NCBI RefSeq assembly: GCF_002161055.1
Contig: NZ_NFLT01000002.1
Location: 62,001-126,000, forward strand
Direction: 5' to 3'
Source of the DNA: Tyzzerella sp. An114
GTDB lineage: Bacteria; Bacillota; Clostridia; Lachnospirales; Anaerotignaceae
DNA: 64,000 nucleotides
The notes under the pieces were generated by a model that saw only the letters and a program-made list of their open reading frames with translations, was not told the DNA's origin and ran no database searches. Positions 1 through 64,000 of the stretch are shown here, in pieces. Position numbers and translations under genes: made by a program. The number at the start of each line of letters is the position of its first letter. The stretch's first letter is position 1.

Positions 1-2
1 TT

Positions 3-824
3 GAGTCTGACCCTGACGAACTTGTGGAAATTGATGAGAGATTAAATCTTATTTATGGTCTTAAAAGAAAATATGGAAAGAATATAGATGAAATACTTAA
101 TTTTTACGATAAAATTACAAAAGAACTTGATTTTATGGAAAATAGTGAAGAAATATTGTCAGAGTTATATTCCAAAAAATCAAAACTTGAAAATAATATA
201 AATTCTTTATGTGATGATATAAGTAAAATAAGAAAAGAAAAAGCTTTAATAATTGAAAAGTCTGTTGAAAAAGAGCTTAGAGATTTGGAGATGAAAAACG
301 CTTCTTTTAAAATTTCTATAACAGATAAAAATATGTTTACGTCAAAGGGTAGAGATAATGTTGAATTTTTAATATCACCTAATATGGGAGAGGAGCTTAA
401 ACCTTTGGCAAAAATTGCTTCTGGTGGTGAAATGTCAAGAGTTATGCTTGCTCTAAAATCCATACTTTCAGAGGTTGATACAATAGATACATTTATATTT
501 GATGAAATAGATACAGGTGTAAGTGGAAGAACTGCCCAGAAAGTGGCAGAAAAAATGTCACAGGTTAGTATTAAAAATCAGATTATATGTATAACACATC
601 TTCCACAAATTGCAGCTATGGCTGATAGCCATTTTCTTATAGAGAAACATTCTGCTAATAATAGAACAACAACAGATATAATAGCTCTTTCAAAAGAAAA
701 ATCTATAAATGAAATAGGTCGTCTTATGGGTGGAGTTACTATAACAGAAGCTACACTTCAGGCGGCGGAAGATATGAAAAAACAGGCCGATGGCTTTAAA
801 ATAGGAATAAGATTAAATAATTAA
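3..824 (+). CDS. recN: DNA repair protein RecN, C-terminal half (5' end outside window)
   Basis: The reading frame is open from base 3, so the gene is cut by the window edge. About 273 residues of a protein that is usually near 560 are present. RecN is an SMC-like ATPase acting in double-strand break repair. The visible part ends the coiled coil and then carries the C-terminal ATPase half: an ABC signature (SGGEMSR), a Walker B strand (FIFDEIDTG) and the H-loop (ITHLPQIAAMAD). The Walker A half must lie upstream. A GTG at 24 is not the true start, because the RecN-like frame continues before it. A terminator follows directly. Confidence 0.95.
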   Translation, partial: ESDPDELVEIDERLNLIYGLKRKYGKNIDEILNFYDKITKELDFMENSEEILSELYSKKSKLENNINSLCDDISKIRKEKALIIEKSVEKELRDLEMKNASFKISITDKNMFTSKGRDNVEFLISPNMGEELKPLAKIASGGEMSRVMLALKSILSEVDTIDTFIFDEIDTGVSGRTAQKVAEKMSQVSIKNQIICITHLPQIAAMADSHFLIEKHSANNRTTTDIIALSKEKSINEIGRLMGGVTITEATLQAAEDMKKQADGFKIGIRLNN

Positions 825-838
825 TGGACTGAAATAAA

Positions 839-866
839 AAAACGGAATATCAATATTCCGTTTTTG
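839..866. terminator. Bidirectional terminator between recN and the Xre gene
   Basis: The hairpin AACGGAATA/TATTCCGTT is flanked by A and T runs. It lies after recN and overlaps the last codons of the convergent Xre-family gene, so it can end transcription from both sides. Confidence 0.8.
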
Positions 867-1278
867 TTTCAGTCTTTTTTGTTGTATAAGTTTCTTTTTC
901 TTCTGCCACTTTAAGAATACTTGTTGATGAGGCAGCGTTTTCGTCTATACTATCCCTTACAGAAAGATATTTCATATATCTGAGGAGTTCCTCTTTGTTG
1001 TCTTCGTCAAGTTTTGAAAAGAGATTTTTAAACTCCATAAAGCTTTCTGATGATTCTTCTTGAAGATAAGGATTTCTTATATCATTTACACATAAAAGAT
1101 AGTCAACTGAAACATCAAAAAATTTAGCTATTTTTTTAATATCAGAAATGGACGGTTCGTTTCTTCCACTTTCGTAGTTTGATATTGCTGTATAGCCATA
1201 ATTTAGTATTTCACCAAGCTTTTTCTGTGTATGATGTTTTTCTTTTCTTAAAAATCTGAGCCTGTCTTTGAACTCCAT
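850..1278 (-). CDS. Xre-family helix-turn-helix transcriptional regulator
   Basis: A 142-residue DNA-binding protein. Residues 1-62 form a classic HTH_3 domain (DRLRFLRKEKHHTQKKLGE ... ISNYESGRNEPSI ... FFDVSVDYLL). The C-terminal tail is polar and probably helical, with a Lys/Thr/Glu-rich end. An ATG exists five codons upstream at 1293, but AGGAGGG lies inside that extension and is well spaced for the ATG at 1278, so I chose 1278. It is divergent from the Rrf2 gene across 296 bases. Regulated genes are unknown; autoregulation is common in the family but not shown here. Confidence 0.85.
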   Translation of the reverse strand: MEFKDRLRFLRKEKHHTQKKLGEILNYGYTAISNYESGRNEPSISDIKKIAKFFDVSVDYLLCVNDIRNPYLQEESSESFMEFKNLFSKLDEDNKEELLRYMKYLSVRDSIDENAASSTSILKVAEEKETYTTKKTETKTEY

Positions 1279-1385
1279 AACAACCCTCCTCATTAAAAGT
1301 ATATCAAGTTTTTGTTATTGTATTCGTTGTCATACATGTATTATAGATATTATATTTTTATTCTGTATTCAAAAAAAGTAGCTAT

Positions 1386-1433
1386 CACAAAACGGGAAAA
1401 TATTATTTTTTAATACACAAAATGTGAAAAATA
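1386..1433. repeat. Imperfect direct repeat in the xre-iscR divergent region
   Basis: CACAAAACGGGAAAATA (from 1386) recurs as CACAAAATGTGAAAAATA (from 1416), 30 bases apart and thus nearly three helical turns. It may be a regulator binding pair for the Xre gene, but chance similarity in A-rich DNA is possible. Confidence 0.3.
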
Positions 1434-1494
1434 AATATGGTATATTGTATTCAAAATATCCGACAAAAATACTAGGATTTTTTTATGAAATCTA

Positions 1495-1523
1495 TTGACA
1501 ACAAATTCTCAAAATGGTATCTT
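1495..1523 (+). promoter_or_regulatory. Sigma-A type promoter of the isc operon
   Basis: TTGACA (1495-1500), a 17-base spacer and TATCTT (1518-1523) upstream of the Rrf2 gene. The predicted start of transcription falls at or inside the palindrome at 1532-1560. Confidence 0.65.
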
Positions 1524-1531
1524 ATTATATG

Positions 1532-1560
1532 TAAATTCCTAGTAAACAACTCGGAATTTA
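1532..1560. promoter_or_regulatory. Putative Rrf2/IscR operator (29-base palindrome)
   Basis: The arms TAAATTCCTAGT (1532-1543) and ACTCGGAATTTA (1549-1560) are inverted repeats matching at 11 of 12 positions around the centre AAACA. The site lies between the -10 element and the ribosome-binding site of the Rrf2 gene, the expected place for repression. The GGAATT core resembles Rrf2/CymR-type sites of Firmicutes. A half-site-like ACTAGGATTT occurs upstream at 1471-1480. Confidence 0.75.
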
Positions 1561-1574
1561 AGTGAGGTGATATT

Positions 1575-2003
1575 ATGAAAATTTCCACTAAAGGAAAATA
1601 TGGGCTAAAAGCTATGATTGATATAGCTGTTTTTGGAAAAGATAATTGTATAAGTATAAAAAGTATTGCTGAAAGACAGCATATATCAGAAAGCTATCTT
1701 GAACAGCTTATACCTCCACTGAAAAAAGCCGGTCTTGTTAAGAGCGTTAGAGGTGCAGGAGGCGGTTATAGAATTGCTATGGACCCTAAAGATATAAAAG
1801 TCGGAAGCATACTAAGAGCCCTTGAGGATTCATTTTCTCAAGATTGCTGTAATGAAAAAACAGCTGCCTGTCCTGAAACTTGCACTTGTTGTGTGTCAAA
1901 GAGTGTATGGGAAAAAATGCAGGCTAGTCTTAATGAGGCAGCGGATTCAATAAATCTTGCTGAACTGGCAACAGAATACAAAGAGATTAATAATATAGAA
2001 TAG
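1575..2003 (+). CDS. iscR: Rrf2-family regulator, IscR-like
   Basis: 142 residues. The N-terminal winged helix (about 1-80) has the Rrf2 pattern [13 protein letters not shown] and the wing [11 protein letters not shown]. The segment that binds an Fe-S cluster in IscR holds six cysteines here (C91, C92, C99, C103, C105, C106), so a cluster-sensing role is likely. It is the first gene of an operon with a cysteine desulfurase and a scaffold protein, which fits a sensor of Fe-S status that represses its own operon through the palindrome at 1532-1560. A CymR-like role in cysteine metabolism is the alternative, but CymR lacks this cysteine set. Confidence 0.85.
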
Positions 2004-2037
2004 ATATAAAATTTTAAAAATGAGGGAGCAGTTAGTT

Positions 2038-3219
2038 ATGGACAAAATGATTTATTTTGATAATGCAGCAACAACACCTGTAAGAAAAGAAGTTCTTGAT
2101 GAAGTAATACCTTATTTCAGTGAACATTTCGGAAATGCTTCAAGTGTTTATAGTATAGCTAGAGAAAGTAAAAAAGCAATAGATAAAGCAAGAGAACAAG
2201 TTGCAAAGGCTCTTGGTGCTGAACCGGCAGAAATTTTCTTCACAGCTGGCGGTTCTGAAAGTGATAACTGGGCATTAAAGGGTATAGCTGATAGTATGTC
2301 ATCAAAAGGAAAACATATTATAACTTCTAAAATTGAACATCATGCTATACTTCACACTTGTGAATATCTTGAATCAAAAGGATTTGAAATAACATATCTT
2401 CCTGTTGATGAATATGGAAAAGTAAGAATTGAAGATTTAAAGGCTGCTATAAGACCAGATACAATTCTTATATCAATTATGTTTGCAAATAACGAAATTG
2501 GTACAATAGAGCCTATTGCTGAGATTGGAAAAATAGCAAGAGAAAATAATATTTATTTCCATACAGACGCTGTTCAGGCTGTTGGTCATGTTAAAATAGA
2601 TGTTAAAGAAATGAACATTGATATGCTTTCACTTTCAGGTCATAAACTTGGTGCACCTAAAGGAATTGGAGCATTATATATAAGAAAAGGCGTTAAATTA
2701 AAATCATTTATACATGGTGGTGCTCAGGAAAGAGGTAGACGTGCAGGAACTGAAAACGTTCCAGGAATTGTAGGTCTTGGAAAAGCTATTGAAATGGCAA
2801 CAGCTGAGATGGACGAACTTTCACCAAAGCTTATAAAAATGAGAGATAAACTTATTACAGAGCTTACATCAAGAATAAGCCATACAAAACTTAATGGACA
2901 CCCAACAGATAGACTTCCTGGAAATGTAAATCTTTCATTTGAGTTTATAGAGGGAGAGTCAATGCTTTTATTCCTTGATATGAATGGAATTTGTGCGTCA
3001 AGTGGTTCTGCTTGTACTTCAGGTTCTCTTGACCCTTCTCATGTTCTTCTTGCAATAGGTCTTCCTCATGAGAAAGCTCATGGTTCTTTGAGAATTACTC
3101 TTGGACACATGAACACAGAAGAAGAAGTTGATTATCTTATAGAAAAACTTCCACCTATTGTTCAAAGACTTAGAGATATGTCTCCACTTTATGAAGAATA
3201 TATAAAAAACAATAAATAA
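2038..3219 (+). CDS. iscS: Cysteine desulfurase (NifS/IscS type)
   Basis: A 393-residue PLP enzyme that removes sulfur from cysteine and passes it to the scaffold as persulfide. Visible features are FDNAATTP at the N-terminus, the PLP-binding lysine in [10 protein letters not shown] (K203), the sulfur-carrying cysteine in SSGSACTSG (C326), and [12 protein letters not shown]. An in-frame ATG at 2020 exists, but GAGGGAG at 2022-2028 is ideally spaced for the ATG at 2038, so the shorter form is preferred. It follows the Rrf2 gene and precedes the scaffold gene. Confidence 0.95.
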
Positions 3220-3284
3220 TAATAAATAAAACAGATTAACTGATTAATAATACAAATGTGCAATTAATTTAGGAGGATACAACT

Positions 3285-3722
3285 ATGGAATACAGTGCAA
3301 AAGTTATGGACCATTTTATGAACCCAAGAAATGTGGGAGAAATTGAGGACGCTAGCGGCGTTGGTACAGTTGGTAATGCAAAATGTGGAGATATAATGAA
3401 AGTTTATCTTAAAATAGAAAATGGCATAATAGAAGATGCTAAATTCAAAACATTTGGTTGTGGTGCCGCTGTTGCAACAAGCAGTATGGCAACAGAGCTT
3501 GTAAAAGGTAAAACAATTAAAGAAGCTCTTGAAATCACAAATAAAGCTGTTATGGAGGCTCTTGATGGACTTCCACCAGTAAAAGTTCATTGTTCATGTC
3601 TTGCAGAGGAAGCACTTCATGCTGCTCTTTGGGACTATGCAGAGAAAAACAATATTGTTATAGAAGGTCTTGAAAAACCTGTAAATGATATAGAAGAACT
3701 TCATAATCTTCCAGAAGAATAA
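3285..3722 (+). CDS. iscU: Iron-sulfur cluster assembly scaffold IscU/NifU-N
   Basis: 145 residues. It assembles Fe-S clusters using sulfur from the upstream desulfurase. The three ligand cysteines are present in the usual settings: NAKCGD (C34, with D36), FGCGAA (C59) and HCSCLAEEA (C103). A strong AGGAGG precedes the ATG. The chain ends with a short acidic tail and lacks the extra domains of full-length NifU. It is the last gene of the operon, followed at once by a terminator. Confidence 0.95.
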   Translation: MEYSAKVMDHFMNPRNVGEIEDASGVGTVGNAKCGDIMKVYLKIENGIIEDAKFKTFGCGAAVATSSMATELVKGKTIKEALEITNKAVMEALDGLPPVKVHCSCLAEEALHAALWDYAEKNNIVIEGLEKPVNDIEELHNLPEE

Positions 3723-3740
3723 TAAACCATATAATAATAA

Positions 3741-3769
3741 AAACTCCGGATTTTTGTCCGGAGTTTTTT
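3741..3769 (+). terminator. Terminator of the isc operon
   Basis: The ten-pair stem AAACTCCGGA/TCCGGAGTTT (3741-3750 with 3757-3766) is followed by T residues just after the iscU stop codon. Confidence 0.9.
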
Positions 3770-3783
3770 ATATATTAAATTTT

Positions 3784-4254
3784 TTAAATTAATTTTAATA
3801 TAAAAATTGAGAGACTATTTTTATAAGGCTTTGCGAATTTTAAATTTATATTTTCTAATGATTTTATATTTATTTCTGTGTTTTTTTCCAATTTTACAAT
3901 AGTTTGAGCACCATAACAATTTGTAGTATTACTTTTTTTGTTTGATACTTCTATTATTGTGCCTTCCAAAGCTTCATTATTTCCATATATAGCAAAGCTT
4001 GTTGATATTTCATCATTATAAGGTATATTTATTATATATTGAATATAATACCAACCTGCTGACTTAATTTTAATTGAGCCTTCATTATAATCAAAAATTT
4101 CGGTCATTACAGGCACATCATTAAAATCTATAATATTTGTATCTAAATCAGAAACAATATCTCCCGAGCGGGAAAAATAAGCAAATCCTCTTTTAGTATC
4201 ACAGATGTTATTATCTAAAATACAACATGGATTTTCATAATATTCTTCTTTCAT
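3784..4254 (-). CDS. BclA C-terminal-like (C1q/TNF jelly-roll) protein
   Basis: A 156-residue protein without a signal peptide. From about residue 24 it has the beta-rich pattern of the trimerising C-terminal domain of exosporium proteins such as BclA: AYFSRSGDIVS, then a strand with the consensus GSIKIKSAGWYYIQYIINI, and a final SLSIFILKLI strand. The collagen-like Gly-X-Y repeat that normally precedes this domain is absent. The N-terminus is Cys-containing (NPCCILDN, NNICDTK). A surface or spore-coat role is inferred only. It stands alone on the minus strand between terminators. A phage tail or other TNF-like fold protein is the main alternative. Confidence 0.6.
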   Translation of the reverse strand: MKEEYYENPCCILDNNICDTKRGFAYFSRSGDIVSDLDTNIIDFNDVPVMTEIFDYNEGSIKIKSAGWYYIQYIINIPYNDEISTSFAIYGNNEALEGTIIEVSNKKSNTTNCYGAQTIVKLEKNTEINIKSLENINLKFAKPYKNSLSIFILKLI

Positions 4255-4314
4255 TTTGATTTCCTCTTTTCATTTTTATATATTATATGTAAAAACGAGG
4301 ACAAGTGTTATTAA

Positions 4315-4358
4315 AAAAAGCAGTATATCAAATTTATTTTTTTGATATACTGCTTTTT
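4315..4358 (-). terminator. Terminator downstream of the DUF1540 gene
   Basis: The 13-pair stem GCAGTATATCAAA/TTTGATATACTGC is flanked by A5 and T5, so it works on either strand. On the minus strand it closes the DUF1540 gene. Confidence 0.85.
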
Positions 4359-4384
4359 GTTAAATATAGATTAATACTCTAAAA

Positions 4385-4549
4385 TCAGATTTTTGTTGCG
4401 AAAGATTCACAGTCTGTACATTCTTTCTGTGTTGGGTTTACTTCGTGTGTACCTACCTGAATTGTGTCAAGAGTACAGTATCCTTTATCTCCACAATGAT
4501 ATGCACACTGGCTTACTGAACATTTAATGGCTTTGTTTGCTTTATCCAT
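4385..4549 (-). CDS. Small cysteine-rich DUF1540 protein
   Basis: 54 residues, preceded by an ideal AGGAGG six bases before the ATG at 4549. It starts MDKANKAIKCSVSQCAYHCG and ends ECTDCESFATKI. Six cysteines (KCS, QCAYHC, YCTL, ECTDC) follow the DUF1540 pattern, in which an N-terminal KCSVxxC and a C-terminal CxxC flank a short beta segment. Metal binding is probable but not proven for the family, and the function is unknown. It is a single-gene unit with its own terminator, just upstream of the divergent nrdD promoter region. Confidence 0.85.
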   Translation of the reverse strand: MDKANKAIKCSVSQCAYHCGDKGYCTLDTIQVGTHEVNPTQKECTDCESFATKI

Positions 4550-4750
4550 TTTAAATTCCTCCTTGGATTTTATTTTTTATTGCATTTATATTATTGTCCT
4601 TTTTTAAAAAAATATTTATGAATTATAAAATAAATTTTAATTTCACTTTACAACAATTTTTAAAGTCAATAAATAAGTTTAACTTTTTTAAAAATTTTAA
4701 TCCATATACCTTTGGTTATTATGCTAAAAATATATTTTGCCCTACCACCA

Positions 4751-4766
4751 TAGCAATATATGTGGT
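4751..4766 (+). promoter_or_regulatory. NrdR box 1 (candidate)
   Basis: TAGCAATATATGTGGT partly matches the NrdR consensus acaCwAtATatwGtgt (central CAATATAT exact). It lies exactly 31 bases upstream of the better second box, the spacing typical for paired NrdR boxes. Confidence 0.65.
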
Positions 4767-4781
4767 ATAGTATTATGCAGA

Positions 4782-4797
4782 CAACAATATGTTGTGT
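4782..4797 (+). promoter_or_regulatory. NrdR box 2 (candidate)
   Basis: CAACAATATGTTGTGT agrees with the NrdR consensus in its central and right-hand positions and contains the palindrome ACAACA-ATA-TGTTGT (4781-4795). Together with the box at 4751 it frames the likely -10 sequence (TATTAT, 4771-4776) of nrdD, so bound NrdR would block transcription. Confidence 0.75.
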
Positions 4798-4825
4798 TAA
4801 AAAAGAAAAAAGGAGGCAGGAAAAT

Positions 4826-6961
4826 ATGATAAGAGTTATTAAAAAAGATAATACTCTTGAAGCGTTCAACTCTCAGAAGATTGCTAATGCTGTTAATAAA
4901 TCGGCTGAGCGTGTTATGATAAAACTTACAGCGGAAAATTTAAAAGATATTTGCGGATATGTAGAGGAGCATATAAAGGAGGAAAAACTTACTCTTGTTC
5001 CTATACAGACTATGCACAACCTTGTGGAAAGTGCTCTTGAAAAAGTTAATCCTGCCGTTGCAAAGAGTTATAGAGATTATAGAAACTATAAACAGGATTT
5101 TGTTCATATGCTTGACGGTGTATATAAAAAAGCACAGTCAATAATGTATATTGGTGATAAGGACAATGCAAATACAGACAGTGCCCTTGTTGCTACAAAG
5201 AGAAGTCTTATATTTAATCAGCTTAATAAAGAACTTTATCAGAAGTTTTCTTTAAATGTTGAGGAATTACAGGCTTGTCGTGACGGATATATATATATTC
5301 ATGATATGTCTGCAAGACGTGATACTATGAACTGCTGTCTTTTTGACATGGGTAATGTTTTAAAGGGCGGTTTTGAAATGGGAAATCTTTGGTATAATGA
5401 GCCTAAAACTCTTGATGTTGCTTTTGACGTTATAGGAGATGTTATACTTTCAACAGCAGCTCAGCAGTATGGCGGTTTTACAGTGCCACAGATTGATAAT
5501 ATATTAGCTCCATATGCAGAATTAAGTTATAAAAAATATTATAATGAAGAAATAGAAAAACAGAAATATTATGGTGTTGATGATGAAAAGTTTGCTGAGG
5601 AAACTGCTTTAAAGAAACTTAAAAGAGATTTTGAACAAGGTTTTCAGGGACTTGAGTATAAACTTAATTCTGTTGGTTCATCAAGAGGGGATTATCCTTT
5701 CGTTACAATGACAATAGGTCTTGGAAGAAGTAAGTTTGCTAAAATGGCAGCTATAACAATGCTTGAGGTTCATAGACATGGACAGGGCAAAAAAGATAAT
5801 AAAAAACCTGTTCTTTTCCCTAAAATCGTATTTTTATATGATGAAAATCTTCACGGAGAAGGTGGAGAACTTGAAGATGTATTCAATGAAGGTGTTGAAT
5901 GTTCAAGAAAAACAATGTATCCTGATTGGTTAAGTCTTACTGGTGAAGGGTATGTTGCTGAAATGTATAAAAAATATGGTGAGGTTATAAGCCCTATGGG
6001 TTGCCGTGCTTTCCTTTCTCCATGGTACGAAAGAGGCGGAATAAACCCTGCTGATGAAAATGATAAACCTGTTTTTGTTGGAAGATTTAATATAGGTGCT
6101 GTTTCCCTTCATCTTCCTATGATTTATGCTAAGGCTGAGGCTGAAAGTAAAGATTTTTATGAGGTTCTTGATTACTATCTTGAAATGATAAGAAAAATTC
6201 ATCTTAAAACTTATGATTATCTTGGAGAGATGAGAGCTTCTACAAATCCTATGGCATACTGTGAAGGTGGTTTCTATGGTGGTCATCTAAATCAGCATGA
6301 CAAAATAAAACCTCTCTTAAAGGCTGCTACTGCATCATTTGGTATCACTGCCCTTAATGAACTTCAGGAGCTTCACAATAAAAAATCTCTTGTTGAGGAT
6401 GGAAATTTTGCCATTGAGGTTATGGAATATATAAATAAAAAAGTTGCACAGTTTAAGGCTGAGGACGGAAAACTTTATGCTCTTTATGGAACTCCTGCCG
6501 AAAGTCTCTGTGGACTTCAGGTAGAACAGTTTAGAAAAAAATTCGGTATTATAGAAAATGTTTCAGATAGACCATACGTTTCAAACTCATTCCATTGTCA
6601 TGTAACAGAGGATATAACTCCTATACAGAAACAGGATTTAGAAAAAAGATTTTGGGACCTTATGAATGGTGGAAAAATTCAGTATGTAAAATATCCTATT
6701 GATTATAATAAAGAGGCTGTTAAAATTCTTATAAGACGTGCCATGAAAATGGGATTTTATGAAGGTGTAAACCTTTCTCTTGCATACTGTGACGACTGTG
6801 GTCATCAGGAACTTGAAATGGATGTATGCCCTAAATGTGGAAGCAAGAACCTTACAAAAATTGATAGAATGAATGGTTATCTTTCATATTCAAGAGTTAA
6901 AGGTGATACTCGTCTTAATAAAGCCAAAATGGCAGAAATTGCAGAAAGGAAATCAATGTGA
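4826..6961 (+). CDS. nrdD: Anaerobic ribonucleoside-triphosphate reductase (class III)
   Basis: A 711-residue glycyl-radical enzyme that makes dNTPs without oxygen. An N-terminal ATP-cone (about 1-90) senses ATP/dATP. The C-terminus carries a zinc site (CDDCGHQEL ... CPKCGSKNL) and the radical glycine in RMNGYLSYS. The open frame extends 22 codons upstream, but that stretch is the NrdR operator region, and AGGAGG at 4811-4816 is placed for the ATG at 4826. It is followed after one base by its activase gene. Regulation by NrdR is inferred from the paired boxes. Confidence 0.95.
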   Translation: MIRVIKKDNTLEAFNSQKIANAVNKSAERVMIKLTAENLKDICGYVEEHIKEEKLTLVPIQTMHNLVESALEKVNPAVAKSYRDYRNYKQDFVHMLDGVYKKAQSIMYIGDKDNANTDSALVATKRSLIFNQLNKELYQKFSLNVEELQACRDGYIYIHDMSARRDTMNCCLFDMGNVLKGGFEMGNLWYNEPKTLDVAFDVIGDVILSTAAQQYGGFTVPQIDNILAPYAELSYKKYYNEEIEKQKYYGVDDEKFAEETALKKLKRDFEQGFQGLEYKLNSVGSSRGDYPFVTMTIGLGRSKFAKMAAITMLEVHRHGQGKKDNKKPVLFPKIVFLYDENLHGEGGELEDVFNEGVECSRKTMYPDWLSLTGEGYVAEMYKKYGEVISPMGCRAFLSPWYERGGINPADENDKPVFVGRFNIGAVSLHLPMIYAKAEAESKDFYEVLDYYLEMIRKIHLKTYDYLGEMRASTNPMAYCEGGFYGGHLNQHDKIKPLLKAATASFGITALNELQELHNKKSLVEDGNFAIEVMEYINKKVAQFKAEDGKLYALYGTPAESLCGLQVEQFRKKFGIIENVSDRPYVSNSFHCHVTEDITPIQKQDLEKRFWDLMNGGKIQYVKYPIDYNKEAVKILIRRAMKMGFYEGVNLSLAYCDDCGHQELEMDVCPKCGSKNLTKIDRMNGYLSYSRVKGDTRLNKAKMAEIAERKSM

Positions 6962-6962
6962 C

Positions 6963-7457
6963 ATGAAGTTTCATAATATAACAAAGGACGATATGCTTAA
7001 CGGGGAGGGTTTGAGAGTTGTCCTTTGGGTTTCGGGCTGTACTCATCATTGCAAAGATTGTCATAATCCTATAACATGGGATATTGATAGTGGTGTTGAT
7101 TTTGATGAAAATGCAAAAGCTGAAATTTTTGAACAACTTGATAAAGATTATATAAATGGAATAACTCTTTCAGGTGGAGACCCTCTCCACCCTTGTAATA
7201 TATGGGATATAGGTAATTTTGTTGAGGAGATAAAATCTAAATATCCAAATAAAACTATATGGCTCTATACAGGGTTTTTATGGGAGGAAGTCAGAAGACT
7301 TCCTTTCATGCAGTATATAGATGTTCTTGTTGATGGAAAGTTTATTTTAGAACTTAAAAATGTTAAATATCATTGGGCTGGAAGTACAAATCAAAGAGTT
7401 ATTGATGTTAAAAAGAGCCTTGATACATCAGAAGTTGTTCTTTATGATAATAAATAA
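6963..7457 (+). CDS. nrdG: Anaerobic ribonucleotide reductase activating protein
   Basis: A 164-residue radical-SAM activase that installs the glycyl radical on NrdD. The cluster motif CTHHCKDC (CxxxCxxC) sits near residue 29, followed by the SAM-contact strand ITLSGGDPL. The start at 6963 lies two bases after the nrdD stop and has GAAAGGA upstream. Longer in-frame starts inside nrdD would add residues that match nothing in the family. It is transcribed with nrdD and probably dut. Confidence 0.95.
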   Translation: MKFHNITKDDMLNGEGLRVVLWVSGCTHHCKDCHNPITWDIDSGVDFDENAKAEIFEQLDKDYINGITLSGGDPLHPCNIWDIGNFVEEIKSKYPNKTIWLYTGFLWEEVRRLPFMQYIDVLVDGKFILELKNVKYHWAGSTNQRVIDVKKSLDTSEVVLYDNK

Positions 7458-7475
7458 AAATATGGAGATTTTAAA

Positions 7476-7913
7476 ATGATTATTAATTTAAAAAAAGTAA
7501 ATGAAAATGCTATAATTCCTATAAGAGGAAGTGAATTTGCAGCAGGTTATGACCTTTATGCTTGTATAGATGAAGATGTTAAAATAAAAGCTGGAGAAAC
7601 TTGTAAAATACCTACTGGTATAGCTGTTGAGATACCAGAAGGATATGCTGGTCTTGTTTATGCAAGAAGTGGACTTGCTTCTAAAAAAGGTCTTGCACCG
7701 GCAAATAAAGTTGGTGTTGTTGATGCTGATTATAGAGGAGAAATACTTGTTTTTATACATAACCATAGCAATGTTGATGCTGTAATTGAAAAAGGTGAGA
7801 GAGTTGCACAGCTTGTTGTCACTCCGTTCCTTTCTGTTGAATTTAATGAAGTTTCAGAGCTTTCCGACACTGTAAGAGGTGCTGGCGGTTTTGGTTCTAC
7901 TGGTAGAAAATAA
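7476..7913 (+). CDS. dut: dUTP diphosphatase (trimeric dUTPase)
   Basis: 145 residues. It hydrolyses dUTP to dUMP, keeping uracil out of DNA and feeding dTMP synthesis. All five family motifs are visible: AGYDLYA, ARSGLASKKGL, GVVDADYRGE, GERVAQLVV and the C-terminal P-loop-like GAGGFGSTG. It lies 18 bases after nrdG with GGAG before the ATG, so nrdD-nrdG-dut is likely one dNTP-supply operon, ended by the terminator overlapping its stop codon. Confidence 0.95.
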   Translation: MIINLKKVNENAIIPIRGSEFAAGYDLYACIDEDVKIKAGETCKIPTGIAVEIPEGYAGLVYARSGLASKKGLAPANKVGVVDADYRGEILVFIHNHSNVDAVIEKGERVAQLVVTPFLSVEFNEVSELSDTVRGAGGFGSTGRK

Positions 7914-7942
7914 AAGGATGTCTTTTGACATCCTTTTATTTT
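7907..7942. terminator. Bidirectional terminator between dut and degV
   Basis: A perfect 16-pair stem AAAATAAAAGGATGTC/GACATCCTTTTATTTT with a TTTT loop. It overlaps the dut stop codon and abuts the end of the convergent degV gene. Confidence 0.9.
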
Positions 7943-8815
7943 TTATAAGTATTCATATTTTTTTATATAACATATTCCTACAACAGTAGGTCCGGCGTGA
8001 GTTGCTATTGTTGAGCCTAAAATAACAGATGGTTCTGTAATTTTAAAGCCTAAAAATGTAAGTTCTTCTGTTACAAATTTTATAGAGTCGTCTTTTATAA
8101 CATTTATAAGCTGTATTTCATATTGGTCTTTTTCTTTCATAAGGTCTTCTTTTACATAATCAACAAGAGTTTGTAAAGCCTTTTTATGACCTCTTACTTT
8201 CTTTTCAGGTATAAGCTCTCCATTTTTCATTACTATTACAGGTTTTATATTTAAAAGTGCACCTGCAAAAGCACTGGCTTTTCCTATTCTTCCACCTTGT
8301 TTGAGATGTTCAAGGGAGTCAACTGTAAAATAAATTCTTGCAGTTTCTTTGACTTTGTTTATTGTTTCTATTGTCTTTTCATAGGAAAATCCTTTTCTTT
8401 GCATATCAACAGCATATTTTACTATTAGTCCTTCGGCAACAGTTACTTGTGTTGAGTCTATTACTGTTATTTTTCTTTCAGGATATTCTTCTTCAAGAAT
8501 TTTTTTGGCATTTACAGCACTTGCATAAGAACCGCTAAATTTTGATGATAAACATATACATATTATGTCATCGCCATTTTTTAAATGTTTCTCAAAAACT
8601 TCTGAATAATCCTGTATAGTTGGCATTGATGTTTTTCCAAAAAGCTTTTCATCTATAAGTTTTTTATAGAAATCATCAATAGTAATTTCTGAAAGTTCTT
8701 TTTCATAATTTACGCCATCAAAAGATATATAAAATGAAACTGTATCAATATTTAATTCTTTTATTTCATCAGGTGTAAGGTCTGCTGATGTGTCACATAC
8801 TATTTTAAATCCCAT
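7943..8815 (-). CDS. DegV-family fatty-acid-binding protein
   Basis: A 290-residue cytoplasmic protein. The N-terminal KIVCDTSADLTPDE and the central LSSKFSGSYASA and GRIGKASAFAG segments are typical of DegV proteins, which bind one fatty acid. Some members (FakB) present it to the kinase FakA for phospholipid synthesis. No fakA is visible nearby, so the lipid partner is unknown. The gene is monocistronic, with its own promoter at 8847-8875 and a shared terminator with dut. Confidence 0.9.
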   Translation of the reverse strand: MGFKIVCDTSADLTPDEIKELNIDTVSFYISFDGVNYEKELSEITIDDFYKKLIDEKLFGKTSMPTIQDYSEVFEKHLKNGDDIICICLSSKFSGSYASAVNAKKILEEEYPERKITVIDSTQVTVAEGLIVKYAVDMQRKGFSYEKTIETINKVKETARIYFTVDSLEHLKQGGRIGKASAFAGALLNIKPVIVMKNGELIPEKKVRGHKKALQTLVDYVKEDLMKEKDQYEIQLINVIKDDSIKFVTEELTFLGFKITEPSVILGSTIATHAGPTVVGICYIKKYEYL

Positions 8816-8846
8816 AATATCCCACCTTTAAACAAAATTCATGTTA

Positions 8847-8875
8847 ATTTTATATATAAACACTAAATATGTCAA
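8847..8875 (-). promoter_or_regulatory. Promoter of the degV gene
   Basis: On the minus strand: TTGACA (8875-8870), a 17-base spacer and TAAAAT (8852-8847), about 30 bases before the start codon. Confidence 0.7.
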
Positions 8876-8927
8876 CATTATATTATTTATTGACAAAATA
8901 TTCAATAAACATAAAAATTTACATTCG

Positions 8928-8957
8928 TTGACTGTGTTTAAAATACTGCTGTATAAT
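8928..8957 (+). promoter_or_regulatory. Promoter of topB
   Basis: TTGACT (8928-8933), an 18-base spacer and a consensus TATAAT (8952-8957), 36 bases before the topB start. Confidence 0.75.
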
Positions 8958-8993
8958 CTTTATTAAGTTAATATAAAGAGGTGAATTTTAGTT

Positions 8994-11132
8994 ATGGGGA
9001 AAATACTTGTTATAGCTGAAAAACCTTCTGTGGCTTCTGATATAGCTAGAGTTTTGAAATGTAAAGATAGAGGAGAAGGTTTTTTATATAATGAAAAATA
9101 TATTGTTTCATGGGCTATTGGTCATTTAGTGACACTTTTTGAGCCGGAAGATTATGATGTGTCTTTGAAAAAATGGTCTATGGATACTTTGCCGGTTTTA
9201 CCTGAAAATATAAAATTGAAGGCTTTACCTAAAACAAAAAGTCAACTTAAAGTTTTAAGTAAACTTATGAATAGTAAAGATACTGAAAGTATAATATGTG
9301 CCACAGATAGTGGCCGTGAGGGGGAACTTATATTTAGATATATATATGATATAGTAAAATGTAAAAAGCCTTTTAAAAGACTTTGGATTTCAAGTATGAC
9401 TGATACTGCTATAAATGAAGGATTTAAAAATCTTAAAAATGGCAGTGATTATGATAATCTTTTCCATTCTGCAAAATGTCGCTCTGAGGCTGATTGGCTT
9501 GTTGGAATAAATGCCACAAGAGCTTTTACTGTTAGACATAGAGCACTTTTAAGTATAGGCAGAGTTCAAACGCCTACCCTTGCCATGATTGTTTCAAGAC
9601 AAAAAGAAATAGATAATTTTGTTCCTGAAGATTATTTTGAAGTTGAAAGTGATTATGGCGATTTTAAGGGTACATGGTTTAAATATCCTGACGATAAAGA
9701 GACTAAAATTAAAGATATAAATATTGCAAAAAACATTGTTGAAAGAGTTAAGGGTAAAAATGCAGTTGTCTATGATAATATTATAGAGGAGAAAAAACAA
9801 AATCACCCTTTACTTTTTGACCTTACAGAATTACAAAGAGAATGTAATAAGAAATATGGTTTTTCAGCTAAAAAAACTCTTGATATTGCTCAAGCATTAT
9901 ATGAAAAACATAAAGTGATAACATACCCAAGAACTGACAGTCGATATTTAAGTGATGATATGAAAAAGGAAATGGGTGAAATACTTAAAAAAATAGGGGA
10001 TACAGGAAAATATTCAGAGTTTGTTGAGTACTCATTAAATAATATTAAAAATTCTCTCACAAAAAGAGTTTTTGACAATTCAAAAGTTTCAGACCACCAT
10101 GCAATAATACCTACAAAGGGAAAGTTAAATATTGAAAAACTTTCAAGTGATGAGGAGAAAGTTTTTAATATAGTTGTATTAAGGTTTTTATCTGTATTTT
10201 ATACCCCTTATATATATAATTCGGTAAAGATTTTTGTTAAAGTTGATAATGAACGTTTTATATCAAAGGGAACTGAGATTGTCCATAAAGGTTGGACTGT
10301 TTTATATGAGGGTTTTAATAATAAAAAAGATAGTAATGAAGTTATATTGCCTAAAGTAAATATTGGTGATAATTTGAATATTAAAAAATGTAAAGTTTTA
10401 TCTAAAAAAACTATGCCGCCTAAACAGTATACAGAAGCTACAATATTATCTGCCATGGAGAATGCAGGAAAGTTTGTTGAAGATGAGGAGTTGAAAGAAA
10501 GCTTGAAAGAGTCGGGTATAGGAACTCCGGCAACAAGAGCTGCTATAATTGAAAGACTTATTTCTGTTGGATATGTTAGACGTTCTGGAAAAAATCTTGT
10601 GCCAACTGAAAAAGCTGAAAAATTGATTGAAATTGTGCCTGATGAGCTTAAATCTCCTGAGACAACAGGAAAATGGGAGAAAGGTCTTTCATCTATTGCA
10701 AAGGGAAAAATGACTTCTGAAAGATTTATGGGAAGTATTGAGAGATATGTTAGATTTTTAGTTGACAATGCTAAAAATTCTGATACCTCTGTTCAGTTTG
10801 AAAAAGAACAAAACAAAACTAAAACTAAAAAATCTGTTTCCGGTATAGGAAAATGTCCTATTTGTGGAAAAAGAATTTTTGAAAACACAAAGTCATTTTA
10901 TTGTGAAGGCTGGAAAGAAGGCTGTAAATTTACAATTTGGAAAAATAGTCTTGAAGTTTATGGTGTAAATATAAATAAAACAAATGTGAAAAAACTTTTA
11001 AAAGAAAAAGAAATAAAAAATATTAAAATGTCACTTCCTCAAACTGGTGAAAAAGGATTGGGTGATGTTATACTTACTGTAAAGGATAATAGTGTTTTTA
11101 TTGAAATTAAAAATTTTACAGTTAAAAGTTAG
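8994..11132 (+). CDS. topB: DNA topoisomerase III
   Basis: A 712-residue type IA topoisomerase that passes and decatenates single strands. The TOPRIM domain begins at VIAEKPSVASDIA (catalytic Glu) and has the acidic ATDSGREGELI. The strand-cleaving tyrosine is Y311 in ITYPRTDSRYLS. A C-terminal zinc-ribbon-like segment (CPICGKRIFE ... FYCEG) follows, as in clostridial TopB proteins. It may be co-transcribed with lspA, which starts 10 bases downstream. Confidence 0.95.
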   Translation: MGKILVIAEKPSVASDIARVLKCKDRGEGFLYNEKYIVSWAIGHLVTLFEPEDYDVSLKKWSMDTLPVLPENIKLKALPKTKSQLKVLSKLMNSKDTESIICATDSGREGELIFRYIYDIVKCKKPFKRLWISSMTDTAINEGFKNLKNGSDYDNLFHSAKCRSEADWLVGINATRAFTVRHRALLSIGRVQTPTLAMIVSRQKEIDNFVPEDYFEVESDYGDFKGTWFKYPDDKETKIKDINIAKNIVERVKGKNAVVYDNIIEEKKQNHPLLFDLTELQRECNKKYGFSAKKTLDIAQALYEKHKVITYPRTDSRYLSDDMKKEMGEILKKIGDTGKYSEFVEYSLNNIKNSLTKRVFDNSKVSDHHAIIPTKGKLNIEKLSSDEEKVFNIVVLRFLSVFYTPYIYNSVKIFVKVDNERFISKGTEIVHKGWTVLYEGFNNKKDSNEVILPKVNIGDNLNIKKCKVLSKKTMPPKQYTEATILSAMENAGKFVEDEELKESLKESGIGTPATRAAIIERLISVGYVRRSGKNLVPTEKAEKLIEIVPDELKSPETTGKWEKGLSSIAKGKMTSERFMGSIERYVRFLVDNAKNSDTSVQFEKEQNKTKTKKSVSGIGKCPICGKRIFENTKSFYCEGWKEGCKFTIWKNSLEVYGVNINKTNVKKLLKEKEIKNIKMSLPQTGEKGLGDVILTVKDNSVFIEIKNFTVKS

Positions 11133-11142
11133 GAGGTTTTTT

Positions 11143-11589
11143 ATGAGATATATAATTTTTATTGTGTCAATTTCAATATTAGATTTATTTTCAAAGTATG
11201 TTATAAAAAATAAAGTTTCTGTTAATACTAAAATAGAAATTTTAAAAGATAAACTTTATATATGGCACATAAAAAATAAAGGTACTGCATATAGTAAATT
11301 TGAGAAGTATCCTGACTTTGTTTTTATATCTTCTGGAATGCTTCTTTCCACAATTACAGTATATTTCATAAAACTTTTAAAAAAAGAAGGTCAAACATTT
11401 TTAAAAACTGGAATGGCTATGATTATAGGCGGTGCCATAGGAAATATTATTGAAAGAGGAACTAAAAGAGAGGTTACAGATTTCATTTATATAAAAACTA
11501 AAAATGCCCCTATATTTAATATTGCTGATGTTTTTATATTTATTGGAAGTGGAATTTCTATGTTGTCAAGTATTTTTTCTAAAAAATAA
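11143..11589 (+). CDS. lspA: Signal peptidase II-like protein (lipoprotein signal peptidase)
   Basis: A 148-residue membrane protein of four hydrophobic segments. LspA removes lipoprotein signal peptides after diacylglyceryl transfer. Family landmarks are DLFSKY near the N-terminus, NKGTAYS, GGAIGNIIERGTKREVTDF with the first catalytic aspartate, and FNIAD with the second. The usual GNxxDR is GNIIER here and the chain is slightly short, so this may be a divergent or second LspA. The start at 11143 follows AGGAGG, ten bases after topB. Confidence 0.8.
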   Translation: MRYIIFIVSISILDLFSKYVIKNKVSVNTKIEILKDKLYIWHIKNKGTAYSKFEKYPDFVFISSGMLLSTITVYFIKLLKKEGQTFLKTGMAMIIGGAIGNIIERGTKREVTDFIYIKTKNAPIFNIADVFIFIGSGISMLSSIFSKK

Positions 11590-11613
11590 GTCGAAATATA
11601 CAAATTTTAAGTC

Positions 11614-11642
11614 TTGCTAAATTATTATTTAGCTATTATAAT
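11614..11642 (+). promoter_or_regulatory. Promoter of the 6S RNA gene
   Basis: TTGCTA (11614-11619), a 17-base spacer and a consensus TATAAT (11637-11642). Transcription would begin close to 11650, exactly where the closing stem of the RNA starts. Confidence 0.75.
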
Positions 11643-11649
11643 AAATATA

Positions 11650-11830
11650 AAGGTTCCTGAAGTGTGCGACAACCTGTTGTTTTTGAACCTACATTACTTA
11701 AACGGGAATCCTATAAACGAAGAATATGTCAGGCCTCTTACTAATTCCCTTTGGGCTGAGGAAGGCAGAGTTTTAGTTGCGGATACCCACCTGGCTACGG
11801 CTAGGTGTCAGAAGGCAGGAACGGCATTTC
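11650..11830 (+). ncRNA. ssrS: 6S RNA (SsrS family)
   Basis: Non-coding RNA of about 180 bases in the gap between lspA and the SpoIID gene. The ends pair (GTTCCTG 11653-11659 with CAGGAAC 11816-11822), giving the long rod with a central bubble expected for 6S. An internal hairpin CACCT/AGGTG lies at about 11788-11809. The segments AAGTGTGCGACAACCTGTTG and GAACCTACATTACTTAAACG resemble clostridial 6S RNAs as I remember them. 6S binds the housekeeping sigma-factor RNA polymerase and dampens transcription in stationary phase. It is more G+C-rich than its surroundings. An open frame overlapping it lacks coding character. A covariance search would settle the call. Confidence 0.75.
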
Positions 11831-11867
11831 GGGGATTTTTAAATTTTTCTTAAAGCTTCTGAATTTT

Positions 11868-11902
11868 GGACTCTCTCTTTTTTAAGAGAGAGTTCTTTTT
11901 TT
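11868..11902 (+). terminator. Terminator after 6S RNA
   Basis: The stem ACTCTCTCTT/AAGAGAGAGT (11870-11879 with 11884-11893) is followed by a run of seven T residues. Confidence 0.9.
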
Positions 11903-11947
11903 GTCCAAATCTGCATATTATTTTTTATGAGAGGAGGACAAGGAGTT

Positions 11948-14305
11948 ATGAAAAAATATATTATTATTTTTTTCGTTATTATATTTTCTTTTGTTTTGGT
12001 TTCTTGTGGTATGAGTGATAAAAATATCACTAAAAATCAAGTTATATATTATAATGAAGTTGGAAAAGTTGGGGAGGATTTGCCTGTAACTCGTATAGAT
12101 GCAGCTGTGGCAATATCTTTTATATTTGATGATATTGAAAATATAAATAATATGGAAAAAAAGGCTCAATTTTCTGATGTTGATATTGAAAGTTATGAGT
12201 ATAATTTTGTTAATTATGTTTTTTGTAAAGGAATTATGGTTGGTGAAGGTGAAAAATTTAAGCCTGATGAACCTTTAACTATTATACAAGCCCAATCTTT
12301 GATAGATTTGATAAATTCTGAAAATAAGACAAAAATAAAAATGTCTGATGATATAAAAAACAAAGCCATTTCTTATGCTTTATGGAATAGTCTTATTATT
12401 GATGTGGCTGAAAATATGGGTTGTAAAGAGGAAGAACTTAAAATTTTTGATGTTTCCGATAATAAAGATATATATTATACAGATAAGGGACAGTTTAATT
12501 TTTATAATGGCTCAGGCAATTTATTTGTAGGAAATACTGTTAAAGCTATTGTTAGAGGAAATAATATATTAGGCTTTACAGAGGTTTTACAAAATCAGAT
12601 AGAATTTAAAAATATATTTGTTAAAAAAGAAAGTGAAAATACTGTTTCTGTAAATATTTTTTCAAGGAAAAAGATTTTTGATTACTCTATAAATGAAAAT
12701 ATATGTGGTGATATTGTTATAAAAAATAATGATATAGAAATTATACCAATAGAAAAATATAGTGATGATAAAATAAAGCTGGTTTCTGATGATTACATTG
12801 AAACTGAAAAAGACGGAAGAATTAATTATGATGAAAACTTTACAGTTTACAGAAAAGATGGAGTTTTAAGTGATAAATCAGAACTTCTGTGTGCTGAAAA
12901 TTTGTGTGAAATATATATGAAAGAGGGTAAAGTTTGTTCTGTATGGTTTGAAAAAGCTAAAAAACCTGAAAATATGAGAGTTGTACTTTCTGATAATAAT
13001 AAAGATGGATATATACAAAATGAAATAGTTTTGCGTTCTAAAGAGGGATTTAAACTTTTATATGGTAATAATGAGAAAGAGTTTTTGCCTGACGAGAGAC
13101 TTATTATTGATATTAATAATTGTGGAGAATATTTTTCGAATAATTGCCGTATATACATAAAACCTTTAAATGGTGGTACAACCTCAATAGAAACTCTTAC
13201 AAAGGCGAAAGCTTTACCTAAATATAGAGGAACTATTGAAATTGAAAAAAGGGATAGTGGTTTTGTTATAGTCAATGAATTGCCTTTTGAAGAATATCTT
13301 TATGGTGTTGTGCCCTGTGAAATGCCTGTATCTTTTGGAAAAGTTCCACTTATGGTTCAAGCTGTTACAGCTAGAAGTTATGGATATAATCAGTTCTTTT
13401 TAAATAGATTTTCTGAGTATGGTGCAAATATTGATGATACAGTAAATTCACAAGTTTATAATAATATGGGAGAATATGAGGAGTCTAATGAAGCTGTTGA
13501 TGAGACAAAAAATATGTTTTTAACTTATGAAAACACTGTTATAAGTGCCAATTATTTTTCAACTTCCTTTGGATTTACAGCAAATTCCGGTGAGACTTGG
13601 GCAGATTCTGTTACAAAGGAATTTCCAAGTAATACACAGCCTTATCTTGTAAGTACTCCTCAATTTGAAAATAGTGAAATTTCAAGTCTTGAGAATGAAG
13701 ATGATTTTAGAAAATTTCTTAAGAGTGATACAGAAACCTATGACAGCAGTTCTCCATGGTATAGATGGTATGTAAATATGACAGGTACAGAACTTTCTCA
13801 AGCTGTTAAAAAAAGCTCTGAAAATTTGTTTAAGAATAGTCCTGCTATGATGGAATATTCATCTAATGGTAAAGATTTTGAAAAGGGAAAAGTTTCAAAT
13901 ATAGGAAGAATTAAAAATATTGAAATAACAAAAAGAGGTCAGGGCGGAAATGTAATGACTATTGTTATAATAGGTGAAAGTGGTGCTATAAGAGTAAATG
14001 GTGAGTATAATATAAGAAAAATTATTCCTCCTAAAAGTTTTGTTAATGGAACTGATGTTATATTAAAATGTAAAAATGGAATGGAATTTAAAAATTTATC
14101 AATTATGCCTAGTGGATTTTTTACATTTGACTGTGAAAAAGATAGTAATGGATTTATAAGCAGTATAACATTTAAAGGTGGAGGAAATGGTCATGGTGTT
14201 GGAATGAGTCAAAACGGTGTTAAAGGAATGGCAGAAAAGGGATTTTCTTTTGAAGATATACTTGTTCATTATTTTAAAGGCTCATCTGTAAATACAATAG
14301 AATAA
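11948..14305 (+). CDS. Lipoprotein with SLH domain and SpoIID/LytB catalytic domain
   Basis: 785 residues. A hydrophobic leader ends in a lipobox (LVSCG), so it should be lipid-anchored outside the membrane. A single S-layer-homology-like segment follows (TRIDAAVAISFIF ... AQFSDVDIESYEYNFVNYV ... FKPDEPLTIIQAQSLI), then a long middle region. The C-terminal part from about residue 420 is SpoIID-like: LPFEEYLYGVVPCEMP, QAVTARSY, and the final GGGNGHGVGMSQNGVKGMA. SpoIID enzymes are lytic transglycosylases that cut glycan strands during engulfment. The lipobox and SLH segment suggest a wall-remodelling role in growing cells or on the spore mother cell. The start at 11948 follows AAGGAG. Confidence 0.85.
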   Translation: MKKYIIIFFVIIFSFVLVSCGMSDKNITKNQVIYYNEVGKVGEDLPVTRIDAAVAISFIFDDIENINNMEKKAQFSDVDIESYEYNFVNYVFCKGIMVGEGEKFKPDEPLTIIQAQSLIDLINSENKTKIKMSDDIKNKAISYALWNSLIIDVAENMGCKEEELKIFDVSDNKDIYYTDKGQFNFYNGSGNLFVGNTVKAIVRGNNILGFTEVLQNQIEFKNIFVKKESENTVSVNIFSRKKIFDYSINENICGDIVIKNNDIEIIPIEKYSDDKIKLVSDDYIETEKDGRINYDENFTVYRKDGVLSDKSELLCAENLCEIYMKEGKVCSVWFEKAKKPENMRVVLSDNNKDGYIQNEIVLRSKEGFKLLYGNNEKEFLPDERLIIDINNCGEYFSNNCRIYIKPLNGGTTSIETLTKAKALPKYRGTIEIEKRDSGFVIVNELPFEEYLYGVVPCEMPVSFGKVPLMVQAVTARSYGYNQFFLNRFSEYGANIDDTVNSQVYNNMGEYEESNEAVDETKNMFLTYENTVISANYFSTSFGFTANSGETWADSVTKEFPSNTQPYLVSTPQFENSEISSLENEDDFRKFLKSDTETYDSSSPWYRWYVNMTGTELSQAVKKSSENLFKNSPAMMEYSSNGKDFEKGKVSNIGRIKNIEITKRGQGGNVMTIVIIGESGAIRVNGEYNIRKIIPPKSFVNGTDVILKCKNGMEFKNLSIMPSGFFTFDCEKDSNGFISSITFKGGGNGHGVGMSQNGVKGMAEKGFSFEDILVHYFKGSSVNTIE

Positions 14306-14321
14306 TAAAAAATTTTGTTTT

Positions 14322-14353
14322 AAGGGACTGTTGTTTACAGTCCTTTAATTTTT
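14322..14353 (+). terminator. Terminator after the SpoIID-like gene
   Basis: The stem AAGGGACTGT/ACAGTCCTTT is followed by a T-rich tract. Confidence 0.8.
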
Positions 14354-14483
14354 AGTAAATATTTTGTAAATTTTCCATTGAAGTAAAATTCATATTGTAT
14401 TATCATATTCCTAATAAATTCTTAAAAATCGACATAATTTAATAATATTTATTTGATTATGGTATAATAAGGGGGTAGGATAT

Positions 14484-14957
14484 ATGGATATACCTAAAAT
14501 TTATAGAAAAAGATATATTCCTGATGAAATTATATATCTTAAAGATGATGAAATAATATTTATAGATGATAAAAGAGCAGTTACAAAATGGAATGTTATT
14601 CATCCAAGACATGATTTTTCAAAGTGTATATCATGCTATTTTATTGATGAGGGATATAAAATAAGTAAATTTATGAATGATGAAGGTAAACTTGTTTATT
14701 ATTACTGTGATATAATAGACACTGTTTATGATAAAGAACAAAATACATATACTTTTTCAGACCTTCTTGCTGATGTTATAATATATCCTGATAGCAAAAT
14801 TAAAGTTGTCGATATAGAGGAAATTGCTGATGCTTTGGATATGGGTATAATTGATTGTGATATGGCAAAGAAAGCGTTGAGAAGACTTGGAAAACTTCTT
14901 GATATTGTATATTCGGGAAAAGTCTTTGAACTTGTAGATGAGTTTTTTGGGAGATAA
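14484..14957 (+). CDS. DUF402 family protein
   Basis: 157 residues. The fold-defining segments YYYCDIIDTVYD, TYTFSDLLADVIIYPDSKIKVVD and a helical C-terminus match DUF402, whose members include nucleoside phosphatases of the Ntdp type and FomD. Acidic metal ligands (CDIID, DLLAD, DxxE) are in place, so a phosphohydrolase role is plausible, but the substrate cannot be told. A TATAAT at 14463-14468 lies just upstream with a G-rich ribosome-binding site. radC follows after six bases. Confidence 0.75.
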   Translation: MDIPKIYRKRYIPDEIIYLKDDEIIFIDDKRAVTKWNVIHPRHDFSKCISCYFIDEGYKISKFMNDEGKLVYYYCDIIDTVYDKEQNTYTFSDLLADVIIYPDSKIKVVDIEEIADALDMGIIDCDMAKKALRRLGKLLDIVYSGKVFELVDEFFGR

Positions 14958-14963
14958 TATTAA

Positions 14964-15659
14964 ATGACTGAAAATTTACACGAAGGTCACAGAAAAAGAC
15001 TTAAAGAACGTTTTAAAAATGAAGGTGCAAAAGCCTTTGATGACCATCAACTTTTAGAACTTCTTCTTTTTTACTGTATACCAAGAAGAGACACAAATGA
15101 AATTGCTCATCGTATAATAAAAGAGTTTGGCAGTTTGAGTATGCTTTTTTCAAGTAGACCTGAAGATATAGTTGAAAAAACTAATATAACAGAAAATGCA
15201 GCTATATTTTTAGCTATTCAAAGTGAAGTTGTAAGAAGAGCTAACTCTGGTAAATGGAATAAAAGAGAAACTAAAATATCATCTTCAAATGATGCCGGTG
15301 AATATGCTGTTTCATTGCTTGCTTATGAGAATTATGAAAATTTTTATGTTATTTCTCTTGATTCTCAAAAAAGACTTATAAATTCAAACTTAGTGAGTGA
15401 AGGCTCTGTTGATGAGGCTTTTATATATCCTAGAATTGTTGTTGAGTGTGCTTTAAGAAATAAAGCTAGCTCAATTATACTTGCCCATAACCACCCTGGT
15501 GGTAAACTTAAACCAAGTTTTCAAGACTTAGAATCAACTGCAAAAATTACAAAAGCTCTTAATATGATAGATATTGAAGTTTTAGACCACATTATTGTTG
15601 CTGACAATAAATATTTTAGTTTTGCAGATAATGGTCTTATAAAGAATTGCATAAAATAG
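14964..15659 (+). CDS. radC: RadC-family JAB/MPN protein
   Basis: 231 residues. The N-terminal part (to about 100) has the helix-hairpin-helix-like start GHRKRLKERF and LLELLLFYCIPRRDTNEIA. The C-terminal JAB/MPN metalloprotease-like domain has H175-N-H177-P-G-G, a following serine and D in PSFQDLES. The family is abundant but its biochemical role is unresolved; the historic link with DNA repair is weak. The start overlaps the ribosome-binding context of the end of the DUF402 gene. Confidence 0.9.
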   Translation: MTENLHEGHRKRLKERFKNEGAKAFDDHQLLELLLFYCIPRRDTNEIAHRIIKEFGSLSMLFSSRPEDIVEKTNITENAAIFLAIQSEVVRRANSGKWNKRETKISSSNDAGEYAVSLLAYENYENFYVISLDSQKRLINSNLVSEGSVDEAFIYPRIVVECALRNKASSIILAHNHPGGKLKPSFQDLESTAKITKALNMIDIEVLDHIIVADNKYFSFADNGLIKNCIK

Positions 15660-15672
15660 GGAGGTAAATATT

Positions 15673-15897
15673 ATGGAAAGAAAAATTTATAGGTCAACAA
15701 CAGATAAAAAACTTAGCGGAGTATGTGCTGGTATTGCTAATTATGTAAATGCTGATGTTACTATTGTAAGACTTTTGTGGGCTGTAATAACATTTATGAC
15801 AGGTTGTATTACTGGTGTTATTCTTTATGTTATATGTGCTCTTATAATACCAGAAGAACCAGAATATTATGATGCAGATTATAAAGAAAAATTATGA
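15673..15897 (+). CDS. PspC-domain membrane protein
   Basis: 74 residues in the PspC pattern: a short basic start (RKIYRSTTDKKLSGVCAGIANY), an amphipathic segment and one long hydrophobic helix (LLWAVITFMTGCITGVILYV), ending with IPEEPE. PspC proteins modulate envelope-stress responses in many bacteria. A good AGGGAGG precedes the ATG. It probably shares a transcript with radC and is closed by a terminator. Confidence 0.9.
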   Translation: MERKIYRSTTDKKLSGVCAGIANYVNADVTIVRLLWAVITFMTGCITGVILYVICALIIPEEPEYYDADYKEKL

Positions 15898-15906
15898 TTA
15901 TTAAAT

Positions 15907-15935
15907 AAAAAGCGGGTATGTTACCCGCTTTTTAT
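15907..15935 (+). terminator. Terminator after the pspC gene
   Basis: The stem AAAAGCGGGTA/TACCCGCTTTT with a three-base loop is followed by a T-rich tail. Confidence 0.9.
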
Positions 15936-15939
15936 TTTT

Positions 15940-16613
15940 AAAAAATATTGTACAAAATATCATACATTTTTTAATACAAAAATATATTTAAAAATGTCTT
16001 TTATATTTGTTTTAAAGTAAAATATAATAAAATTTATATTTTAGTTTTATATAAAATAAGAAAATTGCTGGATTTTAGGGCAAAATTTTTTTGTCAAAAT
16101 AGATGAATATCCTTGTAATTTAATAGTTTATATATTAAAATTATTTTATAGGTTATATTTTGACTCTAAAAAATAATTAATTTTTGAAATATTTATACTA
16201 TTATTATTGTTTTTGATTTGTTACAATAATTATGATAATATGAATTAAATATATTTTTTGTAATAAAAATTACATGTATTATATATAAACTTGTCAAGAA
16301 TTATATTATTAAAAATAGTCTTGAGAAGTGTCTTTTTATTTAGTAGCAAAATATAAATACAGATTAAATAAAATTCTGTTTCGGTCAAAATAATGCAAGA
16401 CGATTTGTAAGGTTCTTTTTTACAGGGGTCGTTGAGTTTTGAAAATACTGGAAGGGAAAGTTATCCTCCAAATTTTAAATAATATACTCAGCTTAAAAAA
16501 GATATTATTTCAATTGGAGTTGTGAACAGAGTTGAAATTTTTTGTATTTCAATTTTGTTGACAATTAGCTTGCTTTTTAAAATTTTAATTCAGTTATATA
16601 AAAGGGTGGTACA
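15940..16613 (+). other. 674-base non-coding region upstream of rsmH, with structured 3' part
   Basis: No credible gene. The first 430 bases are very A+T-rich with no recognisable element. From about 16380 the composition becomes more mixed and can fold. One hairpin uses ACGA/TCGT and TGTAA/TTACA (about 16393-16435). A second pairs TGGA with TCCA (about 16448-16470). Further on, TTGAAAT (16532-16538) can pair either with ATTTCAA at 16507-16513 or with ATTTCAA at 16546-16552. A TTGACA occurs at 16558-16563 without a good -10. The mraZ gene that often opens this cluster is missing. Confidence 0.5.
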
Positions 16614-17546
16614 ATGGAGTTTCATCATATTTCAGTTTTACTTAATGAGTGTATAGAGAGTCTTAATATAAAACCAGATGGCATATATGTAGATGGTACT
16701 TTGGGAGGTGCTGGTCATTCCTATGAGATTTGTAAAAGGCTTACAACAGGAAGACTTATAGGTATTGACCAAGATATGAACGCCATAAATGCTGCCACAG
16801 AAAGACTTAAAGAGTTTAAAGATAAAGTCACTCTTGTACACAGCAATTTTTCAAATGTTAAACAAGTTTTTGAAGATTTAGGCATAGAAAAAGCGGATGG
16901 TTTTCTTCTTGATATAGGAGTTTCATCTCATCAGCTTGATGAGGCGGAAAGAGGTTTCTCATATATGCAAGATGCTCCTCTTGATATGCGTATGGATACA
17001 AGCCGTTCTTTAAGTGCCTATGAAGTTGTTAATGAATATAGTGAGAAAGAGCTTAATGATATTATATTTGAGTATGGTGAGGAGAGATGGGCTAAACGTA
17101 TAGCAGAATTTATTGTTGCTGAAAGAAAAATAAAGCCTATTGAGACAACTTTTGAACTTGTTGATGTTATAAAAAAAGCAGTTCCTAAGGGAGCAAGAAA
17201 GGACGGGCCACACCCAGCAAAAAGAACTTTCCAAGCAATAAGAATAGAGGTAAACGGTGAGCTTGACGTTCTTAAAACTGCAATAAATGATATGACAGAC
17301 CTTTTAAATCCAGAGGGAAGACTTGCAATAATAACTTTCCATTCTTTGGAAGATAGAATTGTAAAAAATGAGTTCAGAAAACAAGAAAATCCATGTACAT
17401 GTCCAAGAGAATTTCCTGTATGTGTTTGTGGGAAAAAATCAAAAGGTAGAGTTGTTACAAGAAAACCAATACTTCCAAGCGATGAAGAACTTTCTGCAAA
17501 CCATAGAGCAAGAAGTGCAAAATTAAGAGTTTTCGAACGAAAATAA
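16614..17546 (+). CDS. rsmH: 16S rRNA m4C1402 methyltransferase RsmH (MraW)
   Basis: A 310-residue SAM-dependent N4-methyltransferase acting on C1402 of 16S rRNA. It has HHISVLLNE at the start, the SAM loop [27 protein letters not shown], and [10 protein letters not shown]. Conserved C-terminal features include a cysteine group ([13 protein letters not shown]) and [14 protein letters not shown]. The ATG follows AAGGGTGG. It opens the dcw cluster. Confidence 0.95.
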
Positions 17547-17573
17547 AATTTTATTGAGGGGAGAGTATGGGGT

Positions 17574-18164
17574 ATGGCTTCCGCCGGAAAAAATTCTAAG
17601 AAAAACAGAAATCGTGAATTGGGAAGGTATAACCGCTATACTAACAATGTTAACAATGGCTATAACACAACAAGTGTTGCTTATGAAACTGTCCCTCCAT
17701 ATTATCCAGACAACAATGAGGATAGGCAAAAAAAGAGGGAGCGTCTACTCAAAGAAAAAGAGGCAAGAGCGGAGAGAATCCGCAACAGAATAATAAGTTT
17801 TAAATTTGCTGTTGCTGTTGTTTTTGTTTTTGGCTGTTGTATACTTACAATGAGTTCTTATGCCAGAGTAGTTGAAAAAAGAGAGCAAATAAACAATTTG
17901 AAATCAGAACTTTCGGTTCTGCAAAGTGAAAATAACGCACTTTCCGCAGAAATAGCTGAACAAACAAATCTTGAGGTTATTGAAAAGGAAGCCATAGAAA
18001 GACTTGGAATGTCAAAACCTCAGCAATATCAGACTGTGTACATAGATGTTCCAGAACAAGGTTATACAATACAATATGATGATAATAATAATACAGATAC
18101 TGAGGAAAAATTTTCAATATCAAATCTTTTTTCAAAGGCTTTGAGTATATTTAAAAAGGATTGA
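17574..18164 (+). CDS. ftsL: FtsL-like septum protein
   Basis: A 196-residue bitopic protein. A long basic cytoplasmic tail (1-76, Asn/Tyr/Lys-rich) precedes one membrane helix (FKFAVAVVFVFGCCILTM), then a leucine-zipper coiled coil (EKREQINNLKSELSVLQSENNALSAEI cut as two heptad blocks) and ERLGM, the usual FtsL/DivIC ending. FtsL joins FtsB/DivIC and DivIB in activating septal PBPs. The position between rsmH and pbpB is the standard one. The overlapping frame starting at 17554 is a shadow. Confidence 0.85.
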   Translation: MASAGKNSKKNRNRELGRYNRYTNNVNNGYNTTSVAYETVPPYYPDNNEDRQKKRERLLKEKEARAERIRNRIISFKFAVAVVFVFGCCILTMSSYARVVEKREQINNLKSELSVLQSENNALSAEIAEQTNLEVIEKEAIERLGMSKPQQYQTVYIDVPEQGYTIQYDDNNNTDTEEKFSISNLFSKALSIFKKD

Positions 18165-18170
18165 TTTATA

Positions 18171-20432
18171 TTGGCAAAGAAAAAGGGAATAATGCAAGGC
18201 AAACTGCTTTTTGTTATGATTTGTTTTACTGCTATTTTTTGTGGTCTTGCAGGTAGAGTGTATTATCTCAAAACTGTTAAAGGTGCAGAATATGAGCAGG
18301 AAGCTATAAGTCAACAGATAACAAGGTCTAATGATACAACAATACCTCCTAATAGAGGTTCTATTGTTGATAGAAATAAACAGCCTATGGCTGTAAGCAG
18401 TACTGTATATAATGTTGCTGTTGACCCTGTTATGATGAAAGAGCTTGATGATAATTACAAAGAACAGGTTGCCAATGGAAACAAAGAAGCTGTAAATGTA
18501 AAAGAAAATGTTATAACTGCTCTTAATGAGGTAATAGGTGTTGATAAAGATACATTGTATGATATTTTTTCCGTTGATGAAACAACTGGAGAACCTAAAT
18601 ACAATGTAAGATTTAAGTATGTTAAAAAAGGTATATCAAGAGATGAAAAGTTAGCCCTTGAGGAGAAAGGTGCAAAACTTTCAACAGCTGTTGTATATGA
18701 AAAAGATACAAAAAGAAATTATGTAATGAGCACAATTGCTTCAAATGTTTTAGGTTTTATTCGTGGTGATACAAAATGGGGACTTGAAGCTCAATATGAT
18801 AAAGAAATGAGCGGAGTTCCAGGACGTTCTTTTATAACTTATGACAGTGCTGCAAGTGCTGTAACTAATGAAATACTTCCACAAGACGGAAATACTGTTG
18901 TTACAACTTTAGATTACACTATACAACAGTATGCTGAACAGGTAGCGAAAAAAGCTATGGCTGACCATAATCCTGATAATGTTTCTGTTATTGTTATGAA
19001 CCCTAATAGTGGAGAGATATATGCTATGGCACAGGGTAAAACATTTGATGGAAATAATCCTTCCCAGCCATTAGAGCTTTCAACAAATCCAGATTTTGCA
19101 ACAACTTGGGAAGCAATGACTGATGAACAAAAATATGAATACTTAAATAATACATGGAATAACTTTAATGTTTCAAGTAGCTTTGAGCCAGGTTCAATAT
19201 TTAAGCCTATGGTTGTAGCTGCCTGCCTTGAAGAAGGAGTTATAACTCCAAATACAACATTTAATTGTACAGGTAGCCGTAGTGTTGGAGGTTGGAATAT
19301 ACCTTGTCATCTTACTAGTGGTCATGGAATTATAAATGTTGAAGGTGTTCTTGCTGAGTCTTGTAATGTTGGTATGATGGATATGGCTGCGATGCTTGGA
19401 GCTGAAAAATTTTATCAGTACCAGAAAGATTTTGGAGTTGGTGAGCTTACAGGCATAGACCTTCCAGGGGAAGCAGCTGTTTCAAGTATTATGTATCCTA
19501 TGCAAGATATAGGTCCGTCAGAACTTGCAACAATGTCTTTTGGTCAGTCATTTAGTACTACACCTATACAGATTATAAATGCTTTTTGTTCTGTTATAAA
19601 TGGTGGAAAACTTATGAGACCATATATTGTAAGTCAAATTTTAGATGCTGATGGAAATGTTATTGAAGAGAAACAGCCTGAAATAATACGTCGTGTTATA
19701 TCAAAAGAGACATCAGATATTGTAAGAAAAGATATGGAGTCAACTCTCACAGTTGGTACAGGTAAAAAAGCAAGAATAGAAGGTTATGCTATTGGTGGTA
19801 AAACAGGTACTGCTCAGCAGGGAAAACGTTCTGATTATATTCATACAGTTTCATTTGTATCATACTATCCTATTGATAATCCTGAAATAATATCTATGGT
19901 AGTTGTACATAAACCGGAACAATATATTGATGGTGTAACTTCTCCAGCTCCATATATGAAAGAGCTTATGGAAAATATAATACATTATAAATCCTATGAA
20001 CCAGATTATCCTGATGAGATAGGTGAAGATTCAACATCAACAGTAGCAACACAAAAAGTTGCTATTGAGGAATACACAGGAAAATCTGCTTCTGAAATTG
20101 TAAATATACTTGATAGTTTAGGACTTACTTATGAAATAGTAGGAAGTGGAGACACAATAATAAATCAAGCACCTCATGGTGGCGTTGATGTTGATAAGGG
20201 TTCTAAAATACTTCTCTATGTTACAAAGGGTGAAGGTGAAGGAGACACAGTTCAAGTTCCTAATGTTTATGGAAAAACTTATGATGAGGCTGTTGCAGCT
20301 TTACAACAAGCTGGATTTGCTGTAACTTTTGAAGGTGAAACAGAAGGAAGTGTCGTTACATCTCAAAATCCTAAAGGTGAAGTTTTTGCACAAGCAGGTT
20401 CGGAAGTAAATATTATACTTAAAAAACAATAA
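18171..20432 (+). CDS. pbpB: Class B penicillin-binding protein with two PASTA domains
   Basis: A 753-residue septal transpeptidase of the PBP2B/FtsI type. It has a membrane anchor near residues 10-30, a dimerisation domain (NRGSIVDRN), and a transpeptidase domain with active-site S342 in SIFK, the SCN motif and K544-T-G. Two PASTA domains follow (about 638-690 and 700-753). The chosen start is a TTG at 18171 seven bases after ftsL, with AAGGA upstream; an ATG at 18192 is a weaker alternative. Length, two PASTA units and gene order match Bacillus pbpB, followed by spoVD. Confidence 0.9.
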   Translation: MAKKKGIMQGKLLFVMICFTAIFCGLAGRVYYLKTVKGAEYEQEAISQQITRSNDTTIPPNRGSIVDRNKQPMAVSSTVYNVAVDPVMMKELDDNYKEQVANGNKEAVNVKENVITALNEVIGVDKDTLYDIFSVDETTGEPKYNVRFKYVKKGISRDEKLALEEKGAKLSTAVVYEKDTKRNYVMSTIASNVLGFIRGDTKWGLEAQYDKEMSGVPGRSFITYDSAASAVTNEILPQDGNTVVTTLDYTIQQYAEQVAKKAMADHNPDNVSVIVMNPNSGEIYAMAQGKTFDGNNPSQPLELSTNPDFATTWEAMTDEQKYEYLNNTWNNFNVSSSFEPGSIFKPMVVAACLEEGVITPNTTFNCTGSRSVGGWNIPCHLTSGHGIINVEGVLAESCNVGMMDMAAMLGAEKFYQYQKDFGVGELTGIDLPGEAAVSSIMYPMQDIGPSELATMSFGQSFSTTPIQIINAFCSVINGGKLMRPYIVSQILDADGNVIEEKQPEIIRRVISKETSDIVRKDMESTLTVGTGKKARIEGYAIGGKTGTAQQGKRSDYIHTVSFVSYYPIDNPEIISMVVVHKPEQYIDGVTSPAPYMKELMENIIHYKSYEPDYPDEIGEDSTSTVATQKVAIEEYTGKSASEIVNILDSLGLTYEIVGSGDTIINQAPHGGVDVDKGSKILLYVTKGEGEGDTVQVPNVYGKTYDEAVAALQQAGFAVTFEGETEGSVVTSQNPKGEVFAQAGSEVNIILKKQ

Positions 20433-20449
20433 ACACAATAGAATACATA

Positions 20450-20503
20450 CCCTGTCTTCAAAATAAAATATACAAATGAATTTTTGAAGGCAGGGATTTT
20501 TTT
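20450..20503 (+). promoter_or_regulatory. Terminator-like hairpin carrying the spoVD ribosome-binding site
   Basis: CCCTGTCTTCAAAA (20450-20463) pairs with TTTTGAAGGCAGGG (20482-20495), fourteen pairs with one U-G. ATTTTTTT follows and runs straight into the spoVD ATG at 20504. The 3' arm contains AGGCAGGGA, the only ribosome-binding site for spoVD. The element can therefore act both as an intrinsic terminator after pbpB and as a clamp on spoVD translation. Confidence 0.75.
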
Positions 20504-22447
20504 ATGGAAAAACCTAGTATATTTATGAAGAAAAAGTTGCTCTTTGTGCTTTTCTCAATACAGCTTTTTGTTCTTGTACTTATTGGTAGAGTTATATATA
20601 TACAGACTGTCAAAGCTGATGAACTTCAGAAAATGGCCTATGAGCAACAGACAAGAGATAGGCTTATATCACCAGATAGAGGAAGCATACTTGACAGAAA
20701 TGGAACTGGTATTGCTGTTACAGAGACTGTAAACGCTATAAGTGTAATTCCGGCACAGATTAAAGATAAAGATTATGTGTCAAATTATCTTTCAGAAGTT
20801 TTGGAAATGGAGTATGATGAAGTTTTTGAAAAAGTAAATCAAAAAGTGGCTCTTGTAAGAATAAAAACAAAAGTAGATAGTGAAATTGCTATGGAAATAA
20901 GAAAAAAAGACATAGAAGGAATTGTTGTTGATGAAGATGTAAAGAGAATTTATCCTTATAGCAATATAGCTTCTCAAGTTATAGGATTTGTTGGAAAAGA
21001 TAATCAGGGAATAATAGGTCTTGAGGCAAAATATGATGAGTATTTAAAGGGTGAGGAAGGTAAAATATTGACTTTGACAGACTCAAAAGGTCTTGAAGTT
21101 GATAGCACTCAAGAGAGAATAGCCCCTATTGATGGATATAATCTTGTCACAAGCATTGATATTATTATACAACAATATGCAGAACAGACTATTAAAAAAG
21201 CTGTTGAGTCAAAAAAAGCTCAGAAAGGTATTATAATAGTTCTAAATCCTCAAAATGGTGAGATTTATGCTATGGCAAACTATCCTAATTTTGACTTAAA
21301 TAATCCTTTTGTTATAAATGACTCTGAACTTTTAAGTATATGGGATACATTAAGTGAAAAAGAACAAAATGATGCTCTTAATCAAATGTGGAGAAATACT
21401 GCCATAAATGATACATATGAACCGGGAAGTACATTTAAAACTGTCACTTCTGCTGCTTCATTGGAAGAGGGAGTTGTAACACCTGAAAGTACATTTTTTT
21501 GTAATGGTTACCACATAGCTGGCGACAGAATGATAAAATGTTGGAGATATCCCAGAACTCATGGAGCTCAAACTTTTGTTCAAGGAGTTCAAAACTCATG
21601 TAACCCTGTATTTATGGAATTGGGAGAGAGACTTGGAGCGGAAAAATTTTATGAGTATATGGATAAATTCGGTTTTAATGAAAAAACAGGAATAGACTTG
21701 TCTGGTGAGGCTGTGGGTATTATGCATAAATTAGAAAATGTTGGACCTGTTGAGCTTGCAACAATGTCTTTTGGTCAGTCTTTTCAGATAACACCACTCC
21801 AACTTTTGAGAGCTGTATCATCAATGGTAAATGGAGGTTATCTTATAACACCTCATATAGGTTGTAAAATAACAGACAATGAAGGTAATGTTATAAAAGA
21901 ACTTGAATATGGAGAAAATGAAAAAATACTTTCAGATAAAACATCTGAACAGATGAAAGTAATACTTGAAAGTGTTGTTTCTGAAGGTACAGGAAATAAA
22001 GCTTATATACCAGGATATAGAATAGGTGGAAAAACTGCTACATCAGAAAAACTTCCAAGAAGAAGTGGAAAATATATAGCCTCTTTTCTCACTTTTGCAC
22101 CGGCTGAAAATCCTCAAGTCATGGCAATAGTTTTAATAGATGAACCACAGGGAACATATTATGGGGGAACTGTTGCAGGTCCTGTTATGCAGGAACTTTT
22201 GCTTAATATATTACCATATATGGGAATTGAACCTGTATACAGTGAAAAAGAAAAAGAATTACCTGAAACAGTAAAAAATACTGTTCCTGATATATCAAAT
22301 TTGTCTTTAGCTGATGCTAAAAATATATTGAAAGAGTCAAATATAGAATTTGAAATACAAGGAGAAGGGGAAAATGTAACAAAACAATTTCCACCAGCAG
22401 GAGAGACAATAAATATTGACTCAAAGGTTATAATATATACCCAGTAA
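20504..22447 (+). CDS. spoVD: Class B PBP, SpoVD-like (one PASTA domain)
   Basis: 647 residues: membrane helix at about 9-28, dimerisation domain (SPDRGSILDRNG), transpeptidase domain with S309 in STFK and the SCN motif, and one C-terminal PASTA domain (about 585-647). Length, single PASTA unit and position between pbpB and murE match SpoVD, which makes spore cortex peptidoglycan. The third active-site motif reads K510-T-A instead of K-T-G. The start is the ATG at 20504; an in-frame ATG at 20525 is possible. Expression may be set by the hairpin just upstream. Confidence 0.85.
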   Translation: MEKPSIFMKKKLLFVLFSIQLFVLVLIGRVIYIQTVKADELQKMAYEQQTRDRLISPDRGSILDRNGTGIAVTETVNAISVIPAQIKDKDYVSNYLSEVLEMEYDEVFEKVNQKVALVRIKTKVDSEIAMEIRKKDIEGIVVDEDVKRIYPYSNIASQVIGFVGKDNQGIIGLEAKYDEYLKGEEGKILTLTDSKGLEVDSTQERIAPIDGYNLVTSIDIIIQQYAEQTIKKAVESKKAQKGIIIVLNPQNGEIYAMANYPNFDLNNPFVINDSELLSIWDTLSEKEQNDALNQMWRNTAINDTYEPGSTFKTVTSAASLEEGVVTPESTFFCNGYHIAGDRMIKCWRYPRTHGAQTFVQGVQNSCNPVFMELGERLGAEKFYEYMDKFGFNEKTGIDLSGEAVGIMHKLENVGPVELATMSFGQSFQITPLQLLRAVSSMVNGGYLITPHIGCKITDNEGNVIKELEYGENEKILSDKTSEQMKVILESVVSEGTGNKAYIPGYRIGGKTATSEKLPRRSGKYIASFLTFAPAENPQVMAIVLIDEPQGTYYGGTVAGPVMQELLLNILPYMGIEPVYSEKEKELPETVKNTVPDISNLSLADAKNILKESNIEFEIQGEGENVTKQFPPAGETINIDSKVIIYTQ

Positions 22448-22589
22448 AAGCAAGTATTTTTGTCTAACATATTTAATTTACAGTATAATTTATAAACTCT
22501 TATGTTTGTGCCAAAATCCTTTTTAAATGCTATTTAATGTGTTATAATTAATAGTTGAAAATTGTTATAAAGTAATTGGGAGGCAGATT

Positions 22590-24044
22590 ATGAAAGTTAA
22601 AAACTTACTTTGCAATATAGAATATAAATTACTTCAAGGTAGCGTTGATACTGAAATTAAAAAAGTCGAATATGACTCAAGAAAAGTTTCAGAGAATGAT
22701 GCATTTTTATGTATAACAGGATTTAAGACAGACGGACATAAATATGCCCTTAATGCTGTAAAAAGCGGTGCTTCTGTTATATTCTGTGAAAAAGAAATTG
22801 AGGGTATGGATGAAAATGTTACAGTTATAAAATTTGAAAATACAAGAAAAGCTCTTGCCCATATTGCAGCAGAATTTTATGGAAGACCTTCAGAGAGAAT
22901 GAATGTTGTTGGAGTTACAGGAACAAACGGAAAAACAACAACTACATTCCTTATAAAATCTGTTCTTGATAAAATAGGACATAAAACAGGTATTATAGGA
23001 ACTATTGAAAATAGAATAGGTGATGAAGTTATACCTACTGAGAGAACAACACCTGAAAGTCTTGAACTTCAAGAACTTTTTAAGAGAATGGCTGATGAAG
23101 GTTGTAAAGATGTTGTTATGGAAGTTTCATCTCACGCTTTAGACCTTCACAGAGTTGATGAAATAAGATATAACATTGGTATTTTTACAAACCTTACACA
23201 GGACCATTTAGATTATCATATAACAATGGAAAACTATAAAATAGCTAAAAGTTTACTTTTTGAAAGATGCCTTTCATCTGTAATAAATATAGATGATGAA
23301 GCAGGAGATTTTATGGTTTCAAAATCAAAAGGTAGAGTTATAACTTTTGCAATAGATAAAAAAGCTGACCTTCAGGCTGAAAATATTCATATTTCTGCTG
23401 ATGGTGTTAAATTTACTCTGGATTATGAAGGTAAAGAATACCCTGTAAGCCTTAATACACCGGGAAAATTCAGTATATATAATGCTCTTGGTGCAATAGG
23501 TGCTTGTATATTAATGGGTATTGATATGAATACAATAATAGAAGGTTTATCAGAAAATAAAGGCGTAAGCGGACGTTTCCAGACTGTGAGAAGTAAAAGA
23601 GGTTTTAATGCCATAGTTGACTATGCTCATACTCCTGACGGTCTTGAAAATATACTTAAAACAGCAAAAGAATTTGTTAAAGGTAGAATAATAACTGTTT
23701 TTGGCTGTGGTGGAGATAGAGACCGCACAAAACGTCCTATTATGGGAGAGATTGCCGGAATTTATTCCGACTATTGTGTAATAACATCAGACAATCCACG
23801 TACAGAAGACCCAGCCCGTATACTTGATGATGTTGAACCGGGAACAAAAAAATCAGGCTGTGAATATATTAAAATCGTTGATAGACGTGAAGCTATAAAT
23901 TATGCTGTTAAAATGGCAAAAGAAGGAGATGTTGTCGTTGTTGCAGGAAAGGGACACGAAAACTATCAGATTTTTGCAGATAAGACAATACATTTTGATG
24001 ATGTTGAGGAAGTAAGAAAGGCTTTTGGAGGAGACGCTTTATGA
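22590..24044 (+). CDS. murE: UDP-MurNAc-L-Ala-D-Glu:meso-diaminopimelate ligase
   Basis: A 484-residue cytoplasmic Mur ligase adding the third stem residue. It has the ATP loop GTNGKTTTTF, the carbamylated-lysine region (DYHITMENYKIAKSLLF) and SGRFQ. The substrate motif DNPRTEDP identifies meso-diaminopimelate rather than lysine as the residue added. A TATAAT at 22543-22548 may give an own promoter. It overlaps murF by four bases. Confidence 0.95.
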   Translation: MKVKNLLCNIEYKLLQGSVDTEIKKVEYDSRKVSENDAFLCITGFKTDGHKYALNAVKSGASVIFCEKEIEGMDENVTVIKFENTRKALAHIAAEFYGRPSERMNVVGVTGTNGKTTTTFLIKSVLDKIGHKTGIIGTIENRIGDEVIPTERTTPESLELQELFKRMADEGCKDVVMEVSSHALDLHRVDEIRYNIGIFTNLTQDHLDYHITMENYKIAKSLLFERCLSSVINIDDEAGDFMVSKSKGRVITFAIDKKADLQAENIHISADGVKFTLDYEGKEYPVSLNTPGKFSIYNALGAIGACILMGIDMNTIIEGLSENKGVSGRFQTVRSKRGFNAIVDYAHTPDGLENILKTAKEFVKGRIITVFGCGGDRDRTKRPIMGEIAGIYSDYCVITSDNPRTEDPARILDDVEPGTKKSGCEYIKIVDRREAINYAVKMAKEGDVVVVAGKGHENYQIFADKTIHFDDVEEVRKAFGGDAL

Positions 24045-25408
24045 AACCCATTACATTAAAATCCGTTGCACAGGCTGTAAACGGAAAAATTTCAGATGAA
24101 AAATATAATGATGTAGTTATTGAAAATATAACAACTGACACAAGAAAAATATCAGAAGGTGACCTTTTTATACCTTTAAAAGGTGAAAATTTTGATGGTC
24201 ATAAGTTTATTGAGCAGGCTTTTGAAAAAGGGGCATTATGCTGTCTTTCTGCTGAAAATACAGAAAGTGAAAAAGCTGTTATATATGTTTCTGATACAAG
24301 AAAAGCTCTTAGGGATTTAGCGGAATATTATATTTCACTTTTTGATATTCCTGTTGTTGGTATAACAGGAAGTGTTGGAAAAACAACAACAAAAGATATG
24401 ATTGCCTCTGTTTTAATGCAGAAATATAATGTCCTTAAAACAGAGGGCAATTTTAACAATGAAATAGGATTGCCATTAACTGTATTTAAAATTACAGAAG
24501 ATACACAGGTTGCTGTTCTTGAAATGGGAATGAATAGTTTTGGGGAAATACATAATCTTTCAAAAATTGCAAAGCCTGATATAGCTGTAATAACAAATGT
24601 TGGAGTTTCACATATAGAAAATTTGGGAAGCAGAGAAGGCATACTTAAAGCTAAATGTGAAATATTTGATTTTATGAAAGATAATAGAACAGCTGTTTTA
24701 AATATAGATAATGATATGCTTCAAACTCTTGAAGGTAAAACTAAATTTAATACACTTTGGTATGGTGTTGAAAATAAAAAAGACATATATGCTGATAATA
24801 TAGTGAAAAATGGTGTTGAGTCCATAAGTTGTGACATTCATATGAAAGATGAAAATTTCAGTGTATATATACCTGTTCCGGGAGAGCATATGGTTTTAAA
24901 TGCTATGGCGGCAGCTCTTGTTGGAAATAAACTTGGTCTTACTGTGGCTGAAATAAAAAGAGGTATAGAGGAGTTTGTGCCTACAAAAATGAGAATGGCT
25001 GTTATAAAGACAGAAAAAGGCACAACAATTATAAATGATGTTTATAATGCTAATCCTGTCTCTATGAAAGCTGGAATTGATGTTCTTTCTGGTGGAGAAG
25101 GGGAGAAAATTTGTATTTTGGGAGATATGTTTGAGCTTGGACAGTTTGCCAAAGAAATGCATTATGACACAGGTGTTTATGCAGCTCAAAAGAAAATTGA
25201 TAAAATCATATGTATAGGTGAAATTTCAAAATCAATGTATGAAGGTGCTTTGTCTTTGGGAGGAAATGCTTTTTATTTTGAGACTCAAGATGAGTTTATT
25301 GAAAAAGGTATTGAAGAACTTGTCAGTGAAGGTGCAACAGTTCTTGTAAAAGCATCAAGAGGTATGCACTTTGAAAAGACAGCAGAAAAAATTCAAGAGG
25401 TGAAATAA
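24041..25408 (+). CDS. murF: UDP-MurNAc-tripeptide:D-Ala-D-Ala ligase
   Basis: A 455-residue ligase that adds the D-Ala-D-Ala dipeptide. It has the ATP-binding GSVGKTTTKDM, the conserved EGNFNNEIGLPLT, the helper segment MGMNSFGEI, and NDVYNANPVSMKAGIDVL. The ATGA overlap with murE indicates translational coupling. mraY follows one base after the stop. Confidence 0.95.
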   Translation: MKPITLKSVAQAVNGKISDEKYNDVVIENITTDTRKISEGDLFIPLKGENFDGHKFIEQAFEKGALCCLSAENTESEKAVIYVSDTRKALRDLAEYYISLFDIPVVGITGSVGKTTTKDMIASVLMQKYNVLKTEGNFNNEIGLPLTVFKITEDTQVAVLEMGMNSFGEIHNLSKIAKPDIAVITNVGVSHIENLGSREGILKAKCEIFDFMKDNRTAVLNIDNDMLQTLEGKTKFNTLWYGVENKKDIYADNIVKNGVESISCDIHMKDENFSVYIPVPGEHMVLNAMAAALVGNKLGLTVAEIKRGIEEFVPTKMRMAVIKTEKGTTIINDVYNANPVSMKAGIDVLSGGEGEKICILGDMFELGQFAKEMHYDTGVYAAQKKIDKIICIGEISKSMYEGALSLGGNAFYFETQDEFIEKGIEELVSEGATVLVKASRGMHFEKTAEKIQEVK

Positions 25409-25409
25409 A

Positions 25410-26387
25410 ATGGTAGTAACTACATTGGAAATTGCAGTTTATTCTGTTATGATTTCGTTTATATTAGGTATAGTTTTTTGTCCTATGCTTATACCTGTAT
25501 TGAGACGACTTAAATTCGGACAAACAGAGAGAGAGGAAGGACCTGAAAGTCATCTTAAAAAACAGGGTACTCCTACAATGGGTGGTATAGCAATACTTGC
25601 AGCTTTCGTTATGGGTGGAGCTTTCTTTATAAACGGTAATATGGACGGTTTAGCCGTTTTACTTGTAACATTGGGTTTTGGTGTTATAGGTTTTATTGAT
25701 GATTATATTAAAGTTGTAAAAAAACGTTCTTTAGGTTTAACACCTATACAGAAAATTATAGGTCAGCTTGTTATAACAGGTTTATTTGCTTTTTATATAA
25801 TTAAAAGTGGAATAGGAACTGATATATTTATTCCTTTCACAAAAGGTGTAACTATTGACCTTGGAATTATATATATACCATTTTTAGTTGTAACTGTTTT
25901 GGGAACTGTAAATGGTGTAAACCTTACAGACGGTCTTGACGGTCTTGCTAGTGGTGTAACTCTCATTGTTTCAGTGTTCTTTATGATGGTTGCATGGGCT
26001 GCCGGAAGTGGAATTTTACCTATTGCAGGAGCTGCGGGAGGAAGTCTTCTTGCTTTCCTTATATTTAATGCATATCCTGCTAAAGTGTTTATGGGTGATA
26101 CAGGTTCTCTTGCCCTTGGTGGTTTTGTTGCATCAACAGCTCTTATACTTAAAATGCCTATATTTATAATTATAGTAGGTTTTATATATCTTATGGAGTC
26201 TATATCTGTAATTCTTCAGGTTGCTTACTTTAAGAAAACAGGTAAAAGAATATTTAAAATGGCTCCTATACATCATCACTTTGAGCTTTGTGGCTGGAGT
26301 GAAACAAAAGTTGTAACAGTATTTTATATAATAACAGCAATGCTTTGTCTTGTAGGTCTTCTTGCATGCAAGTATATGTTTATGTAA
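25410..26387 (+). CDS. mraY: Phospho-MurNAc-pentapeptide transferase
   Basis: A 325-residue polytopic membrane enzyme that makes lipid I. Landmarks are GTPTMGG, the aspartates in GFIDDYIK, NLTDGLDGL, FMGDTGSLALGG and the histidine loop APIHHHFE. About ten membrane helices can be counted. It starts one base after murF, so the genes are coupled. Confidence 0.95.
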   Translation: MVVTTLEIAVYSVMISFILGIVFCPMLIPVLRRLKFGQTEREEGPESHLKKQGTPTMGGIAILAAFVMGGAFFINGNMDGLAVLLVTLGFGVIGFIDDYIKVVKKRSLGLTPIQKIIGQLVITGLFAFYIIKSGIGTDIFIPFTKGVTIDLGIIYIPFLVVTVLGTVNGVNLTDGLDGLASGVTLIVSVFFMMVAWAAGSGILPIAGAAGGSLLAFLIFNAYPAKVFMGDTGSLALGGFVASTALILKMPIFIIIVGFIYLMESISVILQVAYFKKTGKRIFKMAPIHHHFELCGWSETKVVTVFYIITAMLCLVGLLACKYMFM

Positions 26388-26415
26388 GGGATAAATGAAA
26401 AGGGGTTTTAATATT

Positions 26416-27771
26416 ATGAATTTTGAAGGTAAAAAAGCACTTGTATGCGGTATGGCTAGAAGTGGAATTTCAGCAGCAGAATTTTTAAAAAGTAAAGGTG
26501 CTGATGTAACATTACAGGATTTAAAGAAAAAAGAAGCTCTTGGAGATGTTTCTAGTCTTGAAAATAAAGGTATAAAAATATATGCTGGAAAAAATCCTGA
26601 TGATATAGCAAATGATATGGATATTATAGTTTTAAGTCCGGGAATACCAACAAGCCTTCCTTTTATTGTGGAGGCTGAAAAAAATGGTGTACCTGTTATA
26701 AGTGAAATTGAACTTAGTTTTATGTTCACTCCATGTCCAGTTATGGCTATAACAGGAACAAACGGAAAAACAACAACTACAACTCTTACAGGTGAGATTT
26801 TAAAATCATACTATCCAAAAACAGAGGTTGTAGGAAATATAGGTATTCCATATTCTGAAAAAGTGCCTAGTCTCACAGAGGATAGTAGAATTGTGGCAGA
26901 AATAAGTAGTTTCCAGCTTGAAAAAATTAAAACATTTAAACCTAAAGTTAGTGCTGTTTTAAATATAACACCTGACCATTTAGATAGACATAAAACTGTT
27001 GAAAATTATATTGCTATGAAAGAGAGAATATTTGAAAATCAGACTTCTGATGATTTCTGTGTTTTAAACTGTGAAGATGAAGCCTGTCTTAAAATGGCTG
27101 ATAAAACAAAAGCAAAAGTTATGTTTTTCAGCAGTAAAAAACCTCTTGAAAAAGGAATATATCTTGATAATGGAAATATAATTTTAAAATGGGAAGATAC
27201 AAATGAAACTGTAATTAATATTGATGAACTTCAGATTTTAGGTGTTCATAACTATGAAAATGTTATGGCTGCTGTTGCAATAGGTTTCCTTGCTGGTGTT
27301 CCTATGGATAATATAAGAGAAGTTCTCAAAAATTTTAAAGGTGTAGAGCATAGAATAGAGTTTGTTGACACTGTTGATGGTGTAGATTATTATAACGACT
27401 CTAAGGGAACAAATCCTGATGCAGCTATAAGAGCCGTTCTTGCTATGAAAAAACCTATTGTTCTTATAGGTGGTGGATATGATAAAGGTTCTGAATATGA
27501 TGAATGGGTTGAAACTTTTGAAGGCAGAGTAAAACATATTGTTCTTATTGGTGTTACAGCCCAGAAAATAAAAGAAACTTGTTATAAATACGAGTTTAGA
27601 CATGTCACAATATGTGAGACTTTTGATGAGGCCATGGAGCTTTCAAAAAATATTGCCAATGAAGGAGATTGTGTTCTTCTCTCTCCAGCCTGTGCAAGTT
27701 GGGGAATGTTTGACAACTATGAACAGAGAGGCGATATGTTTAAAGAGAAAGTAAAAAGCTTTAAAAAATAA
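26416..27771 (+). CDS. murD: UDP-MurNAc-L-Ala:D-Glu ligase
   Basis: A 451-residue Mur ligase adding D-glutamate, out of order in the cluster as in other Firmicutes. It has an N-terminal Rossmann-like GMARSGISAAEFL, the ATP loop GTNGKTTTTT, NITPDHLDRH, and the C-terminal SPACASWGMFDNYEQRG. An upstream in-frame ATG at 26395 is poorly spaced from its GTAAGGG, while AAAAGGGG (26398-26405) suits the ATG at 26416. Confidence 0.93.
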   Translation: MNFEGKKALVCGMARSGISAAEFLKSKGADVTLQDLKKKEALGDVSSLENKGIKIYAGKNPDDIANDMDIIVLSPGIPTSLPFIVEAEKNGVPVISEIELSFMFTPCPVMAITGTNGKTTTTTLTGEILKSYYPKTEVVGNIGIPYSEKVPSLTEDSRIVAEISSFQLEKIKTFKPKVSAVLNITPDHLDRHKTVENYIAMKERIFENQTSDDFCVLNCEDEACLKMADKTKAKVMFFSSKKPLEKGIYLDNGNIILKWEDTNETVINIDELQILGVHNYENVMAAVAIGFLAGVPMDNIREVLKNFKGVEHRIEFVDTVDGVDYYNDSKGTNPDAAIRAVLAMKKPIVLIGGGYDKGSEYDEWVETFEGRVKHIVLIGVTAQKIKETCYKYEFRHVTICETFDEAMELSKNIANEGDCVLLSPACASWGMFDNYEQRGDMFKEKVKSFKK

Positions 27772-27790
27772 ATTTTAAAGAGGTGGTACT

Positions 27791-28927
27791 GTGAATGGAA
27801 GTGTAAAAAATTCCAGGCCAAAGAAAAAAAAACCAAGACCTAAAGCACAAAGTTTTGATTATACAATACTTTTTGTAGTTATAATACTTGTGTTTTTTGG
27901 TATTATTATGATATTTAGCTCAAGCTATTACGATACACTCACAAGTGAAAAATTTAATTATGATATGTATTATTTCTTAAAAAGGCAAACAATATGGGCT
28001 ATATTAGGATTTATAGCTATGTGGATAACAATGCGACTTCCTATGAATTTGTATAAGAGACTTTCCTTTTTGGCTTATATGTTTTCAAATGTTTGTCTTG
28101 TTCTTCTTAGGTTTATAGGAACAGAGGTAAATGGTCAGAAAAGATGGCTTTTTGGATTTCAGCCTTCAGAAGTAGCGAAAATTTCTGTAATACTTTTTCT
28201 TTCCTTATACATATCTACTCATAAAAATTCTTTGAAAACTATGAAAGGATTTTTAAAGTGTTGTGCTGTTTTTGGAATACCTGTTATACTTATAGCACTT
28301 TCAAACCTGAGTACAGCTATAATTGTTACTGGTATTGGTGCTACAATACTTTTTGTAGCAAGCCCTAAAATATGGTATTTTGTTGTTGCTGGAATAATAG
28401 CATCTATTGGAGGATTTTTTGCTGTAACACTTCCTCAGTTTGCTTACCGTTTTAGTCGTATAAAAATATGGCGAGACCCTTTTTCTGACCCTCTTGGAGA
28501 TGGCTATCAGATTATACAGGGACTTTATGCTGTTGCTAGTGGAGGGCTTTTTGGTCTTGGTCTCGGCCAGAGTAGACAGAAGACTTTTATTCCTGAAGCA
28601 CACAATGATATTATATTCGCTATAATATGTGAAGAGCTTGGAATGATTGGTGCTTTTGTTGTAATAATTCTTTTTGCACTTTTTATATGGAAAGGCATAA
28701 AGATTGCATTAAAGTCAGAAGATATGTATAATTGTCTTGTAGCAACTGGTATAACAACTATGATTGGTTTTCAGGCTTTAATAAATATTGCTGTTGTTAC
28801 AAATACAATTCCTAATACAGGTCAGCCTTTGCCTTTTATAAGTTATGGAGGAAGTTCCCTTCTTATTACAATGGCGTCTGTTGGAATACTTTTAAATATA
28901 TCAAAGTACTGTAAAGGTGACGATTGA
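27791..28927 (+). CDS. ftsW: SEDS glycosyltransferase FtsW/SpoVE
   Basis: A 378-residue polytopic peptidoglycan polymerase of the SEDS family. A basic Pro/Lys-rich tail precedes about ten membrane helices. It contains GTEVNGQKRW, SEVAKI, the catalytic-loop ASGGLFGLGLGQ, and NTGQPLPFISYGGSSL near the end. The start is a GTG behind GAGGTGG. The position after murD is that of spoVE in Bacillus, so it may serve division, sporulation, or both; sequence alone does not separate these. murG and later cluster genes do not follow. Confidence 0.9.
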   Translation: MNGSVKNSRPKKKKPRPKAQSFDYTILFVVIILVFFGIIMIFSSSYYDTLTSEKFNYDMYYFLKRQTIWAILGFIAMWITMRLPMNLYKRLSFLAYMFSNVCLVLLRFIGTEVNGQKRWLFGFQPSEVAKISVILFLSLYISTHKNSLKTMKGFLKCCAVFGIPVILIALSNLSTAIIVTGIGATILFVASPKIWYFVVAGIIASIGGFFAVTLPQFAYRFSRIKIWRDPFSDPLGDGYQIIQGLYAVASGGLFGLGLGQSRQKTFIPEAHNDIIFAIICEELGMIGAFVVIILFALFIWKGIKIALKSEDMYNCLVATGITTMIGFQALINIAVVTNTIPNTGQPLPFISYGGSSLLITMASVGILLNISKYCKGDD

Positions 28928-28964
28928 TTTAATAACTTTTAATAACTAAAGAGGGGGAATATTT

Positions 28965-29357
28965 ATGGTATTCGAATTTTCATTAAAAACAACAAAGTCA
29001 AATGAATTTGTAAATATTACAGGTCTTGTTAAAGATGCTGTAAAAAGAAGTGGTGTTGAAAATGGTATGTGTGTTGTATTTGTACCTCATACAACAGCCG
29101 GAGTTACTATAAATGAAAATGCTGACCCCAATGTAGTAAAAGATATGCTTATGGAACTTTCAAAAATTGTTCCTGAGGATAAAGAATATCGTCATGCAGA
29201 GGGAAATTCATCTGCTCATATAAAAGCTTCAATGATGGGTTCAAATCAGACAATTATTGTTGAAAATGGAGAACTTAAAATGGGAGTTTGGCAGGGCATA
29301 TACTTTACAGAGTTTGACGGTCCACGTCAAAGAAAGTTTTTTGTAAAGGTTATGTGA
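28965..29357 (+). CDS. YjbQ/UPF0047 family protein
   Basis: 130 residues, a compact beta-barrel family with the motif FVPHTTAGVTINENAD, HAEGNSSAHIKASMMG and the end WQGIYFTEFDGPR. Conserved histidines suggest a metal site. Some members show weak thiamine-phosphate synthase activity, but the physiological role is unsettled. It has its own GAGGGGG site and sits between ftsW and the valS T-box; no functional link to either is evident. Confidence 0.9.
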   Translation: MVFEFSLKTTKSNEFVNITGLVKDAVKRSGVENGMCVVFVPHTTAGVTINENADPNVVKDMLMELSKIVPEDKEYRHAEGNSSAHIKASMMGSNQTIIVENGELKMGVWQGIYFTEFDGPRQRKFFVKVM

Positions 29358-29365
29358 TTTTTCTA

Positions 29366-29394
29366 TTGACAAAATCTATAAGCTAAACTAAAAT
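29366..29394 (+). promoter_or_regulatory. Promoter of valS
   Basis: TTGACA (29366-29371), a 17-base spacer and TAAAAT (29389-29394), shortly before the T-box leader. Confidence 0.8.
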
Positions 29395-29399
29395 CAGTT

Positions 29400-29647
29400 A
29401 TGATAAAAACTGTGAACAGGAGGAGTAAACATATACAGCCATCAGGGAGAAAAGTCCGTTGACTGAGAGACTTTTTTGGATATGGTATGTTGAAGGTAGC
29501 CTGGGAGTTCCTGTATTGAAATTTTAAGTATTTTTAAGTAGATATGGGCGGGTTGTTCCGTTAAATACTTTCAGAGAGCCTGTTTTACAGGAATAAAGGT
29601 GGTACCGCGAGCTTTCGTCCTTTTTTGGACGAAGGCTCTTTTTTTAC
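29400..29647 (+). promoter_or_regulatory. T-box riboswitch upstream of valS
   Basis: Leader RNA that reads uncharged tRNA-Val. Stem I is closed by ACAGGA (29416-29421) with TCCTGT (29509-29514). A candidate specifier codon GTA (29496-29498, valine) lies on the 3' side in GAAGGTAGCC. The T-box core AAGGTGGTACCGCG is at 29596-29609 and precedes the terminator. An AGGAGGAG at the 5' end is part of the stem and not a gene start. Confidence 0.95.
29609..29646 (+). terminator. Regulated terminator of the valS T-box
   Basis: GAGCTTTCGTCC pairs with GGACGAAGGCTC around TTTTTT, followed by seven T residues. It competes with the antiterminator formed by the T-box sequence. Confidence 0.95.
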
Positions 29648-29685
29648 TAGCCTTATTTTATTTAATATTTTACAGGAGGATAAAA

Positions 29686-32325
29686 ATGATAAAAGAATTA
29701 GCAAAAACTTATGACCCTTCTGTTGTAGAGGATAGACTTTACAGCGAATGGCTTGCAAAAAAATATTTTCATACAGAAGTAGACAAGAGTAAAAAACCAT
29801 ACACAATAGTTATGCCACCTCCAAATATTACAGGTCAGCTTCACATGGGACACGCTCTTGACAATACTATTCAGGATATTCTTATTCGTTGGAAACGTAT
29901 GTCTGGATATAACGCTCTTTGGATACCGGGTATTGACCATGCTAGTATATCAACAGAAGTTAAAGTTGTTCAGAAAATGCTTGAGGAAGGTCTTACAAAA
30001 GAAGATGTTGGACGTGAAGGCTTCCTTGAGAGAGCTTGGGCTTGGAAAGAAGAATACGGCGGAATTATTCTTAAACAGCTTAGAAAAATGGGTAGCTCCT
30101 GTGACTGGGATAGAGTTCGTTTTACTATGGACGAAGGCTGTTCAGATGCTGTTCTTGAAGTATTTACAAGACTTTACGATAAAGGTCTCATATATAGAGG
30201 AGAAAAAATAATTAACTGGTGTCCAAAATGTCAGACAACTATTTCTGATGCTGAGGTAAACCATATTGATAAAGCTGGTCATTTTTGGCATATTAAATAT
30301 CCTGTTGCTGGAACTGATGATTTTATGGAAATTGCAACAACAAGACCTGAAACAATGCTTGGAGATACTGCTGTTGCTGTTCATCCTGATGATGAGAGAT
30401 ATAAAGAATATATAGGAAAATCTGTTATACTTCCTATTGTTAATAAAGAAATTCCTGTTATCGCTGATAGCTATGTTGATAGAGAATTTGGAACAGGTGT
30501 TGTTAAAATTACTCCTGCCCATGACCCTAATGACTTTGAAGTTGGTCTTCGTCATGACCTTCCAAGAATAAATATTATGAATGATGACGGAACTCTCAAT
30601 GAAAATGCTGGAGAGTACAAAGGTCTTGACAGACTTGAAGCAAGAAAACTCATTGTTGAGAGACTTAAAAATGAAGGATACCTTATAAAAATTGAAGATA
30701 TTACACACGCTGTTGGTGTTCATGAGCGTTGTAATGAGGTTGTAGAACCTTTAATTAAATTACAGTGGTTCGTAAAAATGGAGGAACTTGCAAGACCTGC
30801 CATTGAGGCTTATAAAAAAGATGACCTTCATTTTATACCTGACCGTTTTGGTAAAATATATCTTCACTGGCTTGAAAATATTCGTGACTGGTGTATATCA
30901 AGACAGCTTTGGTGGGGACATAGAATTCCTGCATACTATTGTCAGGAATGTGGACATATTGAAGTTGCTAAAACTGCACCTGAAAAATGTTCAAAATGTG
31001 GTTGTACAAACCTTAAACAGGACGAGGACACTCTTGATACTTGGTTCTCATCAGCTTTATGGCCTTTCTCAACATTAGGCTGGCCAGAAAACACAGAAGA
31101 ACTTCAGCATTTTTATCCTACAAGTGTTCTTGTAACTGCTTATGATATTATATTCTTCTGGGTAATAAGAATGGTATTCTCAGGTATTGAACAGATGGGT
31201 GAAATACCTTTCAAAGATGTATTTATTCATGGTCTTATAAGAGACGACCAAGGACGTAAATTCTCAAAATCTCTTGGAAATGGTATTGACCCACTTCAGG
31301 TTATTGACAAATACGGTGCTGACCCATTAAGACTTATGCTTATAACAGGAAATGCTCCTGGAAATGATATGAGATTTTATTGGGAGAGACTTGACTCAAG
31401 CCGTAACTTTGCTAATAAATTATGGAATGCTTCAAGATTTGTTCTCATGAACCTTGAAGAAAAAGAATATGACATTGAAAAACTCAGCCTTACATCAGCT
31501 GATAAATGGATTATTTCAAAAGTAAATACTCTTGCTAAAGAAGTTACAGACAATATGGAAAGCTATGAGCTTGGTCTTGCTGTTCAGAAAATACATGATT
31601 TCCTTTGGGATGAATACTGTGACTGGTATATTGAAATGGTTAAACCACGTCTCTATAATAAGGAAGATGAAACAAGAGACGCTGCTCTTTGGACACTTAA
31701 AACAGTCCTTATAAATGCTTTAAAACTTCTTCATCCATATATGCCATTTATAACAGAAGAAATATTCACTCATATACAGTCAGAGGAAGAAAGCATTATG
31801 ATTTCAAACTGGCCTGTATTTAAAGATGAATGGAACTTTAAGGCTAATGAAGAAGAAATTGACCTTGTAAAAGAAGCTGTAAGAAATATAAGAAATATAC
31901 GTGCTGAAATGAATGTTGTTCCTTCAAAGAAAGCTCATGTATTTGTTGTTTCTGCTGATGAAAATACAAGAGAAATATTTGAAAAATCAAAAGTATTCTT
32001 CAAAACTCTTGCCTATGCAAGTGATGTTACTGTTCAGTCTGATAAAACAGGAATTGATGATGATGCAGTTTCTGCTGTTATAGAAAATGCTGTAATTTAT
32101 ATGCCATTTGCTGAACTTGTTGATATTGCAAAAGAGATTGAAAGACTTGAAAAAGAAAAAGAAAAAATGCTTAAAGAGATTGAGAGAGTTGAAAAGAAAC
32201 TCAGCAATCAGGGATTTGTTGCTAAAGCTCCTCAGAAAGTTATCGACGAGGAAAAAGCTAAAGGTGAGAAATACAAAGCTATTCTTGCTCAGGTTGAAGA
32301 AAGACTTGCTCAGATGAAAAAATAA
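29686..32325 (+). CDS. valS: Valyl-tRNA synthetase
   Basis: An 879-residue class I synthetase. The HIGH-type motif is HMGHAL near residue 48, the KMSKS motif is KFSKS in [12 protein letters not shown], and an editing domain lies between ([17 protein letters not shown]). A zinc-like CQECGHIEV ... CSKCGCTNL pair is inserted. The C-terminus is the family coiled coil ([15 protein letters not shown]). The start at 29686 follows AGGAGG; the longer frame would run into the terminator. Expression is controlled by the T-box. Confidence 0.97.
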
Positions 32326-32340
32326 AAAATAATATTTTTA

Positions 32341-32371
32341 AGGTATGGAATAAAATTCCATACCTTTTTTG
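32341..32371 (+). terminator. Terminator after valS
   Basis: The stem GGTATGGAAT/ATTCCATACC with a short loop is followed by six T residues. Confidence 0.9.
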
Positions 32372-32438
32372 TTTTAAGAAAAATTTAATGGCTATTGATA
32401 TACTATATTGTTAAAATTGAAATATTGGGAGGTGCTAA

Positions 32439-33605
32439 ATGAATTTAAGTGATAAAATTAAAAATACTATTTTAAAAATTGGTATCAGTGATTTTGAAAA
32501 TCCTCTTTTTTATAATTGTGATATAGGTATTAGACTTGGTATATCAGAATATGAGGATTGGGAGCATTATTTGAAATTTGACGAAGAAGAAACTATTGTA
32601 AATCCTGAATTTATAAAGAATACAGCTGATAAAGCATATGAAGTATTTAAAAATTTTGAAAGTACCTTTGATATTTTAAGAATAGATGTTATATATGATG
32701 AAACTGAAGATTATCGAAAAAAGATTAAAAAAATAATAAAAACTTTAAATATTGATAAACCTGATGAAATAGTTTCAGATGAATTTATTTTAGAAGATGA
32801 TGAAGTTTTAAAAAGAAAACAACTTATTTGGAATTTAGATAGTCATAAAATAGACTATTATAATATTATAACTGAAATTGCAAAAACTGATTTTGGAGGT
32901 TGTAGTTATCTGTCTTATTATACATATTTTATTGATACGTTTAATAGCATTGTTTTTAATATGTATGATGATAGGGGAATTGACATTGTATCTTCTAAAA
33001 AAGAACAGTTGTATTATATTTATAAATACTATAATAATTTTATACTTGATTATGACAGAGAAAGAATTGATAGAATTTTTGATGGATTAGAAAATATTAA
33101 AAATTTTCAGATAAATGCTTATGATTTTTATTGGATAGATGGCACAAAGGATAATAAAGATGATTTATGCTTACATGGTGATGTATCTGTCAGAATAGAA
33201 AAAGAAATATTAAGCTATTCATGTTGTGTCAGTGCTTCGGCTTTGCGTATGCTTGAGACAATAAAAAATGACCATTATATAACAAATACAGGAGAGCAGA
33301 TGTTGCCTTGTTGTGGTCATAGTATGTTTGCTGATGAAAATTTAGAGAATGTATATATAAGTGGTTGTGATAATGGTGTCGACTATGAAGTTAAACACAA
33401 TGATAATATTGTTATTATAAAAACTGAAAAGGGAAATACATACAATATAAGACTTTCAGATTATAAAGAAGAAGTTGTAAACTTTGCAAATAAAGTTCAG
33501 GAATTTTATAATAAGTGTTACGAAAAGATATTGCCAAAGAATGATTTTGAGAAAAATGGCTATATAGCTTTTTGGAATGAATGGAAAAGACTTATAAAAG
33601 AATAA
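32439..33605 (+). CDS. Uncharacterised protein with DUF3885-like domain
   Basis: A 388-residue acidic protein with no signal peptide or membrane helix. The central segment (about 165-215: a YDDRGIDIVSS block, then YIYKYYNNFILDYDRERIDRIF) matches the DUF3885 pattern, and the N-terminal NPEFIKNTADKAYEVF fits the same family. The last 140 residues form a second module with GDVSVRIE, a cysteine cluster (SCCVSAS, LPCCGHSM, SGCDNG) and FWNEWKRL. Proteins of this kind occur as orphans or in polymorphic-toxin immunity arrays, but no toxin is visible here. Function unknown. It is a single-gene unit between two terminators. Confidence 0.65.
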   Translation: MNLSDKIKNTILKIGISDFENPLFYNCDIGIRLGISEYEDWEHYLKFDEEETIVNPEFIKNTADKAYEVFKNFESTFDILRIDVIYDETEDYRKKIKKIIKTLNIDKPDEIVSDEFILEDDEVLKRKQLIWNLDSHKIDYYNIITEIAKTDFGGCSYLSYYTYFIDTFNSIVFNMYDDRGIDIVSSKKEQLYYIYKYYNNFILDYDRERIDRIFDGLENIKNFQINAYDFYWIDGTKDNKDDLCLHGDVSVRIEKEILSYSCCVSASALRMLETIKNDHYITNTGEQMLPCCGHSMFADENLENVYISGCDNGVDYEVKHNDNIVIIKTEKGNTYNIRLSDYKEEVVNFANKVQEFYNKCYEKILPKNDFEKNGYIAFWNEWKRLIKE

Positions 33606-33611
33606 AACAAT

Positions 33612-33640
33612 AAAAAGCTATCCTTAGGGATAGCTTTTTT
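33612..33640. terminator. Bidirectional terminator
   Basis: AAAAAGCTATCC pairs with GGATAGCTTTTT around TTAG. It lies between the convergent DUF3885-like gene and the aminotransferase gene. Confidence 0.9.
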
Positions 33641-33642
33641 GA

Positions 33643-34737
33643 TTATTCAACTATTTTTTTAAGCTCACAGAGAAGTTTTTCGTTTTGTTCTGGGTTAAGT
33701 ATACAAAATCTTAAATATGAATTATCTAAGAATGTAAAACTTTCTGCGTCACGAATAAGCATTTTTTCACGAATAAGTTTATCAAATATTTCTGCTGAAT
33801 TTGTTTTGTCAGTCATAAGTTTTAAGAGTATAAAGTTTGAACATGAAGGATAAGCCTTAATGTTTTTCCATGTTGAAAGCTCATTAAATGCTTTCTTTCT
33901 CTCGTCAGATATAAGTTTTTTTGATTTTTCAATAAACTCCTTGTCTGAAAAAAGTCTCTCTCCTGCGAAAGATGCTAAAATATTTACAGACCATGGGTCT
34001 TGAACAGATAAAAGTGTGTTTAAAAACTTTTCATTACTTGATATACCATATCCAAGACGTATTCCGGGAGCTGCAAAAAATTTTGATATTCCTCTTATAA
34101 CAAATACATTGTCAAATTCTTTTACAAGAGGGATAGTACATATTTCTTCTATGTTGTCACTAAACTCTATATATGTCTCATCTACCATTACAAAAGTATT
34201 GTTGTTTTTACAGTGACTTAAAATTTCTCTCATCTGAGTAACTGTTATAGCTGTACCTGTTGGATTGTTGGGATTGCATATTATCAACATTCCTATTTCT
34301 TCTGTAAGTTCAGATAAAATATTTTTCATATTTATTTCAAAGTTTTCTTCCTTTTTAAGAGGGAAGTATTTGAAATCACTTCCACATATTGAGGCTTCTC
34401 TCTCATATTCAGAATAAGCAGGTCCTATTATTATTGTTTTTCTGGCATTAGCTGTCTTTATAAATGTAGATATAAGCTCTGTTGAACCATTTCCAACAAC
34501 GATATGTTCAGGATTTGCTCCTGTGTATTCTCCTATGCTTTCCCTTAAAGCTGTATATCTTTTATCAGGGTATCTTGTAACTATATCTATATTTTCAGAA
34601 AGGGCTTTTTTAACACTTTCAGGAAAACCTAAAGGGTTTATATTTCCGCTAAAATCCCAAATTTCATCTTTTGGTATTCCATAGGCTTTTTCTATGGCGT
34701 CTAAATCACCGCCGTGTTGATGCATAAGATTATTCAT
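33643..34737 (-). CDS. PLP-dependent aminotransferase, CobD/HisC-like
   Basis: A 364-residue fold-type I PLP enzyme. The opening HQHGGDLDAIEKAYG and WDFSGNINPLGFP is typical of threonine-phosphate decarboxylase (CobD, cobalamin side chain) rather than histidinol-phosphate aminotransferase. Other features are ICNPNNPTGT, MVDETYIEFSD and the PLP lysine in ISKFFAAPGIRLGYG. No cobalamin or histidine genes are in the window, so the substrate is open. It is 23 bases downstream of the large uncharacterised gene on the same strand and is probably co-transcribed with it. Confidence 0.75.
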   Translation of the reverse strand: MNNLMHQHGGDLDAIEKAYGIPKDEIWDFSGNINPLGFPESVKKALSENIDIVTRYPDKRYTALRESIGEYTGANPEHIVVGNGSTELISTFIKTANARKTIIIGPAYSEYEREASICGSDFKYFPLKKEENFEINMKNILSELTEEIGMLIICNPNNPTGTAITVTQMREILSHCKNNNTFVMVDETYIEFSDNIEEICTIPLVKEFDNVFVIRGISKFFAAPGIRLGYGISSNEKFLNTLLSVQDPWSVNILASFAGERLFSDKEFIEKSKKLISDERKKAFNELSTWKNIKAYPSCSNFILLKLMTDKTNSAEIFDKLIREKMLIRDAESFTFLDNSYLRFCILNPEQNEKLLCELKKIVE

Positions 34738-34760
34738 TGTATATTACCTCTTTTCATATT

Positions 34761-36344
34761 TCAAATAAGTTCAAAATCTTCTTCCTCTTTTGTAATACTC
34801 TCGCTTTGAGATTTTATTCTTGGATAAACTATTTTTCCATTTCTTGAATGAACATCAATACATTTTATATATAGTCTTAAGTCTTTTTCAAATGTAGGAT
34901 TAAATTTTATTATATCTCCCGGTGAAATATTAAGGTCAGAAATTTTATATTTTTCTGTTTTATTTAGAGAAGGTCTCTTTGAGAATTTTGATATATATTC
35001 AACAGGGAAACTATTTGAGTCTTCTATTATAAAACTGAAATCCACAATATTTTCAAAGGCAAAACATATACATATTTCATTGCCTAATTCTTCAAGAGTT
35101 AAACTTTCTAAAACTTCTGTAACCTTCCATAAATTTTCATTGTTTCCATACCACATTTTAAACTCATATACATTTGTTTTCTTTGCCTCAAATGTTTTTT
35201 GTGCATTTAATATTTTAAGTTGACCATGTTCAAATGTAACAGCATCTACAATATCATTAAAACTTATATTTTCAGGCATTTTTTGAATAGGCTTATCTCC
35301 TTCAGAGTAACCATATATAAGTTTTTTGCCTAATGATGTAAGTTTGTAGTAGGAGCAAGGAGAAAATATTTCAAGACCAGTATCTTTTTTAAGTGTTATT
35401 ATTTCGGCTAAAGAGTTTATTGTATTTCTGAAACTCATTCCAGAAGCATAAAAAGGCTCTGTTATTTTGAGATAACCACTAAAAATTGACATGAAATATT
35501 TATCTATTATTATTCCTATATAAAATGTAGATGAAAGTATTGCCATATCATACTGTGAAAGCTGATTTTTTTCAGAAGCTTCCCATATTTTATTAATATC
35601 AACTCCTATTGATGAGTATATTTTTTCAAATATATCATCAGCAGAAATAGGCTTTTGAAGTAGAGAGTATATTGTATCAAAACTTACTGTCTTATTTGGA
35701 AGCTCTAAAATACTTGATATTTTTTCAGCACATATTTTTATACTTTCATCTATTATAAGTCTTAATATTATTTCATTTCCTTTTTTGAAAAATGAGTCAG
35801 CTGATGATGATAGCTGTACTCTATATGAATGTATAGAAGGTAAGATGTTTAAAAGTTTGAACCTGTAAATAAGGTTAAAAATATACTCTGCATAAAAAGG
35901 GTCATTCATAGAAAGATACTTTGATACAGAGTAGGCATATTCTTTTGTGATAGCTCCATTTTCATCAGCTGGAGCATCAGGCAAACATTTTTCAGCTGCA
36001 ATTTTTAAATCTTCTATAATAGGGTGATTTTCAATATTATACAGTATACCTGTATATATAAATTTGTTTTTTCCTCGTTTTGTATTATCAACTGAAAGAT
36101 TTATAGCAAAAACAGAGTTTTTATTTTTTGAAACTATATCTGATGTTCCTATTATATTTGCTGGTGAAAGTATAGTGTTTTCAACTATCGTTCCATAATA
36201 CCATTTTCTAAATATTGCAGGAGCAAGATTTAAAATTTCAGGCTTTGTTTCTTTTTCCATAAAAGTATATATGTCATCAAAATTTTCAGAGAAAATATTT
36301 GTTATTTCTTTTATTCTGTCGCCAAGTTCTATTTTTTTTATCAT
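34761..36344 (-). CDS. Uncharacterised protein with pRiA4b ORF-3-like C-terminal domain
   Basis: 527 residues, soluble. Residues 1-330 are mostly helical and I do not recognise them. A winged-helix-like stretch (SPCSYYKLTSLGKKLIYGYS) lies near 345. The C-terminal 150 residues resemble the pRiA4b ORF-3 domain: VYEFKMWYGNNENLWKVTEV, LTLEELGNEI, then LNISPGDIIKF and a final IVYPRI. That domain is common in plasmid and IS passenger proteins and has no proven activity. The context with an aminotransferase gives no clear job. A weak frame for a mobile origin exists, but base composition resembles the neighbours. Confidence 0.55.
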   Translation of the reverse strand: MIKKIELGDRIKEITNIFSENFDDIYTFMEKETKPEILNLAPAIFRKWYYGTIVENTILSPANIIGTSDIVSKNKNSVFAINLSVDNTKRGKNKFIYTGILYNIENHPIIEDLKIAAEKCLPDAPADENGAITKEYAYSVSKYLSMNDPFYAEYIFNLIYRFKLLNILPSIHSYRVQLSSSADSFFKKGNEIILRLIIDESIKICAEKISSILELPNKTVSFDTIYSLLQKPISADDIFEKIYSSIGVDINKIWEASEKNQLSQYDMAILSSTFYIGIIIDKYFMSIFSGYLKITEPFYASGMSFRNTINSLAEIITLKKDTGLEIFSPCSYYKLTSLGKKLIYGYSEGDKPIQKMPENISFNDIVDAVTFEHGQLKILNAQKTFEAKKTNVYEFKMWYGNNENLWKVTEVLESLTLEELGNEICICFAFENIVDFSFIIEDSNSFPVEYISKFSKRPSLNKTEKYKISDLNISPGDIIKFNPTFEKDLRLYIKCIDVHSRNGKIVYPRIKSQSESITKEEEDFELI

Positions 36345-36453
36345 TATAATTATTTCTCCTTATAAATATTAAATTAATTTTATCAGATTTTTAAAATTTA
36401 TCAATAAATAAGATGTTAAAAAGTCTAATTTAAAGGACATTTGCTTAATAATC

Positions 36454-36481
36454 TTGATTTTTAATGTATTGCTGATAAAAT
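36454..36481 (+). promoter_or_regulatory. Promoter of the HAD phosphatase gene
   Basis: TTGATT (36454-36459), a 16-base spacer and TAAAAT (36476-36481), 32 bases before the start codon. Confidence 0.6.
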
Positions 36482-36513
36482 AAAAAGTATATTTTTAAAC
36501 TAGGGAGGTTTTT

Positions 36514-37149
36514 ATGAAAGCTTTTATATTTGACCTTGACGGCACACTTACAGACTCAATGTATGTTTGGGTTAATGCTGATAGAAAATTCCTCGGAAAG
36601 TTTGGAATTGAGCCTGATGACGAGTATAACAGAACAATAACATCTTTAACTTTTACAGAAGGTGTAAATTATATAAAGACAAGATACAATATAGATATGA
36701 CACAGGAAGAAATTATGAATGAACTTTACAATTTGGCTTATGATGAATATGAGAAAAATGTAAATCTCAAAAAAGGTGTCATTGAATTTTTAGATAGACT
36801 AAAAAAACAAGGAATAAAGTTGGGAATAGCTACATCTAGTATAAAAGATATGTGTTATGCAGTTTTAAAAAGACATGATATATTGAAATATTTTGACACT
36901 ATTGTTTTTTCTGATGATGTTGGAGTAAATAAAACTTTTCCAGATATATATATTGAAACTGCAAATAGACTTGGTGAGGACATAAAAAATTGTGTTGTGT
37001 TTGAAGATGTTCCCCATGCAGCTATGGGAGCTAAAAAATCAGGAGCCTTTGTTGTTGGCGTCTATGATGAGTTTTCTGATGATAAAAGGGGAGAAATGGA
37101 AAAAATTTGTGATAAGTATATAGATTCTTTTGATGAGTTTGTATTTTAA
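36514..37149 (+). CDS. HAD-superfamily hydrolase, beta-phosphoglucomutase-like
   Basis: A 211-residue HAD subfamily IA enzyme. Motif I is FDLDGTLTDS (D7, D9), motif II is IATSS, and motif III/IV is the segment KTFPDIYIETANRLG followed by VVFEDVPHAAMGAKKSG. The helical cap between residues 15 and 80 fits phosphoglucomutase or sugar-phosphate phosphatases. Substrate not predictable. A strong GGGAGG precedes the ATG. Monocistronic as far as visible. Confidence 0.85.
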   Translation: MKAFIFDLDGTLTDSMYVWVNADRKFLGKFGIEPDDEYNRTITSLTFTEGVNYIKTRYNIDMTQEEIMNELYNLAYDEYEKNVNLKKGVIEFLDRLKKQGIKLGIATSSIKDMCYAVLKRHDILKYFDTIVFSDDVGVNKTFPDIYIETANRLGEDIKNCVVFEDVPHAAMGAKKSGAFVVGVYDEFSDDKRGEMEKICDKYIDSFDEFVF

Positions 37150-37196
37150 ATAAAGTGTCTCTAATTTAATTTTTTAAAGTATTTTATAATTAGTAC

Positions 37197-37225
37197 TTGA
37201 ATTTAATAATAATATGTGTTATATT
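37197..37225 (+). promoter_or_regulatory. Promoter of the threonine/aspartate-kinase operon
   Basis: TTGAAT (37197-37202), a 17-base spacer and TATATT (37220-37225), about 50 bases before the ACT-protein gene. Confidence 0.65.
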
Positions 37226-37273
37226 CCTTGATGTGACTACAAATGTTTATGTTAGAAATACAGGAGATGCGTT

Positions 37274-37717
37274 ATGAGAGAAGATAAGAATTTTTTTATT
37301 GTAGATAAAAGTGTACTGCCTGAGATTTTTTTAAAGGTAATGGAAGTAAAAAATCTTCTTGAAAGTGGAAAAGAAAAAACAGTCCAGGACGCTGTTGCAA
37401 AGGTTGGTATAAGTAGAAGTGCTTTTTATAAATACAGAGACGCTGTTTATCCTCTATATGAAAACACAAGAGGTAAGACTGTTACTGTATCTGTAAACCT
37501 TGATGATAGCCCAGGTCTTTTATCATCTATACTCAATAGCATTGCCGATGCAGGTGCAAATATTCTTACTATAAATCAGACTATACCTATAAATGGCATA
37601 GCCAATGTTACAATAACAATAGAGACAAATGATATGAAAGGCGATATGAGCACATTTGTCAAAAAGATAGAGTCTATACATGGCGTACAGACATTTAAAA
37701 TAATTGCTAGGGAGTGA
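37274..37717 (+). CDS. ACT-domain protein, PheB/UPF0735 family
   Basis: 147 residues. A helix-turn-helix-like N-terminal half (VQDAVAKVGISRSAFYKYRDAVYP) is joined to an ACT domain from about residue 70 (VTVSVNLDDSPGLLSSILNSIADAGANILTI written as two strands and a helix). ACT domains bind amino acids. Members of this family sit with hom or pheA, and a regulatory or ligand-sensing role is inferred. It is the first gene of the operon with hom, eight bases apart. Confidence 0.88.
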   Translation: MREDKNFFIVDKSVLPEIFLKVMEVKNLLESGKEKTVQDAVAKVGISRSAFYKYRDAVYPLYENTRGKTVTVSVNLDDSPGLLSSILNSIADAGANILTINQTIPINGIANVTITIETNDMKGDMSTFVKKIESIHGVQTFKIIARE

Positions 37718-37725
37718 TTTTATAA

Positions 37726-38952
37726 ATGATAAATATAGCTATAATGGGTTACGGAACAGTTGGTTCCGGTGTTTTTGAAGTAATAAAAAGAAATCAGCAT
37801 ATAGTAAATAAGAAGGCTAGAGAGGAAATTAATGTTAAGTATGTTCTTGACCTTAGAGAATTTCCAGGGCTTCCTGTTGAGAAAGTTCTAACTCATAATA
37901 TAGATGACATTTTAAACGATGACAGTGTTAAGGTTGTTGTTGAAGTTATGGGAGGAGTTGAGCCAGCATATACTTTTGTTAAATCAGCTCTTTTGAAGGG
38001 AAAAAGTGTTGCTACATCAAATAAAGCTCTTGTTGCTGCTCATGGACCTGAGCTCTTACAGATTGCCAGAGAAAAGAACGTAAATTTCTTTTTTGAGGCA
38101 AGTGTAGGAGGCGGTATTCCTATTATAAGACCTTTAAATGAATGTCTTACAGCTGATGATATACTTGAAATATCAGGTATATTAAATGGTACAACAAACT
38201 TTATACTTACAAAAATGGCTAAAGAGGGAAAAGAATTTGGTCAAGTTTTGAAAAAAGCTCAAGAACTTGGATATGCTGAAAAAGACCCTACTGCGGATAT
38301 TGAAGGACATGATGCCTGCCGTAAAATAGCTATACTTTCATCTTTAGCTTTCGGCAAAACTGCCAACTTTGAGGAGATTTATACAGAGGGTATTACAAAT
38401 ATAACAGGAAAAGACATGGAGTATGCAAAAGAACTTGAATGTGAAATAAAACTTGTGGGAACAAGTAAGAAACTTTCAAATGGTATATCTGCTATGGTTG
38501 CTCCTTTTATGTTATCAAAAAATCACCCACTCTCAACAGTTGATGGAGTTTTCAATGCAATATTTGTTAAAGGTAATGTTTTAGGAGATACAATGTATTA
38601 TGGAAGTGGTGCTGGAAGTCTTCCAACTGCTAGTGCTGTTGTATCTGATGTTATTGACGCTGTTCGTCATATGGGAGAAAATGTACATATTGATTGGATA
38701 GATGAAAAACTTGAAATACTTGAGCTTAATTATGTTCCTGTAAAGGCTTTTATACGTGCCGGTGGAGACATTAAGAGAATAAAAACAGAGTCAAAAGTAC
38801 TTTTTGAAGGCTGTGAGTTTGCTGACCTTGATTATGATGATGACGAGGTTGCAATTATAACAGGTCAGGAAACAGAAGGAAGCCTTAAAGAAAAATTAGA
38901 AATATTAAGAAAGGCTGCGGATATAAGAAATGTAATCCGTATGGATGTTTAA
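37726..38952 (+). CDS. hom: Homoserine dehydrogenase
   Basis: A 408-residue enzyme reducing aspartate semialdehyde to homoserine. It has the N-terminal Rossmann GYGTVGSGVFEV, SNKALVAAHG, the catalytic signature SGILNGTTNFILTKM, and AEKDPTADIEGHDACRK. The C-terminal tail (about 345-408) is ACT-like but degenerate, shorter than in threonine-inhibited enzymes. The separate ACT protein encoded just upstream might replace it. thrB starts two bases after the stop. Confidence 0.95.
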   Translation: MINIAIMGYGTVGSGVFEVIKRNQHIVNKKAREEINVKYVLDLREFPGLPVEKVLTHNIDDILNDDSVKVVVEVMGGVEPAYTFVKSALLKGKSVATSNKALVAAHGPELLQIAREKNVNFFFEASVGGGIPIIRPLNECLTADDILEISGILNGTTNFILTKMAKEGKEFGQVLKKAQELGYAEKDPTADIEGHDACRKIAILSSLAFGKTANFEEIYTEGITNITGKDMEYAKELECEIKLVGTSKKLSNGISAMVAPFMLSKNHPLSTVDGVFNAIFVKGNVLGDTMYYGSGAGSLPTASAVVSDVIDAVRHMGENVHIDWIDEKLEILELNYVPVKAFIRAGGDIKRIKTESKVLFEGCEFADLDYDDDEVAIITGQETEGSLKEKLEILRKAADIRNVIRMDV

Positions 38953-38954
38953 TT

Positions 38955-39857
38955 ATGATGCACATAAGAGTGCCTGCAACTTCCGCAAATATGGGTTCTG
39001 GCTTTGACAGTATTGGTATTGCCTTAAAGCTTTATAATCACCTTTGGTTTGAGGAAATTGAAAAAGGCGTTGAAATAGAAGTAAGAAGAAAACAGCTTAT
39101 AAATATTCCTGCTGATAAAACAAACCTTATTTACAGAACAATGGTTGACTTTTATGCAGAGATAGGGAAGGTTATGCCTGGCATAAGACTTATACAGGAG
39201 GATTATATTCCTGTAACAAGAGGTCTTGGAAGTAGTGCCGCTTGTATTGTAGCTGGTCTTATGGCTGCAAATCATCTTTCTGGCTGTAACTATACAAAAG
39301 ATGATTTAGCACAGATTGCTGCTAAAATTGAAGGACACCCTGACAACTCAAATCCTGCTCTTTTAGGTGGAATGGTTGTAGGTGCTCTTGACACAAACGA
39401 GATGAGATATGTTAAAATAGGAGTACCGGAAGAATTAAGATTTGCTATTATGGTTCCGGATTTCCCAATATCAACTTCAGCTTCCAGAGGTGTTTTGCCT
39501 GATGAAATATCAAGACAAGATGCCATATTTAATTCATCAAGAACGGGGCTTTTAGTTGCCTCAATGATGACTGGAAACATAGATAATTTAAGAATGGCTA
39601 TGGATGACAAACTTCATCAGCCATACAGAAGACAGCTTATACCTGAAATGGAGCGTATATTTAAAGCTTCAAAGGGTTATGGTGCTGTTGGCGCATATTT
39701 AAGTGGTGCTGGTTCTACACTTATGGCTGTTCTCACAGAGGATAAAGCCACAGAGTTTGAACATAAAATGTCTGCATACCTAAATTCAATGCCTCATGAG
39801 TGGCAATTAACACTTCTTGAGCCTGACATAGATGGTGCAACAATTATTTCAGAATAA
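38955..39857 (+). CDS. thrB: Homoserine kinase
   Basis: A 300-residue GHMP kinase phosphorylating homoserine for threonine synthesis. It has the N-terminal VPATSANMGSGFDS, the ATP loop RGLGSSAACIVAG and the C-terminal GAYLSGAGSTLMA. There is little ribosome-binding sequence before the ATG, two bases after hom, so translation is probably coupled. thrC is not in this operon. Confidence 0.95.
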   Translation: MMHIRVPATSANMGSGFDSIGIALKLYNHLWFEEIEKGVEIEVRRKQLINIPADKTNLIYRTMVDFYAEIGKVMPGIRLIQEDYIPVTRGLGSSAACIVAGLMAANHLSGCNYTKDDLAQIAAKIEGHPDNSNPALLGGMVVGALDTNEMRYVKIGVPEELRFAIMVPDFPISTSASRGVLPDEISRQDAIFNSSRTGLLVASMMTGNIDNLRMAMDDKLHQPYRRQLIPEMERIFKASKGYGAVGAYLSGAGSTLMAVLTEDKATEFEHKMSAYLNSMPHEWQLTLLEPDIDGATIISE

Positions 39858-39873
39858 ACGGGGGGATACTAAA

Positions 39874-41097
39874 TTGTTAATAGTACAAAAATACGGCGGT
39901 AGTTCCGTAGCTAACGCAGAAAGAATTTTCAATGTTGCAAAAAGAATTATTGAAGCTTATGATGAAGGAAACGACATGGTAGTTGTATTATCTGCACAGG
40001 GTGATACTACTGATGAACTTATAGAAAAAGCAGCAGAAATTAATCCAAATGCTTCAAGAAGGGAAATGGATATGCTCCTCTCAACAGGAGAACAGCAGTC
40101 TGTTGCTCTTATGGCTATGGCTATAAATGCTCTTGGAAGAAATGCAATATCATTAAATGCTTTCCAGGTTGGAATTGATACAAACTCTAATTACAGCAAT
40201 GCCAGAATTAAAACAATAAGCACAGAAAGAATTAACCTTGAACTTGAGAAAAAGAACATTGTTATAGTTACAGGTTTCCAAGGTGTAAATAAATATGATG
40301 ATGTTACTACATTAGGTAGAGGTGGCTCTGATACTTCTGCTGTTGCTCTTGCTGCAAAACTTCACGCTGATATATGTGAAATATACACAGACGTTGATGG
40401 TGTTTACACAGCAGACCCTAGAGTAGTTAAATCAGCTATGAAACTTGATGAAATCAGCTACGATGAAATGCTTGAACTTGCTTCACTTGGTGCAAAAGTT
40501 CTTCATAATCGTTCAGTTGAACTTGCTAAAAAATACAATGTTAAATTAGTTGTTCGCTCAAGTCTTACAAGAGCAGAAGGAACAGTAGTTAAGGAGGAAA
40601 CAAACGTGGAAAAAATGCTTATTAGCGGTGTCGCTTCAGATAAAGATGTATCTAGAATATCAGTAATTGGAATTGAGGACGTTCCAGGAAAGGCTTTTGC
40701 TTTATTCTCATTACTTGCTAAAGAAAAAATCAGTGTAGATATTATTCTTCAGTCTATTGGACGTGATAATACAAAAGATATTTCATTTACAGTAGCAAAA
40801 TCAGACTTACAGCGTACTCTTGATGTTCTTGAAGAAAATAAAGAGAGACTTGGAGTTAAAGAGATTACACATAAAGACAATATTGCAAAACTTTCAGTTG
40901 TAGGTGCTGGAATGGCTACAAACCCAGGTGTTGCAAGTCTTATGTTCGAAGCTCTCTATGATGCAGGCGTTAACATCAATATGATTTCAACATCAGAAAT
41001 TAAAATTTCCGTTCTTATTGATGAAAAAGATGTTGATGATGCTATGGTAGCTGTTCACGACAAATTTAAAGATGCTACAAAGAACTTTAGAAACTAA
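39874..41097 (+). CDS. lysC: Aspartate kinase (alpha subunit)
   Basis: A 407-residue enzyme making aspartyl phosphate for lysine, diaminopimelate, threonine and methionine. It has the N-terminal VQKYGGSSVANAERI, GFQGVNKYDDVTTLGRGGSD and YTDVDGVYTADPR, and tandem ACT domains in the last 160 residues. The start is a TTG at 39874 after GGGGGGAT; the longer frame to 39832 would overlap thrB and adds no family sequence. The length and an internal start (next entry) match the Bacillus aspartokinase II type with alpha and beta chains. Confidence 0.93.
   Translation: MLIVQKYGGSSVANAERIFNVAKRIIEAYDEGNDMVVVLSAQGDTTDELIEKAAEINPNASRREMDMLLSTGEQQSVALMAMAINALGRNAISLNAFQVGIDTNSNYSNARIKTISTERINLELEKKNIVIVTGFQGVNKYDDVTTLGRGGSDTSAVALAAKLHADICEIYTDVDGVYTADPRVVKSAMKLDEISYDEMLELASLGAKVLHNRSVELAKKYNVKLVVRSSLTRAEGTVVKEETNVEKMLISGVASDKDVSRISVIGIEDVPGKAFALFSLLAKEKISVDIILQSIGRDNTKDISFTVAKSDLQRTLDVLEENKERLGVKEITHKDNIAKLSVVGAGMATNPGVASLMFEALYDAGVNINMISTSEIKISVLIDEKDVDDAMVAVHDKFKDATKNFRN
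40606..41097 (+). CDS. lysC: Aspartate kinase beta subunit from an internal in-frame start (inferred)
   Basis: A perfect AAGGAGG (40591-40597) lies inside lysC, eight bases before an in-frame GTG at codon 245 (VEKMLISGV...). The product would be 163 residues, almost only the two ACT domains. Bacillus subtilis aspartokinase II likewise makes a beta subunit of about this size from an internal start, forming an alpha2-beta2 enzyme. An ATG at 40615 is the alternative start. Translation is inferred, not shown. Confidence 0.65.
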   Translation: MEKMLISGVASDKDVSRISVIGIEDVPGKAFALFSLLAKEKISVDIILQSIGRDNTKDISFTVAKSDLQRTLDVLEENKERLGVKEITHKDNIAKLSVVGAGMATNPGVASLMFEALYDAGVNINMISTSEIKISVLIDEKDVDDAMVAVHDKFKDATKNFRN

Positions 41098-41108
41098 TTA
41101 ATACATAT

Positions 41109-41143
41109 AAAAAAAGGCTGTCCTATATGGACAGCTTTTTTAT
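41109..41143. terminator. Bidirectional terminator after lysC
   Basis: GCTGTCC pairs with GGACAGC (41117-41123 with 41129-41135), flanked by A and T runs. It abuts the stop codon of the convergent peptidase gene. Confidence 0.9.
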
Positions 41144-41908
41144 TTAATTGTTTTCTATAATCCAATAGGAACCACCTATTGTAGTGCTGTATTTTGTTTC
41201 AGATGCTATTGTTTCAAAATTCCATAATCGTTCTGTATTTTTAATACTGTTAGGGTCTGCTATTGTCACTTTTTCATTTTCATCAATTCCACAAAGTATT
41301 AAGAAATGTCCGCTTTTTGTAAAGTGTCCACTTCCCATAAGAGCAATTATATATTTACCTTCATATAATGCAGATTTTACGTCATCAGAGCTGTTTGTTA
41401 TTGTATAAGAAAGTCCGAAATTTTCAAGGGCTGCTCCTATAAGTGTATGATAACTGCCAGAGCTTTTACTGTAATAACCATTATTATAAGACCAGTCTGC
41501 CATTTCTTTTGGATTTATTTGTGTGTCTGTCAAAGATGAAATAACCATTGCAGTTACAGTAGGTCCACAGCCTGTATCTTTTATAAGGTCTGATGTTCCA
41601 TAATATTCGTTACCCCAATTTTCATCAGTTTGACTATAATATATAAAACCTTCTGGAAGTTCTGATTTTTCAAAAGTTAATAGTGAAAGAGGATTTGCCG
41701 TTCCCGAAACTTTTAAAAATACTATAAAAATTGTAGTATATAAAATTAGTCTTATAAATGCACCAAACTTTCTTTTTTTGAATATAAAATGATAAATTTG
41801 TGTTGTTATCAATAAAAAAATAATTAATAATATTGCTTGTTTTATAAATCTTGTTAATTTTAAAAAGTCTGTAAAATGTATAAATTCAATAAATTCCGTA
41901 AATATCAT
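41144..41908 (-). CDS. C39-like papain-fold peptidase, membrane-anchored
   Basis: 254 residues. Two hydrophobic helices within the first 75 residues (ILLIIFLLITTQIYHFIF and IRLILYTTIFIVFLKVSG) anchor an outward-facing domain. The catalytic cysteine lies in TGCGPTVTAMV, the histidine in SGHFLILCG and the acidic partner in IADPNS, the pattern of C39-like (peptidase_C39_2) proteins. Such proteins cleave peptides or wall cross-links, but no target is visible. GGGGGG precedes the ATG. Single gene. Confidence 0.8.
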   Translation of the reverse strand: MIFTEFIEFIHFTDFLKLTRFIKQAILLIIFLLITTQIYHFIFKKRKFGAFIRLILYTTIFIVFLKVSGTANPLSLLTFEKSELPEGFIYYSQTDENWGNEYYGTSDLIKDTGCGPTVTAMVISSLTDTQINPKEMADWSYNNGYYSKSSGSYHTLIGAALENFGLSYTITNSSDDVKSALYEGKYIIALMGSGHFTKSGHFLILCGIDENEKVTIADPNSIKNTERLWNFETIASETKYSTTIGGSYWIIENN

Positions 41909-42004
41909 AAATATACCCCCCGATTACATCATATGGAAAATATAACATATCAATTTGAAGTATTTATAAAAAATATCTGTCGACTTTATTAAGAAGTTAT
42001 ATAT

Positions 42005-42056
42005 AAAAAGAGCAGATAAAAATATTTTTGGTTTGAATATTTTTATCTGCTCTTTA
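42005..42056 (-). terminator. Terminator of the LysO-type gene pair
   Basis: The long stem AAAGAGCAGATAAAAATATT/AATATTTTTATCTGCTCTTT stands just after the second exporter gene on the minus strand. On that strand a run of T follows. Confidence 0.85.
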
Positions 42057-42059
42057 TGT

Positions 42060-42659
42060 TTAAAATAAATTAAAAAAGAAGTTTATAAGTATAGGAACAA
42101 CAGCGGAGCATATAACACCGTTTATGACAGCCATAACAGCCACATCAGCACTTGTATATTTTATGAGCATTGGAAGGGTTGTATCTTCACTTGTAGCTGC
42201 TGCCGGAGCTATTGCTGTATATTTATTAAAATGTTTTGCCACAAAAGGTATTGAAAGGAATGAGAAAAGCTCTCGCATTATGTTGCTTAAAAATGCCAAA
42301 GTTCCAAGTTGTGCTCCGCCTAAATTTGTTAAGAGAACACCTGAAAGACTGTACCAGCCAAGACCTGAGGCTATTGATAAACTTTCATTTAAAGGCATTT
42401 TTAAAACTATACTACAAACAATACCGCCAAATATTGAACCTATTATTATTCCGAAAGGTATTATTATTATTTTTACATGATATTCTTTTAATTTTCTGAA
42501 TACTTGCTTGTTTGTTCCAACACTTATTCCTACTGCAAACATGAGTATGTATAAAGCATAATCGGATATATGTGAAAACATATTTATAACATTTACATCA
42601 AAAACAAATTGTCCACATAAAACTCCTGCAACAAGACTTATTAAAGCTATTATTATCAT
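42060..42659 (-). CDS. LysO-type exporter, C-terminal half (separate gene)
   Basis: A 199-residue membrane protein of five to six helices matching the second part of LysO (DUF340), the L-lysine exporter. The conserved loops GLGWYSLSGVLLTNLGG and APAAATSEDTTLPMLIKYT hold the polar and acidic residues characteristic of the family. It overlaps the preceding gene by ATGA. The pair together is about as long as E. coli LysO (one chain near 300 residues). Substrate inferred from family only; no lysine riboswitch is visible. Confidence 0.8.
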   Translation of the reverse strand: MIIIALISLVAGVLCGQFVFDVNVINMFSHISDYALYILMFAVGISVGTNKQVFRKLKEYHVKIIIIPFGIIIGSIFGGIVCSIVLKMPLNESLSIASGLGWYSLSGVLLTNLGGAQLGTLAFLSNIMRELFSFLSIPFVAKHFNKYTAIAPAAATSEDTTLPMLIKYTSADVAVMAVINGVICSAVVPILINFFFNLF

Positions 42660-42937
42660 TTTTTATCACCCGTTTTTTTGTCCAAAAATTTTTTTGTTAG
42701 AATATACACAGGAATAATTGAAAATATTATAGGTATAATTGAAAAAGCAATACTTTTTATTCCAAGAGTATAAAGCTCCGAAAAAAATTCTGGTCTACTT
42801 CCCAATGATACACCCATTGAAAATATTAAAAGTGCAGTACATAAAGTTTGTACAAGACTGTTTATACCTGAATATTTTTCGTTAAAATATTTATAACCTA
42901 TAAAAATTCCTACTGACATTATTATAAGAATATCCAT
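42656..42937 (-). CDS. LysO-type exporter, N-terminal part (DUF340)
   Basis: A 93-residue membrane protein of about three helices (DILIIMSVGIFIGYKYF; LVQTLCTALLIFSMGVSLG; FSIIPIIFSIIPVYIL), matching the first part of LysO-type exporters. It has a strong AAGGAGG before the ATG at 42937, so it is a true gene and not a frameshifted start. It is translated in coupled fashion with the longer half. Both probably assemble into one transporter. Confidence 0.8.
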   Translation of the reverse strand: MDILIIMSVGIFIGYKYFNEKYSGINSLVQTLCTALLIFSMGVSLGSRPEFFSELYTLGIKSIAFSIIPIIFSIIPVYILTKKFLDKKTGDKK

Positions 42938-43062
42938 AAAGACAAAACACCTCCTTTTAAAAACACAAACAATAATATATCATATTTTGATAATCTAAAA
43001 AAGATTGTTTTGTATTTTTAGGTCATATTTGTAAAACTTTTGATACATAAATGTAAAAATGC

Positions 43063-43090
43063 TTGACAGCTTTTTTTAATGTGATATAAT
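43063..43090 (+). promoter_or_regulatory. Promoter of thrS
   Basis: TTGACA (43063-43068), a 16-base spacer and TATAAT (43085-43090). Confidence 0.85.
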
Positions 43091-43109
43091 AACGTCATTA
43101 ATATATATT

Positions 43110-43363
43110 TTAAATGCGTTGATGAGGACAGTAGGCTGTCAAGTATCTTTCAGAGAGGGAATACAGTTTTATTTTTTAATAAAACTGGTGTGAGTATTCC
43201 TATTTACGATAGTTCGAAGACCACCTCGGAGTGACTTTAAAAAAGTCCGTATGACTGCGTTAAAGTCTTTAATTAAGTGGTTTTTACAATCAGGGTGGAA
43301 CCGCGGGAATATTATACTCTCGTCCCTTTTTATTTTATTAAATAAGGTATGAGAGTTTTTTTT
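43110..43363 (+). promoter_or_regulatory. T-box riboswitch upstream of thrS
   Basis: Leader sensing uncharged tRNA-Thr. The 5' part has the common GATGAGGACAGTA. A candidate specifier ACC (43220-43222; another ACC follows at once) lies in CGAAGACCACC. The T-box core GGGTGGAACCGCGG is at 43293-43306. A terminator follows, and the first thrS codon is at 43398. Confidence 0.93.
43316..43363 (+). terminator. Regulated terminator of the thrS T-box
   Basis: ACTCTC and CCTT (from 43316) pair with AAGG and GAGAGT (to 43356), followed by eight or nine T residues. Confidence 0.8.
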
Positions 43364-43397
43364 ATTGGGATTTTTAATTTTGAAAGGAGAAAATAAA

Positions 43398-45308
43398 ATG
43401 ATTAAGGTAACACTTAAAGACGGAGTTGTAAAAGAATATGAAAATGCAATCTCTGTTCTTGACATTGCAAAAAGTATAAGCGAAGGACTTGCAAGAAATG
43501 CTTGCTGTGGTATCGTTGACGGAGAAACACAGGACCTTCGTTTTGTTGTAGATAAAGACTCAGAAGTAAGTATTTGTACATTTGATGATGAAGAAGGAAA
43601 GAGAGCTTTCCGTCACACAGCTTCTCATATTATGGCTCAGGCTATAAAAAGACTCTATCCTGAAACAAAACTTGCCATAGGACCTGCTATTGCAGACGGT
43701 TTCTATTATGATTTTGATAGACCTACACCATTTACACCGGAAGAACTTACAGCTATTGAAAAAGAAATGAAAGATATAGTAAAAGAAAATCTTCCACTTG
43801 AAAAATTTGAACTTCCAAGAGCAGAAGCTATCAAACTTATGGAAGAAAAAGAAGAACCATACAAAGTTGAGCTTATAAACGACCTTCCAGAAGACGCTGT
43901 AATTTCATTCTATAAACAGGGTGAATACGTTGACCTTTGTGCAGGACCTCACCTTATGAGCACAAAACCAGTTAAAGCATTTAAACTTACATCTGTTGCT
44001 GGTGCTTATTGGAGAGGAAATGAAAAGAATAAAATGCTCTCAAGAATTTACGGTACAGCTTACACAAAAGCTGCTGACCTTGACGCATACCTTAACATGA
44101 TTGAGGAAGCTAAAAAACGTGACCACAGAAAACTTGGTAAAGAATTACAGCTCTTTGCACTTCTTGATGAAGGCCCAGGTTTCCCATTCTTCCTTCCAAA
44201 GGGTATGGTTGTTAAAAATACACTTCTCGACTACTGGAGAGAAATTCATAAAAAAGCTGGATACGTTGAAGTTTCAACACCTATCATATTAAGTAGACAG
44301 CTTTGGGAAACAAGCGGTCACTGGGACCACTACAAAGACAATATGTATACAACAATAATTGATGAACAGGATTTTGCTATCAAACCTATGAACTGTCCTG
44401 GTGGTATGCTTGTATACAAACAGAATATGCACTCATACAGAGACCTTCCATTAAGAGTTGGTGAAATTGGTCTTGTTCACAGACATGAAAAATCAGGTGC
44501 TTTACATGGTCTTATGCGTGTTCGTTGCTTCAATCAGGACGATGCTCATATATTCATGACAGAAGAACAGATTAAAGACGAAATAAGCGGAGTAATCAAA
44601 CTTATTGACAGTGTTTACAGTCTTTTCGGATTTAAGTATCATATAGAGCTTTCAACAAGACCAGAAGACAGTATGGGTTCTGATGAGGCTTGGGAAATTG
44701 CTACAAATGGTCTTAGAGATGCCCTTAATGAAAACGGAATTGAGTATGTTGTAAATGAGGGTGACGGTGCATTCTATGGTCCTAAGATTGACTTCCACCT
44801 TGAAGACTCTCTTGGAAGAACATGGCAGTGTGGTACAATACAGCTTGATATGCAGATGCCTGAAAGATTTGAACTTGAATATACAGCTGCTGACGGAACA
44901 AAGAAGAGACCAGTTATGATACACAGAGTTTGCTTCGGTTCTATTGAAAGATTTATCGGTATATTAATAGAGCACTTTGCAGGACAGTTCCCAACATGGC
45001 TTGCTCCTGTTCAGGTTAAAGTTCTTCCTATATCTGAAAAATTTGAAGATTATGCAAAATCTGTTGCTGACAGACTTGATGCTGAAGGTATTAGAGTTGA
45101 AACAGATAACAGAGCTGAAAAAATTGGATACAAAATCAGAGAGGCTAGAAACGAAAGAGTTCCTTATATCATCGTTGTTGGTGAAAAAGATAAAGAAGCT
45201 GGAAAAGTTTCACTTCGTTCAAGAACTAATGGTGAAGAAGGACAGTTTGACCTTGATGATGTTATCGCAAGAGTTAAAGAAGAAATCAAAACAAGAGCTA
45301 ACAACTAA
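43398..45308 (+). CDS. thrS: Threonyl-tRNA synthetase
   Basis: A 636-residue class II synthetase. The chain runs TGS domain (1-62), editing domain (FRHTASHIMAQAIKRLYPE with the zinc-like HxxxH), catalytic core with motif 2 (RHEKSGALHGLMRVR) and zinc ligands in KPMNCPGG, and the anticodon domain with VQVKVLPIS. The start at 43398 follows AAAGGAGA; a longer frame to 43365 overlaps the terminator. Controlled by the T-box. Confidence 0.97.
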   Translation: MIKVTLKDGVVKEYENAISVLDIAKSISEGLARNACCGIVDGETQDLRFVVDKDSEVSICTFDDEEGKRAFRHTASHIMAQAIKRLYPETKLAIGPAIADGFYYDFDRPTPFTPEELTAIEKEMKDIVKENLPLEKFELPRAEAIKLMEEKEEPYKVELINDLPEDAVISFYKQGEYVDLCAGPHLMSTKPVKAFKLTSVAGAYWRGNEKNKMLSRIYGTAYTKAADLDAYLNMIEEAKKRDHRKLGKELQLFALLDEGPGFPFFLPKGMVVKNTLLDYWREIHKKAGYVEVSTPIILSRQLWETSGHWDHYKDNMYTTIIDEQDFAIKPMNCPGGMLVYKQNMHSYRDLPLRVGEIGLVHRHEKSGALHGLMRVRCFNQDDAHIFMTEEQIKDEISGVIKLIDSVYSLFGFKYHIELSTRPEDSMGSDEAWEIATNGLRDALNENGIEYVVNEGDGAFYGPKIDFHLEDSLGRTWQCGTIQLDMQMPERFELEYTAADGTKKRPVMIHRVCFGSIERFIGILIEHFAGQFPTWLAPVQVKVLPISEKFEDYAKSVADRLDAEGIRVETDNRAEKIGYKIREARNERVPYIIVVGEKDKEAGKVSLRSRTNGEEGQFDLDDVIARVKEEIKTRANN

Positions 45309-45321
45309 TTGTTTAAAAGAG

Positions 45322-45350
45322 GGCAGACAGTTTTTGCTGTCTGCCTGATT
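45322..45350 (+). terminator. Terminator after thrS
   Basis: The nine-pair stem GGCAGACAG/CTGTCTGCC with a TTTTTG loop is followed by a weaker TGATTTT tail. Confidence 0.75.
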
Positions 45351-45384
45351 TTAAAAATATATTCTTGATTAGTATAAAAATGTG

Positions 45385-45413
45385 TTGACACATAATTTTT
45401 TGTGTGGTATACT
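45385..45413 (+). promoter_or_regulatory. Promoter of infC-rpmI-rplT
   Basis: TTGACA (45385-45390), a 17-base spacer and TATACT (45408-45413). Confidence 0.85.
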
Positions 45414-45419
45414 ATCTCA

Positions 45420-45577
45420 GTAATAAAGAAGAAGTGTCCACTTCTCACCTTAAATACATAGGTGTTTGGGTTAATACGTATTTTAAAAACAGTACAGTTT
45501 TGTGCTGTGTTTTATGATGTATTTTCTGGTGGATAGACTTCTATTCACTTTTTTTATTGTTTATTAACTAATTATTT
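45420..45577 (+). promoter_or_regulatory. L20-type leader with attenuator
   Basis: An intrinsic terminator is formed by GTGGATAG (45529-45536) with CTATTCAC (45541-45548) and seven T residues. Its 5' arm and loop (GTGGA 45529-45533, ACTTCT 45537-45542) can instead pair with TCCAC (45437-45441) and AGAAGT (45430-45435) at the start of the leader, which would prevent termination. In Firmicutes, ribosomal protein L20 binds such a leader and shuts the operon off. Other stems in the leader include CACCT/AGGTG (about 45446-45464). Confidence 0.8.
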
Positions 45578-45594
45578 TGGGGAGGTGCTCGGCT

Positions 45595-46107
45595 ATTACA
45601 GAATTAATGATCAATGAGCAAATTAGAGACAAAGAAGTAAGACTTATCGATGAGGAAGGAAATCAGCTTGGTATAGTTTCATCAAGAGAGGCACAGAAAA
45701 TTGCTGACGAAAGAAAATTAGACCTTGTTAAAATTGCACCAACTGCTAAACCGCCGGTATGTCGTATTATGGACTACGGAAAGTACAAATTTGACCAGGC
45801 GAAAAAAGAGAAGGAAGCAAGAAAGAAACAGAAAACTGTTGATGTTAAGGAATTGCGTTTGTCTCCAAGTATCGACACACATGATATACAGGTTAAGGTT
45901 AAGAAAGCTATTGAATTCCTGAAAGACGGAGATAAGGTAAAAGTTAGTATTCGTTTTAGAGGTCGTGAAATAGGTCACTCAAAAACAGCGAATATTATTC
46001 TTGAAAATTTTGCCAAAGACATTTCAGAGTATGGAGTAGTTGACAAACCACCAAAAATGGAAGCAAAGAGCCTTGTTATGTTCCTTGCTCCTAAAAGTTC
46101 TAAATAA
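45595..46107 (+). CDS. infC: Translation initiation factor IF-3
   Basis: 170 residues with the N-terminal ELMINEQIRDKEVRLI, a basic linker (KKEKEARKKQK) and the C-terminal ribosome-binding domain. The start is the rare codon ATT at 45595, seven bases after GGGGAGGTG. The only nearby ATG (45607) is too far from that site and would remove residues present in Firmicute IF-3. AUU starts in infC are a classic autoregulatory device, since IF-3 rejects non-standard starts. The longer frame from TTG at 45577 is not credible because it contains the ribosome-binding site. Confidence 0.93.
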   Translation: MTELMINEQIRDKEVRLIDEEGNQLGIVSSREAQKIADERKLDLVKIAPTAKPPVCRIMDYGKYKFDQAKKEKEARKKQKTVDVKELRLSPSIDTHDIQVKVKKAIEFLKDGDKVKVSIRFRGREIGHSKTANIILENFAKDISEYGVVDKPPKMEAKSLVMFLAPKSSK

Positions 46108-46133
46108 GATATAATCTAAGGAGGATATACATT

Positions 46134-46334
46134 ATGCCTAAATTAAAAACAAAAAAAGCAGCTGCAAAACGTTATAGAGTTACTGGAACAGGTAAAATTA
46201 AAAGAAATAAATCCAATACACAGCATATTCTCGGAAAGAAAACAACAAAGAGAAAAAGAAAATTAAGACACGCAACATTAGTTGACAAAACAGTTTCAAA
46301 CAGCGTTAAGAAGAGATTATTACCTTACGCATAA
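46134..46334 (+). CDS. rpmI: 50S ribosomal protein L35
   Basis: 66 residues, very basic, starting PKLKTKKAAAKRYRVTGTGKI. AAGGAGG precedes the ATG. Middle gene of the infC-rpmI-rplT operon. Confidence 0.97.
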   Translation: MPKLKTKKAAAKRYRVTGTGKIKRNKSNTQHILGKKTTKRKRKLRHATLVDKTVSNSVKKRLLPYA

Positions 46335-46369
46335 TTTTTCGGGAATAGTATATAAGGAGGATTTTTGAA

Positions 46370-46726
46370 ATGGCAAGAGTTAAAGGAGCGTTAAACGCTA
46401 GAAAAAGACATAAAAAAGTTTTAAAATTAGCTAAAGGTTACCGTGGAGCAAGAAGCAAACAGTACAGAGTTGCTAAACAGTCTGTAATGAAAGCTATGGC
46501 TTATGCATTCGCTGGTAGAAAACAGACAAAGAGAGAATACAGAAGCCTTTGGATTACAAGAATTAACGCTGCTGCAAGAATGAACGATATTTCTTACAGC
46601 AAATTAATGCACGGTTTAAAATTAGCAGACATCACAATCAACAGAAAGATGCTTGCTGACCTTGCTGTAAACGATACAGCAGCTTTCGCTAAATTAGCAG
46701 AAACAGCTAAAAGCAAATTAAACTAA
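46370..46726 (+). CDS. rplT: 50S ribosomal protein L20
   Basis: 118 residues, the early assembly protein of the large subunit and in Firmicutes the repressor of its own operon through the leader. Sequence features are [22 protein letters not shown] and [18 protein letters not shown] at the usual positions. Good AAGGAGG. The terminator follows 15 bases later. Confidence 0.97.
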
Positions 46727-46740
46727 TTATTTATATAAAT

Positions 46741-46774
46741 AAAAAAGAGGTTGTCAGTAGACAGCCTCTTTTTT
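46741..46774 (+). terminator. Terminator after rplT
   Basis: AAAAGAGGTTGTC pairs with GACAGCCTCTTTT around AGTA, with a run of T. It overlaps the upstream region of the permease gene. Confidence 0.9.
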
Positions 46775-46798
46775 GTGATTTGGGGGGATTTTATTTTA

Positions 46799-47710
46799 AT
46801 GGAAACAATATTAATTAGAGCTTTTGGTTTTATACTTATAATAACTTTAGGATATATATTTAAAAAAAGCGGTATTATAACAATTTCAGAAAGTAAAGTT
46901 ATTTCAAAAATAATAATGAATATAACTTTACCAGCGGCTTTGGCTTCAGGGTTTCAAGGTGTTGTAATAAATAGTACTCTTGTAAGTATAATTTTTTTGG
47001 GACTTATAACAAATATTATAATGCTTTTTGTTGGATTTTTTGTTTCTAAAAGAAAGGGTACTGTTGATAAAGTTTTTTATATGATAAATTCATCAGGTTA
47101 CAATATAGGAAATTTTACAATTCCATTTGCTCAGGCTTTTTTCCCTTCTGCAACAATAGCTTCTCTGTGTATGTTTGATATGGGAAATGGTATTATGTGT
47201 CTTGGAGTTTCTTTTGCAATAGTTTCTAGTATTGTGAGCAAAGGTAATACAATGTCTGTTAAAGGATTTTTTAAGATACTTTTCTCATCTCCATCTTTTG
47301 TTACATATATATTTATGTTTATAATAACATCTTTAAAAATATATCTTCCAGATGGTGCTTACAGTATAATAAAACTTTTTGCTAATGCAAATACATTTCT
47401 TGCTATATTTCTTATAGGTATCGTTTTTGAAGTGAATATGGATTGGGATAATGCTAAAAAAATATTAAAGGTTATATTTATAAGATATGCAGGAGCTTTT
47501 GTTTTTGCTTTGATTATATTAAATATATTACCTTATTCAAATGATGTTAAAAAAATACTTATAATGGCTGTATTTTCTCCTATACTTAGTATTGCACCTA
47601 TATATTGTCAAAGACTTGGAGCAAACTATTCATTGGCGGGAGTTATAAATTCCCTGTGTATACCTGTAAGTCTTGTGGCTATGACAGTTATACTTATGGT
47701 CTTTAATTAA
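46799..47710 (+). CDS. AEC-family permease
   Basis: A 303-residue protein with about ten hydrophobic helices. It matches the auxin efflux carrier (AEC) family: NITLPAALASGFQG in the first crossover, NSSGYNIGNFTIPFAQAFF in the middle, and an inverted repeat in the second half. Members export or import organic acids such as malate. Substrate not predictable. The frame opens at 46751 inside the terminator, but the ATG at 46799 with GGGGGGAT is better. Confidence 0.88.
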   Translation: METILIRAFGFILIITLGYIFKKSGIITISESKVISKIIMNITLPAALASGFQGVVINSTLVSIIFLGLITNIIMLFVGFFVSKRKGTVDKVFYMINSSGYNIGNFTIPFAQAFFPSATIASLCMFDMGNGIMCLGVSFAIVSSIVSKGNTMSVKGFFKILFSSPSFVTYIFMFIITSLKIYLPDGAYSIIKLFANANTFLAIFLIGIVFEVNMDWDNAKKILKVIFIRYAGAFVFALIILNILPYSNDVKKILIMAVFSPILSIAPIYCQRLGANYSLAGVINSLCIPVSLVAMTVILMVFN

Positions 47711-47716
47711 AATAAA

Positions 47717-47753
47717 AACGGTACAGATTAATTTCTGTACCGTTAATTTTTTT
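47717..47753. terminator. Bidirectional terminator
   Basis: AACGGTACAGA pairs with TCTGTACCGTT, with T-rich flanks. It lies between the permease gene and the convergent ddh gene. Confidence 0.9.
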
Positions 47754-48741
47754 AGAGTAATTCTTTTCTTAATTCATCTGCTGACTTTGGAGAGAGGAGA
47801 GCTGGAGCTATATCAAATACTGATTTTGCACCGCTTTCACCTTTCTGTGCAAGTCTGTAAGCAGCTCTTGCATAAGCTACAAGAACACTTGATGTAAATT
47901 CTGGATTTGAATCAAGTTTTAATGAATATTCGATTACATGATGATTTTCACCATCTCCGGTTTTTCCACTTCTTATAACAAATCCACCATGAGGCATTTT
48001 GCTATGTTTTTCGTTAAGTTCTTCCTGAGAAATGAAATTAACTGTTGTGTCATAATCTGAGAAGTAGTTTGGCATTTCTTTGATTGTTTTTTCAATTAAT
48101 GCTTTGTCAGCACCTTCTTTTGCAACAACGAAACATTCACGAGTGTGTTTTTCTCTTGTTGTTAACACAGGCTCTGAACCGCTTTTTGCAGCAGCCATAG
48201 CAGCTTCTGAAGGTATTGTGTACTGTTTTCCGTCCTGAACACCTTCAACACGTCTTATAGCGTCTGAATGTCCCTGACTGATACCTTTTCCCCAGAATGT
48301 GTAGTGGCTTCCTTCTGGAAGTATAGCTTCACCATAAAGTCTGTTTATTGAGAACATACCTGGGTCCCAGCCAACAGAAATTATTGAAACATTGTTTCCT
48401 TTTTTAGCAGCTGCATCAACATTTGCAAAATATTCAGGTATTTTTGCATGAGTATCAAAACTATCTATTGTATTAAACATCTCAGCAAACTGTGGACCCA
48501 TAACAGGAAGGTCTGTTGCAGAACCACCGCAGAGTATCATTACATCAATATCATTTTTCATAGAAGCTGCATCATCAACATGAACAACTTTAACACCTTC
48601 TGTAATAGTTTTTACTGTTGAAGGGTCACGTCTTGTGAAAACAGCTGCAAGCTCCATATCTTTATTCTGTTTAATTGCCAATTCAACACCTCTTCCGATG
48701 TTGCCATATCCGGCAATACCAATTCTGATTTTTGAATTCAT
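47752..48741 (-). CDS. ddh: meso-Diaminopimelate D-dehydrogenase
   Basis: A 329-residue NADPH-dependent enzyme that makes meso-diaminopimelate in one step from tetrahydrodipicolinate. It has a Rossmann start (RIGIAGYGNIGRGVE), FTRRDPS, CGGSATDLPVMGP, SVGWDPGMFSINRLYGEA, and the substrate-site GKGISQGHSDAIRR. Together with lysC and the DAP-specific murE this shows a direct DAP supply. AAGGAGG precedes the start. It is monocistronic and ends at the shared terminator. Confidence 0.95.
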   Translation of the reverse strand: MNSKIRIGIAGYGNIGRGVELAIKQNKDMELAAVFTRRDPSTVKTITEGVKVVHVDDAASMKNDIDVMILCGGSATDLPVMGPQFAEMFNTIDSFDTHAKIPEYFANVDAAAKKGNNVSIISVGWDPGMFSINRLYGEAILPEGSHYTFWGKGISQGHSDAIRRVEGVQDGKQYTIPSEAAMAAAKSGSEPVLTTREKHTRECFVVAKEGADKALIEKTIKEMPNYFSDYDTTVNFISQEELNEKHSKMPHGGFVIRSGKTGDGENHHVIEYSLKLDSNPEFTSSVLVAYARAAYRLAQKGESGAKSVFDIAPALLSPKSADELRKELL

Positions 48742-49115
48742 ATTAGAAACCTCCTTGATTTAGTTTTGTAAGAACAGTATAACATTTTTTTTTAAATTGA
48801 TAAAGTAAAATGATATTAAAGAAAGTATACATTTTTTTTATAGAGGGTATAATTTGATATTTAATTTTAAAATTATATAAATATAGAAAATTTTTTTCAA
48901 ATAATTGGAATTAATTTTTATTTTATATTTACATTAATTTTTACAAATAAAAGACATAATTATTTGTTTTACTTTGTTTATATATACAAAAACTGTTAAA
49001 TGTATGTTAAATATGTTTAGATTGTGTTGATTTTATGTTTCGCGAATGTTATGGTATGTGTGTTGAAGTATGGGGAATAATAAAAATGAGGAAGGTTTTT
49101 GAGGAGGATAATTTT
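48742..49115. other. 374-base divergent intergenic region with direct repeats
   Basis: Strongly A+T-rich, no gene. Two exact copies of TGTTAAAT lie at 48994-49001 and 49005-49012, 11 bases apart, upstream of the Na/Pi cotransporter gene. This period is that of PhoP/PhoB half-sites. An additional pair of TTTACA-like elements occurs at about 48930-48945. I see no clear promoter. Confidence 0.4.
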
Positions 49116-50798
49116 ATGCTAACTGACGTTTTATTTCCTTTTGTGGGAGGCTTAGCCCTTTTCATTTACGGTATGCAGATTATGGCACAGGGGCTCCAGA
49201 ATGCTGCCGGTTCAAAAATGAAAAAAATGCTTGAAGTTCTTACAAAAAACAAATTGATGGGAGTTCTTCTTGGTGCTTTTGTAACAGCCATAATACAGAG
49301 TTCTTCCGCAACAACAGTAATGGTTGTTGGTTTCGTTAACGCTGGTCTTATGAACCTTGTACAGGCTATGAGTGTTATCATGGGTGCTAATATTGGTACT
49401 ACTGTAACAGGTTGGCTTGTATCAAGTGTTGAGTGGGCAGAATTTTTAAGTCCTTCAACTTTAGCACCTGTTGTTGTTATGATTGGTGTTGTTGCACTTA
49501 TAACAGCAAAGAAAAACAAACAGAAAGAAATAGCTTCTATACTTATTGGCTTTGGTATACTTTTCATAGGTATCGACATGATGTCTGGAGCTGTTACACC
49601 TTTAAGAGACTCTGAAATTTTCAGAACAGCATTTTTAACACTTGGTGCTAATCCGCTTTTAGGTGTTCTTGCCGGTGCTGTTGTAACAGCTATAATACAG
49701 AGTTCTTCTGCTTCAGTAGGTATTTTACAGACTCTTGCTGTTGCTGGTCTTGTTCCATTTAATGCAGCTGTATATGTTATAATGGGTCAGAATATCGGTA
49801 CTTGTATAACAGCTATGCTTTCAAGTATAGGTGCAAGCAGAAATGCAAAGAGTGCTGCTTATATGCATCTTCTCTTTAATATTATAGGTACTATTATATT
49901 CAGTATTCTTTCTATTATATACTTTAAGATGATAAATCCTGCTTTAGGAGAGCAGCTTATAACAATAACTGAAATAAGTATTGTTCATACTTCATTTAAC
50001 GTTGCTACTACAATAATTCTTTTCCCATTCAGCAATGGTATAATATTCCTTGCTAAGAAACTTAACAAAGTTCAGGAAACAGAAGAAGAAAAAGTTATTG
50101 TACATCTTGACGACCGTGTTCTTGAGACACCTAGCGTTGCTGTTCAGCTTGCTGTAAAAGAAGTTATAAGAATGGGTAATGTTGTACTTAAAAATCTTGA
50201 TGCAGCAATAAGTTGTATTTATAATAAAAACCCTGACGAGATTGAAAAGGTTTTAAAAAGAGAAGAAAAAATTGATAATATATGTGATGGAATAAATGAA
50301 TATGTTGTAAAAATATGTAGTAAACCTATAAGCAATATTGAAAATGAGACAGTTACTTCACTTCTTCATCTTGTAGACGACCTTGAAAGAATTGGAGACC
50401 ACTGTGAAAATCTTGCTGGTATAGCTTCAGAAATGAAAGAGTCTAAAACAGAATTTTCTGAAATTGCTATGACAGAGCTTAAAGAGATTGTAAAACACAG
50501 CTTTACAAGTTTTGCAGAGTCAATAAAGGCTTTTGAAAACTTTGATGTTGAGGCTGCAAGAAATGTTGTAAGAGAAGAAGATATTGTTGATGAATTAAGA
50601 AATAAATTCAGACTTGGACATATACAACGTCTTGCAAGCAATGAATGTAATGCTGAACCGGGAATATATTTCCTTGACATACTCACAAATCTTGAAAGAA
50701 TATCAGACCATTCACTTAATATTGCACAGGTTGTTTTAAATGAAAATCGTCAAATTAAGCTTCATCACAGTGAAAAAGTTGCTACACAGGAAAAATAA
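49116..50798 (+). CDS. Na/Pi cotransporter family protein with PhoU-like domain
   Basis: 560 residues. The membrane part (about 1-330) carries two copies of the QSSSA phosphate-transporter motif (IIQSSSATTVMVVGFV and IIQSSSASVGILQTL) with GANIGTT and GQNIGTC after them. The C-terminal 200 residues form two PhoU-like helical bundles (VDDLERIGDHCENLAG; LTNLERISDHSLNIAQ). The protein imports phosphate with sodium and is probably self-regulated by the PhoU-like part. The ATG at 49116 follows GAGGAGG; the open frame starts 27 codons earlier without family sequence. Confidence 0.93.
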   Translation: MLTDVLFPFVGGLALFIYGMQIMAQGLQNAAGSKMKKMLEVLTKNKLMGVLLGAFVTAIIQSSSATTVMVVGFVNAGLMNLVQAMSVIMGANIGTTVTGWLVSSVEWAEFLSPSTLAPVVVMIGVVALITAKKNKQKEIASILIGFGILFIGIDMMSGAVTPLRDSEIFRTAFLTLGANPLLGVLAGAVVTAIIQSSSASVGILQTLAVAGLVPFNAAVYVIMGQNIGTCITAMLSSIGASRNAKSAAYMHLLFNIIGTIIFSILSIIYFKMINPALGEQLITITEISIVHTSFNVATTIILFPFSNGIIFLAKKLNKVQETEEEKVIVHLDDRVLETPSVAVQLAVKEVIRMGNVVLKNLDAAISCIYNKNPDEIEKVLKREEKIDNICDGINEYVVKICSKPISNIENETVTSLLHLVDDLERIGDHCENLAGIASEMKESKTEFSEIAMTELKEIVKHSFTSFAESIKAFENFDVEAARNVVREEDIVDELRNKFRLGHIQRLASNECNAEPGIYFLDILTNLERISDHSLNIAQVVLNENRQIKLHHSEKVATQEK

Positions 50799-50810
50799 TT
50801 TTGATTATTA

Positions 50811-50839
50811 AAAACGGTATATTTTTATACCGTTTTTTT
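50811..50839 (+). terminator. Terminator after the Na/Pi cotransporter gene
   Basis: AAAACGGTATA pairs with TATACCGTTTT around TTTT, followed by T residues. Confidence 0.9.
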
Positions 50840-50916
50840 ATTGCAAAAAATTAATAGACAAAAACAAGATAAATATGATAAACTTAAAAAACATTTAATA
50901 ATGAAGGGAGATTTGT

Positions 50917-51750
50917 ATGAACAATTTTAATGGAAGTAATGAGTATGTAGTTTCAGAGGACCTTATGAGAAGTGTTAATATAGCTATGGCACTTGAAAAA
51001 CCTCTTTTAATAAAAGGTGAGCCGGGAACAGGCAAAACTATGCTTGCAGATGCAATATCAAAGGCTCTTAATAAAAAACTTATAATATGGAATATAAAAT
51101 CAACAACAAAGGCTCAGGACGGACTTTATGTTTATGACACTGTACAGAGACTTTATGACAGCCAGTTTGGAACAGAGGGCGTTAATGATATTAAAAAATA
51201 TATAAAACTTGGAAAACTTGGTGAGGCTTTCAATAGTGATGAGCAGGTTGTTCTTCTTATAGATGAGATTGATAAAGCTGACCTTGAGTTTCCTAACGAC
51301 CTTTTATGGGAGCTTGACAAAATGGAGTTCTATATTCCAGAGACAAAGGAAACTATAAAAGCTAAAGTTAGACCTATTGTAATAATAACATCAAATGCGG
51401 AAAAAGAGCTTCCAGATGCATTTTTAAGAAGATGTATTTTCCATTATATAGAGTTTCCTAATGCTGAAATGATGGCTGAGATTATAAAGGTTCATTTTGA
51501 TGATATAGATGAATATCTTGTTGAAAAAGTTCTTGAAACATTCTATCTTATAAGAGATGTAAGAGATATTCAGAAAAAACCTAGTACATCAGAAGTTATT
51601 GACTGGATACAGGCTCTCGCCATAGGTGGAATTAATCCTGATGAGATAAAAGAAAAAGTTCCTTTTGCCGGTGTTCTTCTTAAGAAAAATGAAGATCTTG
51701 AAACTGTTGAAAAGGCAAAAGAAAGAGGATTTGCTCGCCCAAGATGGTAA
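50917..51750 (+). CDS. MoxR-type AAA+ ATPase
   Basis: 277 residues, an AAA+ chaperone ATPase. Walker A is GEPGTGKT (34-41), Walker B is VVLLIDEIDKAD, sensor 1 is in VIITSNAEK, and the arginine finger region is LPDAFLRRC. MoxR ATPases work with VWA proteins to mature or load cofactors into enzymes. Its partner starts 16 bases downstream. The paired enzyme target is not evident in the window. Confidence 0.92.
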   Translation: MNNFNGSNEYVVSEDLMRSVNIAMALEKPLLIKGEPGTGKTMLADAISKALNKKLIIWNIKSTTKAQDGLYVYDTVQRLYDSQFGTEGVNDIKKYIKLGKLGEAFNSDEQVVLLIDEIDKADLEFPNDLLWELDKMEFYIPETKETIKAKVRPIVIITSNAEKELPDAFLRRCIFHYIEFPNAEMMAEIIKVHFDDIDEYLVEKVLETFYLIRDVRDIQKKPSTSEVIDWIQALAIGGINPDEIKEKVPFAGVLLKKNEDLETVEKAKERGFARPRW

Positions 51751-51766
51751 GAAAGGCGGTGTTTTG

Positions 51767-52969
51767 ATGTTTATAGACTTTTTTTATAAACTTAGAGATA
51801 CAGGTCTTGATGTTTCTGTAAATGAATGGCTTACAGTTATGGAGGCTTTGAGAAAAGGTCTTTGTAAATCAAGCCTTACAGAATTTTATCATGTTTGTAG
51901 AGCTATTGTTGTGAGAAGTGAAAGCGAGTTTGACAAGTTTGATACTGCTTTTGCTGATTATTTTAAAGATATTAAAAAATTTGATGAAATACCAAAAGAG
52001 ATTTATGACTTTTTGGAAAATCCAAAGGCTATGGCTGAGGATTTTGATAAGTTGGCAGCAGACCTTAGAAATGGAAATCTTACCCTTGAAGACCTTCAAA
52101 GACTTTTGAGAGAGCGTCTTGAAGAACAGAAAGAGAGACATGACGGTGGTATATATTGGATTGGTACAGGTGGAGGCTCTACAATGGGACATTCCGGTTA
52201 CAGTCCTAAGGGTATACGTGTTGGGGGAGAAGGAAGGCTTCGCTCTGCATTACAGATGGCAGGAGAGCACAATTACAGAGATTTTAGAGATGATAATATA
52301 CTTGACACAAGACAACTTCAAGTTGCCTTTAGAAGACTTAGACAGTTTTCAAGCCGTGTTGAAGGACCTAAAACTGAATTGGACGTTGAAAAAACTATAC
52401 AGAAAACTTGTGATAATGCTGGAAGACTTAAACTTGTTTTCGATAGACCAAGACAGAATACAGTTAAATTAGTTGTACTTTTTGACTCTGGTGGTTCTAT
52501 GCATAGATACAGTCAAATGTGTAGTGCTCTTTTTCAGGCTGTAAGTAAATCAAACCATTTTAAAGATTTGAAAATATATTATTTCCATAACTGTATATAT
52601 GACCAGCTTTATACAACACCAGAATGTAGATATGATAAAAGTGTTGAGACAAACTGGGTTTTAAGAAATCTTAATAAAGATTATAAAATAATATTTGTTG
52701 GAGATGCTGCCATGTCACCAACAGAGCTTTTAAGTGTAGGCGGAAATTATTATTATGGTGTATTTAATGAGGAGCCAGGCATAGAATGGATAAGAAAATT
52801 TAAAAATAAATATAAAAATGTTGTTTGGCTTAATCCTATTGCAGAAAATAGATGGATACACACTTATGGTTATGACACAATAAGAATGATTTCAAAGGAA
52901 GTTGATATGTATGAACTTACTGTAAGTCGTATGGAATATGCCCTCAAAAAACTTATTGCATCAAAATAA
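51767..52969 (+). CDS. CoxE-like VWA domain protein
   Basis: 400 residues. The N-terminal half (1-220) is helical and typical of CoxE/YehP-like partners, with LRERLEEQKER coiled coil and a Gly-rich loop (WIGTGGGSTMGHSGYSPKG). The C-terminal half is a VWA domain with a MIDAS motif (DSGGSM, near residue 240), a DxSxS variant. It acts with the upstream MoxR ATPase. The start at 51767 follows AAAGGCGG. A longer open frame overlapping the MoxR gene is not likely. Confidence 0.88.
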   Translation: MFIDFFYKLRDTGLDVSVNEWLTVMEALRKGLCKSSLTEFYHVCRAIVVRSESEFDKFDTAFADYFKDIKKFDEIPKEIYDFLENPKAMAEDFDKLAADLRNGNLTLEDLQRLLRERLEEQKERHDGGIYWIGTGGGSTMGHSGYSPKGIRVGGEGRLRSALQMAGEHNYRDFRDDNILDTRQLQVAFRRLRQFSSRVEGPKTELDVEKTIQKTCDNAGRLKLVFDRPRQNTVKLVVLFDSGGSMHRYSQMCSALFQAVSKSNHFKDLKIYYFHNCIYDQLYTTPECRYDKSVETNWVLRNLNKDYKIIFVGDAAMSPTELLSVGGNYYYGVFNEEPGIEWIRKFKNKYKNVVWLNPIAENRWIHTYGYDTIRMISKEVDMYELTVSRMEYALKKLIASK

Positions 52970-53054
52970 TACAGTAAAATTAACTATAAATTAATTAAAA
53001 TTTTAAGCACTGTGATTAATTATGATGATGTTTAAATTTTTCTGTAAAATTCCA

Positions 53055-53083
53055 TTGATAAATCTTTTTTGTTTCTGTATACT
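53055..53083 (+). promoter_or_regulatory. Promoter of the pyrophosphatase gene
   Basis: TTGATA (53055-53060), a 17-base spacer and TATACT (53078-53083), about 48 bases before the start codon. Confidence 0.7.
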
Positions 53084-53130
53084 TTAAATATCGAGAAGGT
53101 GAAAAATATAGTGAAAGGGGAATTTATTAT

Positions 53131-54780
53131 ATGAAAAAAGATAGTATAATCGTTATTGGACATAAAAATCCTGATACGGACTCTATATGTTCAGCAATTT
53201 CTTATGCAAACCTTAAAAACAAAATAAAACCTGACCAGGATTTTGTTGCTTGTAGAGCTGGTCAGATTAACAGTGAGACAGAATATGTTCTCAAAAGATT
53301 TAATGTCGATATACCTGAATACGTTACAGATGCTGGAAATCAGGTTAAAGATATAAACATGAGAAAAACTCAGGGTGTTGCTAGTGAGTATTCACTTAAA
53401 AAAGCATGGACACTTATGAGAGATTTAGGAGTATCAACACTTCCTGTTACAGATAATGTTGATGAACTTGTTGGTATAATATCAATCAAAGACCTTGCAA
53501 CAGCTAACATGGATATTTTTGATAATACAATACTTTCAACATCAAAAACATTATATAAAAATGTTGTTGAGACTCTTGAAGGTGAAATTGTTGTTGGAGA
53601 CGAAAATACAGTAATTGAAAAAGGTAAAATCCTTATTGCTGCTGCAAATCCTGACCTCCTTGAAACATATGTTGATGAGGGAGATATAGTAATACTTGGT
53701 AACAGATATGACAATCAGCTCTGTGCCATAGAAATGGGTGCAGGTTGCCTTATTATTTGTACAGGCTCACCTGTTACACATACTATAACAAAACTTGCTC
53801 AGGAAAGAGGTTGTGCTATTATAACAACACCTCACGATACTTATACTGCTGCAAGACTTATAAATCAAAGTACACCTATTCGTTACTTCATGAAAACAAA
53901 AAATCTTATAACTTTCAAGACAGAGGACTTCACAGAGGAAGTTAAACAGATTATGGGTAAAGTTAGACACAGAGACTTCCCTGTTCTTGATAATGAAGGA
54001 AAATATTATGGTATGATTTCAAGAAGGTCTCTTCTTGATTTGGACAAAAAGAAAGTAATTCTTGTTGACCATAATGAAAAATCACAGGCTGTTGATGGTC
54101 TTGATAATGCTGATATACTTGAAATCATCGACCACCACAGAATTGGTAGCCTTGAGACAATGTCTCCTGTATATTTCAGAAATCAGCCTTTAGGTTGTAC
54201 AGCTACAATAGTTTATCTTATGTATGGTGAAAATGGTGTTGAGATAGAGCCTAAAATTGCTGGGCTTCTCTGTGCTGCAATTATATCAGACACATTAATG
54301 TTCCGTTCACCTACTTGTACAGCTGTTGATAAAAATGCTGCTGAAAGACTTGCAGAGATTGCAGGAATTGATATTGTATCATTTGCAGAGGAAATGTTTG
54401 ACGCTGGAAGTAATCTTGCAGAAAAATCACCTGAAGAAATATTCTATCAGGATTACAAGAAATTTACTGCTGATAGCATAACATTTGGTGTTGGACAGAT
54501 AAGCTCTATGAACTCAAGAGTATTTGATGTAATAAAACCAAAACTCCTTTCTTATATGGAAAAGACTTTTGCTTCACAGGGCGTGGATATGATGTTCTTT
54601 ATGCTTACAAATATAGTTGATGAATCAACACACCTTATAATGATAGGTGATGATGCAGCTATGTATGTAAATAAAGCATTCAAGAAAGAAGTTGTAGATA
54701 ATTCAGCTATTCTTGAGGGTGTTGTTTCAAGAAAGAAACAGCTTATACCAAAACTTATGGTTGCAATGAGAAACGAATAA
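53131..54780 (+). CDS. CBS-regulated manganese-dependent inorganic pyrophosphatase
   Basis: A 549-residue family II pyrophosphatase. The DHH domain starts with VIGHKNPDTDS (H11, D15, D17), and the DHH motif is IIDHHRIG near residue 332. Between them lies a regulatory insert of two CBS domains (about 75-130 and 255-300) with a DRTGG domain between them (GAGCLIICTGSP). AMP/ADP and diadenosine polyphosphates control such enzymes. It hydrolyses PPi from biosynthesis. Monocistronic. Confidence 0.93.
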   Translation: MKKDSIIVIGHKNPDTDSICSAISYANLKNKIKPDQDFVACRAGQINSETEYVLKRFNVDIPEYVTDAGNQVKDINMRKTQGVASEYSLKKAWTLMRDLGVSTLPVTDNVDELVGIISIKDLATANMDIFDNTILSTSKTLYKNVVETLEGEIVVGDENTVIEKGKILIAAANPDLLETYVDEGDIVILGNRYDNQLCAIEMGAGCLIICTGSPVTHTITKLAQERGCAIITTPHDTYTAARLINQSTPIRYFMKTKNLITFKTEDFTEEVKQIMGKVRHRDFPVLDNEGKYYGMISRRSLLDLDKKKVILVDHNEKSQAVDGLDNADILEIIDHHRIGSLETMSPVYFRNQPLGCTATIVYLMYGENGVEIEPKIAGLLCAAIISDTLMFRSPTCTAVDKNAAERLAEIAGIDIVSFAEEMFDAGSNLAEKSPEEIFYQDYKKFTADSITFGVGQISSMNSRVFDVIKPKLLSYMEKTFASQGVDMMFFMLTNIVDESTHLIMIGDDAAMYVNKAFKKEVVDNSAILEGVVSRKKQLIPKLMVAMRNE

Positions 54781-54792
54781 TAAAATTTTTAT

Positions 54793-54824
54793 AATTCCAA
54801 CGGACTTGTTCCGTTGGAATTTTT
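54793..54824 (+). terminator. Terminator after the pyrophosphatase gene
   Basis: AATTCCAACGGA pairs with TCCGTTGGAATT around CTTGT, followed by T residues. Confidence 0.9.
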
Positions 54825-54843
54825 GTGCGTAAGGGGGATAATA

Positions 54844-55947
54844 ATGGGGTTTATAAAAGATTTTTTTAAGAGGGAGACTGTTCTTTGTTGTTCGGGAATA
54901 CTTGCTATTATATCAATGTTTTTTGTAATTCCTGATAAACATTATATAGAATATATTGACCTTAAAGTTCTTGCACTTCTTTTTTGTCTTATGGGAGTTG
55001 TTGCAGGTATCAAAAAAGCAGGTTTTTTTGAGAGAGTATCAGTTGAACTTATATCAAAGGCTGAAGATATAAAACATATATCAATAATACTTGTTATGCT
55101 TTGTTTTTTTTCATCAATGTTCATAACTAATGATGTTTCTCTTATAACTTTTGTTCCACTTTCAATAGCTGTTCTTGGAGAAAAGTATAAAGATAAAATT
55201 ATTTTTGTTATTGTTATGCAGACTATTGCTGCTAACCTTGGAAGTATGGTTACACCTGTTGGAAATCCTCAAAATCTTTATTTATATTCTTATTATGGTG
55301 TTGGGACAGGTGAATTTTTTTCAATAGTTATCCCTATAAGTGTTTTAAGTTTTATTTTGATACTTATTACAATGTTATTTATGAAGGGTGAAAAAATAGA
55401 ACATAAAGATACTAAAAAGAATGATATTGATAAAAACAGAGTTGCTGTATTTACAGTATTTTTTGTTATATGTCTTTTTACAGTTTTTAATTTAATAGAT
55501 TATAGAATAATGTTTTTTATTGTTCTTTTTGGATTTATAGTTTACGATAGAAAAATAATAAAAGAAATAGATTTTAGTCTTCTTTTGACATTTGTATTTT
55601 TCTTTATATTTGTTGGAAATATGGGAAGAATTGAAATTATAAAAAATAGTGTAAATGCAGTTATAAATGGAAGGGAAATGATTTCAGCTGTTGTTTTAAG
55701 CCAGTTTATAAGTAATGTTCCAACAGCTCTTATGCTTTCTGGTTTCACATCAGATTATGTAGCTTTATTGCAGGGTACAAATATAGGTGGTCTTGGAACT
55801 TTAGTTGCTTCTCTTGCCAGTTTAATATCATTTAAGATATATAGCCAGTGTGATGGCAGTGATAAGGGATTATATATGAAAAAATTTACATTATATAATA
55901 TAGTATTTTTGATAGTGATAATAGTTTTTACATACATATTTTTATAA
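54844..55947 (+). CDS. SLC13/ArsB-NhaD-like permease
   Basis: A 367-residue protein with about ten membrane helices. The pseudo-repeats of the ion-transporter superfamily appear as TNDVSLITFVPL with ANLGSMVTPVGNPQN in the first half and SNVPTALMLSG with TNIGGLGTLVASLAS in the second. Substrates in the family range from dicarboxylates to arsenite and Na+; the substrate here is unknown. GGGGGAT lies before the ATG at 54844. Single gene. Confidence 0.85.
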   Translation: MGFIKDFFKRETVLCCSGILAIISMFFVIPDKHYIEYIDLKVLALLFCLMGVVAGIKKAGFFERVSVELISKAEDIKHISIILVMLCFFSSMFITNDVSLITFVPLSIAVLGEKYKDKIIFVIVMQTIAANLGSMVTPVGNPQNLYLYSYYGVGTGEFFSIVIPISVLSFILILITMLFMKGEKIEHKDTKKNDIDKNRVAVFTVFFVICLFTVFNLIDYRIMFFIVLFGFIVYDRKIIKEIDFSLLLTFVFFFIFVGNMGRIEIIKNSVNAVINGREMISAVVLSQFISNVPTALMLSGFTSDYVALLQGTNIGGLGTLVASLASLISFKIYSQCDGSDKGLYMKKFTLYNIVFLIVIIVFTYIFL

Positions 55948-55972
55948 TATAAGTTTTGCTTATATAAAGTGT

Positions 55973-55992
55973 AAGTAAATTGTAGTTTACTT
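55973..55992. repeat. Inverted repeat over the promoter of the CofE-like gene
   Basis: AAGTAAA and TTTACTT (55973-55979 with 55986-55992) are perfect inverted repeats of seven bases around TTGTAG. The right arm contains the -35 element, so it may be an operator. Confidence 0.5.
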
Positions 55993-56014
55993 ATAAATTT
56001 TAATACATTATAAT
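55986..56014 (+). promoter_or_regulatory. Promoter of the CofE-like gene
   Basis: TTTACT (55986-55991), a 17-base spacer and consensus TATAAT (56009-56014). A further small inverted repeat CGATAA/TTATCG (56025-56045) lies in the leader. Confidence 0.65.
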
Positions 56015-56103
56015 ATAATTATATCGATAAAACGGGCAATTATCGGTGAATTTTAATTAATTTTATAAAAAATAAATTTTATTTTAAGAAGGAGAAAACG
56101 GTT

Positions 56104-57297
56104 ATGGGAAGAATGGTAGGAACAGTTTCCAGAGGATTAAGAGCACCAATTATTCATGAAGGTGATGACATTGCGTCAATCGTAGTTGATACAGTACTTG
56201 AAGCTTCAAAAGTTGAAAATATTGAGCTTCATGATAAAGACGTTGTTGCACTTACAGAGTCAATTGTTGCAAGAGCACAGGGTAACTATGCTTCAGTTGA
56301 CGCTATTGCAAAAGACGTTGCAAGCAAATATAGCGACAACACAATCGGTGTTATTTTCCCTATTTTAAGTAGAAACAGATTTGCTATATGCCTTAGAGGT
56401 ATTGCAAAGGGAGCTAAAAAAATAGTTCTTATGTTCAGCTACCCTTCAGACGAAGTTGGAAACCATTTTATAGATTATGATTTACTTGACGAAAAGGGAG
56501 TAAATCCTTGGACAGATGTTTTAACAGAAGCTGATTTCAGAGAAAAATTTGGAAACCCTGTACACGTATTTACAGGTGTTGACTATATCGAATACTACTC
56601 ATCACTTATAAAAGAATGTGGTGCAGAAGTTGAAGTTGTTTTTGCAAACAACCCAACAGCTATACTTAATTATACAGACTGTGTTCTTAACTGTGATATC
56701 CACACAAGAGTAAGAACAAAGAGACTTCTCAAAAAAGCAGGAGCTAAAATAGTTTATGGTATGGACGAAATAATGACAGCTTCTATTGACGGAAGTGGAT
56801 ACAATGACCAGTATGGTCTTTTAGGTTCAAACAAATCAACAGAGGATACAGTAAAATTATTCCCTAGAGATTGTAAAGCTCTTGTTGATAGAATTCAGAA
56901 AGAACTTATTGAAAAAACAGGAAAACATATTGAAGTTATGGTTTATGGAGACGGTGCTTTCAAAGATCCAGTAGGAAAAATTTGGGAGCTTGCTGACCCT
57001 GTTGTTTCACCTGGATATACAGATGGACTTGAAGGAACTCCAAACGAACTTAAACTTAAATATCTTGCTGACAATGATTTTGCTGACCTTAAAGGTGAGG
57101 AACTTAAAAAAGCAATTTCAGAAGCTATCACAAAGAAAGATGCTGACCTTAAAGGAAACATGGCTTCTCAGGGAACAACTCCAAGAAGACTTACAGACCT
57201 TATAGGTTCACTCTGTGACCTTACAAGCGGAAGTGGTGACAAAGGTACACCTATCATTCTTGTACAGGGATACTTTGATAACTACGTAAATGAATAA
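56104..57297 (+). CDS. CofE-like F420-0:gamma-glutamyl ligase family protein
   Basis: A 397-residue soluble protein of the family of coenzyme F420-0:L-glutamate ligase. It shows conserved pieces such as VVALTESIVARAQGN, SRNRFAICLRGIAKG, and VYGDGAFKDP. It is longer than archaeal CofE (about 250), with an added C-terminal part. Clostridia of this type are not known to make F420, so it probably ligates another substrate. It is a single gene with strong AAGGAG and highly biased codons, suggesting good expression. Confidence 0.85.
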   Translation: MGRMVGTVSRGLRAPIIHEGDDIASIVVDTVLEASKVENIELHDKDVVALTESIVARAQGNYASVDAIAKDVASKYSDNTIGVIFPILSRNRFAICLRGIAKGAKKIVLMFSYPSDEVGNHFIDYDLLDEKGVNPWTDVLTEADFREKFGNPVHVFTGVDYIEYYSSLIKECGAEVEVVFANNPTAILNYTDCVLNCDIHTRVRTKRLLKKAGAKIVYGMDEIMTASIDGSGYNDQYGLLGSNKSTEDTVKLFPRDCKALVDRIQKELIEKTGKHIEVMVYGDGAFKDPVGKIWELADPVVSPGYTDGLEGTPNELKLKYLADNDFADLKGEELKKAISEAITKKDADLKGNMASQGTTPRRLTDLIGSLCDLTSGSGDKGTPIILVQGYFDNYVNE

Positions 57298-57308
57298 TAA
57301 ATAATATT

Positions 57309-57341
57309 AAGCCTTTGGACATTTTGTTCAAAGGCTTTTTT
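57309..57341 (+). terminator. Terminator after the CofE-like gene
   Basis: AAGCCTTTG pairs with CAAAGGCTT, followed by T residues. Confidence 0.9.
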
Positions 57342-57403
57342 GTATTTTTAATAAAAAAGAGGGTAGTATAAAAATATATTTTATTTCTATTGTGAGGTGT
57401 AAA

Positions 57404-58624
57404 ATGAATAATATTGCCCAATTTTTTAATACAAATAAATTTAAAACAGCTTTGATAACAATAGCTATAAGAACTAAACCTGAATATGATGAAGTTTCAA
57501 AAAATGCCCTTTTGGCAAAAATATTTTCAGTTTCATGTGATAAATACAGAACAAAAAGAGATATTATGGAGAGATTGGAAAATATGAAAGGTGCTGTTTT
57601 TGATGTTTCTGTTATAAAAAAGGGTGATGAGCATATTATACTTTTTTATATGGAAACATTGTGTATAGAACAAAGTAACCTTTTTGAAGAATTTGAATTT
57701 TTGAGAGAAATAATATATAAACCTTTTGTAAATGAAAATAAGTTTGATATTTATGTCTTTGACAGAGAAAAAAACAGACTTTTAAATGAAATAAAGTCAA
57801 AAAGAGATAATATGAATGAATATGCCATTGACAGATGTGTAGAAGAAATGTATGGTCATGAAGGTTTTGGATTGGATTGTACAGGATATTTAAGAAGTAC
57901 AGAGAAAATAACATCTTCAGAACTTTTTGATTATTATAAATATATAATTAAAAACTGTCCTTTTGAAATTATAGTTTCAGGAAATGTAAATGAAGAAGAA
58001 ATAAAAAATTATCTTAGGGGAAATTTCTCTGATGTTATATTCAGAAAAAGTAATTTTAATAAAAAAAATGAAAAATACAGAGACAAAATAAATGAAGTTA
58101 CAGAGGTTGCAGATATAAAACAAGGTAAACTTTGTATGGGATTTAAAACAGGTATAACATTTAAAGATAAAGAAATAATACCCCTTTTAATATTTAGTGA
58201 GATATTGGGAGGAAGTGCTGACTCAAGACTTTTTGCTAGTGTTAGAGAGAAAGAAGGTCTCTGTTATTATATAAACTCTTTTGTTTATAAGTTTAAAGGT
58301 GTTGTTATGGTGCAGGCTGGAATTGATATTGAAAGTTATGATAAAACCGTTGAAACCATAGAGACAACTATAAAAGATATGATAAATAATATTACTGATG
58401 ATGAAATAAAATCAGCTAAAAAATCAGTTATAAAATATTTTATAGATAAAAAAGATAGTATTCCTCTTATTTGTGACAGTATACTTGACAATATAATAAT
58501 TGATGAAAATTATTCAATAGATGATTATGTAAAAATGATTGATAACTGTACAAAAAATGAAATTACAAAAGTAGGTAAAAAAATTAAACCTGACACCGTG
58601 TATTTTATTTCAGGTAGAGAATAG
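57404..58624 (+). CDS. ymfF: M16-family peptidase-like protein YmfF (no zinc motif)
   Basis: 406 residues with the M16 fold but no HxxEH. It keeps the second-half signature SVREKEGLCYYINSF, the R/Y pair that contacts the peptide in M16 heterodimers. With the next gene it forms a complementary pair, the typical YmfF/YmfH arrangement, implicated in EF-P 5-aminopentanol modification in Bacillus. The start at 57404 follows GAGGTG; the TTG at 57392 is a poorer choice. Confidence 0.85.
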   Translation: MNNIAQFFNTNKFKTALITIAIRTKPEYDEVSKNALLAKIFSVSCDKYRTKRDIMERLENMKGAVFDVSVIKKGDEHIILFYMETLCIEQSNLFEEFEFLREIIYKPFVNENKFDIYVFDREKNRLLNEIKSKRDNMNEYAIDRCVEEMYGHEGFGLDCTGYLRSTEKITSSELFDYYKYIIKNCPFEIIVSGNVNEEEIKNYLRGNFSDVIFRKSNFNKKNEKYRDKINEVTEVADIKQGKLCMGFKTGITFKDKEIIPLLIFSEILGGSADSRLFASVREKEGLCYYINSFVYKFKGVVMVQAGIDIESYDKTVETIETTIKDMINNITDDEIKSAKKSVIKYFIDKKDSIPLICDSILDNIIIDENYSIDDYVKMIDNCTKNEITKVGKKIKPDTVYFISGRE

Positions 58625-58634
58625 GAGGAATTTT

Positions 58635-59909
58635 ATGTCATCTGTTTTGAAAAAGAATTCTGTTATAAAAGAAAAAATATTTATTTCTGATAAAGAAAGT
58701 GGAATTAAATGTTATTTAATACCTAAAAAAGACTATGTAAATAAAGAGTGTGCCATAGTGTTTTTTTATGGTGCTAATGATATGAATTTTTATGATAATG
58801 GAAAAATATATAATTCCCAGTCAGGAACAGCCCACTTTATAGAACATAAACTTTTTGCAAATCCTGAGGGTGATGTTTTTACACTATTTTCAAAAAATGG
58901 TGCTTCTGCCAATGCTTTTACTGATTTTGAAAAAACGGTTTACTATTTTAATTGTTCAGAAAATTTTTATGATAATGTAAAAATACTTATAAATATGGTC
59001 AAAACTCCATATTTTACAAATGAAAATGTGGAGTCTGAAAAAAGTATTATAAAACAAGAAATAACAATGTATGATGATAATGCTGATTGGCGTGTATATT
59101 ATGAGATGTTAAATATAATGTATCACAACCACAGTATAAAAAATAAAATAGCAGGAACTTGTGACACTGTTGAAAAAATAGATGAAAATATGCTTAATAA
59201 ATGCTATAATTCATTTTATACTGCTGATAATATGGCTGTTATATGTGCAGGGGATTTTGATGAAAATGAACTTTTTGATTTAATTAAAAATGAGTTTAAA
59301 GGTTTTAACAGTAAAAAGCAAGTTAAATCCGTATATGATGATGAACCCTGTGATATAGTACAAAAATATTCTATGGTACAGATGGACATAAAAGAAACTG
59401 TTTTCAGTGTTGGTTTTAAATTGCCTAAGAGTTTTTTTGAAAGTGATTTAAAAACTTCTTTTGCTTTAAAAATTGGCGGAGATATACTTTTTGGAGAAAG
59501 CTCTGAGTTTTATGAAAATCTGTATAATAAAGGAATACTAAAAGAAAGTCTTGGAATTGATTTTGTTTCAGGTAAAGAGTTTGCATTTTTTGTTATTACA
59601 GGAAAATGTGAAAATCCTGAGGATATAGCGGAACTTATAGCAGAAAAATTTAAACAAGTACAGAGAAATGGTCTTTCATCAGAAGTTTTTGAGAGAATAA
59701 AAGAAAAACATAAGGGAAGATTTATAAGAGGTTTAAACTCTGTTGATGCTATTGTAATAGCACAGATTAATTTTGCTGTTAAAAATACTGATATTTCAGA
59801 AGTTTATGATGCTATTTCCGACATAGATATAAATTTTGTCAGTGGGGTTTTAAACAAAGGTTTTGACAGTAAAAACATGGTTTTGTCTGTTGTAAAACCT
59901 TTAGAATAG
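58635..59909 (+). CDS. ymfH: M16-family zinc peptidase YmfH
   Basis: 424 residues. The active-site HFIEH (HxxEH) is in AHFIEHKLFANPEGD, with the downstream glutamate in SEKSIIKQEITMYDDN. The C-terminal half lacks the R/Y signature that YmfF has, so the pair would make one complete active centre. It starts ten bases after ymfF behind AGGAGG. lgt follows at once. The natural substrate is unknown; a peptide-processing role in EF-P modification or in bacteriocin-like peptides is described for relatives. Confidence 0.88.
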   Translation: MSSVLKKNSVIKEKIFISDKESGIKCYLIPKKDYVNKECAIVFFYGANDMNFYDNGKIYNSQSGTAHFIEHKLFANPEGDVFTLFSKNGASANAFTDFEKTVYYFNCSENFYDNVKILINMVKTPYFTNENVESEKSIIKQEITMYDDNADWRVYYEMLNIMYHNHSIKNKIAGTCDTVEKIDENMLNKCYNSFYTADNMAVICAGDFDENELFDLIKNEFKGFNSKKQVKSVYDDEPCDIVQKYSMVQMDIKETVFSVGFKLPKSFFESDLKTSFALKIGGDILFGESSEFYENLYNKGILKESLGIDFVSGKEFAFFVITGKCENPEDIAELIAEKFKQVQRNGLSSEVFERIKEKHKGRFIRGLNSVDAIVIAQINFAVKNTDISEVYDAISDIDINFVSGVLNKGFDSKNMVLSVVKPLE

Positions 59910-59922
59910 GAGGAATTTAATA

Positions 59923-60783
59923 ATGGGGGATATGCCTGAAATATGGTTTCCTAATCTGGGGATACAGATAAAGGAGCTTAGTAATGTAGCCTTTAGTATA
60001 TTTGGTATAGATGTCTACTGGTATGGCGTAATAATAGGTACAGGTATAATTTTATCGCTGTTTCTTGCTCTTTATGAGGCTAAAAGAACAAATCAAAATC
60101 CTGAAAACTATATGGATTTCACAATGATAGCAATAGTTGTTTGTGTTATATGTGCAAGACTTTATTATGTAATATTCTCTTGGGACTATTACAGTCAACA
60201 TTTATCAGAGATATTTGCTATAAGAAATGGAGGACTTGCCATATATGGTGGTATAATAGGAGGAGTATTAACTGCATATTTCTATACAAAAGCAAAAAAA
60301 TTAAATTTTTGGCTTTTTGCTGATACAGCAGCTCCTAGTTTGCTTTTAGGTCAGATTATAGGACGATGGGGAAACTTTTTTAACAGAGAGGCTTTTGGTG
60401 GATACACAGATGGTCTCTTTGCCATGCGTTATATGAAAGACCAAGTTTCTAATATATCTCAAAGTGTTTTAGATAAAGTTGTAAATATAAATGGTGTTGA
60501 ATATATACAGGTGCAGCCTACATTTTTGTATGAGTCTTTTTGGAACCTTTGTGTTTTTATAATACTTATGGTTTTGAAAAGAAAAAAGAAATTTGACGGC
60601 GAAATATTTGGACTTTATATTATAGGATATGCCTTGGGCAGAGTATGGATTGAGGGACTTAGAACAGACCAGCTTATAATAGGTTCAACAGGTATACCTG
60701 TTTCACAACTTTTATCAGCATTTTTGATAGTTGTTGGTATAGTTATAATTTATTTGAGAAATAAAAAAACAAAAACAATTTAA
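59923..60783 (+). CDS. lgt: Prolipoprotein diacylglyceryl transferase
   Basis: 286 residues, about seven membrane helices. Lgt transfers diacylglycerol to the lipobox cysteine, before LspA acts. The signature GRWGNFFNREAFG is complete, as are the YWYGVIIGTG start and the IEGLRTD end. It lies 13 bases after ymfH with AGGAGG and may share its transcript. It would act on the SpoIID-like lipoprotein of this window and many others. Confidence 0.95.
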   Translation: MGDMPEIWFPNLGIQIKELSNVAFSIFGIDVYWYGVIIGTGIILSLFLALYEAKRTNQNPENYMDFTMIAIVVCVICARLYYVIFSWDYYSQHLSEIFAIRNGGLAIYGGIIGGVLTAYFYTKAKKLNFWLFADTAAPSLLLGQIIGRWGNFFNREAFGGYTDGLFAMRYMKDQVSNISQSVLDKVVNINGVEYIQVQPTFLYESFWNLCVFIILMVLKRKKKFDGEIFGLYIIGYALGRVWIEGLRTDQLIIGSTGIPVSQLLSAFLIVVGIVIIYLRNKKTKTI

Positions 60784-60805
60784 AGACGGAGCAATCCGTC
60801 TTTTT
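60782..60805 (+). terminator. Terminator after lgt
   Basis: AAAGACGGA pairs with TCCGTCTTT around GCAA, followed by T residues. Confidence 0.85.
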
Positions 60806-60862
60806 ATATTGTCCTATAATTAAACATTAAAGTTTTGTATATTAAAAGTTTATATTATTCTA

Positions 60863-60890
60863 TTGATTTAATATATTTTTATGCTATAAT
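60863..60890 (+). promoter_or_regulatory. Promoter of ktrBA
   Basis: TTGATT (60863-60868), a 16-base spacer and consensus TATAAT (60885-60890), 40 bases before ktrB. Confidence 0.7.
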
Positions 60891-60929
60891 CACAATTATT
60901 ATATAAAATTTAAAATGGAGATTTTGGTT

Positions 60930-62333
60930 ATGGAGAGTATTGGTAAGAAAAATAATTTTTTTAAACTAAATCCTACAAGAATTGTTATACTAGGATTTTT
61001 TGCCGTTGTCTGTATAGGAACATTTTTGTTAAATCTTCCAATAGCAAGTAAAAACGGAGAGAGTATAGGCATTGTAGATGCTCTTTTTACTGCAACATCT
61101 GCTGTCTGTGTTACAGGTCTTGTTGTTGTTAATACCCTTGAACATTGGACTGTATTTGGCAAGTTTGTTATAATATTTCTTATACAAATTGGCGGTCTTG
61201 GTTTTATGACTGTTATTACAATGTTTTTTATCATGAGGAAAAGAAAAATAACATTAAAAGAAAGAATGGTAATACAAGAGTCTTTAAATCAAGATACTAT
61301 GGCTGGAATGGTTAAACTTGTAAAAAGTATACTTAAAGGAACTCTTATAATTGAGTGTCTTGGAGCAATGTTACTTTCAATAGAGTTTGTTCCAAAGTTT
61401 GGTGTTATAAGAGGAATTGGAATGGGATTTTTCCACTCGGTTTCAGCTTTTTGTAATGCTGGATTTGATATTATAGGTGATGCAAGTCTTACACCTTATG
61501 TTTCAGATGTTTACTTAAATTTAATTATAATGAGTCTTATAATAATTGGTGGTCTTGGATTTACAGTTTGGATTGATATAATAAAAGTTATTAAGTTAAA
61601 GCGAAATAATAAATTATCATTTAAAACTGCTTGTTCAAAATTTTCACTTCATAGTAAGGTTGTACTTGTGTTTACACCGATTTTAATATTGGGAGGAGCT
61701 TTTTTAATATTTTTATTTGAATATGGAAACCCACAGACATTAGGAAGCCTTGGTTTTGGTGGAAAAATTACAGCTTCATTTATGCAGTCTGTAACTTTGA
61801 GAACTGCCGGATTTAATTCTATATCACAGGCTGACATGACATATGCATCAAAATTTTTAAGTATAATACTTATGTTTATAGGTGGTTCACCAGCAGGTAC
61901 AGCCGGCGGTGTAAAAACATCTACAATAGCTGTTCTTTTGATAACTGTTATTTCTGTTGCAAGAGGAAGTATTACAACAAATATATGGGGAAGAAAAGTT
62001 CCTTTAGGTATAATACAGAAATCTCTTGCAGTATTTCTTATAAGTTTTGCAACAGTTATAGGTGTTACAATGGTTCTAACTATAACTGAAAAGGGAATGG
62101 ATATTGGTTATGAATTTATTGACCTTCTTTTTGAGACAACATCAGCCCTTGGAACTGTTGGTATAACAACAGGTATAACACCATATCTTTCAGTTGTTGG
62201 AAAACTTATTATATCTCTTGCCATGTTTATGGGAAGAATAGGACCTATATCAATTATTATAGGGCTTGCAAGAAAACAGAATAATTATATTGAACATGTA
62301 GAATATCCTGAAGAAGGTATAATGGTAGGATAA
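60930..62333 (+). CDS. ktrB: Potassium uptake protein KtrB/TrkH
   Basis: A 467-residue channel-like membrane protein with four membrane-pore-membrane repeats. The four filter glycines sit in TSAVCVTGL, SAFCNAGFD, TLRTAGFN and SALGTVGI. It works with KtrA, encoded 16 bases downstream. The ATG at 60915 contains the GGAG for the ATG at 60930, so the latter is the start. Confidence 0.95.
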   Translation: MESIGKKNNFFKLNPTRIVILGFFAVVCIGTFLLNLPIASKNGESIGIVDALFTATSAVCVTGLVVVNTLEHWTVFGKFVIIFLIQIGGLGFMTVITMFFIMRKRKITLKERMVIQESLNQDTMAGMVKLVKSILKGTLIIECLGAMLLSIEFVPKFGVIRGIGMGFFHSVSAFCNAGFDIIGDASLTPYVSDVYLNLIIMSLIIIGGLGFTVWIDIIKVIKLKRNNKLSFKTACSKFSLHSKVVLVFTPILILGGAFLIFLFEYGNPQTLGSLGFGGKITASFMQSVTLRTAGFNSISQADMTYASKFLSIILMFIGGSPAGTAGGVKTSTIAVLLITVISVARGSITTNIWGRKVPLGIIQKSLAVFLISFATVIGVTMVLTITEKGMDIGYEFIDLLFETTSALGTVGITTGITPYLSVVGKLIISLAMFMGRIGPISIIIGLARKQNNYIEHVEYPEEGIMVG

Positions 62334-62349
62334 TTTTGGAGGAAACATT

Positions 62350-63018
62350 ATGAAATTGAATAATCAGTTTATAGTTTTGGGACTTGGAAGATTTGGAATG
62401 AGTGTTGCAAAAACTCTTTCTGATAAAGGTTTTGATGTTCTTGCAGTAGATAATAATGCAGAGGTTGTTCAAAATGCTCTTGAGTTTGTTACTCATGCTG
62501 TAAAAGCTGATATGACAGATGAGATTGCTTTGAAATCTCTTGGAATAGGTAATTTTGATGTTGCTATAATAGCCATAGGAAGTAAACTTGAAGCCAGTGT
62601 AATGGCTACACTTATAGCAAAGGAAGCAGGAGTTAAATATATTGTAGCTAAGGCACAAGATGAAAGGTCTAAAAAGGTTCTTCAGAAAATAGGTGCTGAT
62701 AGAGTTATATTCCCAGAAAGAGAAATGGGCGTAAGGGTTGCAAACAGCCTTCTTTATGGAAACTTTTTTGAATTTATGGAGCTTTCCGATGAGTTTGGTA
62801 TAGCGGAGATACCTCCTAATAAAGATTGGATAGGAAAAACAATAGCCGGCTGTGAGGTTCGTGCAAAATATGGTCTTAATATTGTTGCTATAAAACATGG
62901 TGGAAAAGTTGAAGTTACTCCTTCTGCAACTTATGTTTTTGAGGAAGAAGATATAGTTATTGTCCTTGGAGAGAATAGTATTATACAAGATTTTATGGAA
63001 AAGAAAAGTATAAGGTGA
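62350..63018 (+). CDS. ktrA: Potassium uptake regulator KtrA/TrkA
   Basis: A 222-residue cytoplasmic RCK subunit. The N-terminal NAD/ADP/ATP-binding Rossmann part begins VLGLGRFGMSVAKTL, and the C-terminal RCK_C part is about 135-222. It gates KtrB according to the nucleotide bound, and in Firmicutes related subunits also bind c-di-AMP. It has GGAGG upstream. The 278-residue frame on the opposite strand is a shadow. The rRNA methylase gene starts five bases later. Confidence 0.95.
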   Translation: MKLNNQFIVLGLGRFGMSVAKTLSDKGFDVLAVDNNAEVVQNALEFVTHAVKADMTDEIALKSLGIGNFDVAIIAIGSKLEASVMATLIAKEAGVKYIVAKAQDERSKKVLQKIGADRVIFPEREMGVRVANSLLYGNFFEFMELSDEFGIAEIPPNKDWIGKTIAGCEVRAKYGLNIVAIKHGGKVEVTPSATYVFEEEDIVIVLGENSIIQDFMEKKSIR

Positions 63019-63022
63019 TTTT

Positions 63023-63805
63023 TTGATAGAGAGTAGACAGAATAAAATAGTAAAAAAAATAGAAAGTTTAAAAAATAAAAAAGATAGAGACAAAACAGGT
63101 CTTTTTGTCGTTGAGGGAGAAAGATTTATTTTGGAAATTCCACAGAGTATTAAAGTTGATATGTTTGCTGTTTCTGAAAGTTATTATAAAAATAATGATA
63201 TTGAAAAATTTGAGAATAGAGCTTCAGTTTTTGTTTTAAGTGATAATGTGTTTAAATTTTGTGCAGACACTGAAAATCCTCAGGGAATATTGGCTGTCTG
63301 TGAAAAATTTGAAAAAAATCCTAAAGATGTTGTATCAAACAAAAAAGAAAATGGATTTTATATTATTGCTGAAGAACTTAATGACCCAGGAAATTTGGGA
63401 ACTATAATAAGAACTGCTGATGCGGCAGGAGCTGATGGAATTTTTCTCACAAAGGGAAGTGTTGACCTTTATAATCCAAAGGTACTTCGCTCAACAATGG
63501 GAGCTATATTTCATATAAATATTTTTCAAAACTGTGATGTGGCTGAAACAGTGGAGCTTTTAAAAGAAAATAATATATCAATTTATGCGGCACATCTTAA
63601 AGGTGAAAAATATCCTTATAGCCTCGATTTAAAAAAGGGTACAGCGTTTTTTATAGGAAATGAGGCAAGGGGGCTTTCTTATAAAGCTACATCTTTATGT
63701 GATGACCTTGTAAAACTGCCTATACCAGGACAAGCCGAGTCTTTAAATGCTTCTATGGCTGCCGGAATACTTATGTATGAAGTTGTGAGACAGAGAATAA
63801 TATAA
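63023..63805 (+). CDS. TrmH/SpoU-family RNA 2'-O-methyltransferase
   Basis: A 260-residue knotted methyltransferase. The N-terminal substrate-binding domain (RQNKIVKKIESLKNKKDRDK ... LFVVEGER) is followed by the SpoU core with the three motifs ELNDPGNLGTIIRTADAAG, FFIGNEARGLS and KLPIPGQAESLNASMAAGI. It methylates a ribose in rRNA or tRNA. It starts with TTG behind AAGGTGAT and overlaps the operon end of ktrA. Related proteins near pheS are called YsgA. Confidence 0.9.
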   Translation: MIESRQNKIVKKIESLKNKKDRDKTGLFVVEGERFILEIPQSIKVDMFAVSESYYKNNDIEKFENRASVFVLSDNVFKFCADTENPQGILAVCEKFEKNPKDVVSNKKENGFYIIAEELNDPGNLGTIIRTADAAGADGIFLTKGSVDLYNPKVLRSTMGAIFHINIFQNCDVAETVELLKENNISIYAAHLKGEKYPYSLDLKKGTAFFIGNEARGLSYKATSLCDDLVKLPIPGQAESLNASMAAGILMYEVVRQRII

Positions 63806-63820
63806 TTTAAAATATTTTTC

Positions 63821-63847
63821 TTGACTTAATTACAATTAGGCTATAAT
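63821..63847 (+). promoter_or_regulatory. Promoter of the ZTP-riboswitch transcript
   Basis: TTGACT (63821-63826) and TATAAT (63842-63847) with a 15-base spacer; an alternative TAATAT gives 17 bases. Confidence 0.6.
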
Positions 63848-63880
63848 ATATATGTGTAATTAATTTAACAGAGCATTTTA

Positions 63881-63949
63881 ACTGCATGACTGGCGGAAGT
63901 AGATTAACTACAAGGGAGTGCAGTGTTTTAAAGCCGACCGCCTGGGCAA
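63881..63949 (+). promoter_or_regulatory. ZTP riboswitch (pfl motif)
   Basis: Aptamer with P1 ACTGCA (63881-63886) closing on TGCAGT (63919-63924), the core ACTGGCGGAA after P1, AGGGAG before the 3' strand of P1, and the pseudoknot part GCCGACCGCCTGGGCA. These are the signature blocks of the pfl/ZTP class, which turns on purine and one-carbon genes when ZTP/ZMP accumulates. The controlled gene is beyond the window. Confidence 0.9.
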
Positions 63950-63992
63950 TTTTGTGTTTTCTATGACAGAATTTTGCTCAGGCGGTTTTTGT
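63938..63992 (+). terminator. Expression-platform terminator of the ZTP riboswitch
   Basis: CCGCCTGGGCAA (63938-63949) pairs with TTGCTCAGGCGG (63974-63985), followed by T residues. The 5' arm is part of the aptamer core, so ligand binding and termination exclude each other. Confidence 0.9.
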
Positions 63993-64000
63993 TTTTTAAT

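Follow-up and report, generated by a model that had tools for sequence, protein, structure and literature searches.

A hairpin over the spoVD ribosome-binding site with a predicted sigma-E-type promoter inside it: a probable translational lock against read-through

The junction between pbpB and spoVD

Spore-forming bacteria hold sporulation penicillin-binding proteins in one cluster with essential cell-wall genes. How can a growth operon run across a spore gene without the spore protein being made? The window analyzed here, a stretch of 64,000 nucleotides, carries such an arrangement: two tandem penicillin-binding protein genes lie on the plus strand in the dcw cluster, ahead of murE. The upstream gene, which is pbpB/ftsI-like and would be the source of read-through (18171..20432), encodes a protein matching PBP2 families and scoring 488 bits on the SpoVD model TIGR02214. 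The downstream, spoVD-type gene (20504..22447) encodes a protein whose best match is that same model, at 640 bits, which is below the model cut-off of 688. The gene names rest on best match and on order in the dcw cluster, before a murE that was itself named by eye. Among the named relatives found, Candidatus Fimicola merdigallinarum (Lachnospirales) is the closest, with 84% identity in SpoVD. Genes encoding SpoIVA and SigE were found in the window's genome, indicating that sporulation genes are present. In Bacillus subtilis, a passage of PMC517825 describes spoVD as sigma-E-controlled; in Clostridioides difficile, parts of two further papers assign spoVD to SigH, not SigE (PMC7438776), and describe SpoVD as dispensable for growth (PMC10693644).

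Folding of the window yields a 14-pair stem between the two genes, whose 5' arm (20450..20463) and 3' arm (20482..20495) enclose a loop of 18 nucleotides (20464..20481). Its minimum free energy is -20.2 kcal/mol, compared with a mean of -9.4 kcal/mol for shuffled sequences (z -4.2), and none of 200 shuffles is equally stable; the first-pass annotation had placed a 14-pair stem at exactly this position. It had further claimed that the 3' arm is the only ribosome-binding site of spoVD and that a T-run touches the ATG, and both readings hold. The sole Shine-Dalgarno-like stretch of spoVD, AAGGCAGGGA at 20487..20496, chosen by its match to AGGAGG, lies within or directly beside the 3' arm, so that the hairpin is of the type that sequesters a ribosome-binding site. 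The 3' arm ends in TTGAAGGCAGGG and is followed by an A and by seven T (20497..20503), a possible terminator tail that is poorly conserved, after which the ATG begins at 20504. Besides sequence and folding, the 3' arm is supported by opening cost and covariation, and the 5' arm by folding and by the arm-pairing and covariation tests given below. The 5' arm starts 18 nucleotides past the final base of the pbpB stop codon, a distance at which a terminating pbpB ribosome should leave folding of the hairpin possible. A search with the covariance models of Rfam yields no family matching the hairpin site. A simple terminator scan allowing loops of 3 to 8 does not list the hairpin either, because a loop of 18 nucleotides is long for an intrinsic terminator.

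Elsewhere in the window, a 6S RNA (11651-11839) lies directly upstream of a large SpoIID/LytB-like open reading frame (11927-14305, named by eye), at which a ribosome-binding-site hairpin is also predicted. Positions 29403-29625 are a T-box leader and positions 63876-63954 a ZMP/ZTP riboswitch.

A predicted promoter within the hairpin

Sigma-E promoters combine a KMATATT-like -35 element with a CATACAMT-like -10 element, and spoIVA is a sigma-E gene in B. subtilis. The spacing of the two elements is about 14 nucleotides, following a passage of PMC517825. In the window, a predicted -35 element, GAATACA (20441..20447), lies at the foot of the hairpin, and a predicted -10 element, AATAAAAT (20462..20469), spans the top of the 5' arm and the start of the loop; the 14-nucleotide spacer between them consists mostly of the 5' arm. 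Inferred from the position of the -10 element, with a start 6 to 9 nucleotides past it, transcription would begin at about 20475-20478, in the loop and 4 to 7 nucleotides before the 3' arm. The predicted transcript would thus lack the 5' arm and be unable to form the hairpin.

Judged by a matrix derived from spoIVA promoters, the two boxes of the window are weak: the best match lies elsewhere (p=0.29), and of 53 family genomes only 25, the window's not among them, reach p<=0.05 with the matrix. The assignment in the window therefore leans on relatives, and for the same reason a spacing test was adopted, in which only the best -10-like box of each sequence serves as anchor and the offset of the -35 core MATA is then counted. 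MATA stands exactly 20 nucleotides upstream of the conserved -10 box in 40 of 52 family genomes, representing 15 of 17 genera, and in 8 of 21 genomes of the wider order, and any other offset is found in at most 7 of the 52. At the same offset the controls give 1/66 for murE and 1/50 for pbpB; genes sampled from the window's genome give 19/743, with no peak. The spoIVA genes of the examined genomes carry the identical two boxes, with a spacer of 14 in 23 of 28. At the level of the family, both boxes are thus found at the sigma-E spacing, and the prediction that the promoter in the hairpin is of the sigma-E type is well supported, sigma-K promoters being similar and conceivable here. The proposal that a sporulation transcript starts within 20464-20490 gains support from this conserved promoter and its predicted start. 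An alternative -10 element, CATACCCT (20446-20453), with a start in the 5' arm, was dropped: the conserved box pair of the relatives lies further downstream.

Conservation, accessibility and the alternatives

All 60 relatives searched have a SpoVD relative, and a strict threshold retains one in 55 of 58 family genomes. The compared set comprises 53 family and 21 order genomes, or 52 family genomes once G187 is dropped for a misassigned start (the covariance model later found its hairpin); G184 and G020, with partial genes, and G037, G040 and G056, with no proper SpoVD, were left out, as were 2 of 30 spoIVA, 1 of 30 ylbJ and 1 to 2 of 30 gerS loci. The hairpin was looked for in these relatives and is kept in most of the family genomes. 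Pairing of the 5' segment averages -18.8 kcal/mol with the 3' segment of the same genome and -10.7 kcal/mol with those of other genera. Arm pairing is significantly stronger than in shuffled sequences (p<=0.05) for 40 of the 52 family genomes and 10 of the 21 from the order, and is without significance in the other 12 and 11. A uniform arm-pairing test at p<=0.01 retains spoVD in 41/52, compared with 0/28 for spoIVA, 1/66 for murE, 0/50 for pbpB and 19/743 for genes sampled from the window's genome.

Covariation was counted in an alignment of 28 of the 52 family sequences, from seven genera with alignable arms, a choice that leans toward conservation. Standard pairs fill 90.6% of the pair cells, compared with 47-68% in slid registers; six pairs have changed on both sides, and none of 500 shuffles matches either the paired fraction or the covariation score. 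Outside this alignment, hairpins with unrelated arms occupy the same position, for example in G036, G058, G059 and G044. By this comparative evidence, the pairing of the hairpin is selected. A co-strand penicillin-binding protein gene lies upstream of spoVD in 45 of 52 family genomes, and three more cases fall at contig ends; where no such gene is present, two of the four family cases and two of the seven order cases still have the hairpin, numbers that show no clear loss along with that neighbor. The spoVD hairpin of G021 (L300, G021:C20:22533-22645) seemingly has a long loop insertion, and the covariance model finds both of its arms.

The predicted cost of opening positions -16 to +3 falls from 16.5 kcal/mol in the read-through RNA to 6.8 kcal/mol in the promoter-initiated RNA (family means). 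The drop reaches at least 5 kcal/mol for 40 of the 52 family genomes and 15 of the 21 order genomes, and for 0/65 murE and 4/50 pbpB controls. The short RNA is still partly structured: its Shine-Dalgarno sequence is unpaired with a mean probability of 0.44, compared with 0.52 for the murE control, and of only 0.18 in the window. Conservation, covariation, predicted opening cost and the conserved promoter together lend good support to the claim that the hairpin would hide the spoVD ribosome-binding site.

We consider it probable that the hairpin locks translation of spoVD on read-through RNA and has a developmental promoter built in. The hairpin, its conservation and covariation, the promoter geometry and the change in accessibility are computed here; from them we infer that sigma-E is the factor acting at the promoter, that read-through occurs, that translation of the read-through RNA is blocked in cells, and where exactly transcription starts. 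In growing cells, transcripts reading through from pbpB would carry both arms and fold the hairpin, concealing the ribosome-binding site of spoVD and, in several relatives, the AUG as well. During sporulation, RNA polymerase carrying sigma-E would use the promoter whose -35 element lies at the foot of the hairpin and whose -10 element lies at the start of the loop; the resulting transcript would start in the loop, lack the 5' arm and leave the ribosome site free. Such a lock would need no regulator beyond RNA folding and promoter choice, and it would give an account of how a growth operon crosses a spore gene without protein being made.

Could the hairpin instead serve mainly as the intrinsic terminator for pbpB, overlapping the start of spoVD by chance, with the hiding of the ribosome site a by-product and spoVD served by a promoter of its own? 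We regard this as unlikely, though it is the strongest of the alternatives, and the first-pass annotation had itself proposed a terminator-like role. Like an intrinsic terminator, the window's hairpin and half of those in the family have a GC-containing stem followed by a T-run, seven T long in the window. All 18 of the measured hairpin genomes with a T-run of at least 5 have at least 63 nucleotides before murE, and so have space for a murE promoter. In the window, a sigma-A-type promoter-like site matching 10 of 12 consensus positions (22460..22489, plus strand) lies in that interval and would supply murE if the hairpin terminates. Unlike an intrinsic terminator, the spoVD hairpin has a long loop, of 18 nucleotides, which contains part of the -10 element, and a conserved U-run directly after the stem is not found. 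Of the 40 family hairpins, 20 have an uninterrupted run of at least 5 T behind the stem, as does 1 of the 10 order hairpins; the run is gone in half of the former and nine of the latter, while the stem, the Shine-Dalgarno sequence and mostly the promoter geometry are kept.

Seven genomes (G013, G017, G031, G042, G043, G044 and G047) have the hairpin, a T-run of at most 3 and a murE that starts within 25 nucleotides of the spoVD stop, for which reason read-through probably has to pass in them; a murE promoter inside spoVD could serve instead. Across genomes, the association of T-run with distance to murE gives p=0.075 by Mann-Whitney and a Spearman coefficient of 0.32 (p=0.03), values uncorrected for relatedness and including a murE start, in G177, that is probably miscalled. 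Because the T-run is not conserved and these seven genomes seem to need read-through, the constant function thus appears to be hiding of the ribosome site. Of the terminator claim, what stands is a possible, optional extra in the window and some relatives, where stem and T-run may stop part of the read-through; as a general property it falls, and termination would be secondary and limited to certain lineages.

Far less probable is a leader controlled by a ligand or a protein, in the manner of an attenuator or riboswitch, that opens the hairpin on a signal. A conserved hairpin sequestering a ribosome-binding site is compatible with such control, but Rfam has no match at the site, arm sequences are unrelated between families, and the conserved letters are those of the promoter boxes, the Shine-Dalgarno sequence and the start codon, rather than positions in a loop or bulge, as would be typical of a binding site. 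Least probable of all, and very improbable, is an inverted repeat that works as DNA, as a protein-binding site or cruciform, with RNA pairing incidental: inverted repeats over promoters are often operators, but here pairing, G-U included, is kept while arm sequence is not, with UG the most frequent pair at two positions, a pattern that suits RNA rather than a DNA palindrome.

Known parallels and similar layouts at other genes

The translational lock proposed for spoVD has known counterparts. In the IS10 transposase gene, fold-back inhibition hides the start site in read-through mRNA and leaves it exposed in mRNA from the internal promoter, as we predict for spoVD; there the arrangement serves transposon self-protection, whereas the spoVD element would be developmental. 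A hairpin at B. subtilis sigG (spoIIIG) was reportedly first claimed by Masuda in 1988. A passage of PMC5942855 describes this hairpin, of more than 20 base pairs, as proposed to silence read-through and as unable to form on RNA from sigG's own promoter. Like sigG, spoVD is a sporulation gene placed behind another gene. Unlike sigG, which involves sigma-F/G and an upstream sporulation operon, spoVD follows a growth gene, and its element is conserved across a family. For T4 gene e (lysozyme), I-TevI, soc and segB, parts of PMC3014915 and PMC2988022 describe long early transcripts that form a helix sequestering the ribosome-binding site; late transcripts start inside the helix, lack its 5' strand and are translated, the DNA for that strand containing the late promoter in gene e and in related phages. 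The predicted layout at spoVD is alike in hiding the site in the long RNA and in an internal promoter whose transcript lacks the 5' strand. It differs in that T4 relies on a phage late sigma factor, whereas spoVD is a cellular sporulation gene with a sigma-E-type promoter, and the two are not homologous. Among open-licence PMC papers, none was found that describes an element of this kind for spoVD or for the examined family. The principle is thus already known from T4 gene e and sigG; what seems to be new is a well-conserved case at spoVD and, as a hint, a lineage-wide class.

In the window's genome, a covariance model of the spoVD hairpin finds four sites at E<=0.05: spoVD, a GerA-type receptor gene (Pfam GerA, E 1e-170), gerS and ylbJ. 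At weaker scores, the model also matches upstream of a gene with a SipL domain (E 0.66) and of one for a divergent polysaccharide deacetylase (E 1.5). The gene preceding gerS is one for NAD(P)H-hydrate repair, that preceding ylbJ encodes a nucleotidyltransferase and that preceding the SipL gene a signal peptidase; gerS and ylbJ have a sigma-E-type promoter in the same layout as spoVD. Among the matches in relatives that were examined, 20 of the 35 beyond the 30 loci, five are spoVD, the receptor gene, named by its likeness to that of the window's genome, spoIVA, spoVB and spoIIM. The rest, judged by eye, are integrase-like, C_GCAxxG-like and unassigned genes, so that the model is not specific. 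By the uniform arm-pairing test at p<=0.01, 18/30 spoIIM and 14/28 gerS loci of family genomes pair. As a family-wide locked gene ylbJ is unsupported (2/29); it appears locked in G002 and in the window's genome, G000.

Of the 19 arm-pairing genes sampled in the window's genome, five are the spoVD, GerA, gerS, ylbJ and SipL genes and one encodes SpoIIAB, 16 of the 19 having been run against the family library; among 19 random control genes none scores above the cut-off of any sporulation family. This enrichment is biased, part of the sampled stretches having been picked because the covariance model had matched there. Genes with a strict sigma-E-type site are locked in 4 of 6 cases, compared with 38 of 737 others (p=1e-4), two of the four, spoVD and gerS, having prompted the test. 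A lock value of at least 6 is found at 42 of 743 starts, non-sporulation genes included, and opening cost by itself, used to rank all genes, does not single out those of sporulation.

Whether there is a wider class is, in our estimate, an evenly balanced matter. Promoter-in-hairpin locks would then embed sporulation genes in growth operons across the family, having arisen repeatedly with unrelated arms and the same layout at spoVD, gerS, spoIIM, ylbJ, sipL, the gerA-type receptor operon and, in single lineages, spoIVA and spoVB; they would tie translation to the sigma factor that made the message and render development proof against read-through. If such a class is real, many sporulation genes that count as expressed in growth transcriptomes would be silent at translation, and the element would be a compact, ready-made part for stage-specific expression.

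Several observations were made at individual loci. In the neighborhood of sigE and sigG, only G022 is clearly hairpin-like; mostly sigG is not adjacent or not recognized. The arms at gerS (L325:7731-8360, minus strand, and L264; L391-L420) differ among G000, G001 and G002, and the promoter boxes are constant. spoIIM (L421-L450) lies downstream of an open reading frame of about 180 amino acids, which in G029 looks NUDIX-like by eye. Many genomes show a variant of the lock at spoIIM, in which the Shine-Dalgarno sequence is paired with the -10 box CATATCCT itself. One spoIVA gene (L311, in G005 of genus g4) has a sigma-E-type promoter inside a ribosome-binding-site hairpin, and none of the 28 spoIVA genes tested from the rest of the family has one. 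Finally, tyrosine-recombinase-like genes in G026 (L304) and G014 (L307), apparently of a mobile element as judged by eye, have a similar ribosome-binding-site hairpin with a T-run, which perhaps protects the integrase from read-through.
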